64,000 bases of DNA, from positions 682,001-746,000 of the forward strand of contig NZ_VFOU01000001.1 in assembly GCF_006716305.1 (NCBI RefSeq), given 5' to 3'. Shown here in pieces: positions 1 to 64,000 of the stretch. The stretch's first letter is position 1. Every line of letters begins with the position of its first letter. The position numbers and the translations under genes were made by a program. The stretch is from Enteractinococcus coprophilus (GTDB lineage: Bacteria > Actinomycetota > Actinomycetes > Actinomycetales > Micrococcaceae). The notes below the pieces were generated by a model. That model searched no databases and was not told the DNA's origin. It saw nothing but the letters and a program-made list of their open reading frames with translations.

Positions 1-2
1 CG

Positions 3-1307
3 GCACAAAAGCGCAAAGAGTCGCGCCGGGTGATCCTGTCCAGCTACCTGGGCTCGTCCATCGAGTTCTACGACTTTTTGCTCTATGCCTCCGCATCAGC
101 ATTAGTCTTCCCAACCGTCTTCTTTGCCAACCTCGATCCGCTGGCCGGCACTATCGCCTCTTACGGAACATTTGCCGCCGGCTATCTTGCTCGCCCCCTG
201 GGCGGGGCAATCTTCGGGCACTTCGGTGACAAACTGGGCCGCAAGAAAATGCTCGTGCTGTCGATGTTCATCATGGGCATTGCCTCGACGTTGATCGGAC
301 TGGTGCCCGGCTCGGCAACCATCGGCTCCTGGGGTGCCATCATCTTGATCGGCCTGCGCATGTGTCAGGGTATTGCCGTCGGTGGCGAATGGGGCGGCGC
401 AGCCCTGATGGCACTCGAGCACTCCGAGAAAGGCCGCCGCGGCTTCGCTGCCTCTTTCACGAACGCCGGTGCCCCAACCGGTGCCGCCCTGGGAACCTTC
501 ATCCTCGGTACTACCGCAGCGGTCCTACCGCAGGAAGATTTTATATCCTGGGGCTGGCGTATCCCCTTCTTGTTGTCGTTTATCCTGCTCATCATCGGCA
601 TGATCGTGCGCTCCCGTATTTCTGAATCACCCATTTTCCTCGCTGCTCTGGAGAAGGAAAAACACAACAAAACACAGGAAAAGAAAAAGCTACCGATCGT
701 GGAGGTCTTGCGTCGTCCTCGCGCACTGATTCTCACCATGCTGGCAGGTGCCTCCGGTTTCGCTCTACAGGTTCTGCTATCGACCTTCTCGGTTGGTTAT
801 GCAACCGAATACGGCGCGGAGCGCTCCTCCGTGTTGTACGCATTTGCCTTGGCTTCAGTCTTCTCAGTCTTCTTCGTGGTGTTCTTCGCTCACATTTCCG
901 ACCGCCTCGGCCGTCGTCCGGTCATGCTCACCGGACTGGTCATCTTTACCGCCTACCTGCCGGGCTTCTTCAAGATGATGGAATCCAATAACTGGTGGCT
1001 CATCTTCACTGCGTTCACCATTGCCCTAGCACTGCACGCCGTCATCTTCGGTCCGCTGGCGGCATTCATCTCGGAACAATTCGGCACCGGTTCCCGCTAC
1101 ACTGGCGCCTCCCTGGGCTACCAGTTCGCAACACTACTGGGCGCTGGCTTCACGCCGACCATTCTGGCAACACTATATGCCTCCACTGGTGGCACCTCGG
1201 TTACCCCGGTCATGATGTACCTGATGGGTTTAGCCGTCGTCTCGGGCATTGCGATCATCCTGACCCGTGAGTCCAAAGACTTCGACCTGGAAACCCAAGA
1301 AAACTAA
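3..1307 (+). CDS. MHS-family MFS transporter, 5' end outside the window
   Basis: This is a proton-coupled solute symporter of the major facilitator superfamily, metabolite:H+ symporter branch, located in the cytoplasmic membrane. The reading frame is open to the left edge, and the codons before the first possible start (GTG at 30) already encode a basic stretch ending RRVILSSYLGSSIEFYDF. This is the conserved cytoplasmic lead-in to TM1 of MHS proteins, so the true start lies upstream of the window. The GDKLGRKKML loop after TM2 and the RMCQGIAVGGEWGGA motif in TM4 are hallmark MHS signatures. About 12 hydrophobic segments are visible and the C-terminus is intact. A strong hairpin follows. The substrate (a dicarboxylate, osmolyte or aromatic acid in relatives) cannot be read from the sequence. 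A second MHS transporter lies at 59050-60390. Confidence 0.9.
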   Translation, partial: AQKRKESRRVILSSYLGSSIEFYDFLLYASASALVFPTVFFANLDPLAGTIASYGTFAAGYLARPLGGAIFGHFGDKLGRKKMLVLSMFIMGIASTLIGLVPGSATIGSWGAIILIGLRMCQGIAVGGEWGGAALMALEHSEKGRRGFAASFTNAGAPTGAALGTFILGTTAAVLPQEDFISWGWRIPFLLSFILLIIGMIVRSRISESPIFLAALEKEKHNKTQEKKKLPIVEVLRRPRALILTMLAGASGFALQVLLSTFSVGYATEYGAERSSVLYAFALASVFSVFFVVFFAHISDRLGRRPVMLTGLVIFTAYLPGFFKMMESNNWWLIFTAFTIALALHAVIFGPLAAFISEQFGTGSRYTGASLGYQFATLLGAGFTPTILATLYASTGGTSVTPVMMYLMGLAVVSGIAIILTRESKDFDLETQEN

Positions 1308-1339
1308 CCGCTCAGCAACTCCTCCTGACAGGTTCACAA

Positions 1340-1368
1340 AGACCGCCTATCAGATCGATAGGCGGTCT
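1340..1368. terminator. Intergenic hairpin between convergent genes
   Basis: A perfect 12-bp inverted repeat (AGACCGCCTATC ... GATAGGCGGTCT) with a 5-nt loop lies between the stop of the MHS transporter and the stop of the DUF1801 gene on the other strand. There is no long T-run, so its efficiency as an intrinsic terminator is uncertain, but its position suits a bidirectional transcription end. Confidence 0.7.
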
Positions 1369-1392
1369 ATGTTGTGGTTCTTGCAAGCGCCG

Positions 1393-1824
1393 TTAGGTAT
1401 CCGGGTACATTTCTTTGATCATGTCGAAGGAATCTTTGATGAGAAATCGCAAAATGTCTTCATCAACGTTGTCCAGTTTCGTCAGATACAGGCACGCTTT
1501 GCTGGACTTATGCGGTCCAAGTGCCGCCAGCTTTTCGGGGTGTGCTTCGGTGAAATTATTCATCAGATACACCACCAGGTTGGCTTTGCGTGGGCTAAAC
1601 CCGGCCGCTGGAGCATCGCCTTCGCGCCCTGATTCGTACACGTAGTGATAAGTCCCAAACCCGACAATACTGGGACCCCACATGACTGGTTCTTCACCGG
1701 TAACCTCCCGCATCATCTCGACCATGCGCTCAGCATCCGCGCGGCGCGTAGGACTTTCAACTTGGGCTATAAATTCATGCGGATCCACATCCGTGGGTTG
1801 CATCTTATTCGTTGTCTTCGCCAC
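1393..1824 (-). CDS. DUF1801 (YdhG-like) domain protein
   Basis: A small cytosolic protein of 143 residues. The stretch VMWGPSIVGFGTYHYVYESG, followed by a FSPRKANLVVYLM strand and a KACLYLTKLDNVD segment, is the characteristic pattern of DUF1801/YdhG-like proteins. These form a compact alpha/beta fold related to the frataxin-like YdhG family. The biochemical role of the family is not established. The gene is monocistronic and converges on the preceding transporter. It is full length for the family and starts at an ATG. Confidence 0.85.
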   Translation of the reverse strand: MAKTTNKMQPTDVDPHEFIAQVESPTRRADAERMVEMMREVTGEEPVMWGPSIVGFGTYHYVYESGREGDAPAAGFSPRKANLVVYLMNNFTEAHPEKLAALGPHKSSKACLYLTKLDNVDEDILRFLIKDSFDMIKEMYPDT

Positions 1825-1948
1825 GATTCTCCTTACTGGGCATTCGCTGCCTTTAGGTTACCGCCGGCACCCCGGCTGTGGAAGACCGCTGACAGTCCGA
1901 TGCTGATGCATCTACAGTAGGTGGTATCCCGGTGATGAAGGGGCGGCA

Positions 1949-3382
1949 ATGAATACGCGTGGTGCGTGGTTTATGCGGGACATCCCCGTCATACTGTGGC
2001 TTGCGGCTGCAATACTCATCGCGTTACTCAGCCCCGTCTTCGGCTCCTCGCGATGGCTGGTCGTGCACCTGATTGCTCTAGGCGGTTTCACGCATTCGAT
2101 CATGGTGTGGAGCGTGTACTTTGCCAACGCCTTGCTCAAAACCAAGGACGTCGACCCCCGCAGCATCCAGAACATTCGCTTGACCCTGTTGCAGGTCGGG
2201 ATCCTCGCCGTCGTTATCGGCGTGCCGAGCCTGCAAGGGTGGCTGACCATTCTAGGGGCCGTGATCATCTCCGGGGTGATTATCTGGCATGCGGCAACCC
2301 TTCTGCACAGGCTTCGGATCGCCCTGCCTGGAAGATTTCGCATCAGCATCCGGTATTACCTCGTGGCCGCGGCATTCGTGCCCATCGGCGCGCTCTTCGG
2401 CGTCCTGCTGGCTCGCGGGCTGCCCGGAGACTGGCATGGCAAACTGTTGGTCGCCCACACCATGGTCAACCTGCTGGGATGGGTAGGCTTATCGATTTTT
2501 GGCACATTGATCACCCTGTGGCCCACCATGCTCCGGACCAAAATGGCCGACGACGCCGAGCGCACCTCGATCCGTGCCCTTCCGGTGCTGGCTGTTGGCT
2601 TGATGACAATCATGATCAGTCCGCTGGTGGATCTCACTTGGCTGGGAGTCGTAGGCGTCGGGGTCTATCTGACAGGCACGTTGATCACGTATCGCCCGAT
2701 GCTGCAGGCGGCACGCGGCAGAGCCCCGCATTCCTTCCCGACGTTTTCGGCATCCGCGGCCCTGCTGTGGTTACCGGTCGCACTCGTCACGCTTGCCGTC
2801 AAGATGCTCTTCGACGGCTGGCAGGTGTTGCCCGTCAGCTACGGCGTGCTGACTGTCATGTTCCTGGTCGGCTTCGCTTTGCAGATGCTCTTGGGCGCGC
2901 TGAGCTATCTGGTACCGGTCGTCATCGGTGGGGGACCGCGGCCCCTGAGGGCCGGTATGCGCGAACTTAACCGGCTGGGCACCTGGAGGGTGTTCACCGT
3001 CAACATTGCCCTGATCGTGTGTTTGCTCCCCGTGCCGCCACTAGTGCGCACGTTTGTCGCGATCATCGCCATCTTGGCGCTCGCCCTGACTCTGGTGTGC
3101 ATTCTGCTCGGCATTCTTGCCATGCTCCGTACCAAACGCCAGCTCGCGGCTGAGATGGCAATCCAAGGCATCCCGCCCGGTGGCGTTCCGCCGCGCAAAC
3201 CCGCCGATCCAGCCGTGATCCATCCAAAGCTGTCCAAGCGCCAGGTGGTCGGCGCCGTCGTCACCGTGGCACTCGGCGCGGCACTGGGATTCAGCTTCGA
3301 TCCGAGCGCACCGGGACTTGAGGCGTCCCAGTCAGTAACTGTCGCCCACAGCACACAGGGTGCCAACGCTCTGGTGCACTAG
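1949..3382 (+). CDS. Polytopic membrane protein resembling the membrane half of actinobacterial multicopper oxidases
   Basis: A 477-residue integral membrane protein with about 12 predicted hydrophobic helices. The segment around residues 170-200 (AHTMVNLLGWVGLSIFGTLI, then LWPTMLRTKM) and the later GALSYLVPVVIGGGP motif closely resemble the N-terminal membrane domain of large actinobacterial multicopper-oxidase/nitrite-reductase-type fusion proteins, which continue into extracytoplasmic cupredoxin domains. Here the protein stops soon after the last helix, ending in a short hydrophilic tail (GANALVH), so no copper site is present. It may be a natural stand-alone membrane module or a truncation. 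The family match is from memory of related sequences, and redox function is not supported without the copper domains. The next gene begins 22 bp downstream. Confidence 0.6.
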   Translation: MNTRGAWFMRDIPVILWLAAAILIALLSPVFGSSRWLVVHLIALGGFTHSIMVWSVYFANALLKTKDVDPRSIQNIRLTLLQVGILAVVIGVPSLQGWLTILGAVIISGVIIWHAATLLHRLRIALPGRFRISIRYYLVAAAFVPIGALFGVLLARGLPGDWHGKLLVAHTMVNLLGWVGLSIFGTLITLWPTMLRTKMADDAERTSIRALPVLAVGLMTIMISPLVDLTWLGVVGVGVYLTGTLITYRPMLQAARGRAPHSFPTFSASAALLWLPVALVTLAVKMLFDGWQVLPVSYGVLTVMFLVGFALQMLLGALSYLVPVVIGGGPRPLRAGMRELNRLGTWRVFTVNIALIVCLLPVPPLVRTFVAIIAILALALTLVCILLGILAMLRTKRQLAAEMAIQGIPPGGVPPRKPADPAVIHPKLSKRQVVGAVVTVALGAALGFSFDPSAPGLEASQSVTVAHSTQGANALVH

Positions 3383-3404
3383 CCGCCTGTTGTACTATGG
3401 CGCC

Positions 3405-4556
3405 GTGACCGAATATCAGATTGACACCGAGAACATCCTGGCGCGCCACCGACAATTGTCGGGCTTGAAATCTTTGGCGTCGTCGGCACAGAAATTGCAG
3501 GACCGCAGTTTCGAACTCTACGGTCCTACCAATATGACAGACTTCGCCAAATGGGTGGGCCTGCCGAGGAATCTGACGTTAAAGCCGCAATTTGGTCAGC
3601 TGATTGAAGCCCATCAGCTATTGATCACTCGGTGTGGCGTCTATGGCTGGTTGCAGGTGCTGTTGACCGGTGCGGTGTATCAATATCAGCGCGATTACAA
3701 CATGGGCGGTCGCACTGCCGATACGACCTATTTGTCCCGTCAGTATGTTGACGACGTGTGCCGACTTGGTACTCATATCGTCCTGAACTACGGCGCCCCA
3801 ACGGTTGCCAACCGCAAACTGCTGGCGCACTTTATGTCCGGCAACTACGCCCGCCTCGTGGACCGCATCCTGCCGGCGGTGGGTGCGGAGCTCGGGCAGG
3901 AGCTGCGCCCCGAAACGCTGGAAGAAGGTGCCAGCCCGATCTTCCGGTTGCCACAACAAGTCCTGCAAATGGCGGTGGTACATGAACTCGATATGCGCCC
4001 CATGGATGCCGATGAACCGGTTCAGGACGACGGATTCGCCTACCGTCCCACCGAGCTAGTGCAGCATGACGTCTCCACCCTGCAGGGTGCCGCCCAACAG
4101 ATGATTTACGAACTGACGATGATGACCCGCGCTCTGCAAGAAGGAGCTGCCCCTGCACCATGGGATGATCCTGCCGTGGTTCGGGCACGGCTGGAAGCGA
4201 CCATGGGTGTTGCCTGGGCGTCGCAGTGCCTGGATCCGCATCCGGAAGTGGACTCGGAAGAGCACCGGCACATGTACATCGAAGATTTAGTCGGCCGAGT
4301 CGAAAAAATTCAAGAACGCGGGATCATCGGCACGATTTCTGCCGATATTTTCCAAACCCGGCAGATTGTCGAAGAGGCCAGGAGCGAGGATCCTGCAACG
4401 GTCATGCTGTACGAACGGGCTATGCGCCAGTCCGTGGATAATGCGGCCTGGGTGATTTTCAACTGGGTTCCCGATTTACCAACCGCTGGCTTCCTGGCGC
4501 AGTTACTGCTGGATTATCAGTTCGATGCATTCTTCAGCGAGACCGAAACGATGTGA
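3405..4556 (+). CDS. Unrecognised 383-residue cytosolic protein
   Basis: I do not recognise this family. I chose GTG 3405 (VTEYQIDTENILARHRQ) because the upstream ATG in the same frame would overlap the end of the preceding gene. The protein is mostly helical, with many aromatic residues (YGWLQVLLTGAVYQYQRDYN near residue 75; YQFDAFF near the end) and an acidic central part. There is no signal peptide, clear membrane helix or nucleotide-binding motif. The 22-bp spacing after the polytopic membrane protein suggests co-transcription, so it may work with that protein. The frame is full length and codon use resembles the neighbours, so it is very likely a real gene. Confidence 0.75.
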   Translation: MTEYQIDTENILARHRQLSGLKSLASSAQKLQDRSFELYGPTNMTDFAKWVGLPRNLTLKPQFGQLIEAHQLLITRCGVYGWLQVLLTGAVYQYQRDYNMGGRTADTTYLSRQYVDDVCRLGTHIVLNYGAPTVANRKLLAHFMSGNYARLVDRILPAVGAELGQELRPETLEEGASPIFRLPQQVLQMAVVHELDMRPMDADEPVQDDGFAYRPTELVQHDVSTLQGAAQQMIYELTMMTRALQEGAAPAPWDDPAVVRARLEATMGVAWASQCLDPHPEVDSEEHRHMYIEDLVGRVEKIQERGIIGTISADIFQTRQIVEEARSEDPATVMLYERAMRQSVDNAAWVIFNWVPDLPTAGFLAQLLLDYQFDAFFSETETM

Positions 4557-4629
4557 TGTGCTTTAGGCAGTGGAACCTTTTGGCCGCTCGAGTCGGTTCG
4601 CAATCCAGACTGTGATGAGCGCCTGACGC

Positions 4630-4767
4630 GTGATGCGGTTCGCCCTGCGTACGAGCTGGTATCTCTAGATAGTTCACATCGCGCCATAGCAACTGAGCTT
4701 CGACGAAATCGATTCCATACTTCAGCTCGTTCTTTCTACTCTTGAGAGTATTGAACTCGATGAACAT
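4630..4767 (-). pseudogene. Relic of a BrnT-type toxin gene
   Basis: The first 46 codons encode FNTLKSRKNELKYGIDFVEA followed by LLWRDVNYLEIPARTQGEP. This is the N-terminal half of BrnT ribonuclease toxins, whose consensus runs FDPAKSxxNxxKHGIDFxEAxxLWxDPxxxExPAR. After this point the BrnT C-terminal half (the beta-strands with RxISxRxA) is missing in all frames and the reading frame runs into unrelated sequence. No BrnA antitoxin gene is adjacent. I read this as a truncated, dead toxin-antitoxin remnant. The rest of the gap, to 5032, holds nothing I recognise. Confidence 0.55.
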
Positions 4768-5032
4768 TCATGACGCTCAAACCCCTCGTTTTCCTTGCCA
4801 CAGTTGAGCCAGGTCACAGGGAGAGCTATAGTGCTTTACAGAATCTTGAGATCCGGTGCACAGCCCTAGCTACCCGGACAGCAACCCTCTCACCGTAGTG
4901 GGGTGCTCTAGGTGATGATTCGGTCCAGCGAAAAATCCTGGGCAAGTATGGTGCCTCTCACTGAAGCTCCCCTGCAAGGGCGAGCAGTCGTGTGCGGAAG
5001 TGCCATGAACTTTCCGAAATGAGTAAGAACTT

Positions 5033-6364
5033 ATGACGACATCTGCACTTGCAGCCCCACCGACCTTCGAACAGCTCCACAAGGCTACCGAAGATACTTC
5101 TCCAACCGATCAGCAACTCCGCGAACACTTCGCACCCGTTTTCGAAGCGATCGCGGCCGGCGCCAAACAACGCGAACAAGATCATGAATTGGCGTTCGAT
5201 GCGTTTGAAAAGCTTCGGACCTCGGGTTTCACAAGAGTCCGCTTGGCTCGGGAACACGGCGGGATTGGTGCCAGTCTGCCGCAATTGGCCGAGCTGTTAG
5301 TGGACCTTGGGCAAGCGGATTCGAACTTACCGCAGGCGCTGCACGGGCACTTTATGTTTACCGAACAGCACCAAAACCAGTCCCAGGGACCGGTGTCGTC
5401 GTGGTGGCTGGCTGAAGTCGCTAATGGCAAGATCTTTGGCAATGCGCTCGTGGAACTGCCACCCTCAGCCGGGAAGCGCCCAGTGCATTGGGTCGATACC
5501 GAAACGCCATCCGTCGACGGCGTGATTGCTCACTTGACTGGTGACAAGTTTTATTCAACCGGGGCGATCTTCGCCGACTACCTGCTGATTTCAGCGTCAC
5601 GAGCAGGCAGGGAAGATGAAGGACCGTTGTTTGCGATCATCGACGCAGAGCATGCTGGCGTCAAACGGATCGATGATTGGAATGGTTTTGGGCAGCGGCT
5701 GACCGCATCGGGCACAACACTCCTCGATGAGGTCCCGGTATTGCAAGACCGGGTGCAAGAGTTCGATGTGCCCACCGGAGTGCTTTCGTACACCATTTTA
5801 TGGATCGCACTCATTGCGACCCAAACCGGTATCGGTCAAGCAGCGCTCAAAGATATCAGCGAATATGTTGCTGCCCGACGACGGACCTACAACCATGCGA
5901 CAGCAGAGGCCCCCGCCGAAGATCCACTGGTTCACGAAGTCATTGGCAAAGTCTCTGCCAACGTGTCTGCAGCTCGGCACATCGTACGCGGCGCGGCAGC
6001 GGTTGCCGAGCAGTCCTACTTGGAAGTCCAGGGACATACCGATCTGGAAGACCCAGTGTTTTTAGCTGCTCACACAAAAGCGAATATCGCGCTATCCGAA
6101 GCCAGCGTGGTGGTCTCCGAGCTCATTCTGAATGCAACAAATCAGATCTTTGAAGCCGGGGGTGCCTCGGCAACACTTGCCCCCAAACAGCTTCATCAGC
6201 ACTGGCTCAATGCGCGGACTATTGCCAGCCATACGCCGCTTATTTATCGCACACAGGCAGTTGGAAACTACCGGATCAACGGGGTGATCCCACCGCATCA
6301 CTCCACTGCACGTAACTCGGAGCCGCAGCAGGAATCTCAAGACGTGTCGACGTCCAATAGTTAG
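5033..6364 (+). CDS. Acyl-CoA-dehydrogenase-fold flavin monooxygenase (DszC/SfnB-like)
   Basis: A 443-residue flavoprotein with the acyl-CoA dehydrogenase fold. The N-terminal helical domain has LRTSGFTRVRLAREHGGIGA (about residues 62-81), a signature of the DszC/SfnB/TdsC class. This class uses reduced FMN from a partner reductase to oxygenate sulfur or nitrogen compounds rather than to dehydrogenate acyl-CoA. The middle beta-domain (GDKFYSTGAIFADYLLISA; DDWNGFGQRLTASGTTLLDE) and the C-terminal four-helix domain are complete. There is no catalytic glutamate pattern typical of true acyl-CoA dehydrogenases that I can identify. The gene stands alone, with a perfect hairpin just after its stop. 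Likely substrates are organosulfur compounds such as sulfones, but this cannot be fixed from sequence. Confidence 0.8.
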   Translation: MTTSALAAPPTFEQLHKATEDTSPTDQQLREHFAPVFEAIAAGAKQREQDHELAFDAFEKLRTSGFTRVRLAREHGGIGASLPQLAELLVDLGQADSNLPQALHGHFMFTEQHQNQSQGPVSSWWLAEVANGKIFGNALVELPPSAGKRPVHWVDTETPSVDGVIAHLTGDKFYSTGAIFADYLLISASRAGREDEGPLFAIIDAEHAGVKRIDDWNGFGQRLTASGTTLLDEVPVLQDRVQEFDVPTGVLSYTILWIALIATQTGIGQAALKDISEYVAARRRTYNHATAEAPAEDPLVHEVIGKVSANVSAARHIVRGAAAVAEQSYLEVQGHTDLEDPVFLAAHTKANIALSEASVVVSELILNATNQIFEAGGASATLAPKQLHQHWLNARTIASHTPLIYRTQAVGNYRINGVIPPHHSTARNSEPQQESQDVSTSNS

Positions 6365-6373
6365 TGCCCACAG

Positions 6374-6414
6374 AGTGTAGGGCGTGCTATTACACAGATA
6401 GCACGCCCTACACT
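6374..6414. terminator. Strong bidirectional hairpin
   Basis: A perfect 17-bp inverted repeat (left arm 6374-6390, 7-nt loop, right arm 6398-6414) sits between the convergent monooxygenase gene and fhs. Its perfect symmetry and GC-rich core suit a shared transcription terminator. Confidence 0.85.
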
Positions 6415-6459
6415 GCGGGAATGGTACCGAATGGCAGTGGCCGCGGCGAAGTTGAAGGG

Positions 6460-8166
6460 TTAGAACAACCCGACGATTTCGCCTCGTTCGTTGACGTCCA
6501 TCTTGTCGGAGGCCGGTTCGGCGGGAAGTCCCGGCATCGTCATCATGGCACCGGTCAGGGCGACGACGAAGCCGGCACCCGCGCGGACGTTGAGCTCGCG
6601 GACGGTAACGCGGAACCCGCTGGGGGCGCCCAGGGCTTTGGGGTCGTCACTAAAGGAGTACTGGGTTTTGGCCATACACACGGGGATTTTGTCTTCGCCG
6701 GCGTCTTCCAGCTGTTTCAGCTGCCGTTCGGCCGTCGCGGAGAAGTCGACACCGTCGCCGCCATAAACATTTTTGACGATGTAGTCGATGCGTTCGCGAA
6801 TACCGGTGTCGGCACAGAACATCGGCTGCACGGTGTCCTCGGAGTCGTTGAGAACGTCCACCAGATGTTCGGCCAAGGCTTTGGCCCCTTCGCCCCCGTT
6901 GGCCCAGACGCTGACGACTTCGGCATGCACACCCTGTTTGGCACAGAAGTCTTTGACCCATTGGAGTTCTTCGTCAGTGTCCTGCGGGAACTGGTTGATC
7001 GCCACGACGACGGGCGCACCCCAGGATTTCACGTTGTCCAGGTGACGGCCCAGGTTCTCAGCACCCCGTTCTATCGCGTCGAGATGCCCGGAACGGTCCT
7101 CGCCAGGTTTGTTGACCTCAGCGACTGACAAGCCACCGTTGTATTTCAAGGCGCGCACGGTCGCGACCACGGTCACCGCAGCGGCAGCAAAACCACCTGC
7201 TGGGCCGGTAATGTTGACGAATTTCTCGCCACCCAGGTCCGCACCGAAACCGGCCTCGGTGACCACCGTGTCAGCCAGATCCAAGGCGGTATTGGTAGCG
7301 ATCACGGAGTTCGCACCGTGGGCGATGTTGGCAAACGGGCCACCATGAATCAGCGCCGGCGTCCCGCCAATCGATTGGACGAGGTTAGGACGCATCGCGT
7401 CGCGCAGCAGAATCGCCATCCCGCCTTGGGCGCCATTGGGCCCCAGTTCTGCGGCCGTCACCGGCTTGCGGTCATAGGTTTCGGCCACGACAATGCGCGA
7501 CAGGCGTTCTTTGAGGTCATCGATATCCCGGGACAGGCAGAACACCGCCATGGTTTCCGAGGCCACGGTAATTTCAAAGCCGTCTTCGCGCGGACTGCCC
7601 GACGCACGACCACCCAGACCAATGACAACGTTACGCAGGTTGCGGTCATTCATATCTAACACGCGTTTGATGCGCACCGTGCGCGGATCAATGCCCAGTT
7701 CGTTGCCGTGGTTGATGTGGTTATCCACCAGGTTGCACAATAAGTTGTGGGCCGAAGTAATTGCGTGGAAGTCCCCGGTGAAGTGTAAGTTGATGTTTTC
7801 CATGGGCACCACCTGGGCGTACCCGCCGCCGGTGGCACCACCTTTCATGCCAAACACCGGCCCCAGCGAGGGCTCGCGCAGCGCGACCATCGTCTTGGAA
7901 CCCACCAGATTCAGCGCATCAGCAAGGCCAACGGAGACAGTGGACTTTCCTTCCCCGGCCGGGGTCGGGGAAATCCCGGTGACCAGGATGAGTTTTCCGC
8001 GCTTCCCGGAGGTTTTGATCTTCTGGGTGTCGACTTTGGCCATGTAGTGGCCGTAGGGGATCAGGGCGTCGTCATCGATATTGACGGTCGCGGCAATGTC
8101 AGCAATAGGTTTTAGCTCAGCGGCCAGTGATATTTCAGCATCATTCATAACCGCAAGGTTAGCCAC
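6460..8166 (-). CDS. fhs: Formate-tetrahydrofolate ligase
   Basis: Catalyses ATP-dependent ligation of formate to tetrahydrofolate to give 10-formyl-THF, feeding cytosolic one-carbon metabolism. The 568-residue product matches the usual length of about 556. The P-loop region GISPTPAGEGKST (about residues 65-77) is the diagnostic ATP site. REPSLGPVFGMKGGATGGGY and the NLHFTGDFHAITSAHNLL block that follow are near-invariant in Fhs. The C-terminus RAGAGFVVALTGAMMTMPGL is also standard. The start is either GTG 8166 or the ATG six codons later (8148), since neither has a clear ribosome-binding site. It is a single-gene unit converging on the monooxygenase gene. Confidence 0.96.
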   Translation of the reverse strand: MANLAVMNDAEISLAAELKPIADIAATVNIDDDALIPYGHYMAKVDTQKIKTSGKRGKLILVTGISPTPAGEGKSTVSVGLADALNLVGSKTMVALREPSLGPVFGMKGGATGGGYAQVVPMENINLHFTGDFHAITSAHNLLCNLVDNHINHGNELGIDPRTVRIKRVLDMNDRNLRNVVIGLGGRASGSPREDGFEITVASETMAVFCLSRDIDDLKERLSRIVVAETYDRKPVTAAELGPNGAQGGMAILLRDAMRPNLVQSIGGTPALIHGGPFANIAHGANSVIATNTALDLADTVVTEAGFGADLGGEKFVNITGPAGGFAAAAVTVVATVRALKYNGGLSVAEVNKPGEDRSGHLDAIERGAENLGRHLDNVKSWGAPVVVAINQFPQDTDEELQWVKDFCAKQGVHAEVVSVWANGGEGAKALAEHLVDVLNDSEDTVQPMFCADTGIRERIDYIVKNVYGGDGVDFSATAERQLKQLEDAGEDKIPVCMAKTQYSFSDDPKALGAPSGFRVTVRELNVRAGAGFVVALTGAMMTMPGLPAEPASDKMDVNERGEIVGLF

Positions 8167-8187
8167 ATCACAACAGTTACGGAAGAT

Positions 8188-8712
8188 TCAGTCGCGTGTC
8201 GAGCGAATTTTCTCCTCAGTGCTCGCTTTCGTAGCAGTTAACCGCCATATGATCCATCCGACGAGGACTAATGTCAGCACGATCGTCAGACCGATCGTGG
8301 CCACCGGCGAGCGCTCGTAGGCTCCCATGATCGCCCCAAAGGATACGGAGCCGATGGTCGCATAAACTGTGGCCCACAGCGCCCCGCCGATCAGCAATGC
8401 TGGCAGATAGTGATACCAGCGCATCCGAATGGCTCCAGCGGCCAGATTGATCGCCGTTTGAAATCCGATGGTAAGAAATGACACAGCGACGGCAGGCGCA
8501 CCCCAGCGATCGATGGCGGTTTCGGCACGCTGATAGGCGCTGGAAGCCAGGATCTTCTGGATCGCCCCGATCCGGGTGACGCCGTTACGCACCGCACGCC
8601 CAATCAGGTAGGTGCCGCCGGCCCGGCAGAAGATGATGACGTACAGTCCGAGCCATACCCAAATCCAGGGGCCATCCCAGGACATTGGGTTATACCAGAC
8701 ACCACTGCCCAT
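8188..8712 (-). CDS. DedA/VTT-domain membrane protein
   Basis: A 174-residue inner-membrane protein of the DedA (VTT/SNARE-associated) superfamily, implicated in lipid scrambling and envelope homeostasis. The pattern of a GG-Y-L-GR amphipathic re-entrant region (RAGGTYLIGRAVRNGV), followed by a helix pair and FLTIGFQTAINLAAGAIRMR near residue 95, corresponds to the DedA F-P-x3-N-xx-AG motif region in variant form. About four to five hydrophobic segments are visible. The protein is shorter than classic DedA (about 200-220 residues), mainly at the N-terminus. It lies 21 bp from fhs on the same strand, upstream of it, so the two may be co-transcribed. Confidence 0.8.
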   Translation of the reverse strand: MGSGVWYNPMSWDGPWIWVWLGLYVIIFCRAGGTYLIGRAVRNGVTRIGAIQKILASSAYQRAETAIDRWGAPAVAVSFLTIGFQTAINLAAGAIRMRWYHYLPALLIGGALWATVYATIGSVSFGAIMGAYERSPVATIGLTIVLTLVLVGWIIWRLTATKASTEEKIRSTRD

Positions 8713-8871
8713 GCGATCTCCCTCAGTAGAATTGGATAAATGCTTCTTCCCAACTTCTAGTATGCGGCAGTTTCCTAACTGGCGTCATAGCTTGGGCTTG
8801 CAGCTAATCATGCTGGATGCGGCTGAATGCATTGACAGCAGGCAATCCAAAGCGTCGGCGTGAGCTGAGGG

Positions 8872-10329
8872 TTATTCTTGTGCCTCAGGTTGCTGCGCCC
8901 ACCAGTCCAATAATGCCTGCTTCGATGCCGCAAAATCCGACGGGCCGTCATCCAGACGGCGCTCCAGCAAGAATTTATAGGCACGCCCGACCAGGGGACC
9001 GGGTTTGATCCCGAGGATCTCCATAATCTGTTGGCCATCGAGATCCGGGCGAATCGCAGCCAGCTCTTCTTCTTCAGCTAGCTGTTCGATGCGGGTTTCC
9101 AGATCATCGTACGCAGCGGCTAGACGACGTGCTTTGCGCTTATTCTGGGTCGTCACATCCGAACGGGTCAGCGCGTGCAGGTGTGGCAGCAGGTCGCCGG
9201 CGTCGGTCACATAACGACGCACCGCAGAATCAGACCATTCGCCGTCCCCATAGCCATAGAACCGCATGTGCAGTTCGACCAGCCGGGCCACGGCCTTGAT
9301 GGTGTCCTTATCGAAGCGCAGTTCACGCATCCGTTTGGCCACCATTTTGGCGCCAACGACGTCGTGATGCCGGAACGAAACTTTGCCACCGGCCTCAAAG
9401 CGGCGAGTTTTGGGTTTACCAATATCGTGCATCAGAGCGGCAAATCGCAACACGAAGTTCGGGGAATCCACGTAGTCGGCTTCGCGTTCGATCGCGTTTT
9501 CCATGACTTGCATCGAGTGGTCATACACATCTTTATGCCGGTGAGCGTCGTCTTGGGCATCCCGCAGGGCAGGTAGCTCTGGGAGCACAATGTCGGCAAG
9601 CCCGGAGGCGACGAGGAGTTCCAGGCCGCGGCGTGGTTTGGGGGAGATCATCAGTTTGACCAACTCTTCACGCACGCGCTCTGAAGAAATAATCACCATG
9701 CGCGAGGCCATGTCCTTCATCGCCTCAGCAACCTCGGGAGATACCGTGACCCCGAGCTGTGCGGCGAACCGGGCTGCACGCATCATACGCAGCGGATCAT
9801 CCGAAAATGACTGTTCGGGGGTGCCGGGAGTTTCCAAAACCCCTGCCACGAGCGCTTTGACTCCGCCAAACGGGTCAACGAGCTCAAAGTCCGGCAGGCG
9901 CAACGCCATCGCATTGACCGTGAAATCCCGCCGGCGGAGATCCTCAACTAACTCGGTGCCGAAAATAACTTCGGGTTTACGGGAATCCGGATCGTACTTC
10001 TCGTCCCGGTAGGTCGTAATTTCCACGATCCAGTCGCCATAGCGGGCACCGATCGTGCCAAACGCCGCTCCGATGTCCCACTGGGCGTGCGCCCAACCGG
10101 TCAGGATCTGTTGAATCGCCGCGGGTTTGGCATCCGTGGTGAAATCCAGGTCGGTGACGTCCGAGCCCAAGAACATGTCGCGCACCGGCCCACCCACCAG
10201 GGCGAGTTCGTATCCGGCGTCGGCGAAGCGCTGCCCGAGGTCAATGACGAATCTGGGCATTGCGACGTCGGCGGGGAAACCGGCCGGTAAGGGCACGGTC
10301 GCGTAGGTGGTTTCAGAGTGCTGTGACAT
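8872..10329 (-). CDS. cca: CCA-adding tRNA nucleotidyltransferase
   Basis: Adds or repairs the 3' CCA of tRNAs in the cytosol. The 485-residue protein has the class II nucleotidyltransferase head with LVGGPVRDMFLG (about residues 40-51) and catalytic DLDFTTDA (about 57-64). Next comes the RRDFTVNAMA motif, the RNA-binding helical domain beginning around DDPLRMMRAARFAAQLG, and a C-terminal HD domain with LMHDIGKPKTR. This is the normal actinobacterial architecture and length. It is divergent from the NUDIX-murJ operon, with about 110 bp between starts. The NUDIX gene always sits here in actinobacteria, next to cca and murJ, so the context supports the call. Confidence 0.95.
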   Translation of the reverse strand: MSQHSETTYATVPLPAGFPADVAMPRFVIDLGQRFADAGYELALVGGPVRDMFLGSDVTDLDFTTDAKPAAIQQILTGWAHAQWDIGAAFGTIGARYGDWIVEITTYRDEKYDPDSRKPEVIFGTELVEDLRRRDFTVNAMALRLPDFELVDPFGGVKALVAGVLETPGTPEQSFSDDPLRMMRAARFAAQLGVTVSPEVAEAMKDMASRMVIISSERVREELVKLMISPKPRRGLELLVASGLADIVLPELPALRDAQDDAHRHKDVYDHSMQVMENAIEREADYVDSPNFVLRFAALMHDIGKPKTRRFEAGGKVSFRHHDVVGAKMVAKRMRELRFDKDTIKAVARLVELHMRFYGYGDGEWSDSAVRRYVTDAGDLLPHLHALTRSDVTTQNKRKARRLAAAYDDLETRIEQLAEEEELAAIRPDLDGQQIMEILGIKPGPLVGRAYKFLLERRLDDGPSDFAASKQALLDWWAQQPEAQE

Positions 10330-10441
10330 GGAGTTTCAACGGCTTCGTTCGGGTTTGCTGGTCATAAAGTTTTGCTGTTGGACCACGGTGTGTTGCATGT
10401 GGGGCATGCCTCACGTGGTGCGACGGGCTAGAGTGGATTAT

Positions 10442-11434
10442 ATGTCCCAACGCCCCCGCGGTGCCGCTGATCGCACCCCTCCCAATGTCTGGGGCACATC
10501 TGCGTCTGCACGGCACCGGGTCCGTCGCGACCCCCAGTCGGGCCAGCTGCTGAGCGATCCGCTCGACGTTGGTGGGCAAGTACCAACCGTACGAGAGATT
10601 TCGGCCGGCGGCATGGTCGTGCGTGAACACCGTGGCATCCACCAGGTAGCCATTATTGCACGGTATAACCGTGGAGGACGACTCGAATGGGTGCTCCCCA
10701 AGGGCCATCCCGAGGGCGAAGAGGACCACCACGAGGCCGCCATGCGTGAGGTTGCCGAAGAAACCGGGATCTCAGGCGACATCCTGACCCATTTAGGACA
10801 TATTGAATATACGTTCACCGTCCCGGGGCGACGCATCCACAAAACTGTGCACCACTTCTTATTGCGGGCCACCGGAGGCGAGCTGACTATTGAAAACGAC
10901 CCGGATCAAGAGGCCGTCGACGTCGCCTGGGTCGATGTTGATCGCCTGACCGGGCGGCTGACCTTCGTCAATGAGCGACGCATCGTGGAGTTGGCCCGCG
11001 AGCTGATGGCCGAGTTCTTTGATATCTCGCCCCCGCCGGCGACCATCCGACCGCGCCGTGTGGTGCCGATGACCCGCAGATTACCCTCCGGGCTGATTCC
11101 GGTGCAATTTCGCACCGACGACGAGTCGGTGAGAAAGCCGCCGACGCCCTATGAGCTGGCCCAGAAACTGGCCCGCGCCCCACAACTGGTGCAACAGGCA
11201 CAACAGCTCGAACCCCAACCGGAAGCTCAGTGTGAAACCCACGACTCGGATCATGGCACTGAGCGTTTGGCGTTAGAATCGAACGAGTCCGCAGCACCCA
11301 GTGAGTCCCAAGACTCTGCTGATAATCTGCCCCAAGACTCCGCATCGGATCCAGTATCCGAGCCCGATGAGCGCCCGAAGATCCCGAAACCTTCGGCCGC
11401 ACTGTTCAAGAAACGCCAAACACCAAACACATGA
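10442..11434 (+). CDS. NUDIX hydrolase with long C-terminal extension
   Basis: A nucleoside-diphosphate-linked-moiety hydrolase. The NUDIX box is GHPEGEEDHHEAAMREVAEE followed by TGI, satisfying Gx5Ex7REUxEExGU. I chose ATG 10442 (MSQRPRG). The frame is open further upstream to 10307, but that would overlap the divergent cca start. The NUDIX fold (about residues 45-185 from this start) is followed by a proline/glutamine/serine-rich acidic tail of roughly 140 residues with no recognised domain. The gene overlaps murJ by 4 bp (ATGA), so the two are translationally coupled. This neighbour arrangement (cca divergent, NUDIX, murJ, companion) is conserved in actinobacteria and often linked to cell-wall growth, but the substrate is unknown. 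Confidence 0.9.
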   Translation: MSQRPRGAADRTPPNVWGTSASARHRVRRDPQSGQLLSDPLDVGGQVPTVREISAGGMVVREHRGIHQVAIIARYNRGGRLEWVLPKGHPEGEEDHHEAAMREVAEETGISGDILTHLGHIEYTFTVPGRRIHKTVHHFLLRATGGELTIENDPDQEAVDVAWVDVDRLTGRLTFVNERRIVELARELMAEFFDISPPPATIRPRRVVPMTRRLPSGLIPVQFRTDDESVRKPPTPYELAQKLARAPQLVQQAQQLEPQPEAQCETHDSDHGTERLALESNESAAPSESQDSADNLPQDSASDPVSEPDERPKIPKPSAALFKKRQTPNT

Positions 11435-13161
11435 CCGAAACCCAGCAGACCACACAGCCCCACGACGACCCAAAAGACGCCTCCCGCAGCCGCTCCGCCG
11501 GTGCCAAAGCCTCGGCCATTATGGCCGCCGGAACCATCGTCTCGCGCGTGCTGGGCTTCGTCCGCACCTCGCTGTTGGCCGTGGCCATCGGCTCGACCGC
11601 GCTGGTCGCCGACGTGTTCGAAACCGCCAACACGATCCCCAATGTGATCTATATGCTGCTGGCCGGTGGCGTGTTCAACGTCGTACTGGTCCCGCAGATC
11701 ATCAAACAGGCCAAAAAACCCGACCGTGGCGCCGACTACACTTCGCGGCTGATCACCCTGGCCGCGATCATCATCGGGGCGTTCACCATCGCCCTGACCC
11801 TGTTGGCCGCGCCCGTCATCCAAGGCCTGACCATGGGTTGGTCGGATGCGAAACTCGCCCTGGGCACCGCGTTTGCCTTCTGGACGCTGCCGCAAATCTT
11901 CTTCTACGGCATGTACGCCGTCATCGGTCAGGTGCTCAATGCTCACGGTCGCTTCGGTGCCTACATGTGGGCCCCGGTGGCAAATAACGTCGTGGCCATC
12001 GGGTTCATCCTGTTCTACATTTTCATGTTCGGGCCCTACGTGGTCATGCCTGACAGCCAACAATTTTCTGACTGGACGACGACGCACACGCTCATTTTGG
12101 CAGGCGGTCACACTCTGGGCATTATCATTCAGGCCGTCGTGTTGTTGTGGCCGCTCAAACGCTTAGGGCTCGGGCTGCGTCCCAAATTCGGGTGGAAGGG
12201 CATGGGCCTACGCCACACGGGTCGCCTGGCCGGATTCACGATCGTGACCATGACGGTTGGCAACATCTCGAACCTGATGATCAACCGCCTGGTCACCGGC
12301 GCAACCGAGGCTAGAACGGCGCTCGATGACCCGTTTGAACAAGCCGCGATCCCCGGTCTGCAGGCACTGAACATTGGCCAGCTCATCACCGTGCTACCGC
12401 ACTCGGTGTTCGTGTTGTCCATCGCCACGGTATTGTTCAATCACCTGTCGCGCGCGGTGCACGACAACGACATGGCCACCGTCAAACGCACCACCGGTTC
12501 CGGGCTGCGCACGTTTGCGGTGCCGATGATGATCTCGGTCGCCGGGATCATCGTGCTCGCCCCAACCGTTGCCCGACTCTTTGCCTCCACGGCCGAAACC
12601 GCCATCGTTTCGGCCCACGCGATCGCCCAAATCCTGCTCCTGTTGGCCCTGGGCATGCCGCTGCGCTCGGCACACTTCTACTTGCTGCGCGTGTTCTACG
12701 CGGCCGAAAACGCGCTCATCCCGATGATCGTACAAGTCGGCGCCGCCGCGGTGTCACTGTCGTTGGCCTACGGCATCGCCCCGCTGGTCCCCATGGACTC
12801 GCTGGCCCATCTGATCGCCCTGATCTTCACGCTCGTCCACGTCTTCCAACTGGTCCTGACTCACATCCTGGTCAAACGCCACTTCGGCGATTACGGCACC
12901 ACAGCCGTCGTCGCGACCTATATCCGCACCGGCTGGGCCGCAATCGTCGCCGGCATCTTCGGCGCCGCGCTGCTCTACCCGATGGGTGGCTACACCGGCG
13001 GCTGGGCCATGAGCTCGATCCCCTCCGCAGCACTGGCTTGCGCCATCGTCGGGACCGTCATGATCGTCGTCTATCTGGTGGCCTGCCGCATCTTCGAAGT
13101 CACCGAGCTCAACGAGTTCACCGCCCCCATCACGAACCGGCTGCGCCGTATCACTAAATAG
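11431..13161 (+). CDS. murJ: Lipid II flippase MurJ
   Basis: Translocates lipid-linked peptidoglycan precursor across the cytoplasmic membrane. The 576-residue product has the MviN/MurJ pattern: a charged N-terminus, then ASAIMAAGTIVSRVLGFVRT and SLLAVAIGSTALVADVFETA in TM1-TM2, and NTIPNVIYMLLAGGVFNVVL, which resembles the conserved NxxRxLxAEGxxxxAFVP region with actinobacterial substitutions. There are about 14 hydrophobic segments over the full length. Unlike mycobacterial MviN, the pseudokinase and C-terminal ectodomain are not fused but encoded by the next gene. Translation is coupled to the NUDIX gene by a 4-bp overlap. The intergenic gap to the companion is 110 bp. Confidence 0.94.
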   Translation: MTETQQTTQPHDDPKDASRSRSAGAKASAIMAAGTIVSRVLGFVRTSLLAVAIGSTALVADVFETANTIPNVIYMLLAGGVFNVVLVPQIIKQAKKPDRGADYTSRLITLAAIIIGAFTIALTLLAAPVIQGLTMGWSDAKLALGTAFAFWTLPQIFFYGMYAVIGQVLNAHGRFGAYMWAPVANNVVAIGFILFYIFMFGPYVVMPDSQQFSDWTTTHTLILAGGHTLGIIIQAVVLLWPLKRLGLGLRPKFGWKGMGLRHTGRLAGFTIVTMTVGNISNLMINRLVTGATEARTALDDPFEQAAIPGLQALNIGQLITVLPHSVFVLSIATVLFNHLSRAVHDNDMATVKRTTGSGLRTFAVPMMISVAGIIVLAPTVARLFASTAETAIVSAHAIAQILLLLALGMPLRSAHFYLLRVFYAAENALIPMIVQVGAAAVSLSLAYGIAPLVPMDSLAHLIALIFTLVHVFQLVLTHILVKRHFGDYGTTAVVATYIRTGWAAIVAGIFGAALLYPMGGYTGGWAMSSIPSAALACAIVGTVMIVVYLVACRIFEVTELNEFTAPITNRLRRITK

Positions 13162-13271
13162 GTCGCACCGGCTAGTGTGACGCCGCGCTGTCAGATGGTC
13201 ACAGCACCTGTGAGATCACCTAAACTAGAGAACAATCTTGAACATCCGCCGACAATCTTAGGGAGGTCTTG

Positions 13272-14894
13272 GTGGCCACTATCGACGAAGGCACCGTGCT
13301 CGGAGGTCGCTACGAGATCACCGGGCGCGTCATGGCATCCGCCCAGCAAGACCAGGTCCTCACCGGGTTAGATCAAGTTTTAAACCGTGAAGTCCTCATC
13401 CTGGTTGCCTCTCGCGAAAACGCCTCCCAAGCAGCGCAATCGGCCCGTCAACTGGCGACTGGTGAACGCACCAGTTCGATCCAGATCCTGGACCTCGGCC
13501 TGTCCGATAACCGCACCTACCTGGTCGCTCCGGGCAATGCGGATGTCGAAGATTTCCTGGCCCTGTTGACTTCCGGTGACGTCTACGTCGAACCGTTTTT
13601 CACCGAGCACCTGGGCACCGAGTTGTTTGGTGAATCACGCCAGGCCACCCCGCAAACCTATGACGACGACGCCGAGTACTACCGCGAACTCCAAGAAGAG
13701 CTCGCAGAAGATGACGACGACGCCAAGCGCCCCGAGTTCATCAACAAACTCTCCGACCGGATCGATTCCTGGCTCCACGAAGAGACCGACGAAGTGCCCG
13801 TTACCCCCGGTCAGACTCCTGGCAAAGGCTCCACCGGGGCCACAGCAGCCGGTGCAGCGGCAGCAGCTGGAACCGCTGCGGGTGCAGCCGCCGCTGGCAA
13901 CCGCAATTCCAACGCGCGGACCGACACCCAACAAGACGACCGGCGCACCGCCCCTGAAGAAGACCAGCGCACCGAGGTCTTCGCAGCACCGGCCGATGAG
14001 CAGCGTACTGAAGTCTTCCAAGCTCCAGCCGATGAGCAGCGTACTGAAGTCTTCAAACCGGCCACCGAGGAACAAGACCACGCTCTCACGCCGGTTCCGC
14101 CTCCGGTGGTTGCACCCGAGCCAACCAAAAAGAAGCCGCGCCAACAGGCCACCCCGATCATTCCGCCGGCCGCCCCAGAAGAGCCTGCCGCCGATGACGG
14201 CTACGCCATTGAGTACACCGATGAGAAACCACGCTCAGCCGTAGGCCGCTGGATCGCCGGCGTCGCCCTGGTCGCCATCCTGATCGCCGCCGTGGTGATC
14301 GGCTTCCGCGTGCTTGGCAGCCCCGAAGACGAACCACCGGTGGCCACCGAACCAACCGCTGAGGCACCCGCTGAGAACGAAGAGGAAGCCCCAGCTGACG
14401 AAGAGGCCGAGGAAGATTCCACCGGCCCGGCTCCCGTTCCCGCCTCGGTAGAGCGCATCGTGCCGGATGCACCCGGATTGACCAATGAGTACGACGCCGA
14501 CCTACCGGCCATCGTCGACGGCAACCAGGCCACCGCTTGGCAGACTCTGACGTTCACCACCCCGCAGTTCGGTGGCTTTGCCTCCAACCTCGCCCTGGTG
14601 GTCGAGCTGGAAGAAAAAGCGCCCATTTCGGAAATCACTATCGCCCAGAACCAAGGTTCAGGGGGTGCCTTCACCGTCTCGGTGGCCAACGAGCCGGACC
14701 CGAACGGGGGAGTGCTTATCACCGATGGTTCCTTCACCGGGCCGGAATACACAGTCGATGCGCATGACTCTGATGGCGAACCCATCGAAGCGCGCTACGT
14801 GATCATTAACTTCACCGAGCTCCCCACGCTGTCAAACACGAATTCGCCTGACCGTCCCTTCGGCCTGCGAATCGCCGAGATTGACGTCAACTAA
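13272..14894 (+). CDS. MurJ companion: degenerate pseudokinase N-lobe, TM helix, ectodomain
   Basis: A single-pass membrane protein of 540 residues. Residues 8-50 (GTVLGGRYEITGRV, then LTGLDQVLNREVLILVAS) align with the first strands of an STPK-type kinase N-lobe. The glycine loop is lost, there is no VAIK lysine, and no C-lobe follows, so it cannot be a kinase. A long acidic, Ala/Pro-rich linker carries three copies of the QRTEVF motif (about residues 232-268). One TM helix lies near residues 325-348, and the extracytoplasmic C-terminal domain resembles the galactose-binding-like fold (DGNQATAWQTLTF). In mycobacterial MviN the equivalent pseudokinase and ectodomain are fused to the flippase, and the phosphorylated pseudokinase recruits the FHA protein FhaA. 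By position this gene supplies those parts in trans (inference). The start is GTG 13272, downstream of GGGAGG. Confidence 0.8.
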   Translation: MATIDEGTVLGGRYEITGRVMASAQQDQVLTGLDQVLNREVLILVASRENASQAAQSARQLATGERTSSIQILDLGLSDNRTYLVAPGNADVEDFLALLTSGDVYVEPFFTEHLGTELFGESRQATPQTYDDDAEYYRELQEELAEDDDDAKRPEFINKLSDRIDSWLHEETDEVPVTPGQTPGKGSTGATAAGAAAAAGTAAGAAAAGNRNSNARTDTQQDDRRTAPEEDQRTEVFAAPADEQRTEVFQAPADEQRTEVFKPATEEQDHALTPVPPPVVAPEPTKKKPRQQATPIIPPAAPEEPAADDGYAIEYTDEKPRSAVGRWIAGVALVAILIAAVVIGFRVLGSPEDEPPVATEPTAEAPAENEEEAPADEEAEEDSTGPAPVPASVERIVPDAPGLTNEYDADLPAIVDGNQATAWQTLTFTTPQFGGFASNLALVVELEEKAPISEITIAQNQGSGGAFTVSVANEPDPNGGVLITDGSFTGPEYTVDAHDSDGEPIEARYVIINFTELPTLSNTNSPDRPFGLRIAEIDVN

Positions 14895-15026
14895 CCTGAC
14901 AGCGAAGCGTAGCCACACTCAGGGAATATTCTGCGGTGTGCCGTGCGTTGTCTATGGAAGAACTACACGCAGTGGGCCCTATTCGTTGCGCCCGCACACC
15001 TGTTAACACGAGCAAAGGACCTACCC

Positions 15027-16016
15027 TTGGCAGAGAACCTCACCGCCGACGTACATGACGTTGTGATCATTGGATCTGGCCCTGCCGGTTACACCGCGGC
15101 CATCTACGCTTCCCGAGCGAACCTGGAACCGGTCATGTTCACCAGCTCCGTGCAAGCCGGTGGCGAGCTGATGAACACCACCGACGTGGAGAACTTCCCA
15201 GGCTTCCCCGACGGCATTATGGGACCGGAGCTCATGAGCCACTTGGAAGCCCAAGCTCGTAAGTTCGGCACCGACGTCCAGTATGAAGACGTCGTCGAGG
15301 TTGACCTCAAAGCAGAGCCAAAACGCATCACACTGGGGGACGGAACCAAGCATTACGCTCGCGCGGTCATCATTGCGACCGGTTCGCAGTATCGCGAACT
15401 CGGTATCGAAGGTGAGAGCGCACTCACCGGTAAAGGTGTCTCCTGGTGTGCGACCTGTGACGGGTTCTTCTTCCGCGATATGCCACTTGCTGTGGTCGGT
15501 GGGGGAGACTCCGCCATGGAGGAAGCCCTGTTCCTCACCAAGTTCGCCTCGAAGGTCTACGTCATCCACCGCCGTGATGAACTGCGCGCCTCGCAGATCA
15601 TGGCCGATCGTGCGCTGGCCAATGAGAAGATTGAATTCATCTGGAACTCGACCGTCGAAACCATCAACGGTGAAGATAAAGTTCAATCAGTTGATATACG
15701 GAACCTTGAAAGCGGTGACGTCAATACTCTCGATGTTAACGGCGTCTTCATCGCTATCGGTTCGGACCCACGCACGGATCTCGTCAAAGATGTCCTAAAG
15801 ATCAATGACGAGGATGGGACCATCGTCGTCCAAGAACCATCAACCGCAACGAACATCCCCGGTGTCTTTGCCGCAGGCGATGTCGTCGACGGTAAGTACC
15901 GTCAGGCCATCACGGCTGCCGGCATGGGCGCTAAAGCCGCCATTGATGTCGAAGACTACCTCGGCGCTAACCCAGCAGCTGTTAAAAGCCCCCAGCTCCT
16001 ATCGGAAGGAATTTAA
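15027..16016 (+). CDS. trxB: Thioredoxin reductase
   Basis: NADPH-dependent flavoenzyme that reduces thioredoxin in the cytosol. FAD-binding IIGSGPAGYTAAIYASRANL lies at the N-terminus. The redox-active CATC pair is in GVSWCATCDGFFFRD, the NADPH-binding VVGGGDSAMEEALFL follows, and the C-terminal FAD motif is GVFAAGDVVDGKYRQAITAA. I placed the start at TTG 15027 (LAENLTADVHDVVIIG), preceded by AAAGGA at the right distance. An ATG 28 codons upstream would add a non-conserved tail. Length 329 fits the family. The stop overlaps the trxA start by one base, so the genes form a coupled operon. Confidence 0.95.
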   Translation: MAENLTADVHDVVIIGSGPAGYTAAIYASRANLEPVMFTSSVQAGGELMNTTDVENFPGFPDGIMGPELMSHLEAQARKFGTDVQYEDVVEVDLKAEPKRITLGDGTKHYARAVIIATGSQYRELGIEGESALTGKGVSWCATCDGFFFRDMPLAVVGGGDSAMEEALFLTKFASKVYVIHRRDELRASQIMADRALANEKIEFIWNSTVETINGEDKVQSVDIRNLESGDVNTLDVNGVFIAIGSDPRTDLVKDVLKINDEDGTIVVQEPSTATNIPGVFAAGDVVDGKYRQAITAAGMGAKAAIDVEDYLGANPAAVKSPQLLSEGI

Positions 16017-16339
16017 TGTCGACCATTGATGTAACAGATCAGGATTTCCAAGAGAAAGTCATCGACTCGGACAAACCGGTCATCGTTGACTTTTGGGCAG
16101 AATGGTGCGGCCCTTGCCGCCAACTGTCACCCGTTCTTGAAGAAATGGGCGAGAAGTACTCGGAGAAAGTGACCGTCGCGAAAGTAAATGTCGACGACAA
16201 CCCCGGGATCGCAGCGCAGTACGGAATCACGAGCATCCCGGCTGTATTCGTCTTCAAGGACGGCGAGAAGGCAGCCACCTCAATCGGCGCAAAGCCACTG
16301 CACGTGCTCGAAAAAGAATTCGCTGACTTCCTGAACTAG
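16016..16339 (+). CDS. trxA: Thioredoxin
   Basis: A 107-residue cytosolic disulfide reductant and the substrate of the upstream reductase. It has the classical active site FWAEWCGPCRQLSP (Cys pair around residues 31 and 34), the cis-proline loop GITSIPAVFVFKDG, and the usual length. It starts in the overlapping TAATG at the end of trxB. A strong intrinsic terminator follows 21 bp after the stop. Confidence 0.97.
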   Translation: MSTIDVTDQDFQEKVIDSDKPVIVDFWAEWCGPCRQLSPVLEEMGEKYSEKVTVAKVNVDDNPGIAAQYGITSIPAVFVFKDGEKAATSIGAKPLHVLEKEFADFLN

Positions 16340-16360
16340 GAACGAACAGCACTCGCTTCA

Positions 16361-16396
16361 AGGGTGATGGTCTCTTCGAGACCATCACCCTTTTTC
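16361..16396 (+). terminator. Intrinsic terminator of trxBA
   Basis: A perfect 14-bp stem (16361-16374 with 16378-16391) closed by a 3-nt loop and followed by a TTTTT tract, 21 bp after the trxA stop. Confidence 0.95.
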
Positions 16397-16535
16397 TGTC
16401 CCCAACATCATTGAGCCCTCTTATTGGGGATGCGGCAAAGCTAGTATTCAGTGAGTCGTCAACAGAGCGGCCTGCAAGCTTCTCCGTTCTTGCATAGCAA
16501 CTGACCGGAGACCCGCTTGCCAGGGGAGGGGTGTG

Positions 16536-16580
16536 TTAAAAAACTTCACGGCATAATGAAAGTCATTATGCCGTGAAGTT
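16536..16580 (-). terminator. Intrinsic terminator of parB
   Basis: A perfect 18-bp inverted repeat (16542-16559 and 16563-16580) with a 3-nt loop. On the minus strand it is followed by a run of T (the A-run at 16538-16543). It lies 16 bp past the parB stop. Confidence 0.92.
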
Positions 16581-16595
16581 CTGGAAGATCAGCAG

Positions 16596-17789
16596 TTAGG
16601 CAGGATCCTCAGGACTAATAACCTTCATGATCCGATTCAGGTCGTCGACTGAAGCAAAATCAATCGCAATGCGACCCTTCTTGGCTCCTAATGTGATTTT
16701 CACGGAAGTGTCCAGCAAGTCGGTTAGCGAGGATGCTAATTCGTCGAACTGCCGTGCATTCCGTCGAGCTGAGGTAGGAACCTTCGATGCATCTTCAGAA
16801 TTCTTCGCCATGAGGTTGGCTAATTCTTCCGTAGACCGTACTGACAGACCCTCATTAATGACGCGCTGCGCGAGCTGAATCATGACCGCTTGATCAGACA
16901 CCCCGAGAATAGCGCGAGCATGACCTGCTGAGAGAACACCAGCAGCCACCTGGCGTTGGATGGCAGGAGGCAAGTTCATAAGCCGCAAAGTGTTGGAAAT
17001 GTGGGGTCGAGACCTACCGACGCGCTTGGCTAGAACGTCTTGAGACCAGCCAAAGTCTTGCATGAGTTGCTGGTAAGCTGCGGCTTCTTCGAGTGCGTTG
17101 AGCTCACTGCGGTGAATGTTTTCGAGTAGCGCTTCACGCAGCAGATCTTCATCAGCGGTGTCCCGCACGATTGCCGGAATGGTCTTTTTTCCCGCGCGTC
17201 TACTTGCTCGCCACCGACGCTCGCCCATGATGAGCTCATACTGCCCCTCAGTACTCGTGGGCCTGACGACCACGGGCTGCAGCACCCCAACTTCGGTGAT
17301 AGAGGCCACGAGCTCACCCATTGCCTCTTCATCAAATTCCTCACGAGGTTGGCGAGGATTCGGCTGAACGTCATCAAGGGCAATCTCGCGCAGCAGGCTT
17401 TCGTCGTGCGACTCCGGCTCAGCAACTGACGGTTCATCGAACGCTGGGAGAGTGGGACGTTCTAAAATTGGATTCGGCATGGAGGCCCGGTTCGCCTTGT
17501 TGCGTGCAGGCTGGCGACTGGGGCTCGGGTCATCACCGAAAAACAGATCAGCAGGTCTCCGCTTTTCGCGTGCCGGCTTCATTGAGTCCAAATAACGCGA
17601 TCCAACGTTCTTTGATGACTGATCTTTTGTTGGTGCAGTGGCAGCAACCGAAGTATCACCGGATGTTGTAGTAGGTGTTTTATCTGCCACTTCTTCAGCA
17701 GATTCCTCATCCGTGACCGACGTATCTTGTATAAGGGCACCTAGACCTCGCCCTAACCCCCGACGATTCTTGTTGGGCTGTTGTGTCAT
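16596..17789 (-). CDS. parB: Chromosome partitioning protein ParB
   Basis: A CTP-dependent DNA clamp that loads at parS sites and organises the origin with ParA and SMC. RRGLGRGLGALI at the N-terminus is the conserved ParA-interacting peptide. The ParB/Srx domain includes QPNPRQPREEFDEEAM and the GERRWRASRRAGKKTIPAIV CTP-binding box. The parS-binding HTH is GWSQDVLAKRVGRSRPHISN. A C-terminal dimerisation segment follows. I chose ATG 17789 (MTQQPNKN), which has GGAGGAG just upstream. The frame is open 13 codons further but without such a site. Length 397 is normal. The nearest parS (a 28-bp palindrome at 17858) lies about 70 bp upstream of the start, so self-regulation is plausible. Unusually, parA is not adjacent. 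Confidence 0.95.
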   Translation of the reverse strand: MTQQPNKNRRGLGRGLGALIQDTSVTDEESAEEVADKTPTTTSGDTSVAATAPTKDQSSKNVGSRYLDSMKPAREKRRPADLFFGDDPSPSRQPARNKANRASMPNPILERPTLPAFDEPSVAEPESHDESLLREIALDDVQPNPRQPREEFDEEAMGELVASITEVGVLQPVVVRPTSTEGQYELIMGERRWRASRRAGKKTIPAIVRDTADEDLLREALLENIHRSELNALEEAAAYQQLMQDFGWSQDVLAKRVGRSRPHISNTLRLMNLPPAIQRQVAAGVLSAGHARAILGVSDQAVMIQLAQRVINEGLSVRSTEELANLMAKNSEDASKVPTSARRNARQFDELASSLTDLLDTSVKITLGAKKGRIAIDFASVDDLNRIMKVISPEDPA

Positions 17790-17857
17790 GAAGCTCCTCC
17801 CGTCCTCCTCGCACACTCGCATGAACAATGATAAGTGTAGCTGCTCTCACGCAACCC

Positions 17858-17885
17858 CTCCGTTGTTTCACGTGAAACAACGGAG
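17858..17885. promoter_or_regulatory. parS site 1 in a 28-bp perfect palindrome
   Basis: The core TGTTTCACGTGAAACA (17864-17879) matches the bacterial parS consensus. The symmetry continues perfectly for six more bases on each side, through CTCCGT/ACGGAG. It lies just upstream of parB and so may also act in parB autoregulation. Confidence 0.95.
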
Positions 17886-18152
17886 TTTATGCCACCGGAA
17901 TACACTTCCTGGCCAGTTACGGCCACCTAAATGCACCTATTTCCAGCCAAGGCTGACACTCAATGTACCAGCCTTGGAGTCCAGATGAACGGCCCGTGAG
18001 GATCAGATAGGGGCGAGCTACAGTGAAACACAGTGACGCGATAAGTGAGGGGCTGACCACTCGTCCCTCTGAGCAGAAAGCACGGCGTGACTCGCACTCC
18101 GGTCCAGACATACTGGAAGCCACACGCGTGCTTTACTGGCTGGCCTCGGACT

Positions 18153-18174
18153 CAGCGTTTCACGTGAAACGCTG
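18153..18174. promoter_or_regulatory. parS site 2 in a 22-bp palindrome
   Basis: The core CGTTTCACGTGAAACG is flanked by CAG/CTG, giving a perfect 22-bp palindrome. Confidence 0.95.
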
Positions 18175-18247
18175 CGTCGACTTTTGCGCTCATAAGCATC
18201 CGCGCATCTGGGTAACCGTCGGATCAACGGAAGTGGTCCTGTCACCG

Positions 18248-18261
18248 GTTTCACGTGAAAC
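18248..18261. promoter_or_regulatory. parS site 3
   Basis: The 14-bp perfect core GTTTCACGTGAAAC with no extended symmetry. Confidence 0.93.
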
Positions 18262-18394
18262 ATACATGTGTGGCCGCGGAGACCGAGTGCTACTCGTCGC
18301 CTTCCCATAACGTCCTGTCATCCTTTAAACCTCGACCGCTCAGTCCATGCGACCAGAGATAGGCAAAGTGAACGCTGAGATGTGCGGGGGTAAG

Positions 18395-18418
18395 AGCTCG
18401 TTTCACGTGAAACGAGCT
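18395..18418. promoter_or_regulatory. parS site 4 in a 24-bp palindrome
   Basis: The perfect core GTTTCACGTGAAAC is extended symmetrically by AGCTC on the left and GAGCT on the right. Confidence 0.95.
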
Positions 18419-19720
18419 AGATGTTGGCTCCAAATAAAGACCACCCCGGCTTATCCGGCCTACCCTATCTAAGTAAATCTCGCCCTAATGCGGTGCAAAT
18501 GATGCCCTACGAACAAGGAGGCGCCGCCTTGAGAACGCTGACGAAGACTGCAGGCAGTGGCGAAGTAGTCTCGAACCTATCTAGGTGTAGATCTGTGACA
18601 TGACGAAGCCTTCGGTGGGAGTGACGCTTTCGCAGTAAAGATGAGGTCACCTCAGCATGTGGACGCAGGTAGTCCACGAACGATGCAAGCCCCAGAAATA
18701 AGCTTCGGCTTAGTGTCAGTCACCTGTTTGAACATCGTCGATACGCCCGACCTTCACCGCTGACCTGAGACTACTTGCGACTGGGCCCGCTAACAGACCT
18801 CCGGCCATGGCCGAGTGCAATCCTCGGGCCGGTGATAGGATCCATTGGTTAGTCATCGTCGATTACCCTATAAACCATGAGTGGGCAGCATGCACTGCGC
18901 GGATCTGACTAAAGCTCCGGGGGCATGTGGGTCCTCAACGATCAGATCCACAACTGCATCATTCGAAAGGGGTCATCGAAGACGCGACGCTAAGACACTG
19001 ATGACTCAAGCATTGCCGCACCTGCAGTTTAAGCGGGTGTCGCTGGGTCAATGAAGGTCGCCGTTAGTGCGCATTCGATGTTGCTTCTGATCACTATGAG
19101 TACCAAAAAAGCCTGGCGGGATCTCGCTTCGCCAGCCGTAACCGAGTGTCGCACCGGTAGCACAGTGGCTTGTTCCACGGTCTCCTTCCAGAGGACCCAG
19201 GTAACGGACCGAGCGAACCTGCCCGAGAGCGTAAGGTACCCAAGGTACTAGTCGATCCATTGCGAGCCCCACCGGCGGATAAAATTTCAGTCGATGACCG
19301 TCATTTTTTGCAGAAACAAAACCTATTAAATCAACGCCCGAGTCGGGGGAGAGGGTTGAGCAAGAGCCCTCAACGTCAATACTGCGTGATCATTTCCAGG
19401 CAGCCGCCGGTGGGATTCTAGAAGCATTCGGTAGCTGCGTTAATCCTCAGCCCGTCGTCCAGGAACTCGAGGCATAGGAAATCCTGTACCGACGAACACA
19501 GATATCGGCTTAACATATCTCTAAGACCGCATTACAGCGTCGTGAGCGTAGACGGAATTCTACCTTTGGGAGAGTAAAAGAGCGCACACATGCCGCTTTA
19601 CTGGTGCGGGCCTAACCTAAGGCCGACGTCTCTGCGCGAACTGAAGGTCCCGTGCAGTTCACAGTGGAAGACAACATAGCTGACACTGTCGGCAGGATTG
19701 TGCCAACCTACGCGAGATTA

Positions 19721-19734
19721 GTTTCACGTGAAAC
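19721..19734. promoter_or_regulatory. parS site 5
   Basis: The perfect 14-bp core GTTTCACGTGAAAC without extended flanking symmetry, about 1.3 kb from site 4. Confidence 0.93.
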
Positions 19735-21074
19735 ACCGCCTTGAGACAGCTAATTATTTCTACGCATAGTGCAAGCAACAGCCCAGGTTGTGCGAAGTTC
19801 CCAATCCCTGAGGACCCCATTAAGACTCGACGGTGCAACACTTCAACCCCTTATCTTGAGCTGCAACCGCCCTATTTACTAACTTGCAATAGCTCAACGC
19901 TCCGACTCAGCCATCGTTGCATCCACCAGAGGACCGAGACCGGTTCTCAAGCCACCAGCCAACACAAGAAAAGAGAAGACTGCTAGCTGACCAAGACGTA
20001 CTGATTGAAGTAATCGCAGTTGCATCAAAGGCATCTTGGACTGCTGCCCGAGGGAAATGTAGATCTACGGAAATTATCGCGATCCTTCGATTCTCTCCAC
20101 AACGAAGAGAACATTTGTCTGCGACCACTCATCACCATGCACATGGGTATGAACCGCTTAGCCTCGTCAGTGGCCATGCACCAGGGGGAGGGGAGATGCG
20201 CAGAGCGGACCAAGCGCTACACTCTCCAAGCAGGGGTCCGCGACTCTCCGCGTCCACTGTCAATCGGAATCTCACTCATCTCGAAATCTCCTTTGGTCAA
20301 AAACGACTGGTATAACCCGGGGAGATATCTCGGCATTACCATGGGGTAACATCGAGCACCGACTGCTGGTGATTCCTCATAGATCAGCATTATAGGAATC
20401 AACTCAGATACGTATTCGGTACCAGAAGTTTTCTGAATAATGAGCAACTCGACTTACCCCGCAAGGACATTACTATCAATGACCTTGGTCCACAGCTTTT
20501 GCAGGCTCCGTGGCTGCGTGGAACCTTTAACCCAATAAGACACGAAACCTTTGCTCTCAGGCAGGCTCTTGTTGTGGACGGACAAGTGTTGCCAAAGAAT
20601 TATTCTAATCTGTCAACGGAGAGTGGCTTCCTCGCATGCGCTACTCTGCTTCACGTCCGAAGATGTTCACCTAATGAGAGGATGCTCGCCCGGTGAATGG
20701 AATACATCGTGAAACCTGGAACGCCTTATGAACGCTGCGAGCAAGCATAATGAATATTGACGCCTTAGTTGACGGGTACACATTCTTTGCTTTCGCCACG
20801 GTTGGACTCAGACCTCTATTCCGTGCCGCAAAGTCTATCAATCCAGCTGGCACCGCATCGGCTACGTCCCTGCACTACGGGAAAGCTAATAGGGGAGTGC
20901 CGCTTGCGCTAAAGCATTATGCCAGCACCAGTGCAGAGCATTCTCGTATGACTTCAGGATCCGTGAGGGCTTCGAAAGTACTCTGAACTAGTGGAGCTAC
21001 CGAACTCTGTGATGCTGACACCCGAAAGCTTTGATCGTCGGCAGACCAGCAGGTGGTGCGCCGACGTTTTAGAG

Positions 21075-21092
21075 GTGTTTCACGTGAAACAC
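21075..21092. promoter_or_regulatory. parS site 6 in an 18-bp palindrome
   Basis: GTGTTTCACGTGAAACAC is a perfect parS about 100 bp beyond the parA stop codon. Confidence 0.95.
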
Positions 21093-21192
21093 TACGGATT
21101 ACGGGCCGCATCGAGGGAGCCCAGACGAACTAGGGGCTCAGAGAAGCACCAAGTCAGCAATTTTCATGCATAGTGCTGAGTTTAGGCGTGGT

Positions 21193-22140
21193 CTATTTTT
21201 TAGTGCCGCGTTCGGCGATTTCCATGGCCGCTTCGCGGTAACTGAGCGCACCCGTAGAACTCGGATCATAAGTCAGCACACTTTGCTGATATGACGGAGC
21301 CTCCGAGATTCGCACGTTACGCGGGATGATGGATTTGAGCACCTGTTCCGGAAAGAACTCACGGACTTCTTCGGCAACCTGGACTGCGAGGTTCGTGCGG
21401 GAGTCATACATGGTCAATAGGATCGTCGACACGTGGAGGTTCGGGTTCAGGTGCTGCTGGATCATATCGATGTTTTTAACCAGCTGTGAGAGCCCTTCGA
21501 GCGCATAGTACTCGGTCTGTATCGGGATGAGCACCTCATTAGCGGCCACAAATGCGTTGACAGTCAGGAGTCCCAAGCTCGGAGGGCAGTCAATAAAAAT
21601 ATAATCAATACGCGGCATCGCATTGGCCTCGCGGTGTTCGAAGTACCGCTTCAAGGCGCGCGTGAGTCGTTGCTCCCGGGCCACCAATGATACGAGCTCA
21701 ATCTCAGCACCGGCAAGGTCAATCGTTGAGGGCGCTACGTAAAGGTTGTCAGTCTCCGGGTTTTCGTAAATGACGTCCTTGAGATCCCAATCCTCAATGA
21801 GCACGTTGTATATCGAAGGTGTACCCTGCGGGTGTGGAATATTTAGAGCCGTGGACGCATTGCCCTGAGGGTCCATATCCACGACCAAGACGTTCATACC
21901 CGCTCGCGCCATCGCGGTTGCCAGGTTTACAGTGGTGGTCGTTTTCCCTACTCCACCCTTTTGGTTGGAGATCGTGATGATACGGGTCTTATCCGGTTTG
22001 GGCATACGCTTGGTCTTGAGCCTTTCACGACGTCTATTTTCAGACTCCAATTGGCGAGCAAGAGGCGTGGATGCAACGATGGAAGACGTCTCTTCCAATC
22101 CACGTGAAACGTTATCTTGATCGACCAAGCCAGCCTCCAT
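21193..22140 (-). CDS. parA: Chromosome partitioning ATPase ParA
   Basis: A deviant-Walker ATPase that moves ParB-parS complexes. The P-loop SNQKGGVGKTTTTVNLATAM carries the signature lysine of the ParA/MinD family. VVDMDPQGNAST forms the A' box, YIFIDCPPSLGLLTVNAFVA the B motif, and IPIQTEYYALEGLSQL the switch region. The 315-residue length includes a basic N-terminal extension, as expected for actinobacterial chromosomal ParA. The alternative start after this extension is unlikely because NVSRGLEETS is conserved in relatives. It follows rsmG by 33 bp on the same strand, so it is probably the last gene of the rnpA-yidD-yidC-jag-rsmG-parA transcription unit. parB is 3.4 kb away. Confidence 0.95.
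   Translation of the reverse strand: MEAGLVDQDNVSRGLEETSSIVASTPLARQLESENRRRERLKTKRMPKPDKTRIITISNQKGGVGKTTTTVNLATAMARAGMNVLVVDMDPQGNASTALNIPHPQGTPSIYNVLIEDWDLKDVIYENPETDNLYVAPSTIDLAGAEIELVSLVAREQRLTRALKRYFEHREANAMPRIDYIFIDCPPSLGLLTVNAFVAANEVLIPIQTEYYALEGLSQLVKNIDMIQQHLNPNLHVSTILLTMYDSRTNLAVQVAEEVREFFPEQVLKSIIPRNVRISEAPSYQQSVLTYDPSSTGALSYREAAMEIAERGTKK
22099..22112. promoter_or_regulatory. Degenerate parS inside the parA 5' coding region
   Basis: AATCCACGTGAAAC matches 11 of 14 positions of the parS core, with the right half perfect. It overlaps the codons for NVSRG. It could be a weak ParB site or just the conserved coding sequence. Confidence 0.4.
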
Positions 22141-22173
22141 TACTTTAAATTTGAAGTATATTGTACGTGCTGG

Positions 22174-22857
22174 TTACGAACCATACGTAAGTCGTGCCAC
22201 GGTAGTGGGAACTTCTAACAGTTCCTCGCCTACAGTGAGGACTTCAGATTTTTTTGTTTTGAACTTCCGTAAAACTTTCTCAGCCTTTTCAATCTCCGCT
22301 GCGGCACTTTGGCCTTTGATGGCAAGCAGTTCTCCTTGCCCGTGGAGTAACGGCACAGTGATTGGCACCAGAGATTTCATCGCCGACACCGCACGGGCGG
22401 TCACGATATCTACGTCCACTGTATCGAAGACTTGCTCTGAACGAGCTCGGATAACGTCAACATTGTCGAGACCGAGGTCTTCCACGACCATGTCCAACCA
22501 GTCCACGCGGCGCTCTAACGGCTCGATCAATACGAATTGCACATCCGGACGAGCGATAGCCAGGGCTAAGCCGGGAAGGCCCGCCCCGGAGCCCACATCG
22601 GCAACGACAGCACCGCGGGGGAGGAGTTCTTGAACGGCAGCGCAGTTCAGAACGTGCCGATCCCACATTCGAGGGATCTCCCGTGGACCGAGCAGGCCCC
22701 ACTCTATACCCGTGGTGACCAGATGCTCGACGAAACGTTCAGCGACCTCTGTGCGGTCCCCGTAGAGCACTTCCGTGGCATCGACGATCCAGGCTTCCTG
22801 TCGATCCAACTGGGCTTCGGCAGGGTCGCTCATGGGGACAGGTTGTTTCTCAGACAA
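22174..22857 (-). CDS. rsmG: 16S rRNA (guanine527-N7)-methyltransferase RsmG
   Basis: Methylates G527 of 16S rRNA (loss gives low-level streptomycin resistance in many species). The SAM-binding motif VVADVGSGAGLPGLALAIAR is near residues 83-102 and the IEPLERRVDWLD motif follows. VTARAVSAM includes the conserved RAV motif of GidB proteins. Upstream is WGLLGPREIPRMWDRHVLNC, typical of RsmG. Length 227 fits. It lies 2 bp downstream of jag. Confidence 0.95.
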   Translation of the reverse strand: MSEKQPVPMSDPAEAQLDRQEAWIVDATEVLYGDRTEVAERFVEHLVTTGIEWGLLGPREIPRMWDRHVLNCAAVQELLPRGAVVADVGSGAGLPGLALAIARPDVQFVLIEPLERRVDWLDMVVEDLGLDNVDVIRARSEQVFDTVDVDIVTARAVSAMKSLVPITVPLLHGQGELLAIKGQSAAAEIEKAEKVLRKFKTKKSEVLTVGEELLEVPTTVARLTYGS

Positions 22858-22859
22858 GA

Positions 22860-23387
22860 CTATTCTCCGGCGCTAATCACAACGTGACGGCGTGGACCTT
22901 CACCTTCAGATTCAGAATACAGGCCAGCTTCAGCGACGACGTCATGCACGAGTTTACGTTCGTACGGGCTCATGGGTTTCATGTGCTGGGTGCCACCCTC
23001 GGACTCGACCTTGGTGATCGCTTCACGAGCGAGCTCGCGCAGCGCGTCAGCACGTTTGACCCGATGACCTGCAATATCGAGGATCAGACGCGACCGCTGG
23101 CCGGTGGACGAAAGCACAGCCAGGCGAGTGAGTTCCTGCAGTGCTTCGAGTGTCTTGCCGTCCTCGCCAACGAGGCCTTGGATGCCCTCGTCGTCTTCGG
23201 GCGCCAGCACTGACAGATAGGTCCGATTGTTGCGCACCTCGATATCGATGTCACCATCAAGGTCTGCGATATCGAGCAATTCCTCGATGTAATCGGCGGC
23301 GTGGTCGCCTTCCGCTTCGATATCCGCGACCTCAAATTCTTCTTCGTCGGTCACGTCTTCAGCGTCATTGTTTTGTTCTTCGTTCAT
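22860..23387 (-). CDS. Jag/KhpB-type KH-R3H RNA-binding protein
   Basis: A 175-residue RNA-binding protein coupled to YidC in most Gram-positives and linked to cell elongation and division control. It has a short acidic N-terminus, then a KH-like domain with IQGLVGEDGKTLEALQELTR (GxxG-type loop GEDG) and SSTGQRSRLILDIAGHR. The C-terminal R3H domain carries MSPYERKLVHDVVAE with the R-x3-H spacing. The Jag_N domain seen in Firmicutes is absent, as usual in actinobacteria. The start overlaps the yidC stop by 4 bp. Confidence 0.92.
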   Translation of the reverse strand: MNEEQNNDAEDVTDEEEFEVADIEAEGDHAADYIEELLDIADLDGDIDIEVRNNRTYLSVLAPEDDEGIQGLVGEDGKTLEALQELTRLAVLSSTGQRSRLILDIAGHRVKRADALRELAREAITKVESEGGTQHMKPMSPYERKLVHDVVAEAGLYSESEGEGPRRHVVISAGE

Positions 23388-24346
23388 CGTTTCTTCCTCG
23401 GTTTTCTCACAGGTTGCTGGCGCTGACCCTTTGGTCTCTCCGCTTTTGCCTCAGCCCGTTCTCTTGCTTCCTCAGCGGCTTTCCCAACAGGTGGCAGGCC
23501 TTTGGCAGCGCGACGTTCATTGAGTTCTCGTTCAGCAATCGAGCCGGGGGTCGGGTTACGACGGATAATGAATAGCTGCTGTCCGGTAGCCCAGAAGTTG
23601 GTTGCAGTCCAGTAGATCAGAACACCGATTGGGAAGTTGAAACCACCAATCGCAAAGACTAGCGGGAGGGCGTACAGCATGATTTTTTGGGTTTGTGCGA
23701 ACTGTCCGGTCTGGGCAGCTTCGGACATGTTTTTACCCATGAGGGTCTTCTGCATGTAGAACATGGAGACGACCATCAAGATGATGAGCACAACGGCGAC
23801 GATGACGACGTTCAGATCAAAGTTGGCGCCGAGGTTTTCACCAAGTACGTCGGACATCTGAGCGCCGGCGAACGTAGAGTTCGAAAACGAATGAATCTCT
23901 TCGGCAGACAGTGCCCCGATGGACTCGTTGTCCTGCGCGGCGCCCGAGGCATTCACGAGGACGCGGTAGAGCGCAAAGAAGAACGGCATCTGAACCAGCA
24001 TGGGCAGACAGGCTGCAAACGGACTGGTCCCGCGGTCCTTGAATAGTTGTTGCTGCTCCATCGCCATCGCCTGGCGAGAGAGTTGATCCTTTTTATTCTT
24101 ATATTTCTCTTGCAGCTTTTTAATCTCAGGCTGCAGCTCTTGCATGGCACGTTGCGATTTGATCTGTTTGACGAACACCGGGATCAACAGCGTACGGATA
24201 AGCACGACCAACAGTACAAGCGCTAGGGTCCAAGTCCACCCGGAATCGGAGTCCATCCCGAGAGCACCGAGCACCGTGTGGAACATGCTCAGTACCCACG
24301 AGACCGCCCATGTGAAGGGGAGAAGAATCGTGTCAAAAAATCCCAT
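23384..24346 (-). CDS. yidC: Membrane protein insertase YidC
   Basis: Inserts and folds membrane proteins, with or without SecYEG. It is the Gram-positive Oxa1-type protein of 320 residues, without a large periplasmic domain. The N-terminal segment is MGFFDTILLPFTWAVSWVL. LIPVFVKQIKSQRAMQELQP begins the cytosolic hairpin, including the conserved positively charged residue of the hydrophilic groove (R in LIRTLLIPVF). GTSPFAACLPMLVQMPFFFA and the later YWTATNFWATGQQLFI helices are diagnostic. The basic C-terminal tail binds ribosomes. I placed the start at ATG 24346. An in-frame ATG ten codons upstream would overlap the yidD stop. It lies between yidD and jag. Confidence 0.96.
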   Translation of the reverse strand: MGFFDTILLPFTWAVSWVLSMFHTVLGALGMDSDSGWTWTLALVLLVVLIRTLLIPVFVKQIKSQRAMQELQPEIKKLQEKYKNKKDQLSRQAMAMEQQQLFKDRGTSPFAACLPMLVQMPFFFALYRVLVNASGAAQDNESIGALSAEEIHSFSNSTFAGAQMSDVLGENLGANFDLNVVIVAVVLIILMVVSMFYMQKTLMGKNMSEAAQTGQFAQTQKIMLYALPLVFAIGGFNFPIGVLIYWTATNFWATGQQLFIIRRNPTPGSIAERELNERRAAKGLPPVGKAAEEARERAEAKAERPKGQRQQPVRKPRKKR

Positions 24347-24350
24347 AGTC

Positions 24351-24701
24351 TTATTTTTCCTCTTCGGTGGCGTCATCGTCCGGTGGAATCACCGGGTGAT
24401 TCAGTTCAATAATGAATGGTTGCTTGCCATCCGGCCAAATCCGCTTTCCTGGGGGAACCGGATCAATGCCACCATCTTGCCAAGGATGACAACGCAGCAC
24501 GCGTAGTCCTGCCATAAGGCTACCCTTAATGGCACCGTGCGTATAAACCGCTTCTAGGCCGTAGGCGGAACACGTCGGAAAGAATTTACAGACGTCCCCA
24601 TAGGTCGGAGAGATCACTCTTCGATAGGCTCGAAGAAGCCAACCAACCAGGGTCGAGGGCAACGCTCGGATGAAGCCCCATTGCGTCGCGCCTTCTTTCA
24701 C
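24351..24701 (-). CDS. yidD: Membrane protein insertion efficiency factor YidD
   Basis: A small membrane-associated protein that assists YidC-dependent insertion. The core SPTYGDVCKFFPTCSAYGLE with HGAIKGSLMAGLRVLRCHPW is nearly invariant in YidD (DUF37, cysteine-rich). The C-terminal part is a charged tail. The start is uncertain. GTG 24701 is given because it removes the overlap with rnpA and yields 116 residues, but the frame is open to 24830 and ATG 24788 is also possible, overlapping the rnpA 3' end. No ribosome-binding site settles the choice. Confidence 0.88.
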   Translation of the reverse strand: MKEGATQWGFIRALPSTLVGWLLRAYRRVISPTYGDVCKFFPTCSAYGLEAVYTHGAIKGSLMAGLRVLRCHPWQDGGIDPVPPGKRIWPDGKQPFIIELNHPVIPPDDDATEEEK

Positions 24702-24750
24702 AATAAATGGAGAAGGCTGCGCTCCAGTGGAAAATTCCGAGTGCTTATCG

Positions 24751-25128
24751 TTATTGACCACGACGCATAAACTTTCTGAGTGCCCCATGAACCGCGTGGG
24801 TTGTCGACTCTTGAAGTTCGTCGAAATCAAGCTGCGCCGAGGCCGGTAAAGCCCTGACGACTAGATCAACTGAACCGCCTGGAAGATCAACCCCAAGGTC
24901 GCGATTAAAAAGCTCGGTGACAATGGCACGCAATCGACGTTTGACGCTGTTTCGAGTCACCGCATTGCCTACAGCTTTAGACACAATGAAGCCTGCTCGA
25001 GGCGCGTCGTCAGCACTGAATCGAATATTTGCAGATACAACAACGTTCCGATTGCCGAAACGGGAACCGGAACGTTGTGTCTCAAAAAATTGTGCTGCAG
25101 TGCGTATGCGTTGGTGTTTCGGTAGCAC
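24751..25128 (-). CDS. rnpA: Ribonuclease P protein component
   Basis: Protein subunit of RNase P, which matures tRNA 5' ends. The 125-residue basic protein has GFIVSKAVGNAVTRNSVKRR followed by LR, the RNR signature. It lies directly downstream of rpmH (36-bp gap) in the universal rpmH-rnpA-yidD-yidC order. Confidence 0.95.
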   Translation of the reverse strand: MLPKHQRIRTAAQFFETQRSGSRFGNRNVVVSANIRFSADDAPRAGFIVSKAVGNAVTRNSVKRRLRAIVTELFNRDLGVDLPGGSVDLVVRALPASAQLDFDELQESTTHAVHGALRKFMRRGQ

Positions 25129-25164
25129 TCAATCAAGCTCCTGGGCCACCGGCACCGAGCTTCT

Positions 25165-25302
25165 TTATGCGCTCAGGCGTGCGCGACCCTTGGTGCGACG
25201 TGCCGATAGAACTGCACGACCGGCGCGGGTACGCATACGGGAACGGAAACCATGCTTACGGGCACGGCGGCGGTTATTCGGCTGAAAAGTCCGCTTAGAC
25301 AC
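25165..25302 (-). CDS. rpmH: Ribosomal protein L34
   Basis: A 45-residue basic ribosomal protein read on the minus strand from GTG 25302: it begins [20 protein letters not shown], continues [20 protein letters not shown], and ends RARLSA before TAA. This is the complete L34 sequence pattern. A GTG start plus the small size make it easy to miss. It is the first gene of the rpmH-rnpA-yidD-yidC run, divergent from dnaA. Confidence 0.97.
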
Positions 25303-25720
25303 TGTTATTCTCCACACTCATTCAAACGCGGAAGCGTGCTTGGGAAGTACGTTTCAAACTGCGTTTGCCCAAAAACTTCGGCGATATTCGTTCATTATTT
25401 GTTAATGTCCTACCGGTCGCAGCCACAAAATGGGCACGCTTCGCCCCGCGTAAGACTTCCCTAGTCTAAGAACAGTGACCGCTTAGGTCAAATCCGCACT
25501 CACGTTCGATTACCCGAATACGCTTACTGTGTATAAGCTGTGCATAACTATCTCTTGCCTGTGGAAATTAAGGCTAGGGTTGGGGAAGGCTCATATTCGG
25601 AACTGCGGGAACATGCGGCTGCAGTCCGAAATATATGGTCTATAAGTGATGCGTAAATAGTGCGGTGATGACGAGAGGAACTCAGAGTCAGTGCGGGACC
25701 GATGAGGTGGGGTTTAAAAG
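25303..25720. promoter_or_regulatory. rpmH-dnaA intergenic region with DnaA boxes
   Basis: This 418-bp gap contains the divergent promoters of rpmH and dnaA. On the minus strand there are two consensus-type DnaA boxes (TTATNCACA), at 25528-25536 and 25539-25547, and a weaker box at 25560-25568. The first two are separated by only 2 bp. Their position upstream of dnaA suits autoregulation of dnaA or an auxiliary origin element. Confidence 0.75.
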
Positions 25721-27241
25721 ATGGGTGTCAGTGAATCGATTATCAACTCGTGGCAGCGAGTTGTTGATACTGTCCGCGCCTCAGGTGACATCGGACCTAG
25801 TCAAATGGGGTTTTTAGATCTGGCTCGGCCGCAGGGACTCATCGCGAACACCCTGCTATTAGCCGTTCCAAATGAGATGACTCGGGACATTCTAGAGAAC
25901 CAGCTGCAAGAACATCTTGCACGAGCACTCACTCAAATCTTTGGGACAGAGATCAATTGCGCTTACTCCATTGACACGAATATGCATGCTTTTGCACCCG
26001 AGATTCCGAGTTCTCCACTGCGATCCACACCCGAGCCCGCCCCTGTGGACAATGTTGTGAATATCTCCGAGGCTGCCCACGATAGAGCCGATAGATTTCA
26101 GTCCGATGAGCCCCTGTTAGATGAGCTTTTTTCCTCGAGGACCAATCCCGCCGCCACTCCCAGTGGTGGATTGCAACAAAATATTTCGCCAAGTTCAGGT
26201 GAACGGTCACGCCTGAATGAGCATTACCATTTCGACAACTTCATTACCGGTTCGTCTAACCGTTTCGCACACGCCGCCGCCTATGCCGTAGCCGAATCTC
26301 CCGCCAAGTCATATAACCCGCTGTTTATCTACGGAGAATCTGGACTCGGCAAAACTCACCTATTACACGCTATCGGGCATTACGCTCAAGAACTCTTCCC
26401 TGGACTTCGCGTGCGTTACGTCAATTCAGAAGAATTCACCAATGACTTCATTAACTCGATTCGTCACGACGAAGGCGCATCCTTCAAGCAGATCTATCGC
26501 AACGTTGACATTCTGCTCATTGATGACATCCAGTTCATGGCGAATAAAGAAGCCACGGTCGAAGAGTTCTTCCACACGTTCAACGCGCTGTATAACAACA
26601 ACAAACAAGTCGTCATCACCTCGGACTTGCCGCCCAAGCAGTTATCTGGATTCGAAGAGCGCCTGCGTTCTCGCTTCGAATGGGGACTGACCACCGATAT
26701 TCAGCCGCCTGATCTTGAGACTCGTATCGCGATCTTGGCAAAAAAGGCCGATGCAGAAGGGATCACTGTTCCCGCCGATGCATTGGAATATATTGCCTCG
26801 CGCATCGATACGAATATTCGCGAACTTGAAGGCGCCCTCACCCGTGTGACTGCTTATGCCTCGTTGAATAATGAGCCCATCAACCTCGATCAGGCCCAGT
26901 ACATTCTCAAGGATCTGATCACCGACGACGACGCTCAAGAAATTACGTCGGATCTGATTATGGATGAGACCGCCAATTACTTCGGTTTCTCTATCGCCGA
27001 TCTCCAATCCAAATCTCGTACACGCACTCTGGTGACCGCACGCCAAATTGCGATGTATCTTTTGCGTGAGCTCACCGAAATGTCACTACCGCGCATTGGC
27101 GCAGAGTTCGGCGGACGCGACCACACCACCGTGATGCACGCAGATCGAAAGATTCGAGATTTGATGAGCCAACGTCATGCGATATACAACCAGGTCACCG
27201 AGCTGACCAACAAGATTAAGCAGCGCGCACGGAATATCTAG
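25721..27241 (+). CDS. dnaA: Chromosomal replication initiator DnaA
   Basis: An AAA+ initiator that melts oriC and loads the replicative helicase. The 506-residue protein has an N-terminal domain I (ESIINSWQRVVDTVRASG), a variable acidic linker, AAA+ Walker A YGESGLGKTHLLHAIGHYAQ, Walker B ILLIDDIQFMANKEATVEEF, and sensor 2/arginine finger regions. The C-terminal DnaA-box-binding domain has the signature GAEFGGRDHTTVMHADRKI. The start ATG 25721 is preceded by GAGGTGGGG. DnaA boxes lie upstream of the gene and downstream in oriC. Confidence 0.98.
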   Translation: MGVSESIINSWQRVVDTVRASGDIGPSQMGFLDLARPQGLIANTLLLAVPNEMTRDILENQLQEHLARALTQIFGTEINCAYSIDTNMHAFAPEIPSSPLRSTPEPAPVDNVVNISEAAHDRADRFQSDEPLLDELFSSRTNPAATPSGGLQQNISPSSGERSRLNEHYHFDNFITGSSNRFAHAAAYAVAESPAKSYNPLFIYGESGLGKTHLLHAIGHYAQELFPGLRVRYVNSEEFTNDFINSIRHDEGASFKQIYRNVDILLIDDIQFMANKEATVEEFFHTFNALYNNNKQVVITSDLPPKQLSGFEERLRSRFEWGLTTDIQPPDLETRIAILAKKADAEGITVPADALEYIASRIDTNIRELEGALTRVTAYASLNNEPINLDQAQYILKDLITDDDAQEITSDLIMDETANYFGFSIADLQSKSRTRTLVTARQIAMYLLRELTEMSLPRIGAEFGGRDHTTVMHADRKIRDLMSQRHAIYNQVTELTNKIKQRARNI

Positions 27242-27903
27242 AGATATTACGCACTCGTTGTTGAATCAGACAATAAGGGTTTAACAGGCGGTTAAACCCG
27301 GATACCTTCAAGTTAAGGTTGAGGGCTAGTCCACATACCCCCAGTACCCCTATTTCCGCTCGTGCTTGCTGAAACAGCGCTCCGCAGTAAACCGGGGTCC
27401 ACGGTAATCCACAGGTTTCCACAGACTTATCCACACTGAAGATTAACTCCATTATCCACGTTGTGGATAAGCCTGTGGATTCTTAAGGGATAAGTGGAAT
27501 AGAGTTGCGGATAACTCTATTAATCGGTGGAATTACAACGATGTAACGAGTTTGGTCCTGCACAGCTTGCCCACAAGCGAATCGAGCGCCCTGCACTTTA
27601 ATCTCCACAGCAAATTCGTTATAGGGGTGCGGATGCACAGGCTTTTCCACAGTATCCACACCACCTACTATTACCCCTATTCCTTTAAACACCTCTAAAT
27701 AACGATGGGCTGACCATTTTGAACTCGACTCACTGAAAAAGAGGTTTTCTCGTTTGCACCAAATAACCCCGAAAGACACCACTTGTGTCGCATGCGTCCC
27801 TAAAGCGCGCTAAGCTAACTAGCGCACCTCTATAAATTCAGGTGCCAACGTATTATCAACGGCAATTTGCATTGCAAGCACTCAACGGGAAGGCAGACTC
27901 TTC
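27242..27903. other. Chromosomal origin of replication (oriC)
   Basis: A 662-bp dnaA-dnaN intergenic region, the standard place for actinobacterial oriC. Perfect DnaA boxes (TTATCCACA) lie at 27427-27435 (plus) and 27462-27470 (minus). Near-matches are at 27405-27413, 27415-27423, 27452-27460, 27474-27482 (minus), 27643-27651 and 27652-27660, the last two adjacent. The pair at 27452 and 27462 forms an inverted repeat. An A/T-rich stretch near 27675-27705 (CCTTTAAACACCTCTAAAT) is a plausible unwinding element. dnaN starts right after. Confidence 0.92.
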
Positions 27904-29034
27904 GTGAAGTTCACAATCGGACGGGATGTTCTAACTGACGCTGTCACTTGGACCGCACGTTCTCTGTCACCTCGACCACCCGTTCCGGTTCTGCGTGGTT
28001 TGCTCATCACCGCTGAAGATAATCTCGTTTCGATCGCAAGCTTTGACTACGAAACCTCGGCCCAACTTGATGTTGAAGCTCATATTGATACCGAAGGCCA
28101 GATCCTGGTCGAAGGCCGCATGCTCAGCGACATCGTCAAATCGCTGCCGAACGCTCCGGTCACCATCGAATTAGCTGAATCTCGCGTCATCGTGACCTGT
28201 CAGAATTCCACATTTACCCTGGCCACCATGCCGGTTGAAGAATATCCGGCACTGCCGGCCATGCCAGAAGTCGCCGGCACCATCAACGGCTCAGTATTTT
28301 CAGAAGCCATTGCGCAGGTCACCGCCGCTGCTTCCAAAGACGACACGCTCCCGATTTTGACTGCAGTCAAAATCGAAATTGAAGGTGACACCATCACCTT
28401 CCTAGCAACTGACCGCTATCGTCTGGCCATGAAAGAAATCACCTGGACGCCGCATGATCCATCGATCTCGACCTCGGTGCTGGTGAAATCTCGCACCCTG
28501 ACCGAAGTGGCCCGCTCTCTCGGTGGCGGTGGAGAAATTGAATTTCGCCTCTCGTCTGAAGAGGATTCAACAGAACTAATTGGCTTCTCCTCCGGTGGAC
28601 GCCGGACCACCAGCTTGCTGGTTGATGGCGAATATCCGAAGATTCGTTCGCTTTTCCCAGAAGAATCAAATATTTATGCAACTGTTGATACCGGGCAGCT
28701 CGTGGAAGCTGTCAAACGTGTCGCGCTGGTTGCTGAGCGCAACACATCCTTGCTGATGTCCTTTACCGATGGTGAAGTCTCACTGTCAGCCGGGCAGGGC
28801 GACGACGCCTCAGCAACTGAATCTGTACCAGTGCAGTTGGACGGCGAAGACATTACCGTAGCCTTCAACCCCTCGTACCTCTCGGACGGCCTGAACGTCA
28901 TCGGCGGTGGCTACACCCGTTTCGCATTCACCAGCGCACCAAAACCGGCACTCCTGACGGGTAAAAAAGAACTCGAAGGCCCGCAGAATGACGACTACCG
29001 GTACTTGGTCATGCCGATCCGCATTCCAAACTAA
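27904..29034 (+). CDS. dnaN: DNA polymerase III beta sliding clamp
   Basis: A ring-shaped processivity factor for DNA polymerase III. The 376-residue protein shows the three clamp repeats. ARSLSPRPPVPVLRGLLI is in domain 1, DDTLPILTAVKIEIEGDTI with LATDRYRLAMKEI in domain 2, and the C-terminal PALLTGKK ... YRYLVMPIRI in domain 3. The ending P-I-R motif is conserved. It starts at GTG 27904. recF begins 3 bp after the stop codon. Confidence 0.97.
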   Translation: MKFTIGRDVLTDAVTWTARSLSPRPPVPVLRGLLITAEDNLVSIASFDYETSAQLDVEAHIDTEGQILVEGRMLSDIVKSLPNAPVTIELAESRVIVTCQNSTFTLATMPVEEYPALPAMPEVAGTINGSVFSEAIAQVTAAASKDDTLPILTAVKIEIEGDTITFLATDRYRLAMKEITWTPHDPSISTSVLVKSRTLTEVARSLGGGGEIEFRLSSEEDSTELIGFSSGGRRTTSLLVDGEYPKIRSLFPEESNIYATVDTGQLVEAVKRVALVAERNTSLLMSFTDGEVSLSAGQGDDASATESVPVQLDGEDITVAFNPSYLSDGLNVIGGGYTRFAFTSAPKPALLTGKKELEGPQNDDYRYLVMPIRIPN

Positions 29035-29036
29035 CC

Positions 29037-30287
29037 GTGTACCTGTCGCATCTTTCGCTGACCAACTATCGTTCATACGAACAAGCCGAAATTGAGTTCA
29101 AACCCGGCCCCAATATTCTGATCGGTGCTAACGGGGTCGGGAAAACCAATATCGCCGAAGCCATCAACTACCTGGCGGTCCAACACTCACACCGAGTTTC
29201 CCATGACCACCCTCTCGTGCGCATCGGTGCAACACAAGCGCTCGCGCGAGGCCGGATCCACCGTGGCGAACAGACCATCTCGATCGAATATGAGCTCAAC
29301 CCCGGAAAATCCAACCGGGTGGCCATCAACCGCGGGGCACCCCGACCAGCTCGGGAGGCCTATGGCATTTTCAAAGCCGTCCTCTTTGCCCCTGAAGACA
29401 TCGAATTAGTCGTTGGCCAACCCGATATTCGACGTCGCTTCATGGATGACCTCATCGTCCAGATGCGCCCGGCCCTCGGCGATGCTCGACGAGACTTTGA
29501 CCGGGTGCTCCGCCAACGCAACGCGTTATTGAAATCCGGACGCAAACCAGGATCCTGGACCGAGGAACACGAAACCACTCTGGCGGTGTGGAATGAACAC
29601 TTGTCACGGGCTGCCGCCAGACTCATCAACGGCCGGCTACACGCCCTACGCCTCTTGGCAGCACCGACGTCGACGGCCTATGCGGAACTGTCCAACGGCA
29701 ATAAGCCCGCCGGATTTGCGTATCAATCCACCGTGCCACTGGCCACCGGTCAGCATGCCGAAGTGCCCAATGAAGCTGATCTCTACCAAGCCGTCTTAGC
29801 GGAATTAGAAAACTCCTATCGTTCCGAACGCGACCGCGGGGTCACCCTGGTCGGGCCGCACCGCGATGACCTGGTCATCACCTTGGGTCCAGCGCCGGCC
29901 AAGGGCTTCGCCTCGCACGGGGAGATCTGGTCGCTAGCGCTGGCACTGCGTTTGGCGTCCTACCGAGTGCTGATAGAAGATGATCCAGACCCCAGAGCCA
30001 AACCGGTGCTCATTCTCGACGACGTCTTTGCCGAACTGGATGCTGCGCGCCGCAGTCGATTAGTCGAGATGACCCGGGATGCCGAACAGCTCATCATTAC
30101 CGCGGCAGTCACCGCAGATATCCCAGAGGGCCTTAACGCAACCCATATCCCGGTGCAGATGCGTGACGGTCTCTCATCACCCGGCGAGCACCTGACGGAT
30201 CTGGAAACGCTGAAAGTCATCGAAGCCAATCAATTCGAGGACGCCGAAGGCTCGGTGTCACTCGAGGAGAAAGGTGATGATGACTGA
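29037..30287 (+). CDS. recF: DNA replication and repair protein RecF
   Basis: An SMC-like ATPase that helps load RecA at gaps through the RecFOR pathway. It has Walker A ILIGANGVGKTNIAEAINYL, signature region LVGPHRDDL, and the Walker B segment AKPVLILDDVFAELDAARRS. The 416-residue length is normal for actinobacteria. It starts at GTG 29037, two bases after dnaN, and overlaps the following DUF721 gene by a few bases. Confidence 0.97.
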   Translation: MYLSHLSLTNYRSYEQAEIEFKPGPNILIGANGVGKTNIAEAINYLAVQHSHRVSHDHPLVRIGATQALARGRIHRGEQTISIEYELNPGKSNRVAINRGAPRPAREAYGIFKAVLFAPEDIELVVGQPDIRRRFMDDLIVQMRPALGDARRDFDRVLRQRNALLKSGRKPGSWTEEHETTLAVWNEHLSRAAARLINGRLHALRLLAAPTSTAYAELSNGNKPAGFAYQSTVPLATGQHAEVPNEADLYQAVLAELENSYRSERDRGVTLVGPHRDDLVITLGPAPAKGFASHGEIWSLALALRLASYRVLIEDDPDPRAKPVLILDDVFAELDAARRSRLVEMTRDAEQLIITAAVTADIPEGLNATHIPVQMRDGLSSPGEHLTDLETLKVIEANQFEDAEGSVSLEEKGDDD

Positions 30288-30780
30288 GCACGAGCGAGAA
30301 GAAGAACACGACCACATCGATGCGGCCGCAGCAGCGCTGCAACGAGTACGGCAAGCGGCGGCCGAGGCCGGGTTTCGTCCCGGGATGGTTGGCCAGCACC
30401 ACCGACGTCGGAAGAAAAAACGCGCTGCGCATGATGTGCCGGTGAAGACGTCGGGACCGCAGCCGATCGGGGATGTGTTTTCCAAATTCATTGCCCAGCG
30501 CGGGTGGAAAGAACCGGTCGCGGTGGGCTCGGTGTTAGCCGACTGGTCTTCGATTGTGGGCGAACAGATTGCCCAAAACGCCAAGGTCGAAAGTTTTGAA
30601 AACGCCACGTTGGTGTTGCGGGCATCGTCGACGGCGTGGGCGACGCAGTTGCGGTTACTCACCCCGCAGTTGATGCACAAATTTGATGAGCGGCTCGGGC
30701 CTGGTGTCATCACCAAGCTGGAAATCAAGGGCCCGGCGAGTGGTGGCTACGGTCGGCGCGGCCGAGGACGCTGGCGTTAA
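30280..30780 (+). CDS. DUF721 protein, DciA-like helicase loader/operator
   Basis: A 166-residue protein of the DUF721 (DciA-related) family, thought to support replicative helicase DnaB loading in bacteria lacking DnaC. The DUF721 core GDVFSKFIAQRGWKEPVAVG followed by VLADWSSIVGEQIAQN and TLVLRASSTAWATQLRLLTP is clear. The N-terminus is rich in basic residues (HHRRRKKKR). GTG 30274, ATG 30277 and ATG 30280 are all in frame. I favour 30280 from the AAAGG spacing. The start overlaps the recF stop, giving coupling in dnaN-recF-DUF721. Confidence 0.9.
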   Translation: MTEHEREEEHDHIDAAAAALQRVRQAAAEAGFRPGMVGQHHRRRKKKRAAHDVPVKTSGPQPIGDVFSKFIAQRGWKEPVAVGSVLADWSSIVGEQIAQNAKVESFENATLVLRASSTAWATQLRLLTPQLMHKFDERLGPGVITKLEIKGPASGGYGRRGRGRWR

Positions 30781-31001
30781 TCTTGCGACGTCCTAAGGGG
30801 CTGTAGAGCGATTTGTGAGACGACAGATGATACCGGGGTCATAATTAGGCCTGCGATGACGCTCTCAAGGCAATTTTGGGCGTTCTGAGCGAGGTTTTAG
30901 CCGACAGCACCCCTGAAATTTGGGCGAAATCACACACAATGTCGTAGAATAGGGACGTTATAGACTTTCTGATTTAGATCTGCACAGGAGCAATACGGCC
31001 C

Positions 31002-33128
31002 GTGGTTGAAAATTTAACTGACAATCCAGCTATGCCTACAGAGGTGCAGCCTTCTGAACTGCAACGCGTGGAGCATTCCTATGAAGCAGGCGACATCACC
31101 GTGCTGGAGGGCCTCGAAGCGGTCCGCAAGCGCCCGGGGATGTACATTGGCTCCACTTCCGAACGTGGACTCCACCACCTGGTATATGAAGTCGTTGATA
31201 ACTCGGTCGATGAGGCCCTGGCCGGGCACGCAGATACCATCCACGTCACCCTAACTAAAGACGGTGGCGTGCGGGTAGAAGACAACGGGCGTGGTATTCC
31301 GGTCGATATGCACCCGACGGAAAATAAACCCACCGTTGAAGTGGTCATGACCGTACTGCACGCCGGCGGGAAATTCGGTGGCGGCGGCTATGCCGTCTCG
31401 GGTGGTCTGCACGGCGTGGGTGTTTCGGTGGTCAATGCGCTGTCCGAGCGCGTGGACGTCGAAATTCACCGGCAGGGTTACATTTGGAGCATCTCCTTTA
31501 AGAACGGGGGAGTGCTCGACAATGCCCTGCAGCAGGGTGGGGAAACTGATCGCACCGGTACCAGCGTCACGTTCTACCCGGACCCAGAAATCTTTGAGAC
31601 CACGGTGTTCGATTTTGAAACCCTGCGCGCTCGCTTCCAACAGATGGCGTTCCTGAACAAGGGTCTGCGCATCACGCTGACCGATGAGCGTGACAACGCC
31701 GTCGAAACCGTAGAATACGCCGATGAAATTGCCGGTGAATCCGATGCCGAAACCCTGGCCGAGGCTGAAGAAGACCTACAGGCCGAAGGCCACGAGGGTC
31801 CGGATACGCCACCAGAATCAACCGTGCGTCGAGTTGATTACATGTATGAACACGGTCTGCTGGACTATGTGACCTACCTGAATAAAACCAAACGCGCCGA
31901 GCTCATCCACGAAGACGTTATTGCGTTTGAAAAAGAAGACACCGACATGGGCATGGCCATCGAGGTCGCTATGCAGTGGACAACGGCCTACTCCGAGTCG
32001 GTGCACACCTATGCGAACACGATTAATACCCACGAGGGTGGAACGCACGAAGAAGGCTTCCGCGGCTCGCTGACCTCACTGGTCAACCGGTACGCGCGCG
32101 AGAAACAAATCCTGCGCGATAAAGACGAAAACCTCACCGGTGACGACATTCGCGAAGGCCTGACCGCCGTCATTTCGGTCAAACTGGCCGAACCACAATT
32201 CGAAGGCCAGACCAAGACCAAACTCGGCAACTCCGAAGCCCGCGGGTATGTGTACTCGGCCATGACCGAACAGCTTGGCGACTGGCTCGAAGCCCACCCC
32301 GGCCCGGCACGCGACATCATCCGCAAAGCCCAGCAGGCCGCACACGCCCGTATGGCCGCACGCAAGGCTCGCGAGAACGCCCGGCGCAAATCGCCGCTGG
32401 AATCCTTCGGCATGCCCGGCAAATTGAGCGACTGCTCGTCGAAAGACCCGGAAGAATCCGAAATTTACATTGTTGAAGGTGACTCGGCCGGTGGCTCGGC
32501 CAAACAGGGTCGCGACCCTCGCACCCAAGCGATCCTGCCGTTACGCGGAAAGATCCTCAACGTCGAACGCGCCCGCCTCGACCGCGCCCTGGGGAACGCT
32601 GAAGTCCAAGCCATGATCACCGCGTTCGGTACCGGCATCGGCGAAGAATTCGACATCACCAAGGCCCGCTACCACAAGATCGTGCTCATGGCCGACGCCG
32701 ACGTCGACGGCCAGCACATCACCACGCTGCTGCTGACCCTGTTGTTCCGCTACATGCGCCCACTGATCGAGCACGGCTACGTCTACCTGGCCCAGCCACC
32801 GCTGTACAAAATCAAATGGTCCAACCACCAGGACGAACACGTGTTCACCGACGAACAGCGCGATGAGGCCCTGGCCCGCGGTGAAGAAAAAGGCTGGCGC
32901 CTACCCAAAGACAACGCGATCCAGCGCTATAAGGGTCTGGGCGAAATGAACTATCAAGAACTGTGGGAAACCACCATGGATCCAGAGCATCGCACCCTGC
33001 TCCAGGTGACCATGGACGACGCCGCAGCCGCCGACCAAGTGTTTTCGATGCTGATGGGCGAAGACGTCGAATCCCGACGCAACTTCATCCAGCAGAACGC
33101 TAAAGACGTGCGCTTCTTGGACATCTAA
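31002..33128 (+). CDS. gyrB: DNA gyrase subunit B
   Basis: ATPase subunit of gyrase, which introduces negative supercoils. The GHKL ATP site is visible as [20 protein letters not shown] and [12 protein letters not shown], with [19 protein letters not shown] forming the lid. The TOPRIM domain has [20 protein letters not shown] and [13 protein letters not shown]. The acidic stretch after residue about 245 ([18 protein letters not shown]) is an insertion common in actinobacteria. It starts at GTG 31002. Length 708. gyrA follows after 60 bp. Confidence 0.98.
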
Positions 33129-33188
33129 CCTGCCGCCCGCACAGCCGCACAACTTTTTTGACGAACAACCCGGAGAGATGACTAGCCC

Positions 33189-35777
33189 GTGAGTGACGAG
33201 CAAACCCCAATGACTGACCAGCCAGAACAGCGGTCCGGCGTCGACCAGATTGATCTCCAGACCGAAATGAAACGGTCCTACCTCGACTACGCGATGGCCG
33301 TAATCGTGGGACGCGCCCTACCCGACGTACGCGACGGCCTGAAACCCGTCCACCGCCGCGTGATCTACGCAATGTACGACGGCGGCTACCGCCCAGAGCG
33401 CTCCTTCAATAAATCCGCCCGCGTGGTCGGCGAAGTCATGGGGAACTACCACCCCCACGGTGACAGTGCTATCTATGACACCCTGGTTCGCCTCGTCCAA
33501 GACTGGGTCATGCGCTACCCGCTGGCCCTAGGTCAAGGAAACTTTGGTTCTCCCGGTAACGATGGTGCAGCCGCCCAGCGTTACACCGAAACCAAAATGG
33601 CGCCGCTGGCCATGGAAATGGTCCGCGACATCGACGAAGACACCGTCGACTTCCAGGACAACTACGACGGCAAACAGCAAGAACCCACCGTGCTGCCCGC
33701 CCGCTACCCCAACCTCTTAGTCAACGGGTCCACCGGTATTGCCGTCGGTATGGCCACCCAGATCCCACCGCATAACCTGCGCGAAGTCGCCGAGGGCGTC
33801 CAGTGGTACCTGGACAACCCCGAGGCCAGCCGCGAAGAACTCCTGGAAGCCCTACTGAAGCGCATCAAGGGCCCAGACTTCCCATCCGGCGCCACCATCC
33901 TCGGCCACGCCGGGATCGAACAGGCCTATCGCACCGGTCGCGGCTCGATCACCATGCGCGCTGTGGTCAACGTTGAAGAGATCCAGAACCGCACGTGCCT
34001 GGTTATCACCGAACTGCCCTACATGGCCAACCCGGACAACCTCGCCCGGCGCATCGCCGAGCTGATCAACGAGGGCAAACTGTCCGGCATCGCCGATGTC
34101 CGAGACGAAACCTCCGGCCGCACCGGCCAGCGCCTCATTATTATTCTCAAGCGCGACGCCGTGCCGAAGGTCGTACTGAATAACCTGTATAAGCACACCG
34201 CACTGCAGGAAAACTTCTCGGCCAACATGTTGGCCCTGGTCGACGGCGTGCCACGCACCCTGAGCCTCGACGGCTTCGTGCACTACTGGGTCAAACACCA
34301 GGTCGAAGTCATCGTCCGCCGGACCGCGTACCGTAAACGCAAGGCCGAAGAACGCGCGCACATCCTCCAGGGCCTGCTCAAAGCCCTCGACATGCTCGAC
34401 GAGGTCATCTCGACCATTCGCGCATCGGCCTCGGCCGATGTGGCCCGCGAAGAGCTCAAGACCCTGCTGACCATCGACGACGAACAAGCCCGCGCGATCC
34501 TGCTGATGCAGCTGCGCCAGCTGGCCGCCCTGGAACGTCAGAACATCCAGGACGAATACGACGAGCTGCAAGCCAAGATCGCCGAATACATCGCGATCCT
34601 GGAATCGCCGATTCGTCAGCGCGAAGTCATCTCCGAAGAACTCGCCGGCATTGTCGAGCGCCACGGCGATGAGCGTCGCACCGAGATCCTCTACGGCTAC
34701 GACGGCGACATGTCGATCGAAGACCTCATCCCAGAAGAAGAAGTCGTCGTCACGATCACCCGCTCCGGGTACGTCAAGCGCACCAAGGTCGACAACTACC
34801 GCGCCCAGAACCGCGGCGGCAAAGGTGTGCGCGGCGCGGCCCTGCGCGACGAAGACGTCGTCGAACACTTCTTCACGACCTCAACGCATAACTGGTTGCT
34901 GTTCTTCACGAACTTTGGTCGCGTCTACCGGATCAAAGGCTATGAGCTCCAAGAGGCCGGCAGGGATGCCCGCGGCCAACACGTCGCCAACGTGCTGGCC
35001 TTCCAGCCCGATGAACACATCGCGCAGGTTCTGACCCTGGAAACATACGAGGACGCCCCGTACCTGGTGTTGGCCACCAAGTCGGGTATGGTCAAAAAAT
35101 CCCGACTGGCCGACTACGACAGCCCACGCCAAGCCGGTCTGATCGCGATCAACCTCAACGAGGACGATGAAGTCGTGGCCGCCAAACTCATTGACGAGAC
35201 CGATGACCTGATCCTGATCTCCCGCAAGGGCCAATCGCTGCGTTTCACCGCCACCGACGAAGCTTTGCGCCCGATGGGTCGCGCCACCGCCGGTGTACGC
35301 GGCATGAAATTCCGCGAAGACGACAAATTGCTGACCATGGCGGTCATCGAAGACGACGCCTACGTCTTTACGATCACCGATGGCGGTTTCGCTAAGCGCA
35401 CGTCCGTCGACGAGTACCGAACCCAAAACCGCGGTGGCTACGGCATTAAGGTCGCCAATCTGCCAGAAGCACGTGGCGAACTGGTCGGTGGTGAAGTCGT
35501 CAAGGACGATACCGAAGTGCTGGTCATCATGGAATCCGGGAACGTCGTACGCTCAGCCGTTGAACAAGTCCCAATCCGTGGACGCGACACTATGGGCGTC
35601 ATCTTCGCCTCACCAGGCAAGAACGACCGCATCGTTGGTGCAACCCTGAACTACGAAATCGATGACCTCGACGACGACGCCGATCAAGGCGATGAAACCG
35701 AGGGCACCACAACAGATGAATCCACCGTCCAAGATCAGGTATCCTCGGATACTGACCGGAACGACGAAGGAGCATAG
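33189..35777 (+). CDS. gyrA: DNA gyrase subunit A
   Basis: The breakage-reunion subunit. The quinolone-resistance-determining region reads [20 protein letters not shown], with Ser and Asp at the positions usually linked to susceptibility. The catalytic tyrosine is in [12 protein letters not shown]. The C-terminal beta-pinwheel is marked by the GyrA-box-like [17 protein letters not shown]. Length 862, ending in an acidic tail. It starts at GTG 33189. The DUF3566 gene follows at a 1-bp distance. Confidence 0.98.
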
Positions 35778-35778
35778 T

Positions 35779-36261
35779 TTGAGTAAGACTCAAGCCGCCA
35801 AAACCACCAAGGGTGGCAGTAAGCCGGCGAGCAAAGGCAAGCCAAAAGCTAAAGCTGGCGCCGGTAAAGGCCTCGTTCGTCCGGCACCAAAAGCCAAAGC
35901 ACGCCGCGCCAAGCTCGTCATCGCCAAAGTTGACGCCTGGTCCGTCTTTAAGATCTCCTTCCTACTGTCCGTAGGTCTCGGGATCGTCACCGTGGTCGCA
36001 GGGATTTTCCTGTGGACCACCATGGACCTCACCGGCATCTTCGATGACATCAACGCTCTGCTCGGCACCATCCTTGGCACAGAGGGCGGCGGTACGCAGA
36101 TCCAAGAGCTCTTCACCCTGGGTCAGGTCGCGTCGATGACGACGATCATCGCGGTCCTCAACGTTGTCTTAATCACCATCGCAGCCTCACTGGCAGCGCT
36201 GTTATACAACGTGTGTGCCTCTTTGGTCGGTGGAGTTGGTCTTACCCTTACAGACGACTAA
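35779..36261 (+). CDS. DUF3566 transmembrane protein
   Basis: A small membrane protein that follows gyrA in most actinobacteria. Its function is unknown. I assigned TTG 35779 (MSKTQAAKTTKGG), which has GAAGGAG in front. The frame is open earlier but lies inside gyrA. The N-terminal 55 residues are Lys/Ala-rich and low in complexity. VDAWSVFKISFLLSVGLGIV begins the DUF3566 domain with TM1, and a second TM (MTTIIAVLNVVLITIAASLA) near the C-terminus leads to GGVGLTLTDD, the typical ending. Confidence 0.9.
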   Translation: MSKTQAAKTTKGGSKPASKGKPKAKAGAGKGLVRPAPKAKARRAKLVIAKVDAWSVFKISFLLSVGLGIVTVVAGIFLWTTMDLTGIFDDINALLGTILGTEGGGTQIQELFTLGQVASMTTIIAVLNVVLITIAASLAALLYNVCASLVGGVGLTLTDD

Positions 36262-36346
36262 GAAACATACCCTTCCGATTTTGCTTTTTTGAAATTCGGG
36301 TGTAAGGTTATATTTCGGTTCGGGTCACTGACCTGTTCCGAAATGA

Positions 36347-36420
36347 GGGCGTATAGCTCAGGCGGTTAGAGCGCATCGCTGATAACGATGAGGTCCCAAG
36401 TTCAAGTCTTGGTACGCCCA
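36347..36420 (+). tRNA. tRNA-Ile(GAT)
   Basis: A 74-nt cloverleaf. The acceptor GGGCGTA pairs with TACGCCC, with discriminator A. The D-arm is AGCTCAGGCGGTTAGAGCG and the anticodon loop CTGATAA has anticodon GAT. The T-arm contains GTTCAAGTC. The gene does not encode CCA. It precedes the DLW-39 peptide and tRNA-Ala, a common actinobacterial arrangement after gyrA. Confidence 0.97.
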
Positions 36421-36441
36421 CTACACCAGTAAGGAGTAGGC

Positions 36442-36561
36442 ATGAAAAAAGTTCTTCTAGGACTTGCCATGATCGCTGCTGCAGGTGTAACTTATAAGAT
36501 CGTTGCTGATCGTAAAGAAGCTCAAGATATTTGGGCAGCAGCAACGGATATAATCGAATAA
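36442..36561 (+). CDS. DLW-39 family peptide
   Basis: A 39-residue peptide: MKKVLLGLAMIAAAGVTYKI followed by VADRKEAQDIWAAATDIIE. It has one hydrophobic helix and a short charged tail. The family is named for its 39-residue size and a conserved DLW tripeptide, here DIW. It lies exactly where this family is found, between tRNA-Ile and tRNA-Ala. It starts at ATG 36442 with AAGGAG 7 nt upstream. Function unknown. It is too short for most gene-finding cut-offs. Confidence 0.92.
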   Translation: MKKVLLGLAMIAAAGVTYKIVADRKEAQDIWAAATDIIE

Positions 36562-36567
36562 GTCCTC

Positions 36568-36640
36568 GGGGGCATGGCGCAATTGGTAGCGCACCTGCTT
36601 TGCAAGCAGGGGGTTAGGGGTTCGAGTCCCCTTGCCTCCA
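36568..36640 (+). tRNA. tRNA-Ala(TGC)
   Basis: A 73-nt cloverleaf. The acceptor GGGGGCA pairs with TGCCTCC, with one G-U pair. The D-arm is GCGCAATTGGTAGCGC and the anticodon loop TTTGCAA has anticodon TGC. The T-loop is GTTCGAGTC. CCA is not encoded. Its 3' end is duplicated at 37107-37119. Confidence 0.97.
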
Positions 36641-36641
36641 C
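36629..36641 (+). repeat. Putative attachment half in the tRNA-Ala 3' end
   Basis: CCCTTGCCTCCAC, the last 12 bases of tRNA-Ala plus one base, recurs exactly at 37107-37119. tRNA 3' ends are classical targets of tyrosine integrases, so this pair looks like att core repeats of a small or decayed element. No integrase gene is present. Confidence 0.5.
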
Positions 36642-36692
36642 CGATATCTTGGGTCGCGACATTGTTGAAAGATAAGGCGCGACATGGATGAT

Positions 36693-36724
36693 AAAAGCTC
36701 TGGAATTCATTTTCCAGAGCTTTT
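36693..36724 (+). terminator. Intrinsic terminator of the tRNA/DLW-39 unit
   Basis: A 13-bp perfect stem (36693-36705 with 36712-36724) ending in a TTTT run, 52 bp after tRNA-Ala. Confidence 0.9.
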
Positions 36725-36984
36725 GTCGTTGCTGGAGTTTTTCATGGGCTCACCCGATTCTAAGCAAGCGAGCTTGTGGACTTTATGAACCTGCTCGGTA
36801 CAGCTGCTGAACCGAATGTAACCGTTGCTGCAGCAGTGGGCCGTGGGAGAATCAAAGCGCAGATTCTGGTCGTTCTGAGTGGCAGTGGACATCTCTCCTG
36901 GGACGCTTGAGCATGGACAGGGCCTCGGAGGGTACACTGCACGAGCAGTCATCACCGACAACGATGTCGCCACTCACTGGTCCA

Positions 36985-37024
36985 CGATTACTAGGCCAAA
37001 CTGTCGATTACTAGGCCAAACTGT
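36985..37024 (+). repeat. 20-bp perfect tandem duplication
   Basis: The unit CGATTACTAGGCCAAACTGT occurs twice head to tail with no difference. Only two units, with no spacers, so it is not a CRISPR array. Confidence 0.9.
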
Positions 37025-37106
37025 CAAGGAGGTCCCGACTCGCCGGTCAACGACCACAAGGGTTCACCCAGACTAAATCTTGTCTACGATGTTGTGACAC
37101 TACACA

Positions 37107-37119
37107 CCCTTGCCTCCAC
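37107..37119 (+). repeat. Second copy of the tRNA-Ala 3' end
   Basis: CCCTTGCCTCCAC, identical to 36629-36641, in the same orientation. It marks a likely junction of an integrated element just before the defence island. Confidence 0.5.
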
Positions 37120-37134
37120 TCTAAAGGTCATCGT

Positions 37135-37177
37135 CGAAAAAGTACGTCCCAGTCACTGACTGGGACGTACTTTTTCG
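37135..37177. terminator. Long bidirectional hairpin before the island
   Basis: A perfect 21-bp inverted repeat (37135-37155 and 37157-37177) whose outer part is A5 on one side and T5 on the other, so each strand reads as a GC stem followed by a T-tract. It separates the tRNA region from the NACHT gene. Confidence 0.92.
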
Positions 37178-37238
37178 TTAAGATTGTGTAGACGATACCG
37201 CATTGTTCTGTAACGAGATCGACTGAAGCAGGGATTGA

Positions 37239-39998
37239 ATGAGTGGGTTCGAAGCTCCGGTGGTGGCTGCCGGATCGCGCCTTTTCGGTATCTTAACCGC
37301 AGCAGCTATACAGAAGCTTACTCAGAGCTGGTCCTTCCGTTGGTCTGTGTGGTTGAGGGTGCGGAAAAGAATCCCGGTTAAATTTTCTGGTAAAGCCTAT
37401 CGACGATGGCTTAAGACCTTAACATTAGAAGCACTTCAGACCCCGGTAGAAGAAGCTTGTAGCTCCTTAGCGAAGCAGCTCAACGAGATGCTAATCAGGC
37501 ACGGAAAGGGTTGGGATGAGAATGATGAACATCTTTCGCATGCCCTACGCCTGGTAGAGGTGACTTTTCCGGCAATTGCAGGTGCACTGCGCGATCGGGA
37601 AAGATCTGAGCTAAGTGAAGCTTGGGCACAGCAACGAAGCTTGAATGTAAGACAGTTGCTTCTTGAAATTGCAGGACCAGGCCCGTCCTTAAGTCGAAGT
37701 GATTACGCCCGGATTCTGAACTATCGCTCAAAAGCACGTCGAGCAGTCCGGTTGCAAGCGTTTAACGTAGATGAAAATGCTTTAGGCTCTTTCTTTGAAA
37801 GCATCCAGGTACCGGATGTACCTGTGAGCTCAGTGAAGGTCCTTGTTGGAGATTTCGGTTCGGGCAAGTCAGAATGCGCAGAAATCTGGCATCGACAGGA
37901 GATTAAAGCATACTCTGATGAAGAAGGTGCTCTTCCAATCTGGTTACACGCATCTCATTTACGTGATCGTGCCATTGAAGAAGTGATAGAAGCGCAATAT
38001 AGTTCCGTATGGCGCGAAGGATCCGGGGCGTCTATGGTGGTAGATGGTTTGGATGAGACCGATCCTGCACGGGCGTACCAAATCTTAGATGAGGCACGAA
38101 TACTAGTAAGAACATATCCCCACTTACGGGTGCTCATGACGGCACGTGCCGGTCTTTTTCCCGAGAGTTCAATCGAAACTGAAGTAGTACTAATGCCCCT
38201 CTTATCTCTAGAGACGGCATTAGCTTTGGTGCAAGAACTAGGCGGCGCCCGTGTGAGCATCAGGACCTGGTCCTCGAGTTTACAGGCTTCGGTTCGGCGC
38301 CCATTTTTCGCTCTCTCAGCTGGAAAAGTGTTAGCGGAAGACATTGCTGTTCCGAATGAGATAGAGCTCATACGACGTATTGTGGAGGAAAGCCTACAAC
38401 AAGGTATTGAAAGACATTCTGTAACCTCAGACAAGATTTTTACAGTGCTGCGGAAACTTTCAGTTTCACTTACCATGAGTGACGAGTCCACGCTGTCATT
38501 TAGCGAGCAACAGATTGCTAATTTAAGTCGCCTTACTACAGAAACTCATGATGGACAGATACGTTTTTCTTTGCCGATATTCGAGCAGTGGTTTGCTGCT
38601 CAATCGCTACTTTTAGATGAAGAGTTAGTAAAACAAATCCTCATAAACTCCAGTGTATTTATGCGCTGGCGTTGGGTCATGCCTCTCGCCATCCGTTGTG
38701 CGCATTCGTCTCAAGCAATCGACGAGTTGTTATCTACCTGGGTCATCCAAAATCCTGGTGTAGTTTCGTGGATATTAAAAACGGCTTTTGGAACGAATCA
38801 CGACTGGCGGAAGAAAGGGGACGATCGGCTCGATCCGATAACTACAGGGGAACGCTTCTTGCGTGTTTATCGCACGTGGTGCAACAGTTTCGGAGATATG
38901 TCTGTCAGGTTAGCACTCCCCGTGATGGAGCGGCCCGTAAGTTTAGGGGTCGCTCTCTCCGAACATTCAGTCAGATTTGAATTTAGACCATCTGGTTCTG
39001 CACGTGACCATGTATATGAGATAGCATCCGGAACTCACCCTAGCCGCACTGTAGACAGCCCCCTCCTAGTGATTCGGGGCGGTCTTGCAGCTGGAGATGC
39101 TTGGCCCTGGATAATGCTGTGGCGGATGATGGCTAGGGAGGTTGAAAATCTTCTATTGCATAGTCCCTACTTAGGATCTGATGATGGAGTGTGGATAGAA
39201 GAGCATCGATACGATTTAGCAGACCGAATAGTAGATGAGCCGCCTCTATTGATGTTTGGGCGAAGGCTGAGTGCGGACAAAGCCAAGCTTAAAGCGCAGA
39301 AGTTGTTAGAAAGACTAGAAGATGCTCAAGCAGACTCCATCGCTATTAATCGTTCGAGACCGTATGCGCGGTTCGAAATCTCAGAATTCATTGAATGGTT
39401 AGATCAGCAGGCATCTGGATATGTTACGTCGGGCCTTCCCGGTTATGCAGGACATGACTCATTAGGTGGGTACCTCTTTAAATTTGAATCTAAAAAGCAG
39501 TTCATGGAATTTGAAGTTCTAGTTTTCGAACGTGCTTGTCTCGCTTATGAAGAAGCCATTAACCACACCTTTAAATCCTTAGGGTGGTCTTTGTCTAGCT
39601 CGGTGCTGGTACCGTTTGGAGTAGTTCTAGAGGTGGTGTTTGAGCCGGAAAGGGCGGTTACTAACCGGCCTTTTATCGAAGTAACTAGAGTCCCCCTATC
39701 GTTACTTGCTGATCTTGCGCCTGGGGGTGCGGATTCTTTATGGTCTCCGTCAGGGCGAGCTGTAATGGTTGAACGTCATGACAGCTCGGAGGGGCTAGAT
39801 TATTCCCAAATGGTGCAACAGATACGTTCCCGGCTCATGAGTGAGAACAGGGAGCCTATTGCAGGTTTATCTTGGTCAAGCAGCGTAGCGGAGGAGATGG
39901 ATAAGCGGCGGCCTGCGTCGCATATCGCTATTGAGTGGTTATGGAAAGATTTTGAAGAGTTGGGTCTCGTGCGCAGGGGGCGTTCACTTTTGCGTTAA
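37239..39998 (+). CDS. Large NACHT-type STAND ATPase, candidate anti-phage NLR-like protein
   Basis: A 919-residue protein with a central NTPase: Walker [12 protein letters not shown] (about residues 201-211), Walker [12 protein letters not shown] (about 265-275) with a second acidic pair typical of NACHT/STAND ATPases, and sensor-like [11 protein letters not shown] (about 297-307). The winged-helix end reads [17 protein letters not shown] (about 440), matching the F-x-H/P-x-x-x-x-x-x-FAA pattern at the end of NACHT modules. The N-terminal 190 residues are helical with no recognised nuclease, protease or TIR effector. The C-terminal 450 residues lack obvious TPR/WD40/LRR repeats and could be the sensor. 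The gene stands alone between a long hairpin and a decayed hsdM. Its base composition is lower in GC than the neighbouring housekeeping genes. Bacterial NACHT proteins are known phage sensors; a defence role here is inference from fold and context. Confidence 0.8.
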
Positions 39999-40053
39999 TA
40001 GTTTGTTTATGCGCAAGTGGGTCGAGCGAGCACCATGGTTGTTGTTACCATTC

Positions 40054-40458
40054 CTTCGATGACAGTAATATCGACATGTTCGGTGATGCTTGTAAATACC
40101 CCGTGGGATTTTATGCTGCTGATGCTGGGAAATCTGGTGGTGAGTATTTCACCCCGCAGGAGGTTTCCTCCTGGCGCTTCTGCCGGTAGTAGGTAAGACG
40201 CGCCAATGTGAATGAGGTGTATGACACGGCCTGTGGTTCTGGAACGTTAGTACTGCAGTTCGCGAAGATACTAGATAATGAGATGTCCGTATCGGCTTCT
40301 ACGATCAGGAGCTGAACCGGTCGACCTACAACTTGAAGCGCATCATATACTCCTCCACAATATTAATTTCTCCAAATTCAGCATACCTGCGGTGACACGC
40401 TCACGGAACCATATCCTCTGAATGAGGAGCCTTTCCAAGCGATTGTCTCGAAACGTTA
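40054..40458 (+). pseudogene. Decayed type I restriction-modification methylase gene (hsdM)
   Basis: Pieces of HsdM are readable across shifting frames: [15 protein letters not shown], then [14 protein letters not shown], then NEVYDTACGSGTLVLQFAK (SAM motif I, normally DPACGSGSLLLQ), then QELNRSTYNLKRI and GDTLTEPYPLNEEPFQAIVS. The final catalytic NPPY is lost: IVS is followed by KR and a stop. At least two frameshifts and deletions separate the blocks, so the gene is dead. No hsdS or hsdR is left. The rest of the gap to the Res stop contains inverted repeats at about 40474-40518 and 40685-40719 but no gene. Confidence 0.85.
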
Positions 40459-40684
40459 GTTGCCGTAGTCGATACGCGGCCACGTTGTGTGCGTAGTACA
40501 CCCTGGCCGCGTAGAGGCTGCGGGATCACATGTCGCTGTGCACTGCGCACCTAAAAGTGGATCATCCCCGAGCGCTGAACAGCCAGCTCTGGGCAGACAT
40601 AAGCACTGCTTGCACCCGTCCCTGCACGAAGGGTAACAGTGTCAAAAGGTATCGAGGCTCCGTCGCCAGGTTTGCTCGAGGTGC

Positions 40685-40719
40685 TCGGCCACGATGATGC
40701 ATCGCGCTGTCGTGGCCGA
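40685..40719 (-). terminator. Stem-loop at the end of the restriction operon
   Basis: A perfect 10-bp inverted repeat (TCGGCCACGA / TCGTGGCCGA) with a 15-nt loop, 12 bp beyond the Res stop codon. There is no T-tract, so the terminator role is likely but not certain. Confidence 0.55.
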
Positions 40720-40730
40720 ACTCCTTTTCA

Positions 40731-43364
40731 CTAGATCAGTACGTCGTCACAGTCCTCAGTGCTCGGTTTGTTGAGGACGTTAGCCTTCATAATTCGTGAG
40801 CCCGTGTACATTACATACTCGACCCCCGATTCGACAGCCATCTCCTCGGCGGCTCGTGCCTTTGCAAGCACGAGTTCATCATCGATCTGGTGATCGCCCT
40901 TCACCTCGACAAGCTGCCAGGAGTCGTCTTCCATCTGTGCCACGAAATCTGGATAGTAGAGACGTATTCGCTTGGATGCTGGGTCGTAGTATTGGATGCC
41001 GAGGTCGCCTTGGCGGGCAGTGAACATGCCGGTGAAGTACACCTCTTTGACCTGCTCAGACTCGACGTACTGCCAAAACATTTCCATCTCGGGATTCGAG
41101 TCGAAGCAGTAGGTATCTGCATGGAAACTCTTGGCTCGCTGATTGTCGGTGAGTCTGTCATCGTTGTACTCGACGACGAGGTTCTCATCGGCGCGGAACT
41201 CGTAGTACCCTGCGTTGGCAGGTTGGCGGAGGAGCACCAGTTCCTTGTCTTCACTACGCACAGCGCTGGTGAGATCGTAGAAGGCGTGGAAGATCGTGGG
41301 GATGATCTTGTCATGGATGACGTCGTTGTACCTGTTGACGACCTCGACGATGCGCTCGGCGCCGTCCTCAGACTCGTTCAGGATTCGGTGTATTAGTAGT
41401 GGTGATCGATTGAGGTAGCGCGAGACTTCTGCGGTCAAGGTGTATAGCGAATAGGTATCCATCTCTCGCAAGTCGTCGATGTTGCGTTCCTTGACTTTGG
41501 TAGCTGAGGTGATGCGCGACTTCTCGTAGACTAGCGCCTGGTATTTCTCCTCTAAGGCTGCGTCGTCGGTCAACTCGAAGTTCAGCGGTTTCTGGTAGTC
41601 CTTCTCAATGAGTTGGTATTCGCGCCAGATGCGCTTCAGTGTGATGGTCCGCTCCGGTGGGAGGACACGTACCTGATAGGTGCGCTTCGGTTTAGGATCT
41701 TTCCTGGTAAGGCCGTCGAGGTCCATATTGAAGTTCTTCTCTAATTCGGCATCGAGGATGTCGAAATTCTCCTTGGACAAGAATACCAAGGCGGTTTGTT
41801 GTTCGTCAGTGATCTTCCGCAAGCAGCGCATGGTGGCCTGAAGTACGAAAATCTTTGACTTCGGCGATCGGTACATCGCGACGCCGAACAGCGAACGACA
41901 GTTCCAGCCCTCGCGGCCTTTGCCGACGAGGATAATGAATTGCTTCTCGTTGCCGACGCTGCCAGGAACGTCAAGATTGTTGAAGTTGCGGATATCTTCG
42001 TCTTTGGTAACCTTCGCGTCTCCCACATTGACGAGGATCTTTGAAGAATCCACGCCAAGATCTGCGAGTACGTTTTCCACTACCGGACGTACTTCTTCGG
42101 TTGCTTCTTCGACAGTGGCAGCGAAGATTGCGAGCTTGGGGTTCAGGTCTTCGAAAGTCTGGCCCTGGTATTTCTGCCAGAACTGCGTGATCGCAGTACG
42201 CAAGAACTCTTCGTTCTTTACATTCTCGAAGCCCTGAGGCTTGGCATCTTTAAGGAAGTCGTTCCGGATGGACTCTGCCAGGCCGTATCCGTAGACGACC
42301 TCAGGTAGCGGCTGCCGGTTCACATAAGGAGTGCCGGTGTAGTTGAAGCACGCCACGACGTCGGTTCTGCTCGCGAGCAAGTTGATAGTGTGACGCAGGC
42401 TCGTTTTCGTGGCGGTTTTGGAGCGGAGGTTCTTCTCCAACCTTGCCCCGAAAAGATGGTGGGCCTCATCAACGTAGACCCCGAGCTGGCGTAGTCGGGT
42501 GAGCTTTTGGAACCTCTGGTTTTCCATTAGCGTCTCGTCATCCACGACATCCTCTTCGCCGTCGTTGGCGTCCGTGCCATAGAGTCCCGAAAGAAGGGAA
42601 TTCGAAGACAGGTTAAAGAGTTTTGCGGCAGCTGAGTCTTGAGTGTGCTTCTTCTTCACCACGATCTTCTGGGTATTGGAGATCACGATGTTGAACGCGG
42701 AGTCATCCAACACGTTGAGGGTTACACCTGGGTCATCAAGGAACGCGAACTTGATGTTGGCGTCCAACACACGTGCGTACTCGGGTGGAACCACTTTGGT
42801 CTTGTCGAAAGTGACGATCTCCCGCAACGATTCCAGCACGGTCTTATCCGGCGCGAAGACCAGCGCATTGTGGACGAAGCGCTTGTCCTTGGGATACTTG
42901 TTAGCGAGCAGGAACTCGTAGAAAATGCACGTCGCCATGAGTATGGTCTTCCCCAAACCCATGGTCAGCGCGTAGATATAGTTCGGGTAGTCCTCCTGGA
43001 ACTTCTTCATTTTCTTGAATAACGCATCGGTCTGTTTCTCGGTGAAATCGTCCATCAGCATGGCTTGAGTCTTGTGGCGCGTGTAATAGGAGCGTTCCGA
43101 GAACACTCCTTCACGGTTACGCCACTCGTCAAACACCTGAGCGACCTGGCGGTTGTCCAAGAATTCTTTGAAGAACACGTAAATTTCGAGTGCCTCGAAC
43201 TGCGGAAGACGTAAGAACGCTCTCGGGTTCTCTGAGGGGTCGTTATAGGCGAGGAACTTGCGCGTCAGGTCGTTATACCGAGAGCGGATTTTGCCTCGGT
43301 TCTGGGTATAGAACAGCCATAGCTCGTTGTAGAACGAGAACGACTCTTCGAACTTGACTACCAT
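40731..43364 (-). CDS. Type III restriction endonuclease subunit Res (helicase-nuclease)
   Basis: The ATP-dependent translocating and cleaving subunit of a type III restriction system, 877 residues. The SF2 helicase core has Walker A TMGLGKT (about residues 134-140), the DEAH box VYVDEAHHLFG (about 297-306), and a later motif VI-like region QATMRCLRKI. The C-terminal nuclease shows the PD-(D/E)xK pattern: YPDFVAQ (about 804-810) followed by LVEVKGDHQ (about 818-826). It begins three bases after the Mod stop, so translation is coupled. Length and order match the type III family. Specificity cannot be read from the sequence. Confidence 0.92.
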   Translation of the reverse strand: MVVKFEESFSFYNELWLFYTQNRGKIRSRYNDLTRKFLAYNDPSENPRAFLRLPQFEALEIYVFFKEFLDNRQVAQVFDEWRNREGVFSERSYYTRHKTQAMLMDDFTEKQTDALFKKMKKFQEDYPNYIYALTMGLGKTILMATCIFYEFLLANKYPKDKRFVHNALVFAPDKTVLESLREIVTFDKTKVVPPEYARVLDANIKFAFLDDPGVTLNVLDDSAFNIVISNTQKIVVKKKHTQDSAAAKLFNLSSNSLLSGLYGTDANDGEEDVVDDETLMENQRFQKLTRLRQLGVYVDEAHHLFGARLEKNLRSKTATKTSLRHTINLLASRTDVVACFNYTGTPYVNRQPLPEVVYGYGLAESIRNDFLKDAKPQGFENVKNEEFLRTAITQFWQKYQGQTFEDLNPKLAIFAATVEEATEEVRPVVENVLADLGVDSSKILVNVGDAKVTKDEDIRNFNNLDVPGSVGNEKQFIILVGKGREGWNCRSLFGVAMYRSPKSKIFVLQATMRCLRKITDEQQTALVFLSKENFDILDAELEKNFNMDLDGLTRKDPKPKRTYQVRVLPPERTITLKRIWREYQLIEKDYQKPLNFELTDDAALEEKYQALVYEKSRITSATKVKERNIDDLREMDTYSLYTLTAEVSRYLNRSPLLIHRILNESEDGAERIVEVVNRYNDVIHDKIIPTIFHAFYDLTSAVRSEDKELVLLRQPANAGYYEFRADENLVVEYNDDRLTDNQRAKSFHADTYCFDSNPEMEMFWQYVESEQVKEVYFTGMFTARQGDLGIQYYDPASKRIRLYYPDFVAQMEDDSWQLVEVKGDHQIDDELVLAKARAAEEMAVESGVEYVMYTGSRIMKANVLNKPSTEDCDDVLI

Positions 43365-43367
43365 GAC

Positions 43368-45170
43368 TTATGACACCTCTACTTCGAGGATCTCCGCGAG
43401 CACATCGGTGATTTTCACCTTGATCGTGCCCGCGTCCTCGGGGATGTCATAGATGCCAGAGACCAGCTCTTTCTTATCAGGGACGTCAGTCACCGCTGGT
43501 TGCATGACCACTCCGTCGAAGTTGAAATCAATCGTGATCGAGTCAACGAGCTCACGCCAGTCGGTGATCACGTCCTTCTGCAGCGAGAGCTTCTGCATCA
43601 GATTTAACGGATAGAACTGTCGAATCACCAGCTTGCCACCCTCGCACACCACTTCGGCTTCAGCCTCACGCTTGAGCTGAAGGTCAGCACGATCGCGCAG
43701 GATATCAACTACATCGACCTCCACATTGTATTCGTCAAGCTCTTGTTCAAGGGAAGCCCGCAAGTCAGGCTCGTGTCCCATACACACCAACGTAATCCGC
43801 TCAACAGCCTTTCCGGGGTTCTCCTCCTTGCGCTTCTCATACGTCTTATATGGCAGGTTTGCTAACAACTCAGCCAAGTCCGCCTTCGTCGCGATCCGAT
43901 TGACCGGCATGATCTTAACCATCCGACCGTCCAACTCGCCGTCAAACACATCCGCCTGTGGGAACGGCTGGACTTCCAAAGCCTGCATTAGAAGTTGCTT
44001 CGCTTCCACCGGGTTTCTGAAGAAATCGTAGTTGTTGACGTTGTACACCTCGAACCCCGTGAACTTCGGATCACTCGAAACCTCTTCCAGCAGGTCAAGT
44101 TGCCTCTGCTCCCTACTCAACTCCTCACCGACGTTGATGAGCCGCTTGGTCGTCGTCTGCATCGCTCCAAGGTTAATGTCAGCGCCGATGAAACGGCGGC
44201 CCAGCTTCATCGCCACAGACTGCGTCGTTCCGGAACCAGCAAAGCAATCGAATACCAAGCCTCCCAGGGGAGAGGAAGATTCCACAATCCTTCCGACCAA
44301 ATCTTCTGGCTTTTGGGTGGGGTACCCAGTCCCCTCATGAGCGGAATTATTCACTTTGCCAATTAGCCAAACATCGTCAATGTTCCGGCCTTCAGGTAGG
44401 GCGTCTTCCACGAGTCTTTTAATCCGGTTGCCACCACCGGCATTGTCCATAATATAAAGGCGTCCTTCCTCATCAGTATGGAGTGCTTGTCTTCTCTCTC
44501 GGGCATACTGCTCTGGCGATTCCCACGGGAGCTTGTACGGAGAGAAGAAGGGACTCGAGGTTTTTGAATAGTAGTAGATAGTGTCGTGTCGGCGGTTGAA
44601 ATAGGTGCCGTTGCGACGATTCCACCCTGAGTATCGCCAGATTATTTCGTTTTGAAAATTGCTCGGACCAAATACCTCGTCCATTAGGAGCTTAAGGTGA
44701 GCTCCCTTGCGCCAGTCACAGTGGAGATATATAGATCCGGTGTCGGCGAGGAGCTCTCGACAGAGGATGAGTCGTTCGTACATGAACTGGAGGTACTCGT
44801 CGTTGGTCCAGATGTCGCTGTATTGCTTTTCTTCGAAAGAGGTGGAGTCGTTGGTGACGTTCTGACCACGCAGGCTGATTTTCTTCTTGTAGTCGGCCTT
44901 GGAGTCGAAGGGTGGGTCGATGTATATGAGGTCGACTTGTCCTCGGTAGTCGCGCAAAAGGTGACTCATGACTTGTAGGTTGTCGCCCCAGTAGATCTTG
45001 TTCATCCATCCGTCGTGTTCACCGCCTTCTGCCGGGCTTCCGTAGGACTCGCGCAGTTGTGCTGGGTAGTAGACGGTAGAACGGTAGGGACGCTTGCCGG
45101 TCCATCGCAGTTCGGGGAATCCTTTGATGGTCGGGCGGGTATCGAACTGGAATTCTTGCTGCTCGATCAT
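43368..45170 (-). CDS. Type III DNA methyltransferase subunit Mod
   Basis: An adenine-N6 methyltransferase that also provides target recognition for the restriction complex, 600 residues. DLIYIDPPFDSKADY carries catalytic motif IV DPPF (about residues 85-88). The SAM motif I FDCFAGSGTTQSVAMKLGRR follows much later (about 307), the beta-class order typical of type III Mod. The target-recognition segment lies between them. A TGYPTQKPEDLVGRIV block (motif X region) precedes motif I. The gene is intact and lies 27 bp downstream of the UvrD-nuclease gene. It should methylate one strand of an asymmetric site. Confidence 0.94.
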   Translation of the reverse strand: MIEQQEFQFDTRPTIKGFPELRWTGKRPYRSTVYYPAQLRESYGSPAEGGEHDGWMNKIYWGDNLQVMSHLLRDYRGQVDLIYIDPPFDSKADYKKKISLRGQNVTNDSTSFEEKQYSDIWTNDEYLQFMYERLILCRELLADTGSIYLHCDWRKGAHLKLLMDEVFGPSNFQNEIIWRYSGWNRRNGTYFNRRHDTIYYYSKTSSPFFSPYKLPWESPEQYARERRQALHTDEEGRLYIMDNAGGGNRIKRLVEDALPEGRNIDDVWLIGKVNNSAHEGTGYPTQKPEDLVGRIVESSSPLGGLVFDCFAGSGTTQSVAMKLGRRFIGADINLGAMQTTTKRLINVGEELSREQRQLDLLEEVSSDPKFTGFEVYNVNNYDFFRNPVEAKQLLMQALEVQPFPQADVFDGELDGRMVKIMPVNRIATKADLAELLANLPYKTYEKRKEENPGKAVERITLVCMGHEPDLRASLEQELDEYNVEVDVVDILRDRADLQLKREAEAEVVCEGGKLVIRQFYPLNLMQKLSLQKDVITDWRELVDSITIDFNFDGVVMQPAVTDVPDKKELVSGIYDIPEDAGTIKVKITDVLAEILEVEVS

Positions 45171-45197
45171 GTAGTGCCTTTCGTCAGTTAAGTTTGG

Positions 45198-48119
45198 TTA
45201 CCGCGTCCTGTCGCAGTAGTTCTTGAAGTCGCATTCTTCGCAGGTCTTTAGGGAGTGTGCGCGAGTGGTGAAGTTCTTGTCGAGGATCTTGTGAACGACA
45301 TCGTCAAAGACCTGGACGGTCGCATCGACCGCTGTTTGGGTGTAGGGCCATGTGATAGTGGGGATCCCGTCGGTCTCACCGGTGTAGTATAGGTGCATCT
45401 TCGACACCTTTTCTCCAGTGCGTTCCTCCACCAAGTGAGCGTAGACGTGCAGCTGTCTGCGGTAGCGCTCCAATACCTCTGAGTCAGCAATCATGTCTGG
45501 CTTTCGGGTAGCTTTGAAGTCGATGATTTCCACGGTCCCATCCTCACCGCGGATAAGGTCGATTGTACCGTCCAGGATGTAGTCCGGCTTGACGAGTGAG
45601 ACATCGACTTCTGCTTGTTTGATCGCAGACCACTCGCCGTCCTGCCGTTTGACGTACCGCAAAACCTGCTCAAGCGCGGCTTTCTTCGTTGGGTCAGCGA
45701 GATGCATCTTCTCGGCGCGTGCAAGGTGGGTGTAGTTCGCGTCGAACCAGGTCTGTACGTTCTCAACTGTGATGGTGTCTTCTGCACCTTTGATGGCCGC
45801 CTTATGTATGTCCTCGATTGTCTGATGGACAAGGCGGCCGAAGAACTGTGCACTGACGCGCACGGGCTGAAACTCCAGCTCTTTGAAGAACTTGTACTGC
45901 AAGGAACAGGTCTCGTACACCGTGATGTGGGAGGTGAATGAAAACGCTCGTTTGATGTTGACGTCTTTAACCTCTTCGAAATTGAACTCACTGTAATCAA
46001 CTGATTCGTCCCGCCAGTCCGGCACCGGGTCATAGACATCTTTGAAGTAACGCGAGGGTGTGGATCTCTCCTCGTTGCAGGTGAGCACGAGGAGGTTCTG
46101 GGCTCGTGAGAAGGCTGTATAGTACAAGCGCCAGAAGTCAAAGAACTTAATGCGGTCTTCTGGTTCGAACGGGGGGCGGTGATAGTGACGTTCAGCAATG
46201 TTGTCGAGCACGTTCGCTGCTTGTTTACGAGGCACGTTCTTGAGCGAGTCAACGAGAACAATCGGGAACTCCATGCCTTTGGACTGGTGGATCGTCAGGA
46301 ACGACACGCATCCGGAGGGAGCGTATTCCGAGTCGTCTTCGTACTCCGTGATGCCACCTTCATAAAGCAGCCGCAGGTAGGTCATGACGAGCTTTTCAGC
46401 GTTCGAGTCGATGTAGCGCAGTCCTCGGCGATTCTTCGTTGGCGAGAGCAGGTTAATACCGTGGAGGTGTTCGAACTTGCCGACGATCTGGGTCAGCTGT
46501 GCCAGGTTCCGTGTTGGGCGCAGGTCGACCACGCCGCTGTCGAGATCGGTGCTCAAGATCTGCGCGAAAGGTGGCAGAGCGAACATCTGGTAGAGCAACC
46601 CGGCGAAGGTGTAGTCGGTGGGGTGCTGTAGACCGAGGTGGCTGCGGCCGTGTCGTTGGACAAAGTGACGGAGCTCGCTGTTTTCTGGGTCGTTGAGGTA
46701 GTCGTTGGCGGTGACGATGCAGGTGATGAAGTACTGGGTGAAATCGTCTTTGAGCCAGAAGTACTTACCTTCTTCGAAGTCGCCGACGAGGTTGGGGAAC
46801 ATGAGAAACAAGCACCCCAGGGCCAGTGTGATTTCGAATCGGTCGAAGAACATCCCTGATCGCGGAGAGTAGACGGCGATGCCGTTGTCTTCTAAGAACT
46901 TGGCCAGCGCTGTGACTCGGGGGTGTTTGACAGACGAAAACAAGAACGCCAACTGGTTGTAGTCGGTCAATTTTCCGCTGTCACGCAGCTCTGTGATAAA
47001 AGTGAGCACTTGTTGGTGCCAGTGCTCAGTATCGTCGTCGCCAGCGACCTTGATTACAGCGGGAGAGAGGGTTCTTTGGCCACCTGCGGCGACGATTTGT
47101 TTATCGTAGCGGTAGGAATCCCAGGAGAACTTAAACTTCTTTCCTGCCGTGGTGTCCATCCACGTGTTGTAGAACTCGACGATGTCAGGATGAGAACGGT
47201 AGTTTTCTACCAGTGAGATGACCTGACATGTGTCCTCCGAGAACTTTTTGGGGAATTCGAGGATGTTTCGGATCGTTGCGCCACGGAATCGGTACAAGCC
47301 CTGGTCGTCGTCTCCAACGACACAAATATTCTGGCTGGCTCCACCGAGGAGAAAGACAAGCTGTTCCTGAATGTAGTTGGTGTCTTGGTACTCATCGACC
47401 ATGAGGTACTGGATCTTAGAGGTATAAGAGGCCAGAACCTCGGGGCTATCGTTCAGGAGGCGGTGTGCTTCAACTTGGATCGACGGAAAGTCGAGCAGGT
47501 TCTCCTCGCTCAAGGTGTGCAGATATGTGCGGAATACCCGGCCAACGACCTGGGACTCTGCCCTGTTGTCAGATTCGAGTGATTCAGGCGAGACCAGCTC
47601 TTCGTTCAGCGCATTGACGATGCGCGCAATCTCTTCAGCTTTACGCCACTTGCCCGCATTGGGTAAGACTGTGTCGATTCCATCAATCTGATCGAAGAAG
47701 TGGTAGTTCTGATAGATCGTGTAGATCTGGTCGAAGCCGTCAAGGACGCGGAAACCCTGCTTTAACCTTGTGTGCTCAGTGTGCTCCTTCAAGAAACGCA
47801 AGCACAGCGAGTGGAAGGTGCCCACATACATCTCGGAGACATTGACAGTCATGCTACGAGCAGCCAACTCATTAGAGATACGCGTGACGAGCTCTTTCGC
47901 TGCCTTTTCCGTGAAGGTGGCAACAAAGATTTCGTCAGGCCCTACACCTTCCTGGTCGATGAGGTAAATGATCCTCTGCACTAGCGTGAAAGTCTTACCC
48001 GTTCCCGGACCAGCAGTGATCAGCACAGGTCCCCTGGTCGCTGTAATCGCTTGACGTTGAGCTGCGTTGGCGAGGCCAAAATCAAACTGCGCAGGCTGAG
48101 CGTCATGACTGTCGTTCAT
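45198..48119 (-). CDS. UvrD-like helicase fused to a Fe-S PD-(D/E)xK nuclease
   Basis: A 973-residue SF1A helicase-nuclease. It has Walker A PVLITAGPGTGKTFTLV (about residues 31-47), motif Ia FTEKAAKELVTRI, DEXX box YLMVDEYQDTNYIQEQLVFL, and motif III-like CVVGDDDQGLYRFRGA. The UvrD motif V/VI regions follow (FLTIHQSKGMEFPIVLVDSL; LYYTAFSRAQNLLVLT). The C-terminal domain is a RecB/AddB-like nuclease with LDGTIDLI ... VEIIDFKATRKPD. Four cysteines form an iron-sulfur cluster pattern: one in YETCSLQYKFF and three in CEECDFKNYC at the very end. It overlaps the HTH gene by 17 bp and precedes mod. It is not a canonical type III component, so it is either an accessory defence nuclease or a repair enzyme captured by the operon. 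Confidence 0.88.
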   Translation of the reverse strand: MNDSHDAQPAQFDFGLANAAQRQAITATRGPVLITAGPGTGKTFTLVQRIIYLIDQEGVGPDEIFVATFTEKAAKELVTRISNELAARSMTVNVSEMYVGTFHSLCLRFLKEHTEHTRLKQGFRVLDGFDQIYTIYQNYHFFDQIDGIDTVLPNAGKWRKAEEIARIVNALNEELVSPESLESDNRAESQVVGRVFRTYLHTLSEENLLDFPSIQVEAHRLLNDSPEVLASYTSKIQYLMVDEYQDTNYIQEQLVFLLGGASQNICVVGDDDQGLYRFRGATIRNILEFPKKFSEDTCQVISLVENYRSHPDIVEFYNTWMDTTAGKKFKFSWDSYRYDKQIVAAGGQRTLSPAVIKVAGDDDTEHWHQQVLTFITELRDSGKLTDYNQLAFLFSSVKHPRVTALAKFLEDNGIAVYSPRSGMFFDRFEITLALGCLFLMFPNLVGDFEEGKYFWLKDDFTQYFITCIVTANDYLNDPENSELRHFVQRHGRSHLGLQHPTDYTFAGLLYQMFALPPFAQILSTDLDSGVVDLRPTRNLAQLTQIVGKFEHLHGINLLSPTKNRRGLRYIDSNAEKLVMTYLRLLYEGGITEYEDDSEYAPSGCVSFLTIHQSKGMEFPIVLVDSLKNVPRKQAANVLDNIAERHYHRPPFEPEDRIKFFDFWRLYYTAFSRAQNLLVLTCNEERSTPSRYFKDVYDPVPDWRDESVDYSEFNFEEVKDVNIKRAFSFTSHITVYETCSLQYKFFKELEFQPVRVSAQFFGRLVHQTIEDIHKAAIKGAEDTITVENVQTWFDANYTHLARAEKMHLADPTKKAALEQVLRYVKRQDGEWSAIKQAEVDVSLVKPDYILDGTIDLIRGEDGTVEIIDFKATRKPDMIADSEVLERYRRQLHVYAHLVEERTGEKVSKMHLYYTGETDGIPTITWPYTQTAVDATVQVFDDVVHKILDKNFTTRAHSLKTCEECDFKNYCDRTR

Positions 48120-48345
48120 TGCGGTCTCCGTCGTTATTCGAAACCGTTGCTAGAGCTAGAGCAATCTGTTCTAATCTGCAGTCAAGTGCTTCGCAGATGC
48201 GGGCGAGCACCTCGGTGGTTACGTTGCCTTCTTTGCCCACCTTCGCGATGGTTGCAGTCGATAGCTCGGTAGCAAAGCGTTGATATTCTTTGGTCATGTC
48301 AGGCTCAATGAGGAGTTGCCGCAGGGGTTTGAACGTGATGTTCAA
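48103..48345 (-). CDS. XRE-family HTH regulator heading the restriction operon
   Basis: An 80-residue Cro/C1-type DNA-binding protein. LSTATIAKVGKEGNVTTEVL forms the helix-turn-helix, and ARICEALDCRLEQIALA is the usual final helix of the YozG/HTH_26 group. It starts at TTG 48345, which overlaps the stop of an upstream decayed frame. The 3' end overlaps the helicase-nuclease start by 17 bp. Small HTH genes at the head of restriction operons often act as control (C) proteins delaying nuclease expression; that role is inferred. Confidence 0.85.
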   Translation of the reverse strand: MNITFKPLRQLLIEPDMTKEYQRFATELSTATIAKVGKEGNVTTEVLARICEALDCRLEQIALALATVSNNDGDRNERQS

Positions 48346-48490
48346 TTTGCTTCTTCTCCTTCGTTTGGTTCGTCCCCAGGTTCGATGTTCGAGGTGAAGC
48401 TGTAGAGAGTCTCAGCCCCGTCATCAAGATGGATAACTTACGTCTCAGCGACAATGCGTTCTGCCTTCGTCCCCGACACACCACGTGCGC
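48342..48490 (-). pseudogene. 3' remnant of a gene preceding the HTH regulator
   Basis: In one frame upstream of the HTH gene the sequence reads RGVSGTKAERIVAET, then a stop codon, then VIHLDDGAETLYSFTS and NIEPGDEPNEGEEAN before TGA. The second stop overlaps the HTH TTG start, the classic coupling of adjacent operon genes. The biased acidic C-terminus and coding-like composition suggest a former protein whose 5' part is gone and which carries one internal nonsense codon. No start codon is present. The family is not recognised. The rest of the gap, to 48659, holds nothing I recognise. Confidence 0.5.
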
Positions 48491-48659
48491 ATAGTTACTA
48501 ATCCAAGCGTGGCTTTACTATCCACGGTGCTGCTCTCGACCAATATAGACCTCACGTTTGGTTCTCCCCGGTATGCAGGACGTGAAGCGTGGCCCTTTTC
48601 AATTTTATGGGCCTCATACTACACGCCGGTCACACTAACAACCCTAGTAGTCTTGTCGC

Positions 48660-49142
48660 ATGGCAAAGGACTTGTGTCTCATAGACGGGTGCGGCGAGGA
48701 AGCACAGACTAGGGGACTGTGCGGGTATCACTATGAAAAAGGTCGCCGTGACGGCAACCTCGAGGAAATTGCACTCCCAAAACGACGGCCAGCCGTTGAG
48801 CGCTATGGCGAGCGCGCCCTAGAGATGTGGCAAGCTGGCGCCCCCATGATCAATATAGCCCAAGAACTTGGAACCAGCGGGCCCACGATTCGGGATGTCT
48901 TGCAAAAGCTAGGCGTTGAAAATCCAGGCAGACACAGCCTCAGGGCACGTATTCTAAAAGAAAGCCGCGAGCAAGCAGACTGGATTGGGCAGCTTGATCA
49001 CTTATCGCCCGTTGAAGCGGTGCTGGCGGCATGGAATCGGCCGGATAGTGACTCTAAAGTTACAAACGCTGCTCAAGACGAAGTGCGACAAGTGATGCCA
49101 CTATTAGCTAGGGCGCTCAATAGGCTGGAAAAGCAGAGTTAG
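48660..49142 (+). CDS. Small zinc-finger/HTH protein, phage-like
   Basis: A 160-residue protein. The N-terminus CLIDGCGEEAQTRGLCGYHY has two Cys-x4-Cys-spaced ligands, a GLC motif and His-Tyr, a small zinc-binding motif frequent in actinophage proteins. The middle (ERYGERALEMWQAGAPMINI, then AQELGTSGPTIRDVLQKLGV) is a helix-turn-helix of the resolvase/terminase-small-subunit style. The C-terminus is helical and charged. It is single, divergent from the restriction operon. I cannot assign a function; regulator or remnant phage packaging/replication protein are both possible. Confidence 0.65.
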   Translation: MAKDLCLIDGCGEEAQTRGLCGYHYEKGRRDGNLEEIALPKRRPAVERYGERALEMWQAGAPMINIAQELGTSGPTIRDVLQKLGVENPGRHSLRARILKESREQADWIGQLDHLSPVEAVLAAWNRPDSDSKVTNAAQDEVRQVMPLLARALNRLEKQS

Positions 49143-49380
49143 ATACTTAGTCTCAAGGCACACAAGGATGAGACAATAACGGGGCTTTGGAGTTTTTGAT
49201 GTAGCCTGGCACACAGATCTGAAACTCGCGCCACTCACAAAGGTGCTATATGAAAACTGGCGGTCCTCAGGACCAGTATTATCGAGCCCAGTTACACTGA
49301 TGCTTTTAGCGTTGAAGGACCGATGAGTTTCTGATGCGCCGGAGAATAAATCAGAAGGTACATGAAGAGGATAAAGAATA

Positions 49381-50379
49381 ATGGCTGACAAGAAGCCAAT
49401 GTTCCGCACAGTTTCTTACTATCAACTTGTGAAGACGCCTAACAATACAAAGATCCAGCCAGATATTGACTGGAATTCTGTATTCAGGGCTATGGGTAGG
49501 AAGCTTCACACATATAGGATTTTTGAAACACAGATCCATGGTCGGGCGTATACTCTCGATATTAAGCGTGACTGGGAACGATTTCTTGAACCCTCTGAAG
49601 TTTCCGATCTCCAACAAACATGGCATGACGAAACCCTTTTTATTCTTGCTCTTAGCAAAGATAAGGATTTTGTGCCCAACCAACGCAGCAAAGATGGGGA
49701 CTTGAGCCCCATGGCCTATGACGAAGATGGTCATCCTGCCACTGTTACATTCATATGGTTTATTCCATTTGGGAATATTTTTGGCATGATTATGGAAGAC
49801 AACACTGCGATCCGCCCCAAATACGTGGCGTCGTGGCTGAATCGTTTGATGAGGGATAAAGACGAGCTTCCTCAACCAAACTTGCAATTCGAAGCTGCCG
49901 CCGTACTCGATGAAGAAACTCGCAACACGTTGAGATCTGCGAGCAAACTTGGCTCTGTTCGCATTGGTGGAGCAGTTCGCGGTACTGATTCTTCAGTGTG
50001 GCGTGAACTATTAGGTGGCGGACCGCAGCTTGAGGGATCATTTGATGTCACCATCAAGATCAAACCAATAAAAAAGGGCAGCCGCGATCAATGGGAAGCA
50101 GACACAGAGAGGTTGTATGACTGGTTCGGATCCACTTTCGTCAGTGATGACAAGCTAACTAATCTGTCCTCAGCAAAGATTAAATACACTAAAGACGATG
50201 AGCAGCCAGATTTACCCACCTCTGAAATCGATCTCTTTCAACATAGAATTACTCGAAAGCGACGAGTAGATCTGAGCCATAAGAACGGCGTTCTTACTTC
50301 TATCTCAGCTGTGAATGCTGGTCGTGAGATTATAGAGTCTTATATATTAGACTTCGAGGAACTGAGGAAACACCGGTAG
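49381..50379 (+). CDS. Unrecognised 332-residue protein, first gene of a two-gene module
   Basis: I do not recognise this family with confidence. The protein is soluble, without signal peptide or TM helix. Notable segments are VSYYQLVKTPNN near the start, ATVTFIWFIPFGNIFGMIME (about residues 120-139) followed by RPKYVASWLNRLM, and a basic C-terminal half (KIKIKPIKKGSRDQ; ITRKRRVDLSHKNGV). No nuclease, ATPase or nucleotidyltransferase motif is visible. The base composition is lower in GC than the chromosome backbone. It is followed after 25 bp by a small four-helix membrane protein with its own GGAGAGG site, so the two are probably one operon. Cytosolic sensor plus membrane effector is a common phage-defence layout, but this is inference. 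Confidence 0.7.
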   Translation: MADKKPMFRTVSYYQLVKTPNNTKIQPDIDWNSVFRAMGRKLHTYRIFETQIHGRAYTLDIKRDWERFLEPSEVSDLQQTWHDETLFILALSKDKDFVPNQRSKDGDLSPMAYDEDGHPATVTFIWFIPFGNIFGMIMEDNTAIRPKYVASWLNRLMRDKDELPQPNLQFEAAAVLDEETRNTLRSASKLGSVRIGGAVRGTDSSVWRELLGGGPQLEGSFDVTIKIKPIKKGSRDQWEADTERLYDWFGSTFVSDDKLTNLSSAKIKYTKDDEQPDLPTSEIDLFQHRITRKRRVDLSHKNGVLTSISAVNAGREIIESYILDFEELRKHR

Positions 50380-50404
50380 TTTCCCACGTTGGAGAGGGCG
50401 GCTG

Positions 50405-50872
50405 ATGAGCAGCAAAGGCCCCAAATCTGGTGGACCGATTGGGATAGTCGTTGTTTTTACTGTCATCACACTCGGACTAGCGTGGGCATTCAAATGTCTT
50501 TTGACGGTATTTATAGATGCTGAAAAGCACGAGCAAATGCAATCCGTTCTTACCAATGTGGCAACCATTGGCGGGATCATATCCGGTTTGTCGTTAGCCG
50601 GTTTTACTTTCTTACTCGCTAGCACGCCTGGCGTGAGAGCCCTTATAAAGAAACACGGACGACTGGCACATTGGATGTTTCTGACTGTATATTCACTTAC
50701 AGTTCTTTCATGTCTGGCCTGTGCCTTCACTAGTGGCATGGAGAACTTTCAACTGATGGTAATTGTCGCTAGTGTTTCAGCCGCACTTATGATTACCGGG
50801 ACGGTACTGACTGTTTTGCTCATAAACTCCATTGCAGGGTGGGAAGACAGAGAAGAGATCCTTGCCAATTAA
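50405..50872 (+). CDS. Small four-helix membrane protein, second gene of the module
   Basis: A 155-residue integral membrane protein with hydrophobic segments at about 11-34, 52-72, 86-108 and 112-138, and a short charged tail (GWEDREEILAN). No known domain recognised. Segment two (VATIGGIISGLSLAGFTFLL) is Gly/Ser-rich as in channel-like helices. It starts at ATG 50405 with GGAGAGG upstream and ends before a clear intrinsic terminator, so the pair forms a closed transcription unit. It could be a membrane-perturbing effector or simply an anchor for the upstream protein. Confidence 0.7.
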   Translation: MSSKGPKSGGPIGIVVVFTVITLGLAWAFKCLLTVFIDAEKHEQMQSVLTNVATIGGIISGLSLAGFTFLLASTPGVRALIKKHGRLAHWMFLTVYSLTVLSCLACAFTSGMENFQLMVIVASVSAALMITGTVLTVLLINSIAGWEDREEILAN

Positions 50873-50970
50873 CTCACCATATCTTGTGATATAGCGAAGA
50901 TTCTCCATCACCGCGTGCCTTATGGCAGTTGCTTTAGGTGGCAGACAAGAACCCTTAAAGCAAAAATAGT

Positions 50971-51010
50971 TACCCCCGCCACTGTCACACGACGGCAGCG
51001 GGGGTATTTT
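50971..51010 (+). terminator. Intrinsic terminator of the two-gene module
   Basis: A 9-bp GC stem (TACCCCCGC / GCGGGGGTA) with an 18-nt loop and a following TTTT, 99 bp past the membrane-protein stop. Confidence 0.85.
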
Positions 51011-51029
51011 CTTCCTAGCTACTCAACGG

Positions 51030-51230
51030 GAAGAACTGCCTCATTGACAGCATCCGGCTCTTCGTCCTCTTTCGGTGGCACCAGTAACCGAAAATGATCC
51101 CCAACCCGACCGCAATCATCACTCCCAACGGGCCACTAATCGACTCCAACGCCAAGAAGAAATGCACCAGAATATCCGCAATCGCATAATCGACACAGCC
51201 GCCTGCCGAAGCAGCAGTTACCGGTAGTCA
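51030..51230 (-). pseudogene. Holin-like small membrane protein relic
   Basis: On the minus strand the frame reads DYAIADILVHFFLALESISG and PLGVMIAVGLGIIFGYWCHR before a basic end KRTKS. This is a single hydrophobic span with flanking charges, directly downstream of the endolysin relic. The upstream part is interrupted, so I call it a remnant. A holin identity is inferred only from the order lysin-then-holin. Confidence 0.4.
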
Positions 51231-51800
51231 ATACAACCGACATAGAAACCCTTGGCCTTGAAGAAACGCTGCAACCCCTAGATCATCACAGGACCACGGA
51301 GACCGTCAAGAACGCCCTTGTAGTAACCAAGGCTGCTCCGCTTTAGTCGTCAGCGAGCCAAACACGGCGTCAATGCGGCCACGGTAATCCCCAACTTAGA
51401 AACCAACAGATGCTGATACGCACGTTTAGTGATCGACTTGAACCTGCCGTCAACTAATAGTGGGGGTAGCACGCCATTCACCATCAACACGATTAGACGA
51501 CTTAGTGAAATTCGGCTTAGACGATGCTTTCTAGTCGAAGCGGTCGAAGCCTTGCCAGCTGATTCGAACCACAACTTAGTGTCTTTCTCAGCAGTTGCTG
51601 TATGAGCAATCGACACATGCGCGTGCGAAGTACACGCATTAGAACCGTGCTATGGCTTCCAACCAGTCGAATGCTGAAAAATACGACGGTTGTAAAGCAC
51701 ATACGCAACGCGAGGTTTATTAGTGGTGTGCTGCCCTCTTCATTCCGGAGGTTCATGATAGCCTGGGCGACCTTCTCAATAACTGAGATACAGATTGCGT
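51231..51800 (-). pseudogene. Decayed phage/cell-wall endolysin gene
   Basis: Several frames of the minus strand give consecutive lysin pieces. YVLYNRRIFQHSTGWKP, with a stop, then HGSNACTSHAHVSIAHTATA matches the actinophage peptidase-type lysin pattern YVIYNRRI-x-GW-x-GxNPHTxHxHVS. NRVDGEWRATPT, LVDGRFKSITKRAYQHLLVS, RIDAVFGSLTTKAEQ and GYYKGVLDGLRGP with GLQRFFKAKGFY are successive peptidoglycan-binding repeats (G-x-DG-x-G-x-T-x-x-A-x-Q). At least three frameshifts and a nonsense codon separate them. This is the right-hand relic of a prophage in the island. The part of the gap between it and the aldehyde dehydrogenase stop is empty. Confidence 0.72.
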
Positions 51801-51897
51801 TGGTGATTCGCTTGCGTTGACTACTTATGGCACGGCTTCCTCGTAGCCCGCCATGGCTTGTCGCCTGGCGCAGGGTAGCTCGATGCCGCCGCTACGG

Positions 51898-53400
51898 TCA
51901 TTTTAATCCTCGGTGGATGGACTTGTAGGACAGGTAGGCAGCAAGACCTTCTGGTCCGTATTCGACACCGAGGCCGGAATCGTTGCGGCCGCCGAAGGGC
52001 GCTGCATGGTTTGAGGCGAAGAAGTTCATTCCCACGCTGCCGGTGTTCATCGCTTCGGCGACTTCTAGGGTCTGTTCTTGATCGCTTCCGAAGACGATGC
52101 CACCAAGCCCGAACTCGGTGTTGTTCGCCAGGCTGATGGCGTCGTGGGGGTCGGTGTATTTCAGAATAGTGATGACCGGTCCGAAGATCTCCTCGCGCGC
52201 TACACGCATCTCGGGTGTGACATCAGCAAGCACGGTCGGTTGGATGAATAGTCCCTCTGCCAGTTTGTCGTGGAGCTGGGCTGGCTTGCCCCCTGTGGTG
52301 ACGCGGGCACCTTCTGCCTTCGCAGATTCCAGGTGTTCCAGCACAGACTTGTACTGTGACAGGTTGGCGGATGGCCCGAAGACGGTGGCCGGATCCAGGG
52401 GGTCGCCCTGTGGTGCGGCTGCAATCGTTTCGGTGACCATGTCCACGACTTTGTCGTAGCGCGATGCTGGAGCGAGGATGCGAGTAGAGATGTAACAGGT
52501 CTGTCCGGTGTTGCGCATGCAGGATCGGATGAGCTTGGCCGACATCTCATCTAAGTCAGCATCCTCCATCACGATCGCGCTGGATTTGCCACCCAGTTCG
52601 AGGGTGACGGGGCGCAGGAGTTCACCGCAGGCAGCAGCAATGTGACGTCCGACCGGGGTGGAACCGGTGAAGGCAACCTTGGCGACCTTCGGGTGGCGAA
52701 CCATCAGATCGCCCATGCGTCCTGGACCGGTGACGTAGTTGACCACGCCAGCAGGAACCCTGGCCGCGGTGACCGCGTCGACGATGATGCGGAAGGATAG
52801 CGGGGTAGGAGAGGCGGGTTTCATCACGACGGTGCACCCGGCCAGCAGGGCAGGTGCTAGTTTGGTGACCATCAGGTTGATCGGGAAGTTCCACGGTGCA
52901 ATGAGAGCACAGACACCGATGGGATCCTTGCGCACCAGGGACTCGCCTTGACCGTTGGGGAAGGGGCGTACGTCGTCGGCTTCGAGCTCTGGGACAAGAG
53001 TTGCGAAGTAGCGGAAGATGCTGGCCGCATTAGCTGCGGCACCGGACGTCTCGGCGACCGGGGAGCCGTTTTCTAAGGTATTGGTCAGTGAGAGCCCTGT
53101 GGCGCGTGTCTCGATTTCGTCGGCGATGCGCAGCATGATTTCGGCGCGCTCGGTTGGGGTGGTCTTCGACCACGGTCCGGTGGTGAAGGCTGCGTGTGCG
53201 GCGTCTACCGCTGCGTTGACGTCGTCCTCATTTCCCACGGGTACCGAACCCCAGACGGTGTTGGTTGCCGGGTCGGTGACCTCGATGGTGTCTTGTCCTT
53301 GGCTTTCGCGCCAGGCACCGTCGATAAAGTGCGTGGTGACGTGTCGGTAGGGGATCTCAAGGGTGTCGCGGGTGAGCTTTGGTGTGGTTTGCGTGGTCAT
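51898..53400 (-). CDS. NAD(P)-dependent aldehyde dehydrogenase
   Basis: Oxidises an aldehyde to the acid in the cytosol. The 500-residue protein has the cofactor-binding IAPWNFPINLMVTKLAPALL, KPASPTPLS, and FTGSTPVGRHIAA. The general base is in VTLELGGKS and the catalytic cysteine in RNTGQTCYISTRIL. The C-terminal motif NTGSVGMNFFASNHAAPFGG is present. It overlaps the upstream HD-domain gene by 4 bp, so the two are coupled. Linkage to ferredoxin reductase and P450 remnants upstream suggests that it finished oxidation of an alcohol or aldehyde formed by a P450 system (inference). Confidence 0.94.
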   Translation of the reverse strand: MTTQTTPKLTRDTLEIPYRHVTTHFIDGAWRESQGQDTIEVTDPATNTVWGSVPVGNEDDVNAAVDAAHAAFTTGPWSKTTPTERAEIMLRIADEIETRATGLSLTNTLENGSPVAETSGAAANAASIFRYFATLVPELEADDVRPFPNGQGESLVRKDPIGVCALIAPWNFPINLMVTKLAPALLAGCTVVMKPASPTPLSFRIIVDAVTAARVPAGVVNYVTGPGRMGDLMVRHPKVAKVAFTGSTPVGRHIAAACGELLRPVTLELGGKSSAIVMEDADLDEMSAKLIRSCMRNTGQTCYISTRILAPASRYDKVVDMVTETIAAAPQGDPLDPATVFGPSANLSQYKSVLEHLESAKAEGARVTTGGKPAQLHDKLAEGLFIQPTVLADVTPEMRVAREEIFGPVITILKYTDPHDAISLANNTEFGLGGIVFGSDQEQTLEVAEAMNTGSVGMNFFASNHAAPFGGRNDSGLGVEYGPEGLAAYLSYKSIHRGLK

Positions 53401-54089
53401 CGGAGCACCGCCGTTTTCAGTAGGTCTCGGGAGCGTTTCAGATCAGCATGGGCCATGGCGATGGCTGCTTCGGTAATGAGCTCCGGGATGATTTCGTGTT
53501 CGAGTCGGTCGGTGTAGTAGTCGGGGGTTTGGCCGAACCATCCGGAGGCCAGGGCAATCCCGACGCGGTCGAAGCGCCAGGCGCGATCGGCGTCGCGCAT
53601 CAGGGCGTCTTCGATGCTGTGGGCTTCTTGGCGGGTGTCGTGGCCGTCGATGATGGCCGTGACTTTTGCGATGAACTCCTCGGAGTAGCCGAGGCCGGGC
53701 AGGACGCGTTTGGCGACCTCGCAGCCTTGGAGTTCGTGTTCGAAGCGGATGTCGGATTTTCGCCAGTCACCGCGGAAGCCCTCGGAGATGATGCGGTCTT
53801 CATCGACGTGGGCCCAGCCGGTGTCGTGCAGCAGGGTTGCTACGAGCACGAGTTCCCGGTCGGCCTGCGGGTAGGCGTCGCACAGGCGGCGGGCGTAAGC
53901 CACAGATAGGGGCAGGTGGAAGTCGTTGCCGCGGGCCCGGGTTTCGGCGATGACTTGTTGCCAGATGGCATCGTATTCGTCGGTGTCGGGGGTGGTATCA
54001 ATTGGGCTGGTGTCGATGGGCCCGTCGGCGGGGATGGGCCGCTGGGCGTATTCGTCGGCGAACGCCGCAGTCAGTTCTTGAAGTGTCAT
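53397..54089 (-). CDS. HD-domain metal-dependent hydrolase
   Basis: A 230-residue HD-superfamily protein. YARRLCDAYPQADRELVLVA is followed by the metal motif TLLHDTGW, and a later H-D pair is in IIDGHDTRQEAHS with the final D in ALMRDADRAW. The substrate is unknown. The architecture resembles small HD hydrolases found in catabolic clusters. It is coupled by a 4-bp overlap to the aldehyde dehydrogenase. A degraded second copy lies at 62856-62993. Confidence 0.85.
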   Translation of the reverse strand: MTLQELTAAFADEYAQRPIPADGPIDTSPIDTTPDTDEYDAIWQQVIAETRARGNDFHLPLSVAYARRLCDAYPQADRELVLVATLLHDTGWAHVDEDRIISEGFRGDWRKSDIRFEHELQGCEVAKRVLPGLGYSEEFIAKVTAIIDGHDTRQEAHSIEDALMRDADRAWRFDRVGIALASGWFGQTPDYYTDRLEHEIIPELITEAAIAMAHADLKRSRDLLKTAVLR

Positions 54090-54134
54090 GGTGGAAGTCT
54101 TTCTTCTGCAGGTGTGCTGTCGCTGCTGGTGTGG

Positions 54135-54350
54135 TTAGGCGATCAGTGTTTTCAGCATGGTGGGAACGTCGGCTGCAGCATCGGCGTCGATGTTCTTGCC
54201 CTTGGATAGGGCCTGTCTGACGGCCATGAAGTCCAGGGGTGCATTCGCGCAGTCGGCGGCGATGATTTGGCCGTCGCGGTAGTAGAGGACGCTGAATTTG
54301 CCGCGTTCGGTGTTGTGGCGGATCTCGATCTGGTCATATCCATATTTCGA
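54135..54350 (-). pseudogene. C-terminal fragment of a ferredoxin reductase
   Basis: The open frame codes for YGYDQIEIRHNTERGKFSVL then YYRDGQIIAADCANAPLDFM and AVRQALSKGKNIDADAAADV. This is the Reductase_C domain that ends FAD-dependent ferredoxin/rubredoxin reductases of P450 and ring-hydroxylase systems. The FAD and NAD domains (about 320 residues) are absent. Homology begins abruptly near 54350 and the few codons before it are unrelated. It lies directly upstream of the HD gene on the same strand, the position expected of an operon member. Confidence 0.8.
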
Positions 54351-54579
54351 GATGGATTGTGTGAGCACTATCCGTCGGCGCACGCACGGAGTGCTTGTGT
54401 TGCATGAAGCTATTTCTCCAGGATGGGCATGAAGATTATTGGTAACAAGTCGGTTGAACCTTTGAGTATCGGCCCGTGGCCCCTCAACCTCCTCGAAGAT
54501 ACCTGGTATAGGTGGATGTGATCGGCGCTTTATGTGTTCCGAGCCGGTCTTTCATCACTCACCTTGTTTGAGGAGCATC

Positions 54580-55386
54580 ATGAGTAATCCAACGCCTGAT
54601 TACCACAACGTGTCATCTCACCATCAATCTACCGAGACTGTGCCACCACCACCGCAGGACGATCCCGGGTATGGGTCCCATATGCCACAGCAGAAGGCTG
54701 GGCCGAATAACTTCGTGCTGGGGCTTAATGACCAGGTCGGCATCATTTCTCGTCTTGCAAAGAACCAGACACTCGAAGCATTTCAAGTGGCACGACGTTC
54801 ACCGCTGCTATGGGTCGTGACGCTGGGCATCGGTGCCGTGCTGATCGGTTTACTACTAGCTACCACCCTGGCCCGCATGTCAGGTGCCGCGATGAGCTCA
54901 TTCGCGTCGGCATTTGGTGGGGGATCGGTATATTTCGGTATGACTGCCGGAGCCTGGTTCACCATCGTCTTCGCAAGCATCGTCGTAGTAGCTATCGTGA
55001 TGGCACTACGCGCTGTGGCATTGCACCTGACGTTCCAGTTGGGCGGCAAACCGCAAGCATTCCGTGAATCGATGAGCGTGCTGGCTACCGCATACAGTCT
55101 GCACTTACCCATCATGGCGCTTATGCTATTGCTGGTATTGATCCCCGGGCGTTCGTGGGTCATGATTGTGGGCGTTATTGGCGCCTTCTTGTGGACGGTC
55201 TTTACCTTATTGTCCGAGCTGCTCATCTACATCGGCCTGAATCGCACCACTGGGTTTGCAAATTCCCCGCTTCGCGCCCACGTGATAGCGACTGCAATTT
55301 GGATGATCGCTGTAGCCATTATCTACGTCCTGGTTACGCTGATCATGGGAGACATCGCGACGAATTCACTGGGTGGGCTGCTATGA
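54580..55386 (+). CDS. Multi-span membrane protein (YIP1-like)
   Basis: A 268-residue protein from ATG 54580, which has GAGGAG upstream. The first 60 residues are hydrophilic and Pro/Gln-rich. Six hydrophobic segments follow (for example LLWVVTLGIGAVLIGLLLAT, MTAGAWFTIVFASIVVVAIV, HVIATAIWMIAVAIIYVLVT). The layout resembles YIP1/Yip-domain proteins of actinobacteria, usually of unknown function. It overlaps the following lipoprotein gene by 4 bp (ATGA), so the two are coupled and probably act together at the membrane. Confidence 0.7.
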   Translation: MSNPTPDYHNVSSHHQSTETVPPPPQDDPGYGSHMPQQKAGPNNFVLGLNDQVGIISRLAKNQTLEAFQVARRSPLLWVVTLGIGAVLIGLLLATTLARMSGAAMSSFASAFGGGSVYFGMTAGAWFTIVFASIVVVAIVMALRAVALHLTFQLGGKPQAFRESMSVLATAYSLHLPIMALMLLLVLIPGRSWVMIVGVIGAFLWTVFTLLSELLIYIGLNRTTGFANSPLRAHVIATAIWMIAVAIIYVLVTLIMGDIATNSLGGLL

Positions 55387-57206
55387 GCCGCCGAGACATC
55401 CCTGTGACTGCGCCTCGTCCGGCCCGCCGGTTCCGGCTGACCGCCCTGCTCCTATCAGCTTTGTTTGTCCTGGCTGCGTGTGGGGCTGAAGTCAGTTCCG
55501 AGCTGAGTATTTCTGAGGATGAGTCGGGCACCCGGACGCTGGTTGCGACAGTCGTCGAAGAAGACCTGGAGTATCTGGACGGTGGGATCGAAGCCGCCGA
55601 AGCCGCGCTGAATGCTCAACTACCTGAACAGCTCAGCTTCGAGGGCATCACACCGGCAACGGATGCCGGAGAAGAAGACGCCGGCGAAGCCTCTGAGAGT
55701 TACCTGGCCACTTTTGAACTGGAATTTTCCGATCTGGCAGATTATCGGTCTAAAGCTCAAGCCCTTATAGATTTGGCGGTTGAACAAGAAGGCGCCGAGA
55801 GTGATGACACTCTGGGTGACTTCGATTCCAAGACTGTAGAAGTTGCTTTCGAACAAAGTGATGGCCCTCTACTTGATGGGGTCGTCCTGGAAGAGAACTT
55901 CACGGGCGCCGAATTACTGGAATGGACCAGTTACGCATTGGTGGAGGAAGGCGTAGTTGCTGAAGAAGACGCCGCCAGTATTATCAGCTCTACCGGTACC
56001 GAAAGCCGTGTGGTCATCGGCGAAGAAGAGTATGAATCCAGTGAACCGTTCTCGATCAGTGAGGGCACCGATAACCGCTTCAGCAGTGTCAACGTCACGA
56101 TCACCGATTCGGGTGCAACAGTCGATCTGACATCATCCTATGATGCAGACGATGCGGCCGATGAGCTGGCACAACAATACCTCGAAGACACCGGTGTCGG
56201 GCAGGTCGAGGAGAGCAGCGAGGGGTCTTGGATCGTGGCCCTCGACGAGTCGGCCTCACTGCAAGAGCAGTTGTCCGGTCTGCTTGAGATGGATGACTTA
56301 GAGATTCAGGTCGAAGAATCAGCCAACACCGAGGAAGGCACGTTGCTAACCACCTTGACCGGTACTGGCTTTAGCTGTCCGGCAGTGTGTAGCGACATTC
56401 CCTACATCTCGCTCGACTGGGGCAGTGACGACCTGATCCCGGTGGATGAAACAGTCGATGGCACGACCTTTACGATCAGTTACGAACGCGCAGTGCGTAT
56501 CGATCAGGTCGAGATCGACACTGAAGTCGGTCTTTCCGGCACCGTTGGCCAAACCTACCGGTTCACCGTCGGTAACAGCCAGGTAGAGGCATTCGGCGAG
56601 GACTTGCAGTCCATCTTTACCCCACCGGAAGGGACCGGCAGTGTAGAGACCGAGGCACAGGATGATGCCACTGTCTTTATCGCGACCTTAGATGCGGCCG
56701 AGCCGGCGGAACTCAACGCCACCCTGGACGAGTTCCTACCCGGCTCAGCCGTTACCCTAGATGGTTTTGACGGGATCTGGCCAAACTATCGAGTGGTCAC
56801 TAGCTCCTTTGGCGTTGAAGCTCTCGGAGTGACACCGGAGCAAAACCTTCAGTTACCCTTCATGCATTCGGCAGATCAGGACGCCAGTAGTGGCGTCAAT
56901 GCTGATTTGAATGCCGAACAAACCGAGTATTTGGTGGTCGCTTCTGGGCCAACGCTGACTGGTCTCATTACGCTGGGCATCCTCGTGGTGGTCCTGGTTA
57001 TTGCGGTTGTACTCATCGTGGTCTTCCGCAAGCGCATCGCCGCTGGCCTGCGTTCCGCACAAGCACGTTCACAGGCCGCCGCCCAGCAGAGTAATGATAC
57101 CGAGCCGACAGCAGTTTATGCGACGCCGCCTGCCGGGTTATCAGTGGAGCTTCTGGAGGATGATGCGGCATGGCAAGCGGACTTCACCGAGGCCAAGCTG
57201 CACTAA
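55383..57206 (+). CDS. Large lipoprotein with a C-terminal transmembrane anchor
   Basis: A 607-residue exported protein. The basic n-region PRPARRFRLTALLLSALFVL runs into the lipobox LAAC (Cys about residue 33), so it should be lipidated. The ectodomain is rich in Asp, Glu, Ser and Thr, with repeated strand-turn patterns such as SSELSISEDESGTRTLVATV, resembling LppM-type lipoproteins. A TM helix LITLGILVVVLVIAVVLIVV near residue 555 is followed by a basic RKRIAAGLRSAQAR tail. Having both a lipid anchor and a C-terminal helix is unusual but known in LppM-like proteins. It is coupled to the upstream membrane protein and followed by a hairpin. Function unknown. Confidence 0.75.
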   Translation: MSRRDIPVTAPRPARRFRLTALLLSALFVLAACGAEVSSELSISEDESGTRTLVATVVEEDLEYLDGGIEAAEAALNAQLPEQLSFEGITPATDAGEEDAGEASESYLATFELEFSDLADYRSKAQALIDLAVEQEGAESDDTLGDFDSKTVEVAFEQSDGPLLDGVVLEENFTGAELLEWTSYALVEEGVVAEEDAASIISSTGTESRVVIGEEEYESSEPFSISEGTDNRFSSVNVTITDSGATVDLTSSYDADDAADELAQQYLEDTGVGQVEESSEGSWIVALDESASLQEQLSGLLEMDDLEIQVEESANTEEGTLLTTLTGTGFSCPAVCSDIPYISLDWGSDDLIPVDETVDGTTFTISYERAVRIDQVEIDTEVGLSGTVGQTYRFTVGNSQVEAFGEDLQSIFTPPEGTGSVETEAQDDATVFIATLDAAEPAELNATLDEFLPGSAVTLDGFDGIWPNYRVVTSSFGVEALGVTPEQNLQLPFMHSADQDASSGVNADLNAEQTEYLVVASGPTLTGLITLGILVVVLVIAVVLIVVFRKRIAAGLRSAQARSQAAAQQSNDTEPTAVYATPPAGLSVELLEDDAAWQADFTEAKLH

Positions 57207-57289
57207 TCATGAGCAAGGCAGTATTGAGGTAATGCCGGTGCTGTAGCCACGATAGGTATATCGGCATATACCCCAAGACTGTCAGATCA

Positions 57290-57333
57290 AAATGCCCCGT
57301 AGCTGGTGCTGTCAGCCCAACTGCGGGGCATTT
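57290..57333. terminator. Hairpin after the lipoprotein operon
   Basis: AAATGCCCCG (57290-57299) pairs with CGGGGCATTT (57324-57333) around a 24-nt loop. It has short T-runs on both strands, so it could terminate from either side. Confidence 0.7.
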
Positions 57334-57335
57334 CA

Positions 57336-57722
57336 CTGGGTGCCCAAGAAGGAATGCTTTGAGATTGGGTGTTCCTGCCGACTATTGCGGCTCGGCGTGG
57401 TCGGGCGAGAGGATGAAAGAGCTCGAGCGAGGCCCTACTATCCCTTCCGTCGTGATGGATGATGCGGTGTTGGTAGACACAGGGACATTCTGCGGGAAGG
57501 ATAGGTTTCACCTGCGGCAGGGGTGTTCACATGTGTTACATATTGTCATGGCACATTCACGAAGCAGAGCTGCATGCTCGCAGTCCGGCGTGGCGCGAAG
57601 AGGCAGCAGCATTCCTGGCTCGGGCCGAAGATGAGCTTTTCGTTAGCTCCGAACTTGACTGGGTCGAAGTCCTCGACCCGGAATCGCACGCTATCGTTGT
57701 CGGGCCTGGTGGGAGGTCCGGC
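57336..57722 (+). other. Coding-like debris between the lipoprotein operon and the P450 relic
   Basis: No complete gene. Two plus-strand stretches look protein-like: GVPADYCGSAWSGERMKELE ... TIPSVVMDDAVLVDTGTFCG (57365-57500) and ELHARSPAWREEAAAFLARA ... LDPESHAIVVGPGGRSG (57560-57720). Neither has a start with a ribosome-binding site, and the second ends exactly where the antisense P450 fragment begins. I read them as remains of genes cut during rearrangement. Families not recognised. Confidence 0.4.
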
Positions 57723-57914
57723 TTAGACGTCGTGGTAGGCGGAGACGACGTAGAGGTTCGTGCGCTCATCGAACATCACGGGTTGCTCTTGTCGCAACTG
57801 CGCATAAGCCGGAAATGGATCGTATTGATTGAACGGTTCGTAGCCGTGGTGATCCGCTGGAGCCGAAGCGGTATGTGCGATGGGGCATCCGCTGAGTGAC
57901 TGAGTGCGAGACAT
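57723..57914 (-). pseudogene. N-terminal fragment of a cytochrome P450
   Basis: The frame encodes SLSGCPIAHTASAPADHHGY, then EPFNQYDPFPAYAQLRQEQP and VMFDERTNLYVVSAYHDV before a stop. This is the first 60-odd residues of a bacterial P450 (DPFPxYAxLRxExPVxF ... YVVSxYxDV). The haem-binding Cys region, I-helix and ExxR are all missing, so it is inactive. The break coincides with the start of unrelated plus-strand sequence at 57722. It points toward the ferredoxin reductase fragment at 54135-54350 on the same strand. Confidence 0.85.
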
Positions 57915-58019
57915 CGACCAATCTCCTTTGACAGAAATCCTCGCAAGCCATCGTTGTGATGTGCATTACGGTGATTTCCATCTAGTGTGGGCCACCTCAC
58001 CGTGAAGAGTCCCGCTGAG

Positions 58020-58038
58020 ACTTCCATCCAGTGGAAGT
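58020..58038. promoter_or_regulatory. Inverted repeat ACTTCC-N7-GGAAGT, copy 1
   Basis: ACTTCC at 58020-58025 and GGAAGT at 58033-58038. It is extended by one pair at each end (GACTTCCA/TGGAAGTC). It sits about 105 bp upstream of the P450 fragment start, a likely old operator. Confidence 0.55.
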
Positions 58039-58058
58039 CATTTGTTGAAGACTTGAGC

Positions 58059-58110
58059 GTGACTCCTGGATTTCGTCCGGGTTGTCGCAAATGAATGCGG
58101 CAACCCGCTT
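58059..58110 (-). pseudogene. 3' end fragment of an IclR-type regulator gene
   Basis: On the minus strand the sequence reads AAFICDNPDEIQ, matching the last residues of the intact IclR regulator at 61837-62640 (GAFIRDSPDEI). At the DNA level 58059-58099 and 61829-61869 agree at about 36 of 41 positions in the same orientation. Only the very end of the gene remains. Confidence 0.6.
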
Positions 58111-58134
58111 GCGCAATCACAAGATTTCGGCGCT

Positions 58135-58153
58135 ACTTCCAACGGTCGGAAGT
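58135..58153. promoter_or_regulatory. Inverted repeat ACTTCC-N7-GGAAGT, copy 2
   Basis: The same half-sites and spacing as at 58020-58038, located 54 bp upstream of the FadR-type regulator start. Two identical dyads in this short intergenic region suggest one regulator binding between the divergent genes. Confidence 0.55.
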
Positions 58154-58206
58154 TTCGGAAGTCACCGAGGTCGATCCTAGATTTGAGTTGGAGTCGTGAT
58201 GCGATA

Positions 58207-58920
58207 ATGAGAGGAATGAAAGCACACGAAGTTGTTATGGCATGGGTTACTGACGGACTGGCGAGCGGTAGATTGCATATCGGTGATCATCTGCCGGGTG
58301 AGCGACGGCTTGCCGAGATTTTAGAAGTCTCGCGCAGTTCTATTCGTGAGGCCCTGCGCGTCCTTGAGGCACTGGGGACGATACGCACTTCTACGGGATC
58401 GGGGCCTCGGTCCGGGACCATTATTACCGCAGTTCCTGAACAGGCAATGACGCTGGCACTCAATTTGCAGTTAGCCACCAAGCAAGTCGAGCATCATCAT
58501 GTCTATGAAATGCGACTTTTGCTAGAGGGGTGGGCTGCTGAAAACTCTGATCCTGAAGCAGGGCAGTGGCAGGATGCGCAGCGCCTGCTTGAACTCATGG
58601 ATGACCCGAGCTTGTCGGTTGAAGAGTTTTTGCCTTTGGATGCAGAGTTTCATGTGGTGCTTTCTCGTTCCGCTGGCAACCCGTTGATCAGCACGCTGAT
58701 GGATGCCATGCGGATATCGATCGCTGATCACACTCTTGAGCGGGCCGAAGCGCTTCCGGACTGGTCGAAGACCGCAGCGCGATTGCGGCAAGAGCATCGC
58801 GGTATTTATGACAGTCTGCGGGCGGGTAACAACGAAGAGGCTGTTGAGCGGTTGCAAGCGCACATTCGCGGCTACTATCTCGAGACTGCAGGGGCGCGGT
58901 CCGAGGCTCAAGAAATTTAA
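58207..58920 (+). CDS. FadR/LldR-type GntR-family regulator
   Basis: A DNA-binding repressor with an N-terminal winged HTH (GERRLAEILEVSRSSIREAL followed by RVLEALGTIRT) and a C-terminal FCD ligand-binding domain (HHVYEMRLLLEGWAAENSDP; the metal/ligand residues include DAEFHVVLSRSAGNP and a late HRGIYDSLRAGN). Of the in-frame starts, ATG 58207 or 58216 (MKAHEVV) are best. It precedes an MHS transporter and an FMN alpha-hydroxy-acid dehydrogenase, the order of lldR-lctP-lldD lactate operons. An LldR-type operator TGGTCGGACCA lies at 58971-58981, next to the transporter promoter, suggesting it represses those genes until lactate or a related hydroxy acid is bound. Confidence 0.88.
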   Translation: MRGMKAHEVVMAWVTDGLASGRLHIGDHLPGERRLAEILEVSRSSIREALRVLEALGTIRTSTGSGPRSGTIITAVPEQAMTLALNLQLATKQVEHHHVYEMRLLLEGWAAENSDPEAGQWQDAQRLLELMDDPSLSVEEFLPLDAEFHVVLSRSAGNPLISTLMDAMRISIADHTLERAEALPDWSKTAARLRQEHRGIYDSLRAGNNEEAVERLQAHIRGYYLETAGARSEAQEI

Positions 58921-58934
58921 GTTCGAAATTTCCG

Positions 58935-58982
58935 TTGACGGATTGTTGTGTTCTATCTTACACTGAACTGTGGTCGGACCAC
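58935..58982 (+). promoter_or_regulatory. Promoter and LldR-type operator of the transporter-dehydrogenase operon
   Basis: -35 TTGACG at 58935-58940, an 18-bp spacer and -10 TACACT at 58959-58964. A perfect palindrome GTGGTCGGACCAC at 58970-58982 lies at the expected +1. It fits the TNGTNNNACNA consensus of LldR/FadR-family regulators. A second imperfect copy (TGGTCAGGCCA) starts at 58984. Binding here would block transcription start. Confidence 0.7.
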
Positions 58983-59049
58983 ATGGTCAGGCCACACAAG
59001 GTCATTGCAGCCGTCTCAGGCTGTTCAGTATGTAAGCAAGGAGAACGTT

Positions 59050-60390
59050 ATGGCAACGAGCCTTCCCGCCTCAAAGCCGGCTCCACCACGTCTCAACTAT
59101 CGTGTACTTCTTGGCAGTCTGAGTGGAAGTGTTATCGAATGGTTTGACTTTTTGGTCTACGGTACGGTGGCCGCGCTAGTCTTCAATAAACTGTATTTCC
59201 CCAACGATGATGCGTTTATATCCACTATCCTGGCGTACGTTTCCTTCTCACTTACATTCTTCTTTAGGCCCCTAGGCGGGATCCTCTTCTCCCATATTGG
59301 TGATCGAATCGGGCGTAAGAAGACCCTGTTTATTACGCTCGTGCTGATGGGAGGTGGCACAGTAGCCATTGGCCTACTGCCAACTTATGAAACCATTGGC
59401 ATTGCCGCGCCGTTACTGCTGATCCTGTGTCGAATCCTGCAAGGTCTTGCAATCGGCGGGGAATGGGGCGGAGCTCTACTGCTTGCCTACGAATACGCTC
59501 CAAAAAATCGCCGTGGACTCTATGGCGCGGTGCCACAGATGGGTATCAGCTTGGGCATGCTCTTGGCCGCTGCGGTCATTGCATTGCTGACCACTCTCCC
59601 CGAAGAGCAGTTCCTGGCTTGGGGATGGAGAGTGCCCTTCGTTGGCAGTATCGTGCTCATAGGTATCGGGTTGTTTATCCGAAATGGTCTAGATGAAACC
59701 CCAGAATTCAAGCGAATCCGTGAACAAGGCACTCAGCTCAAGCTGCCGATTAAAGAAGTCGTCACAAAACACTGGGGAGCGGTCCTGGTATCTATCGGCG
59801 CAAAAGCTGCAGAGACCGGCCCGTTCTACATCTTTGGGACCTATGTGGTGGCCTATGCAACAGATTTCCTTGGAGCTCGGAATAACACCGTGCTGCTTGC
59901 CGTAGCCGCAGCCGCACTCATAGCGACGATCTGGATGCCTATCTTCGGGCGAATTTCAGATAGTTTTTCTCGTGAAAAACTGTATCGCTGGTCCTCAGTG
60001 GCAACTATTGTATTGATCGTGCCTTACTATCTGATCCTAAATACTGGACAGACATGGGCCATCTATGTCGCAACCATATTAGGGTTCAGCTTTTTGTGGG
60101 GCAGCGTCAACGCTATCTTAGGTACGTTGATTGCAGAAAATTTTGCTCCTGAAATCCGTTATACCGGTGCGACCCTTGGATATCAGCTCGGTGCCGCAAT
60201 CTTTGGCGGTACTGCTCCAATTATTGCGGCTTCCCTGTTTGAAATGAGCGGCGGCCAATGGTGGCCTATCGCTCTATACGTCACATTGTGCTGCATAATC
60301 TCGATCATTGCATCGATGTTCATCAAACAGGTAGCGCATATTGACACCCCTCAACATGAAGTGAAAACCGCCGACGTCGCAGCTAGCTAG
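59050..60390 (+). CDS. MHS-family MFS transporter, candidate lactate/hydroxy-acid permease
   Basis: A 446-residue, 12-TM symporter of the metabolite:H+ symporter branch. It starts at ATG 59050 after AAGGAGAA. The lead-in LLGSLSGSVIEWFDFLVYGT, the GDRIGRKKTLF loop, and RILQGLAIGGEWGGALLLAY are MHS signatures. It is the first gene after the LldR-like operator and is followed 9 bp later by the FMN dehydrogenase gene, so uptake and oxidation of a 2-hydroxy acid is the likely joint job. The true substrate is inferred from context only. Confidence 0.88.
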   Translation: MATSLPASKPAPPRLNYRVLLGSLSGSVIEWFDFLVYGTVAALVFNKLYFPNDDAFISTILAYVSFSLTFFFRPLGGILFSHIGDRIGRKKTLFITLVLMGGGTVAIGLLPTYETIGIAAPLLLILCRILQGLAIGGEWGGALLLAYEYAPKNRRGLYGAVPQMGISLGMLLAAAVIALLTTLPEEQFLAWGWRVPFVGSIVLIGIGLFIRNGLDETPEFKRIREQGTQLKLPIKEVVTKHWGAVLVSIGAKAAETGPFYIFGTYVVAYATDFLGARNNTVLLAVAAAALIATIWMPIFGRISDSFSREKLYRWSSVATIVLIVPYYLILNTGQTWAIYVATILGFSFLWGSVNAILGTLIAENFAPEIRYTGATLGYQLGAAIFGGTAPIIAASLFEMSGGQWWPIALYVTLCCIISIIASMFIKQVAHIDTPQHEVKTADVAAS

Positions 60391-60399
60391 CGTCGCCCG

Positions 60400-61677
60400 A
60401 TGAAAGGCAATGTGTTGGTCAAACGGCAACTCCCAAACCCCATCGAGCTTTTAGAGCTCATGAAATTCAAGAAATTCGAACCCAACGGCAAGAAACGTCG
60501 ATTAGCAGGTGCACTGACTACCTACGATTTACGTCGGATTGCCAAACGTCGGACGCCAGCGTCCGCTTTTGACTACGCCGATGGAGCAGCGGAAGCGGAG
60601 ATTTCCATGCAGCGCTCGCGCCAGGCGTTTGAGGATATTGAGTTTCATCCAGATATCCTACGCCCGGCCGAATCTGTGGATACAACCACCCAAATTTTGG
60701 GTGGGACATCCGCGATGCCCTTCGGGATCGCTCCGACTGGCTTTACGCGCCTTATGCAAACTGAAGGCGAAGTCGCAGGTGCTTCGGCTGCTGGGGATGC
60801 AGGTATCCCCTTCACGCTCTCAACTCTGGGGACCACCTCGATAGAAGACGTCAAGGCGGCCAACCCAACGGGCCGGAACTGGTTCCAGCTGTATGTGATG
60901 CGCCAACGCGAGATCTCATACGAATTAGTTAAACGTGCAGCAGCTGCAGGATTCGATACGCTGATGTTCACGGTGGATGTTCCAGTGGCAGGGTATCGTT
61001 TGCGTGATACCCGCAATGGTTTTTCAATCCCTCCCCAGTTGAGCGTGGGCACCATCCTTAATGCTATTCCCCGACCCTGGTGGTGGTTTGATTTCTTGAC
61101 CACCCCGAAGCTGGAATTCGCATCCTTATCCTCGACTGGTGGCACAGTAGGTGAATTGCTGAATTCAGCAATGGATCCCACGATTTCATTCGAAGACCTA
61201 CGCATCATACGGGAACTGTGGCCCGGCAAACTCGTGGTGAAAGGCGTCCAGACTGTCTCCGACGCGGTCCAACTAATCGATCATGGCGTCGACGGCATCG
61301 TGCTGTCGAATCACGGCGGGCGTCAACTAGACCGTGCCCCGGTACCTTTCCACCTGCTGCCCGACGTTGTCCGTGAAGTCGGACAGGACGCCACAATTAT
61401 GGTTGACACCGGCATCATGAATGGAGCCGACATTGTGGCATCGTTAGCGTTAGGCGCCAAATTCACACTGGTTGGGCGGGCATACCTCTATGGTTTGATG
61501 GCTGGCGGCCGGGAAGGCGTCGACCGAGTGATCGAGATATTGCAAAGTGAAATTACTCGGACCATGGCTCTCCTGGGAGCCTCGAACATCGAGGAACTTG
61601 AACCACGACACATCACCCAGCTTCAACGTCTCAAACCACGCCTAACAGAAGAAATAGAAACACTGCGAAGCTTTTGA
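60400..61677 (+). CDS. lldD: FMN-dependent alpha-hydroxy-acid (L-lactate-type) dehydrogenase
   Basis: Oxidises an L-2-hydroxy acid such as L-lactate to the 2-oxo acid, passing electrons to the respiratory chain or oxygen. The 425-residue TIM-barrel protein has the N-terminal [16 protein letters not shown], the [15 protein letters not shown] contact, [20 protein letters not shown] and [19 protein letters not shown]. The catalytic His is in [16 protein letters not shown], with a phosphate-binding end [20 protein letters not shown]. All active-site motifs seem intact. It starts at ATG 60400, 9 bp after the transporter gene. The gene symbol is the most likely assignment; related mandelate- or glycolate-type enzymes cannot be excluded. 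Confidence 0.88.
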
Positions 61678-61836
61678 ACCGAGTTCTTTCGGAGCGCTGC
61701 TGCGGTCGACCTGACGGTGCACAACCCTGAGACCACAGCAGTAGCCACGAAGGTGGGTGACAGTTTTCCGACTGTCGCCCGCCTCGGAACTCGGATCGGG
61801 ACCGGTTCAATCAGGTGAATGGCGTTGTCGTGACTT

Positions 61837-62640
61837 CTAGATTTCGTCGGGGCTGTCGCGAATGAATGCTCCCAGGAGCGTCTCGAGCGGGATATGTGCC
61901 GTGGCTTCTTCAATACGTTTCGAGGTGCCGTATAAGACCGGTAGATGGCGCGGCAGTTCACCCGCCACGTCGCTGGAGACAACGATGCCGATGGCACATC
62001 CGAGGCGACCCGTGTGATACACCGGCACAGCGATAGAGCTTGCGCCTACGCGCACTTCGTCGAAGGTTGTGGCGTACCCGTTTTGACGGATCGTTTCCAG
62101 CTCGGTCGCTAGGAGTTGGGGATTAGTCTTGGTGCGGGTAGTGAATGCTTCCATGTCGCGCCTGAGATACGCTTCAGCAACCCACGGCTCAGAGAATGCA
62201 AGAATAACCTTTCCTACCGCAGTGGCATGGAGCGGTAACTTGCCGCCAACTCGCGAAGCACGAGGTACACGCCGCGGACCGTAGACTCGATCAATGTACA
62301 GACACGAGGCGCCGTCCCGGATGGCAAGCTGGCTGGTATGACCCGTCAAGGAGTACATGTCTTGCACAAAAGGGCGCGCCGTGTCGCGGAGCTGGCGGCC
62401 AGTATTTTGGGCAATACTCCAAAGTTTCAGACCCAACTGGATTTTCCCGTGGGGCCCGCGCGCCAACATGCCTTCATCGATGAGCTCACCGACCAGACGG
62501 TGAGCGGTAGAAAGCGGGAGATCCGCCTGTCCGGCAATTTCCGTAAGGCTCATAGAACCGCGCGAATGCTCGAAGGCCGATAGTATCGCTAAGACTTTTG
62601 AAGTGACGCTACGCCCACGCTGCGTTGATCCACCCGCCAT
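61837..62640 (-). CDS. IclR-family transcriptional regulator
   Basis: A 267-residue regulator from ATG 62640, which has GGAGGGA just upstream. The winged HTH is SLTEIAGQADLPLSTAHRLV followed by GELIDEG. The C-terminal IclR effector domain includes RRVPRASRVGGKLPLHATAV and GKVILAFSEP, then GYATTFDEVRVGASSIAVPV. It is convergent with the hydroxy-acid operon and transcribed away from the acetoacetyl-CoA synthetase. IclR proteins usually control catabolic genes for acids or aromatics. Its target here is unknown, but a copy of its 3' end next to the P450 fragment suggests that it once preceded the P450 operon. Confidence 0.92.
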   Translation of the reverse strand: MAGGSTQRGRSVTSKVLAILSAFEHSRGSMSLTEIAGQADLPLSTAHRLVGELIDEGMLARGPHGKIQLGLKLWSIAQNTGRQLRDTARPFVQDMYSLTGHTSQLAIRDGASCLYIDRVYGPRRVPRASRVGGKLPLHATAVGKVILAFSEPWVAEAYLRRDMEAFTTRTKTNPQLLATELETIRQNGYATTFDEVRVGASSIAVPVYHTGRLGCAIGIVVSSDVAGELPRHLPVLYGTSKRIEEATAHIPLETLLGAFIRDSPDEI

Positions 62641-62855
62641 GTATCCCTCCAGTTCATTGCTGTGGCTTGCTGCCAGTGAGTGTAGTGCTGTTCTTTTGAC
62701 TCGGGTTCGACGACAGTGAGGAAAAACCGCATAGTTGCCACTGATAAAGATATAAGTGCGGGCATAATATGACCCCGGCACGTGTTAGGACTGTATGTAG
62801 TTCCACGGGTGGAGGTCGGGAACGTGACTCTAAAGATGCTCGTCTATGCATCTAT

Positions 62856-62993
62856 GAGTGCCGTCGTTTTCAGTAGGCTCTGAAGTGTTTCAGATCAGCC
62901 TGGACCAGGGTAATGCTAGTGGTCGGAACACCCGGTTCGAGTGGCATCGCGCAGCAGGGCCTCCTCTACGCCGTGGGCTTCTGGGAGCTTTTA
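62856..62993 (-). pseudogene. Internally deleted copy of the HD-domain gene
   Basis: The stretch from 62856 (ending CGTTTTCAGTAGG and GTTTCAGATCAGC) matches the 3' end of the intact HD gene at 53400-53455. The stretch 62941-62985 (CATCGCGCAGCAGGGC, GTGGGCTTCTGG) matches its SIEDALMRDAD-coding region near 53593-53640. The roughly 130 bp between are missing or replaced, so this is a dead second copy. It lies between the IclR regulator and the acetoacetyl-CoA synthetase. Confidence 0.7.
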
Positions 62994-63188
62994 TCCTGCA
63001 CAGTGATCGATGGGCAGCGACACCCTTACATGAAGTTATGCTATTTCGAAGTTATCTTTCTATGATAGTGATGTTCTCTAAGGGTTACCTTGAGCTTTGA
63101 CTAATCATGTCAGTCAGACGGGAAGTTGGTCACTGTAGTTCCGTTGCGTAGAGGTGGCATCTCCTATGAGGAGGATTCACGACGAAAT

Positions 63189-64000
63189 CTATGTGTATCG
63201 GCTACGAATCTCTTGCGCATGATCGACAAACCATTGCAACGCATCAGGATTGCTTACGCTACCAATGTTTAGGGATTTCTTGAGATCCATGCCTAAATAC
63301 AGGCGCTTGATGGGAACCTCAAGCCGCTTATTTGTATGGGAAACAGGTATCTCGGGAACGTGGATGATTTCATCGGGTACATGCCGAGGAGTAGCTTTAC
63401 GCCGGATCTGATTATTGATTTTATCACTGAGTTCCGGGGTTAGTTTGTGCTCTGGGAAGAGCTGAACGAATAGCGGCATATAGTACTGGCCATCGGAAAA
63501 CTCAACGCCAAGCACCAGCGACTGTTGAATTTCAGGAATTTCCTCGATGGCAGCGTAAATATCGGCTGTTCCTAGTCGCACGCCTTGGCGATTGAGTGTC
63601 GCATCAGATCGGCCTTGGACGATGAACGTCCCACGGGAAGTTTCGGTAACCCAATCCCCGTGACGCCAAATCCCGGGGTAGGTATCGAAATAGGCGCCGT
63701 GCATGCGTTGTCCCTCTGGGTCATTCCAAAAGTAAATGGGCATGGATGGCATGGGGGCGGTAACAACGAGTTCACCTAATTGGTCATAGACTCGGTTGCC
63801 TGATTCGTCCCAAACTTCAGCGGCGACACCTAAACAGGCCCCTTGGATTTCTCCGATATAGACGGCGTCGAGGGGATTGGACCCGATAAGTCCGGAACAG
63901 ATATCTGTTCCTCCAGAGTCCGAGCCAAGGTGGACATCAGCTTTGATAGCATCATGGACCCAACGCCAGGTTGATGGTGCGAGGGGAGATCCTGTTGACA
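63189..64000 (-). CDS. Acetoacetyl-CoA synthetase, 3' part only
   Basis: An acyl-adenylate-forming ligase activating acetoacetate to acetoacetyl-CoA. The reading frame is open to the right edge and continues beyond it, and only the C-terminal 270 residues are seen. STGSPLAPSTWRWVHDAIKA is followed by SDSGGTDICSGLIGSNPL, typical of AACS, and by GEIQGACLGVAAEVWDESGN. The C-terminal domain includes GDWVTETSRGTFIVQGRSDA with TLNRQGVRLGTADIY (the hinge and A8 motif), and NKRLEVPIKRL contains the catalytic lysine near the end (GKxxE-like context). It is probably part of a ketone-body or 3-oxo-acid catabolic unit. Nothing lies between its stop and the HD relic. Confidence 0.88.
   Translation of the reverse strand, partial: STGSPLAPSTWRWVHDAIKADVHLGSDSGGTDICSGLIGSNPLDAVYIGEIQGACLGVAAEVWDESGNRVYDQLGELVVTAPMPSMPIYFWNDPEGQRMHGAYFDTYPGIWRHGDWVTETSRGTFIVQGRSDATLNRQGVRLGTADIYAAIEEIPEIQQSLVLGVEFSDGQYYMPLFVQLFPEHKLTPELSDKINNQIRRKATPRHVPDEIIHVPEIPVSHTNKRLEVPIKRLYLGMDLKKSLNIGSVSNPDALQWFVDHAQEIRSRYT

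Follow-up and report, generated by a model that had tools for sequence, protein, structure and literature searches.

In Bacillus, Caulobacter, and Pseudomonas, parA and parB are neighbors on the chromosome, with parS sites dispersed within genes and near them. Corynebacterium glutamicum has ten parS sites, nine of them intergenic, and their centromere and condensin-loading function was demonstrated by ChIP-seq and Hi-C (PMC7083940). These sites are distributed across a 35-kb region that lies 73 kb from oriC (PMC7083940), and the case shows that a mostly intergenic parS cluster can be a centromere (PMC7083940). ParA is a repressor at the parAB promoter of class Ia plasmids, and in Pseudomonas tests a parS near a promoter with bound ParB led to lower expression (PMC7022226). 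Few examples of ParB autoregulation of chromosomal parB are given in the same review (PMC7022226).

The window, i.e., the whole stretch of 64,000 nucleotides that was analyzed (G000:C1:682001-746000), comes from a 2.88-Mb genome, and its ParA is 94% identical to that on contig NZ_LXEY01000109 of Enteractinococcus helveticum, which places both in the same genus. The gene order is trxB, trxA, parB, the interval, parA, rsmG, jag, yidC, yidD, rnpA, dnaA, and dnaN (names other than parA and parB were given by inspection). ParB has the ParB_N, HTH, and C-terminal dimerisation domains (PF02195, PF17762, and PF23552) of the ParB family, while AAA_31/CbiA spans residues 52-287 of ParA and the 51-residue N-terminus of this protein had no HTH family match in the domain search. 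The start codon of parB was fixed at ATG 17789 by its RGLGRGL motif and by alignment; the interval therefore begins at 17790 and not at 17829, a boundary of the original prediction that reflected an upstream TTG start. The two genes do not form an adjacent or overlapping operon, being separated by 3,403 bp (Table 1).

Table 1. Features of the par locus (positions in the window).
Feature	Positions	Strand	Basis and remarks
parB, GGAGGAG ribosome site	16596..17789	-	Pfam ParB_N, HTH_ParB, ParB_C; ATG at 17789
Gene-free interval between parB and parA	17790..21192		3,403 bp; ORF, codon-model, and domain-search evidence
TACACT, candidate -10 of the parB promoter	17834..17839	-	TANNNT at the same place in 8/8 genus members
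parS 1, adjoins parB	17865..17878		Exact 14-mer; -10-like hexamer 25 nt downstream; 7-bp extra palindromic arms
parS 2	18157..18170		Exact 14-mer
parS 3	18248..18261		Exact 14-mer
parS 4	18400..18413		Exact 14-mer
parS 5	19721..19734		Exact 14-mer
parS 6	21077..21090		Exact 14-mer; ~100 bp past the parA stop codon
parA, 315 aa	21193..22140	-	Pfam AAA_31/CbiA; ORF map
Degenerate parS in the first codons of parA	about 22098..22111	-	One intact half-site, GTTTCACGTGGATT; perfect in two relatives
Probable oriC, between dnaA and dnaN	27242..27903		Two exact DnaA boxes; at least 6 kb from the parS cluster

The arrangement is a variant of the known ParABS system. It shares ParA, ParB, and canonical 14-16-bp parS sites near oriC with the chromosomal systems of Bacillus, Caulobacter, and Pseudomonas, but all of its sites are packed in one gene-free spacer that splits parA from parB. 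The C. glutamicum cluster is likewise actinobacterial and mostly intergenic, whereas the present one is more compact, with six sites in 3.4 kb that contain no genes and lie between parA and parB. Autoregulated plasmid par operons resemble it in having a partition-protein site at a par promoter (PMC7022226), while the candidate site here is a parS before a chromosomal parB that is putatively promoted separately. No paper on a gene-free parA/parB spacer or on parS in parB terminators was found in the open-access literature.

The parS 14-mer, GTTTCACGTGAAAC, has six exact copies in the window, all inside 17790-21192, in agreement with the six perfect cores originally reported between parA and parB. 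It had also been claimed that every non-degenerate parS of the window lies in the interval, and this in fact holds for the whole 2.88-Mb genome, where no exact or one-mismatch site was detected outside it. The proposed genome-wide scan with two mismatches gave only control-level numbers elsewhere (10 sites per strand versus 8 for the reversed pattern). The canonical sites are thus enriched near oriC over the rest of the genome, 6/6 of the exact ones lying within 10 kb of dnaA-dnaN. The interval itself was rejected as an additional oriC; it has a single weak DnaA box, and the DnaA-box cluster is at dnaA-dnaN.

That the interval holds no credible gene was borne out by ORF lengths, coding scores, and searches of Pfam, NCBIfam, and Rfam. 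Its longest ORF is 132 aa, compared with a mean longest ORF of 136 aa in first-order shuffles, and its best codon-model score was 2.2 (shuffle mean, 3.4; parA, 31.0; parB, 14.5; training set, 74,355 codons from the same genome). None of its ten largest ORFs matched a Pfam family, the one NCBIfam match among them was insignificant, and no Rfam family matched within the interval. In the 464 kb sampled around the locus (the window and 400 kb of genome stretches), no stretch lacking a 140-aa ORF is longer than the one in this interval (3,364 bp; runner-up, 2,160 bp). Two parts of the window, at 36.3-40.7 kb and 48.0-51.9 kb, were considered as larger gene-free gaps and rejected, as long ORFs with unusual codon use are present there. 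When the six-frame peptides of the interval were compared with 1.9 Mb of sequence from relatives and its own genome, nothing significant was found, the matches being mostly parS-derived strings. A decayed gene was rejected on the lack of a peptide match in relatives, an RNA element on the empty Rfam result, and a mobile-element or plasmid origin on the lack of blastn matches in plasmids and phages and of tandem repeats in a tandem-repeat search. The repeats of the interval are essentially the parS copies.

This arrangement is real and genus-wide. All eight genus members having a par locus carry a spacer of 1.7-3.4 kb, its length being 1,684-2,872 bp in six other members. For E. helveticum, whose contigs break within the interval, only a lower bound of about 3.08 kb is available; a ninth genome (71% complete), whose assembly contains neither parA nor parB, was left out of the eight. 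The eight genomes have 54 exact parS sites, of which 52 are in the spacer and two in the first codons of parA, a position that is perfect in two members and has one mismatch in two others. Each spacer contains 4-9 sites spread along its full length, with additional one-mismatch sites in several members (G008 has four, G004 six). Between species, the spacers are alignable only at parS and over ~110 bp before parB, as expected at saturated divergence; the four-fold degenerate sites of parA match at only 0.34 when the window genome is compared with its sister. Perfect 14-mers have been kept at this divergence, and parS is therefore under selection. Conservation of interval length and parS spacing, for which a comparison of relatives had been suggested, was not observed; the length range is two-fold in the genus, and the exception is the parB-adjacent site. 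A fixed parS-parA distance was rejected (range, 23-232 bp). The idea that each parS of the genus has an extended palindrome was likewise rejected, since arms of at least 5 bp occur at only a few sites, all of them in the window genome or its sister.

The split had been regarded as an oddity among relatives having parA and parB adjacent or overlapping. This was half true: many relatives do have short gaps, but gene-free spacers with parS are common in the family. According to parA and parB positions in 138 sampled genomes of the family, 46 have a gap of at least 800 bp (estimated from alignment ends for genomes that were not read directly), and the median gap reaches this length in 10 of 32 genera; in the others, gaps range from almost zero up to a few hundred bp. 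Among 18 further long gaps that were read directly, 15 have no ORF above the 95th percentile of shuffles (G095, one of the other three, is level with it) and 16 contain 2-9 exact parS sites. The gene-free, parS-bearing spacers of the family are 0.8-4.6 kb long. In the ParA+ParB tree, the genus belongs to a clade of 13 rows, 12 of them with long gaps; more long gaps are found outside this clade, and at least three changes of gap state are forced by well-supported branches. The genus of G024 has a 98-bp gap although it lies inside the long-spacer clade. Given this spread of long gaps over the family tree, the split is an old trait that recurs in the family rather than a peculiarity of one genome. 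Many family members have a short gap and parS in coding DNA and do well, so that ParB loading does not in general depend on a gene-free state. The two long gaps with no exact parS at the locus read are those of G161 (L229) and G143 (L240), both from other genera, in which diverged parS sites are possible. A 6.8-kb gap in G072 (L239) contains nine parS sites and also a 420-aa ORF.

The parB-adjacent parS begins 82-90 bp ahead of the parB start in 8/8 genus species, and a TANNNT hexamer starts downstream of it, at a distance of 24 nt in six species and of 25 nt in the other two. A hexamer at this distance was found at 8/8 parB-proximal sites versus 0/100 other parS sites and orientations; this parS is thus fixed relative to a promoter-like element that is conserved in relatives. 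If the hexamer is taken as a -10 element, parS extends from about -50 to -37, with its center near -43. From a site centered there, an activator is able to touch RNA polymerase, or a repressor to block the -35 contact. The geometry is suggestive of a separate parB promoter with parS near -43, and the natural reading is that ParB probably acts on it. Independent regulation of parA and parB, as implied by the original prediction, is therefore supported in part: a candidate parB promoter with its parS/-10 block is present in every species, but no recognizable -35 consensus was seen there, and a simple sigma-70 scan made no promoter call at the site. The same geometry was not seen in other long-spacer genera. 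For its part, parA is probably expressed from an rsmG-parA unit, because only 33 bp separates the two genes in the ORF map. No clear terminator was seen 3' of parA, which leaves room for transcription of the interval as a long 3' UTR of parA. With its fixed parS/-10 geometry, the block before parB lends itself to a simple reporter assay of chromosomal parB autoregulation by ParB.

Taken together, we think it likely that the interval is a gene-free ParB-loading centromere with a parB promoter that is probably touched by ParB. ParB, whose binding is predicted from the exact canonical sites and the canonical ParB sequence, would load at the six parS sites, and its clamps would spread from there; the interval, 6-10 kb from oriC, probably also serves SMC loading. 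Transcription across it would be low, and the lack of genes would be of benefit. Selection would preserve the parS cores and a sufficient amount of spacer, but not the spacer sequence. The split would give parB a promoter of its own, and because parS 1 adjoins the -35 position, lying just upstream of it, ParB, either bound or sliding, may act on its own synthesis. The dedicated ParB-loading platform that had been proposed is well supported by comparison: the interval holds the sole parS cluster of the genome and is gene-free, and both properties are kept genus-wide despite divergence. More tentatively, parts of the Micrococcaceae may have evolved dedicated gene-free centromeres that are maintained as such, together with their parS sites, although their sequence is free to change, and this genus may in addition have a ParB-operated parB switch through a promoter-fused parS at about -43.

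Alternatively, the spacer could be unselected filler derived from lost genes or insertions, with a length of no function and parS sites that happen to accumulate there. Its failure to align between species, its two-fold length variation in the genus, and the short gap of G024 inside the long-spacer clade would agree with such an origin. We nevertheless consider it unlikely, since long spacers persist in 8/8 genus members and in 10/32 genera at saturated divergence, bacteria usually delete useless DNA, and no pseudogene trace emerged from the six-frame comparison. The spacer might instead serve mainly to separate two transcription units, rsmG-parA and a parB with a ParB-controlled promoter, the other parS sites sharing the room. 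The parS/-10 block in all eight species and the closeness of rsmG and parA speak for this, whereas ~100 bp would suffice for a promoter in place of 1.7-3.4 kb, 4-9 parS sites are spread across the entire spacer, and the -10 geometry was not seen in other long-spacer genera; we regard it as somewhat less probable again than filler.

Unrecognized small genes or a non-coding RNA in the interval are quite improbable. ORFs of up to 132 aa are present and the gene-free calls are sequence-based, but the coding scores are below those of shuffles, the ORF lengths are shuffle-like, and neither a conserved peptide in relatives nor an Rfam match was obtained. Least credible of all is an assembly artefact, either a chimera or an insertion error; the contigs of E. 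helveticum do end inside the interval, but independent genus assemblies, including the single-contig G006, share the architecture. The family also bears on the open question of whether ParB clamps and SMC loading are impeded by transcription and genes. Some of its genera have gene-free spacers of 1-4 kb and related ones have tight parAB with parS in or beside coding DNA, which provides a natural comparison.

In short-gap relatives, parS is often located 2-100 nt past the parB stop codon, where it caps a long hairpin (loci L163, L166, L168, L174, L179, L180, L182, L184, L193, and others). In 14/25 genomes the hairpin arms continue past parS for 6 bp or more, and their sequences differ while complementarity is kept (197 paired positions versus 99 expected with the arms re-dealt; maximum, 133 in 1000). 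These extended hairpins often precede a T run, and parS has apparently been merged into the parB transcription terminator in these relatives. In contrast to many of them, the parB terminator of the window genome (16540-16590) looks like a long hairpin without parS.

Elsewhere in the window, two long ORFs sit behind two tRNA genes. One of 919 aa (37239-39998) has a P-loop-like motif and differs in codon use from the rest of the genome, and the other, of 877 aa (40731-43364), has a helicase-like motif; this region is possibly a mobile or defence island. A SAM-IV riboswitch (Rfam RF00634, 76.5 bits) is found at 4842-4954.
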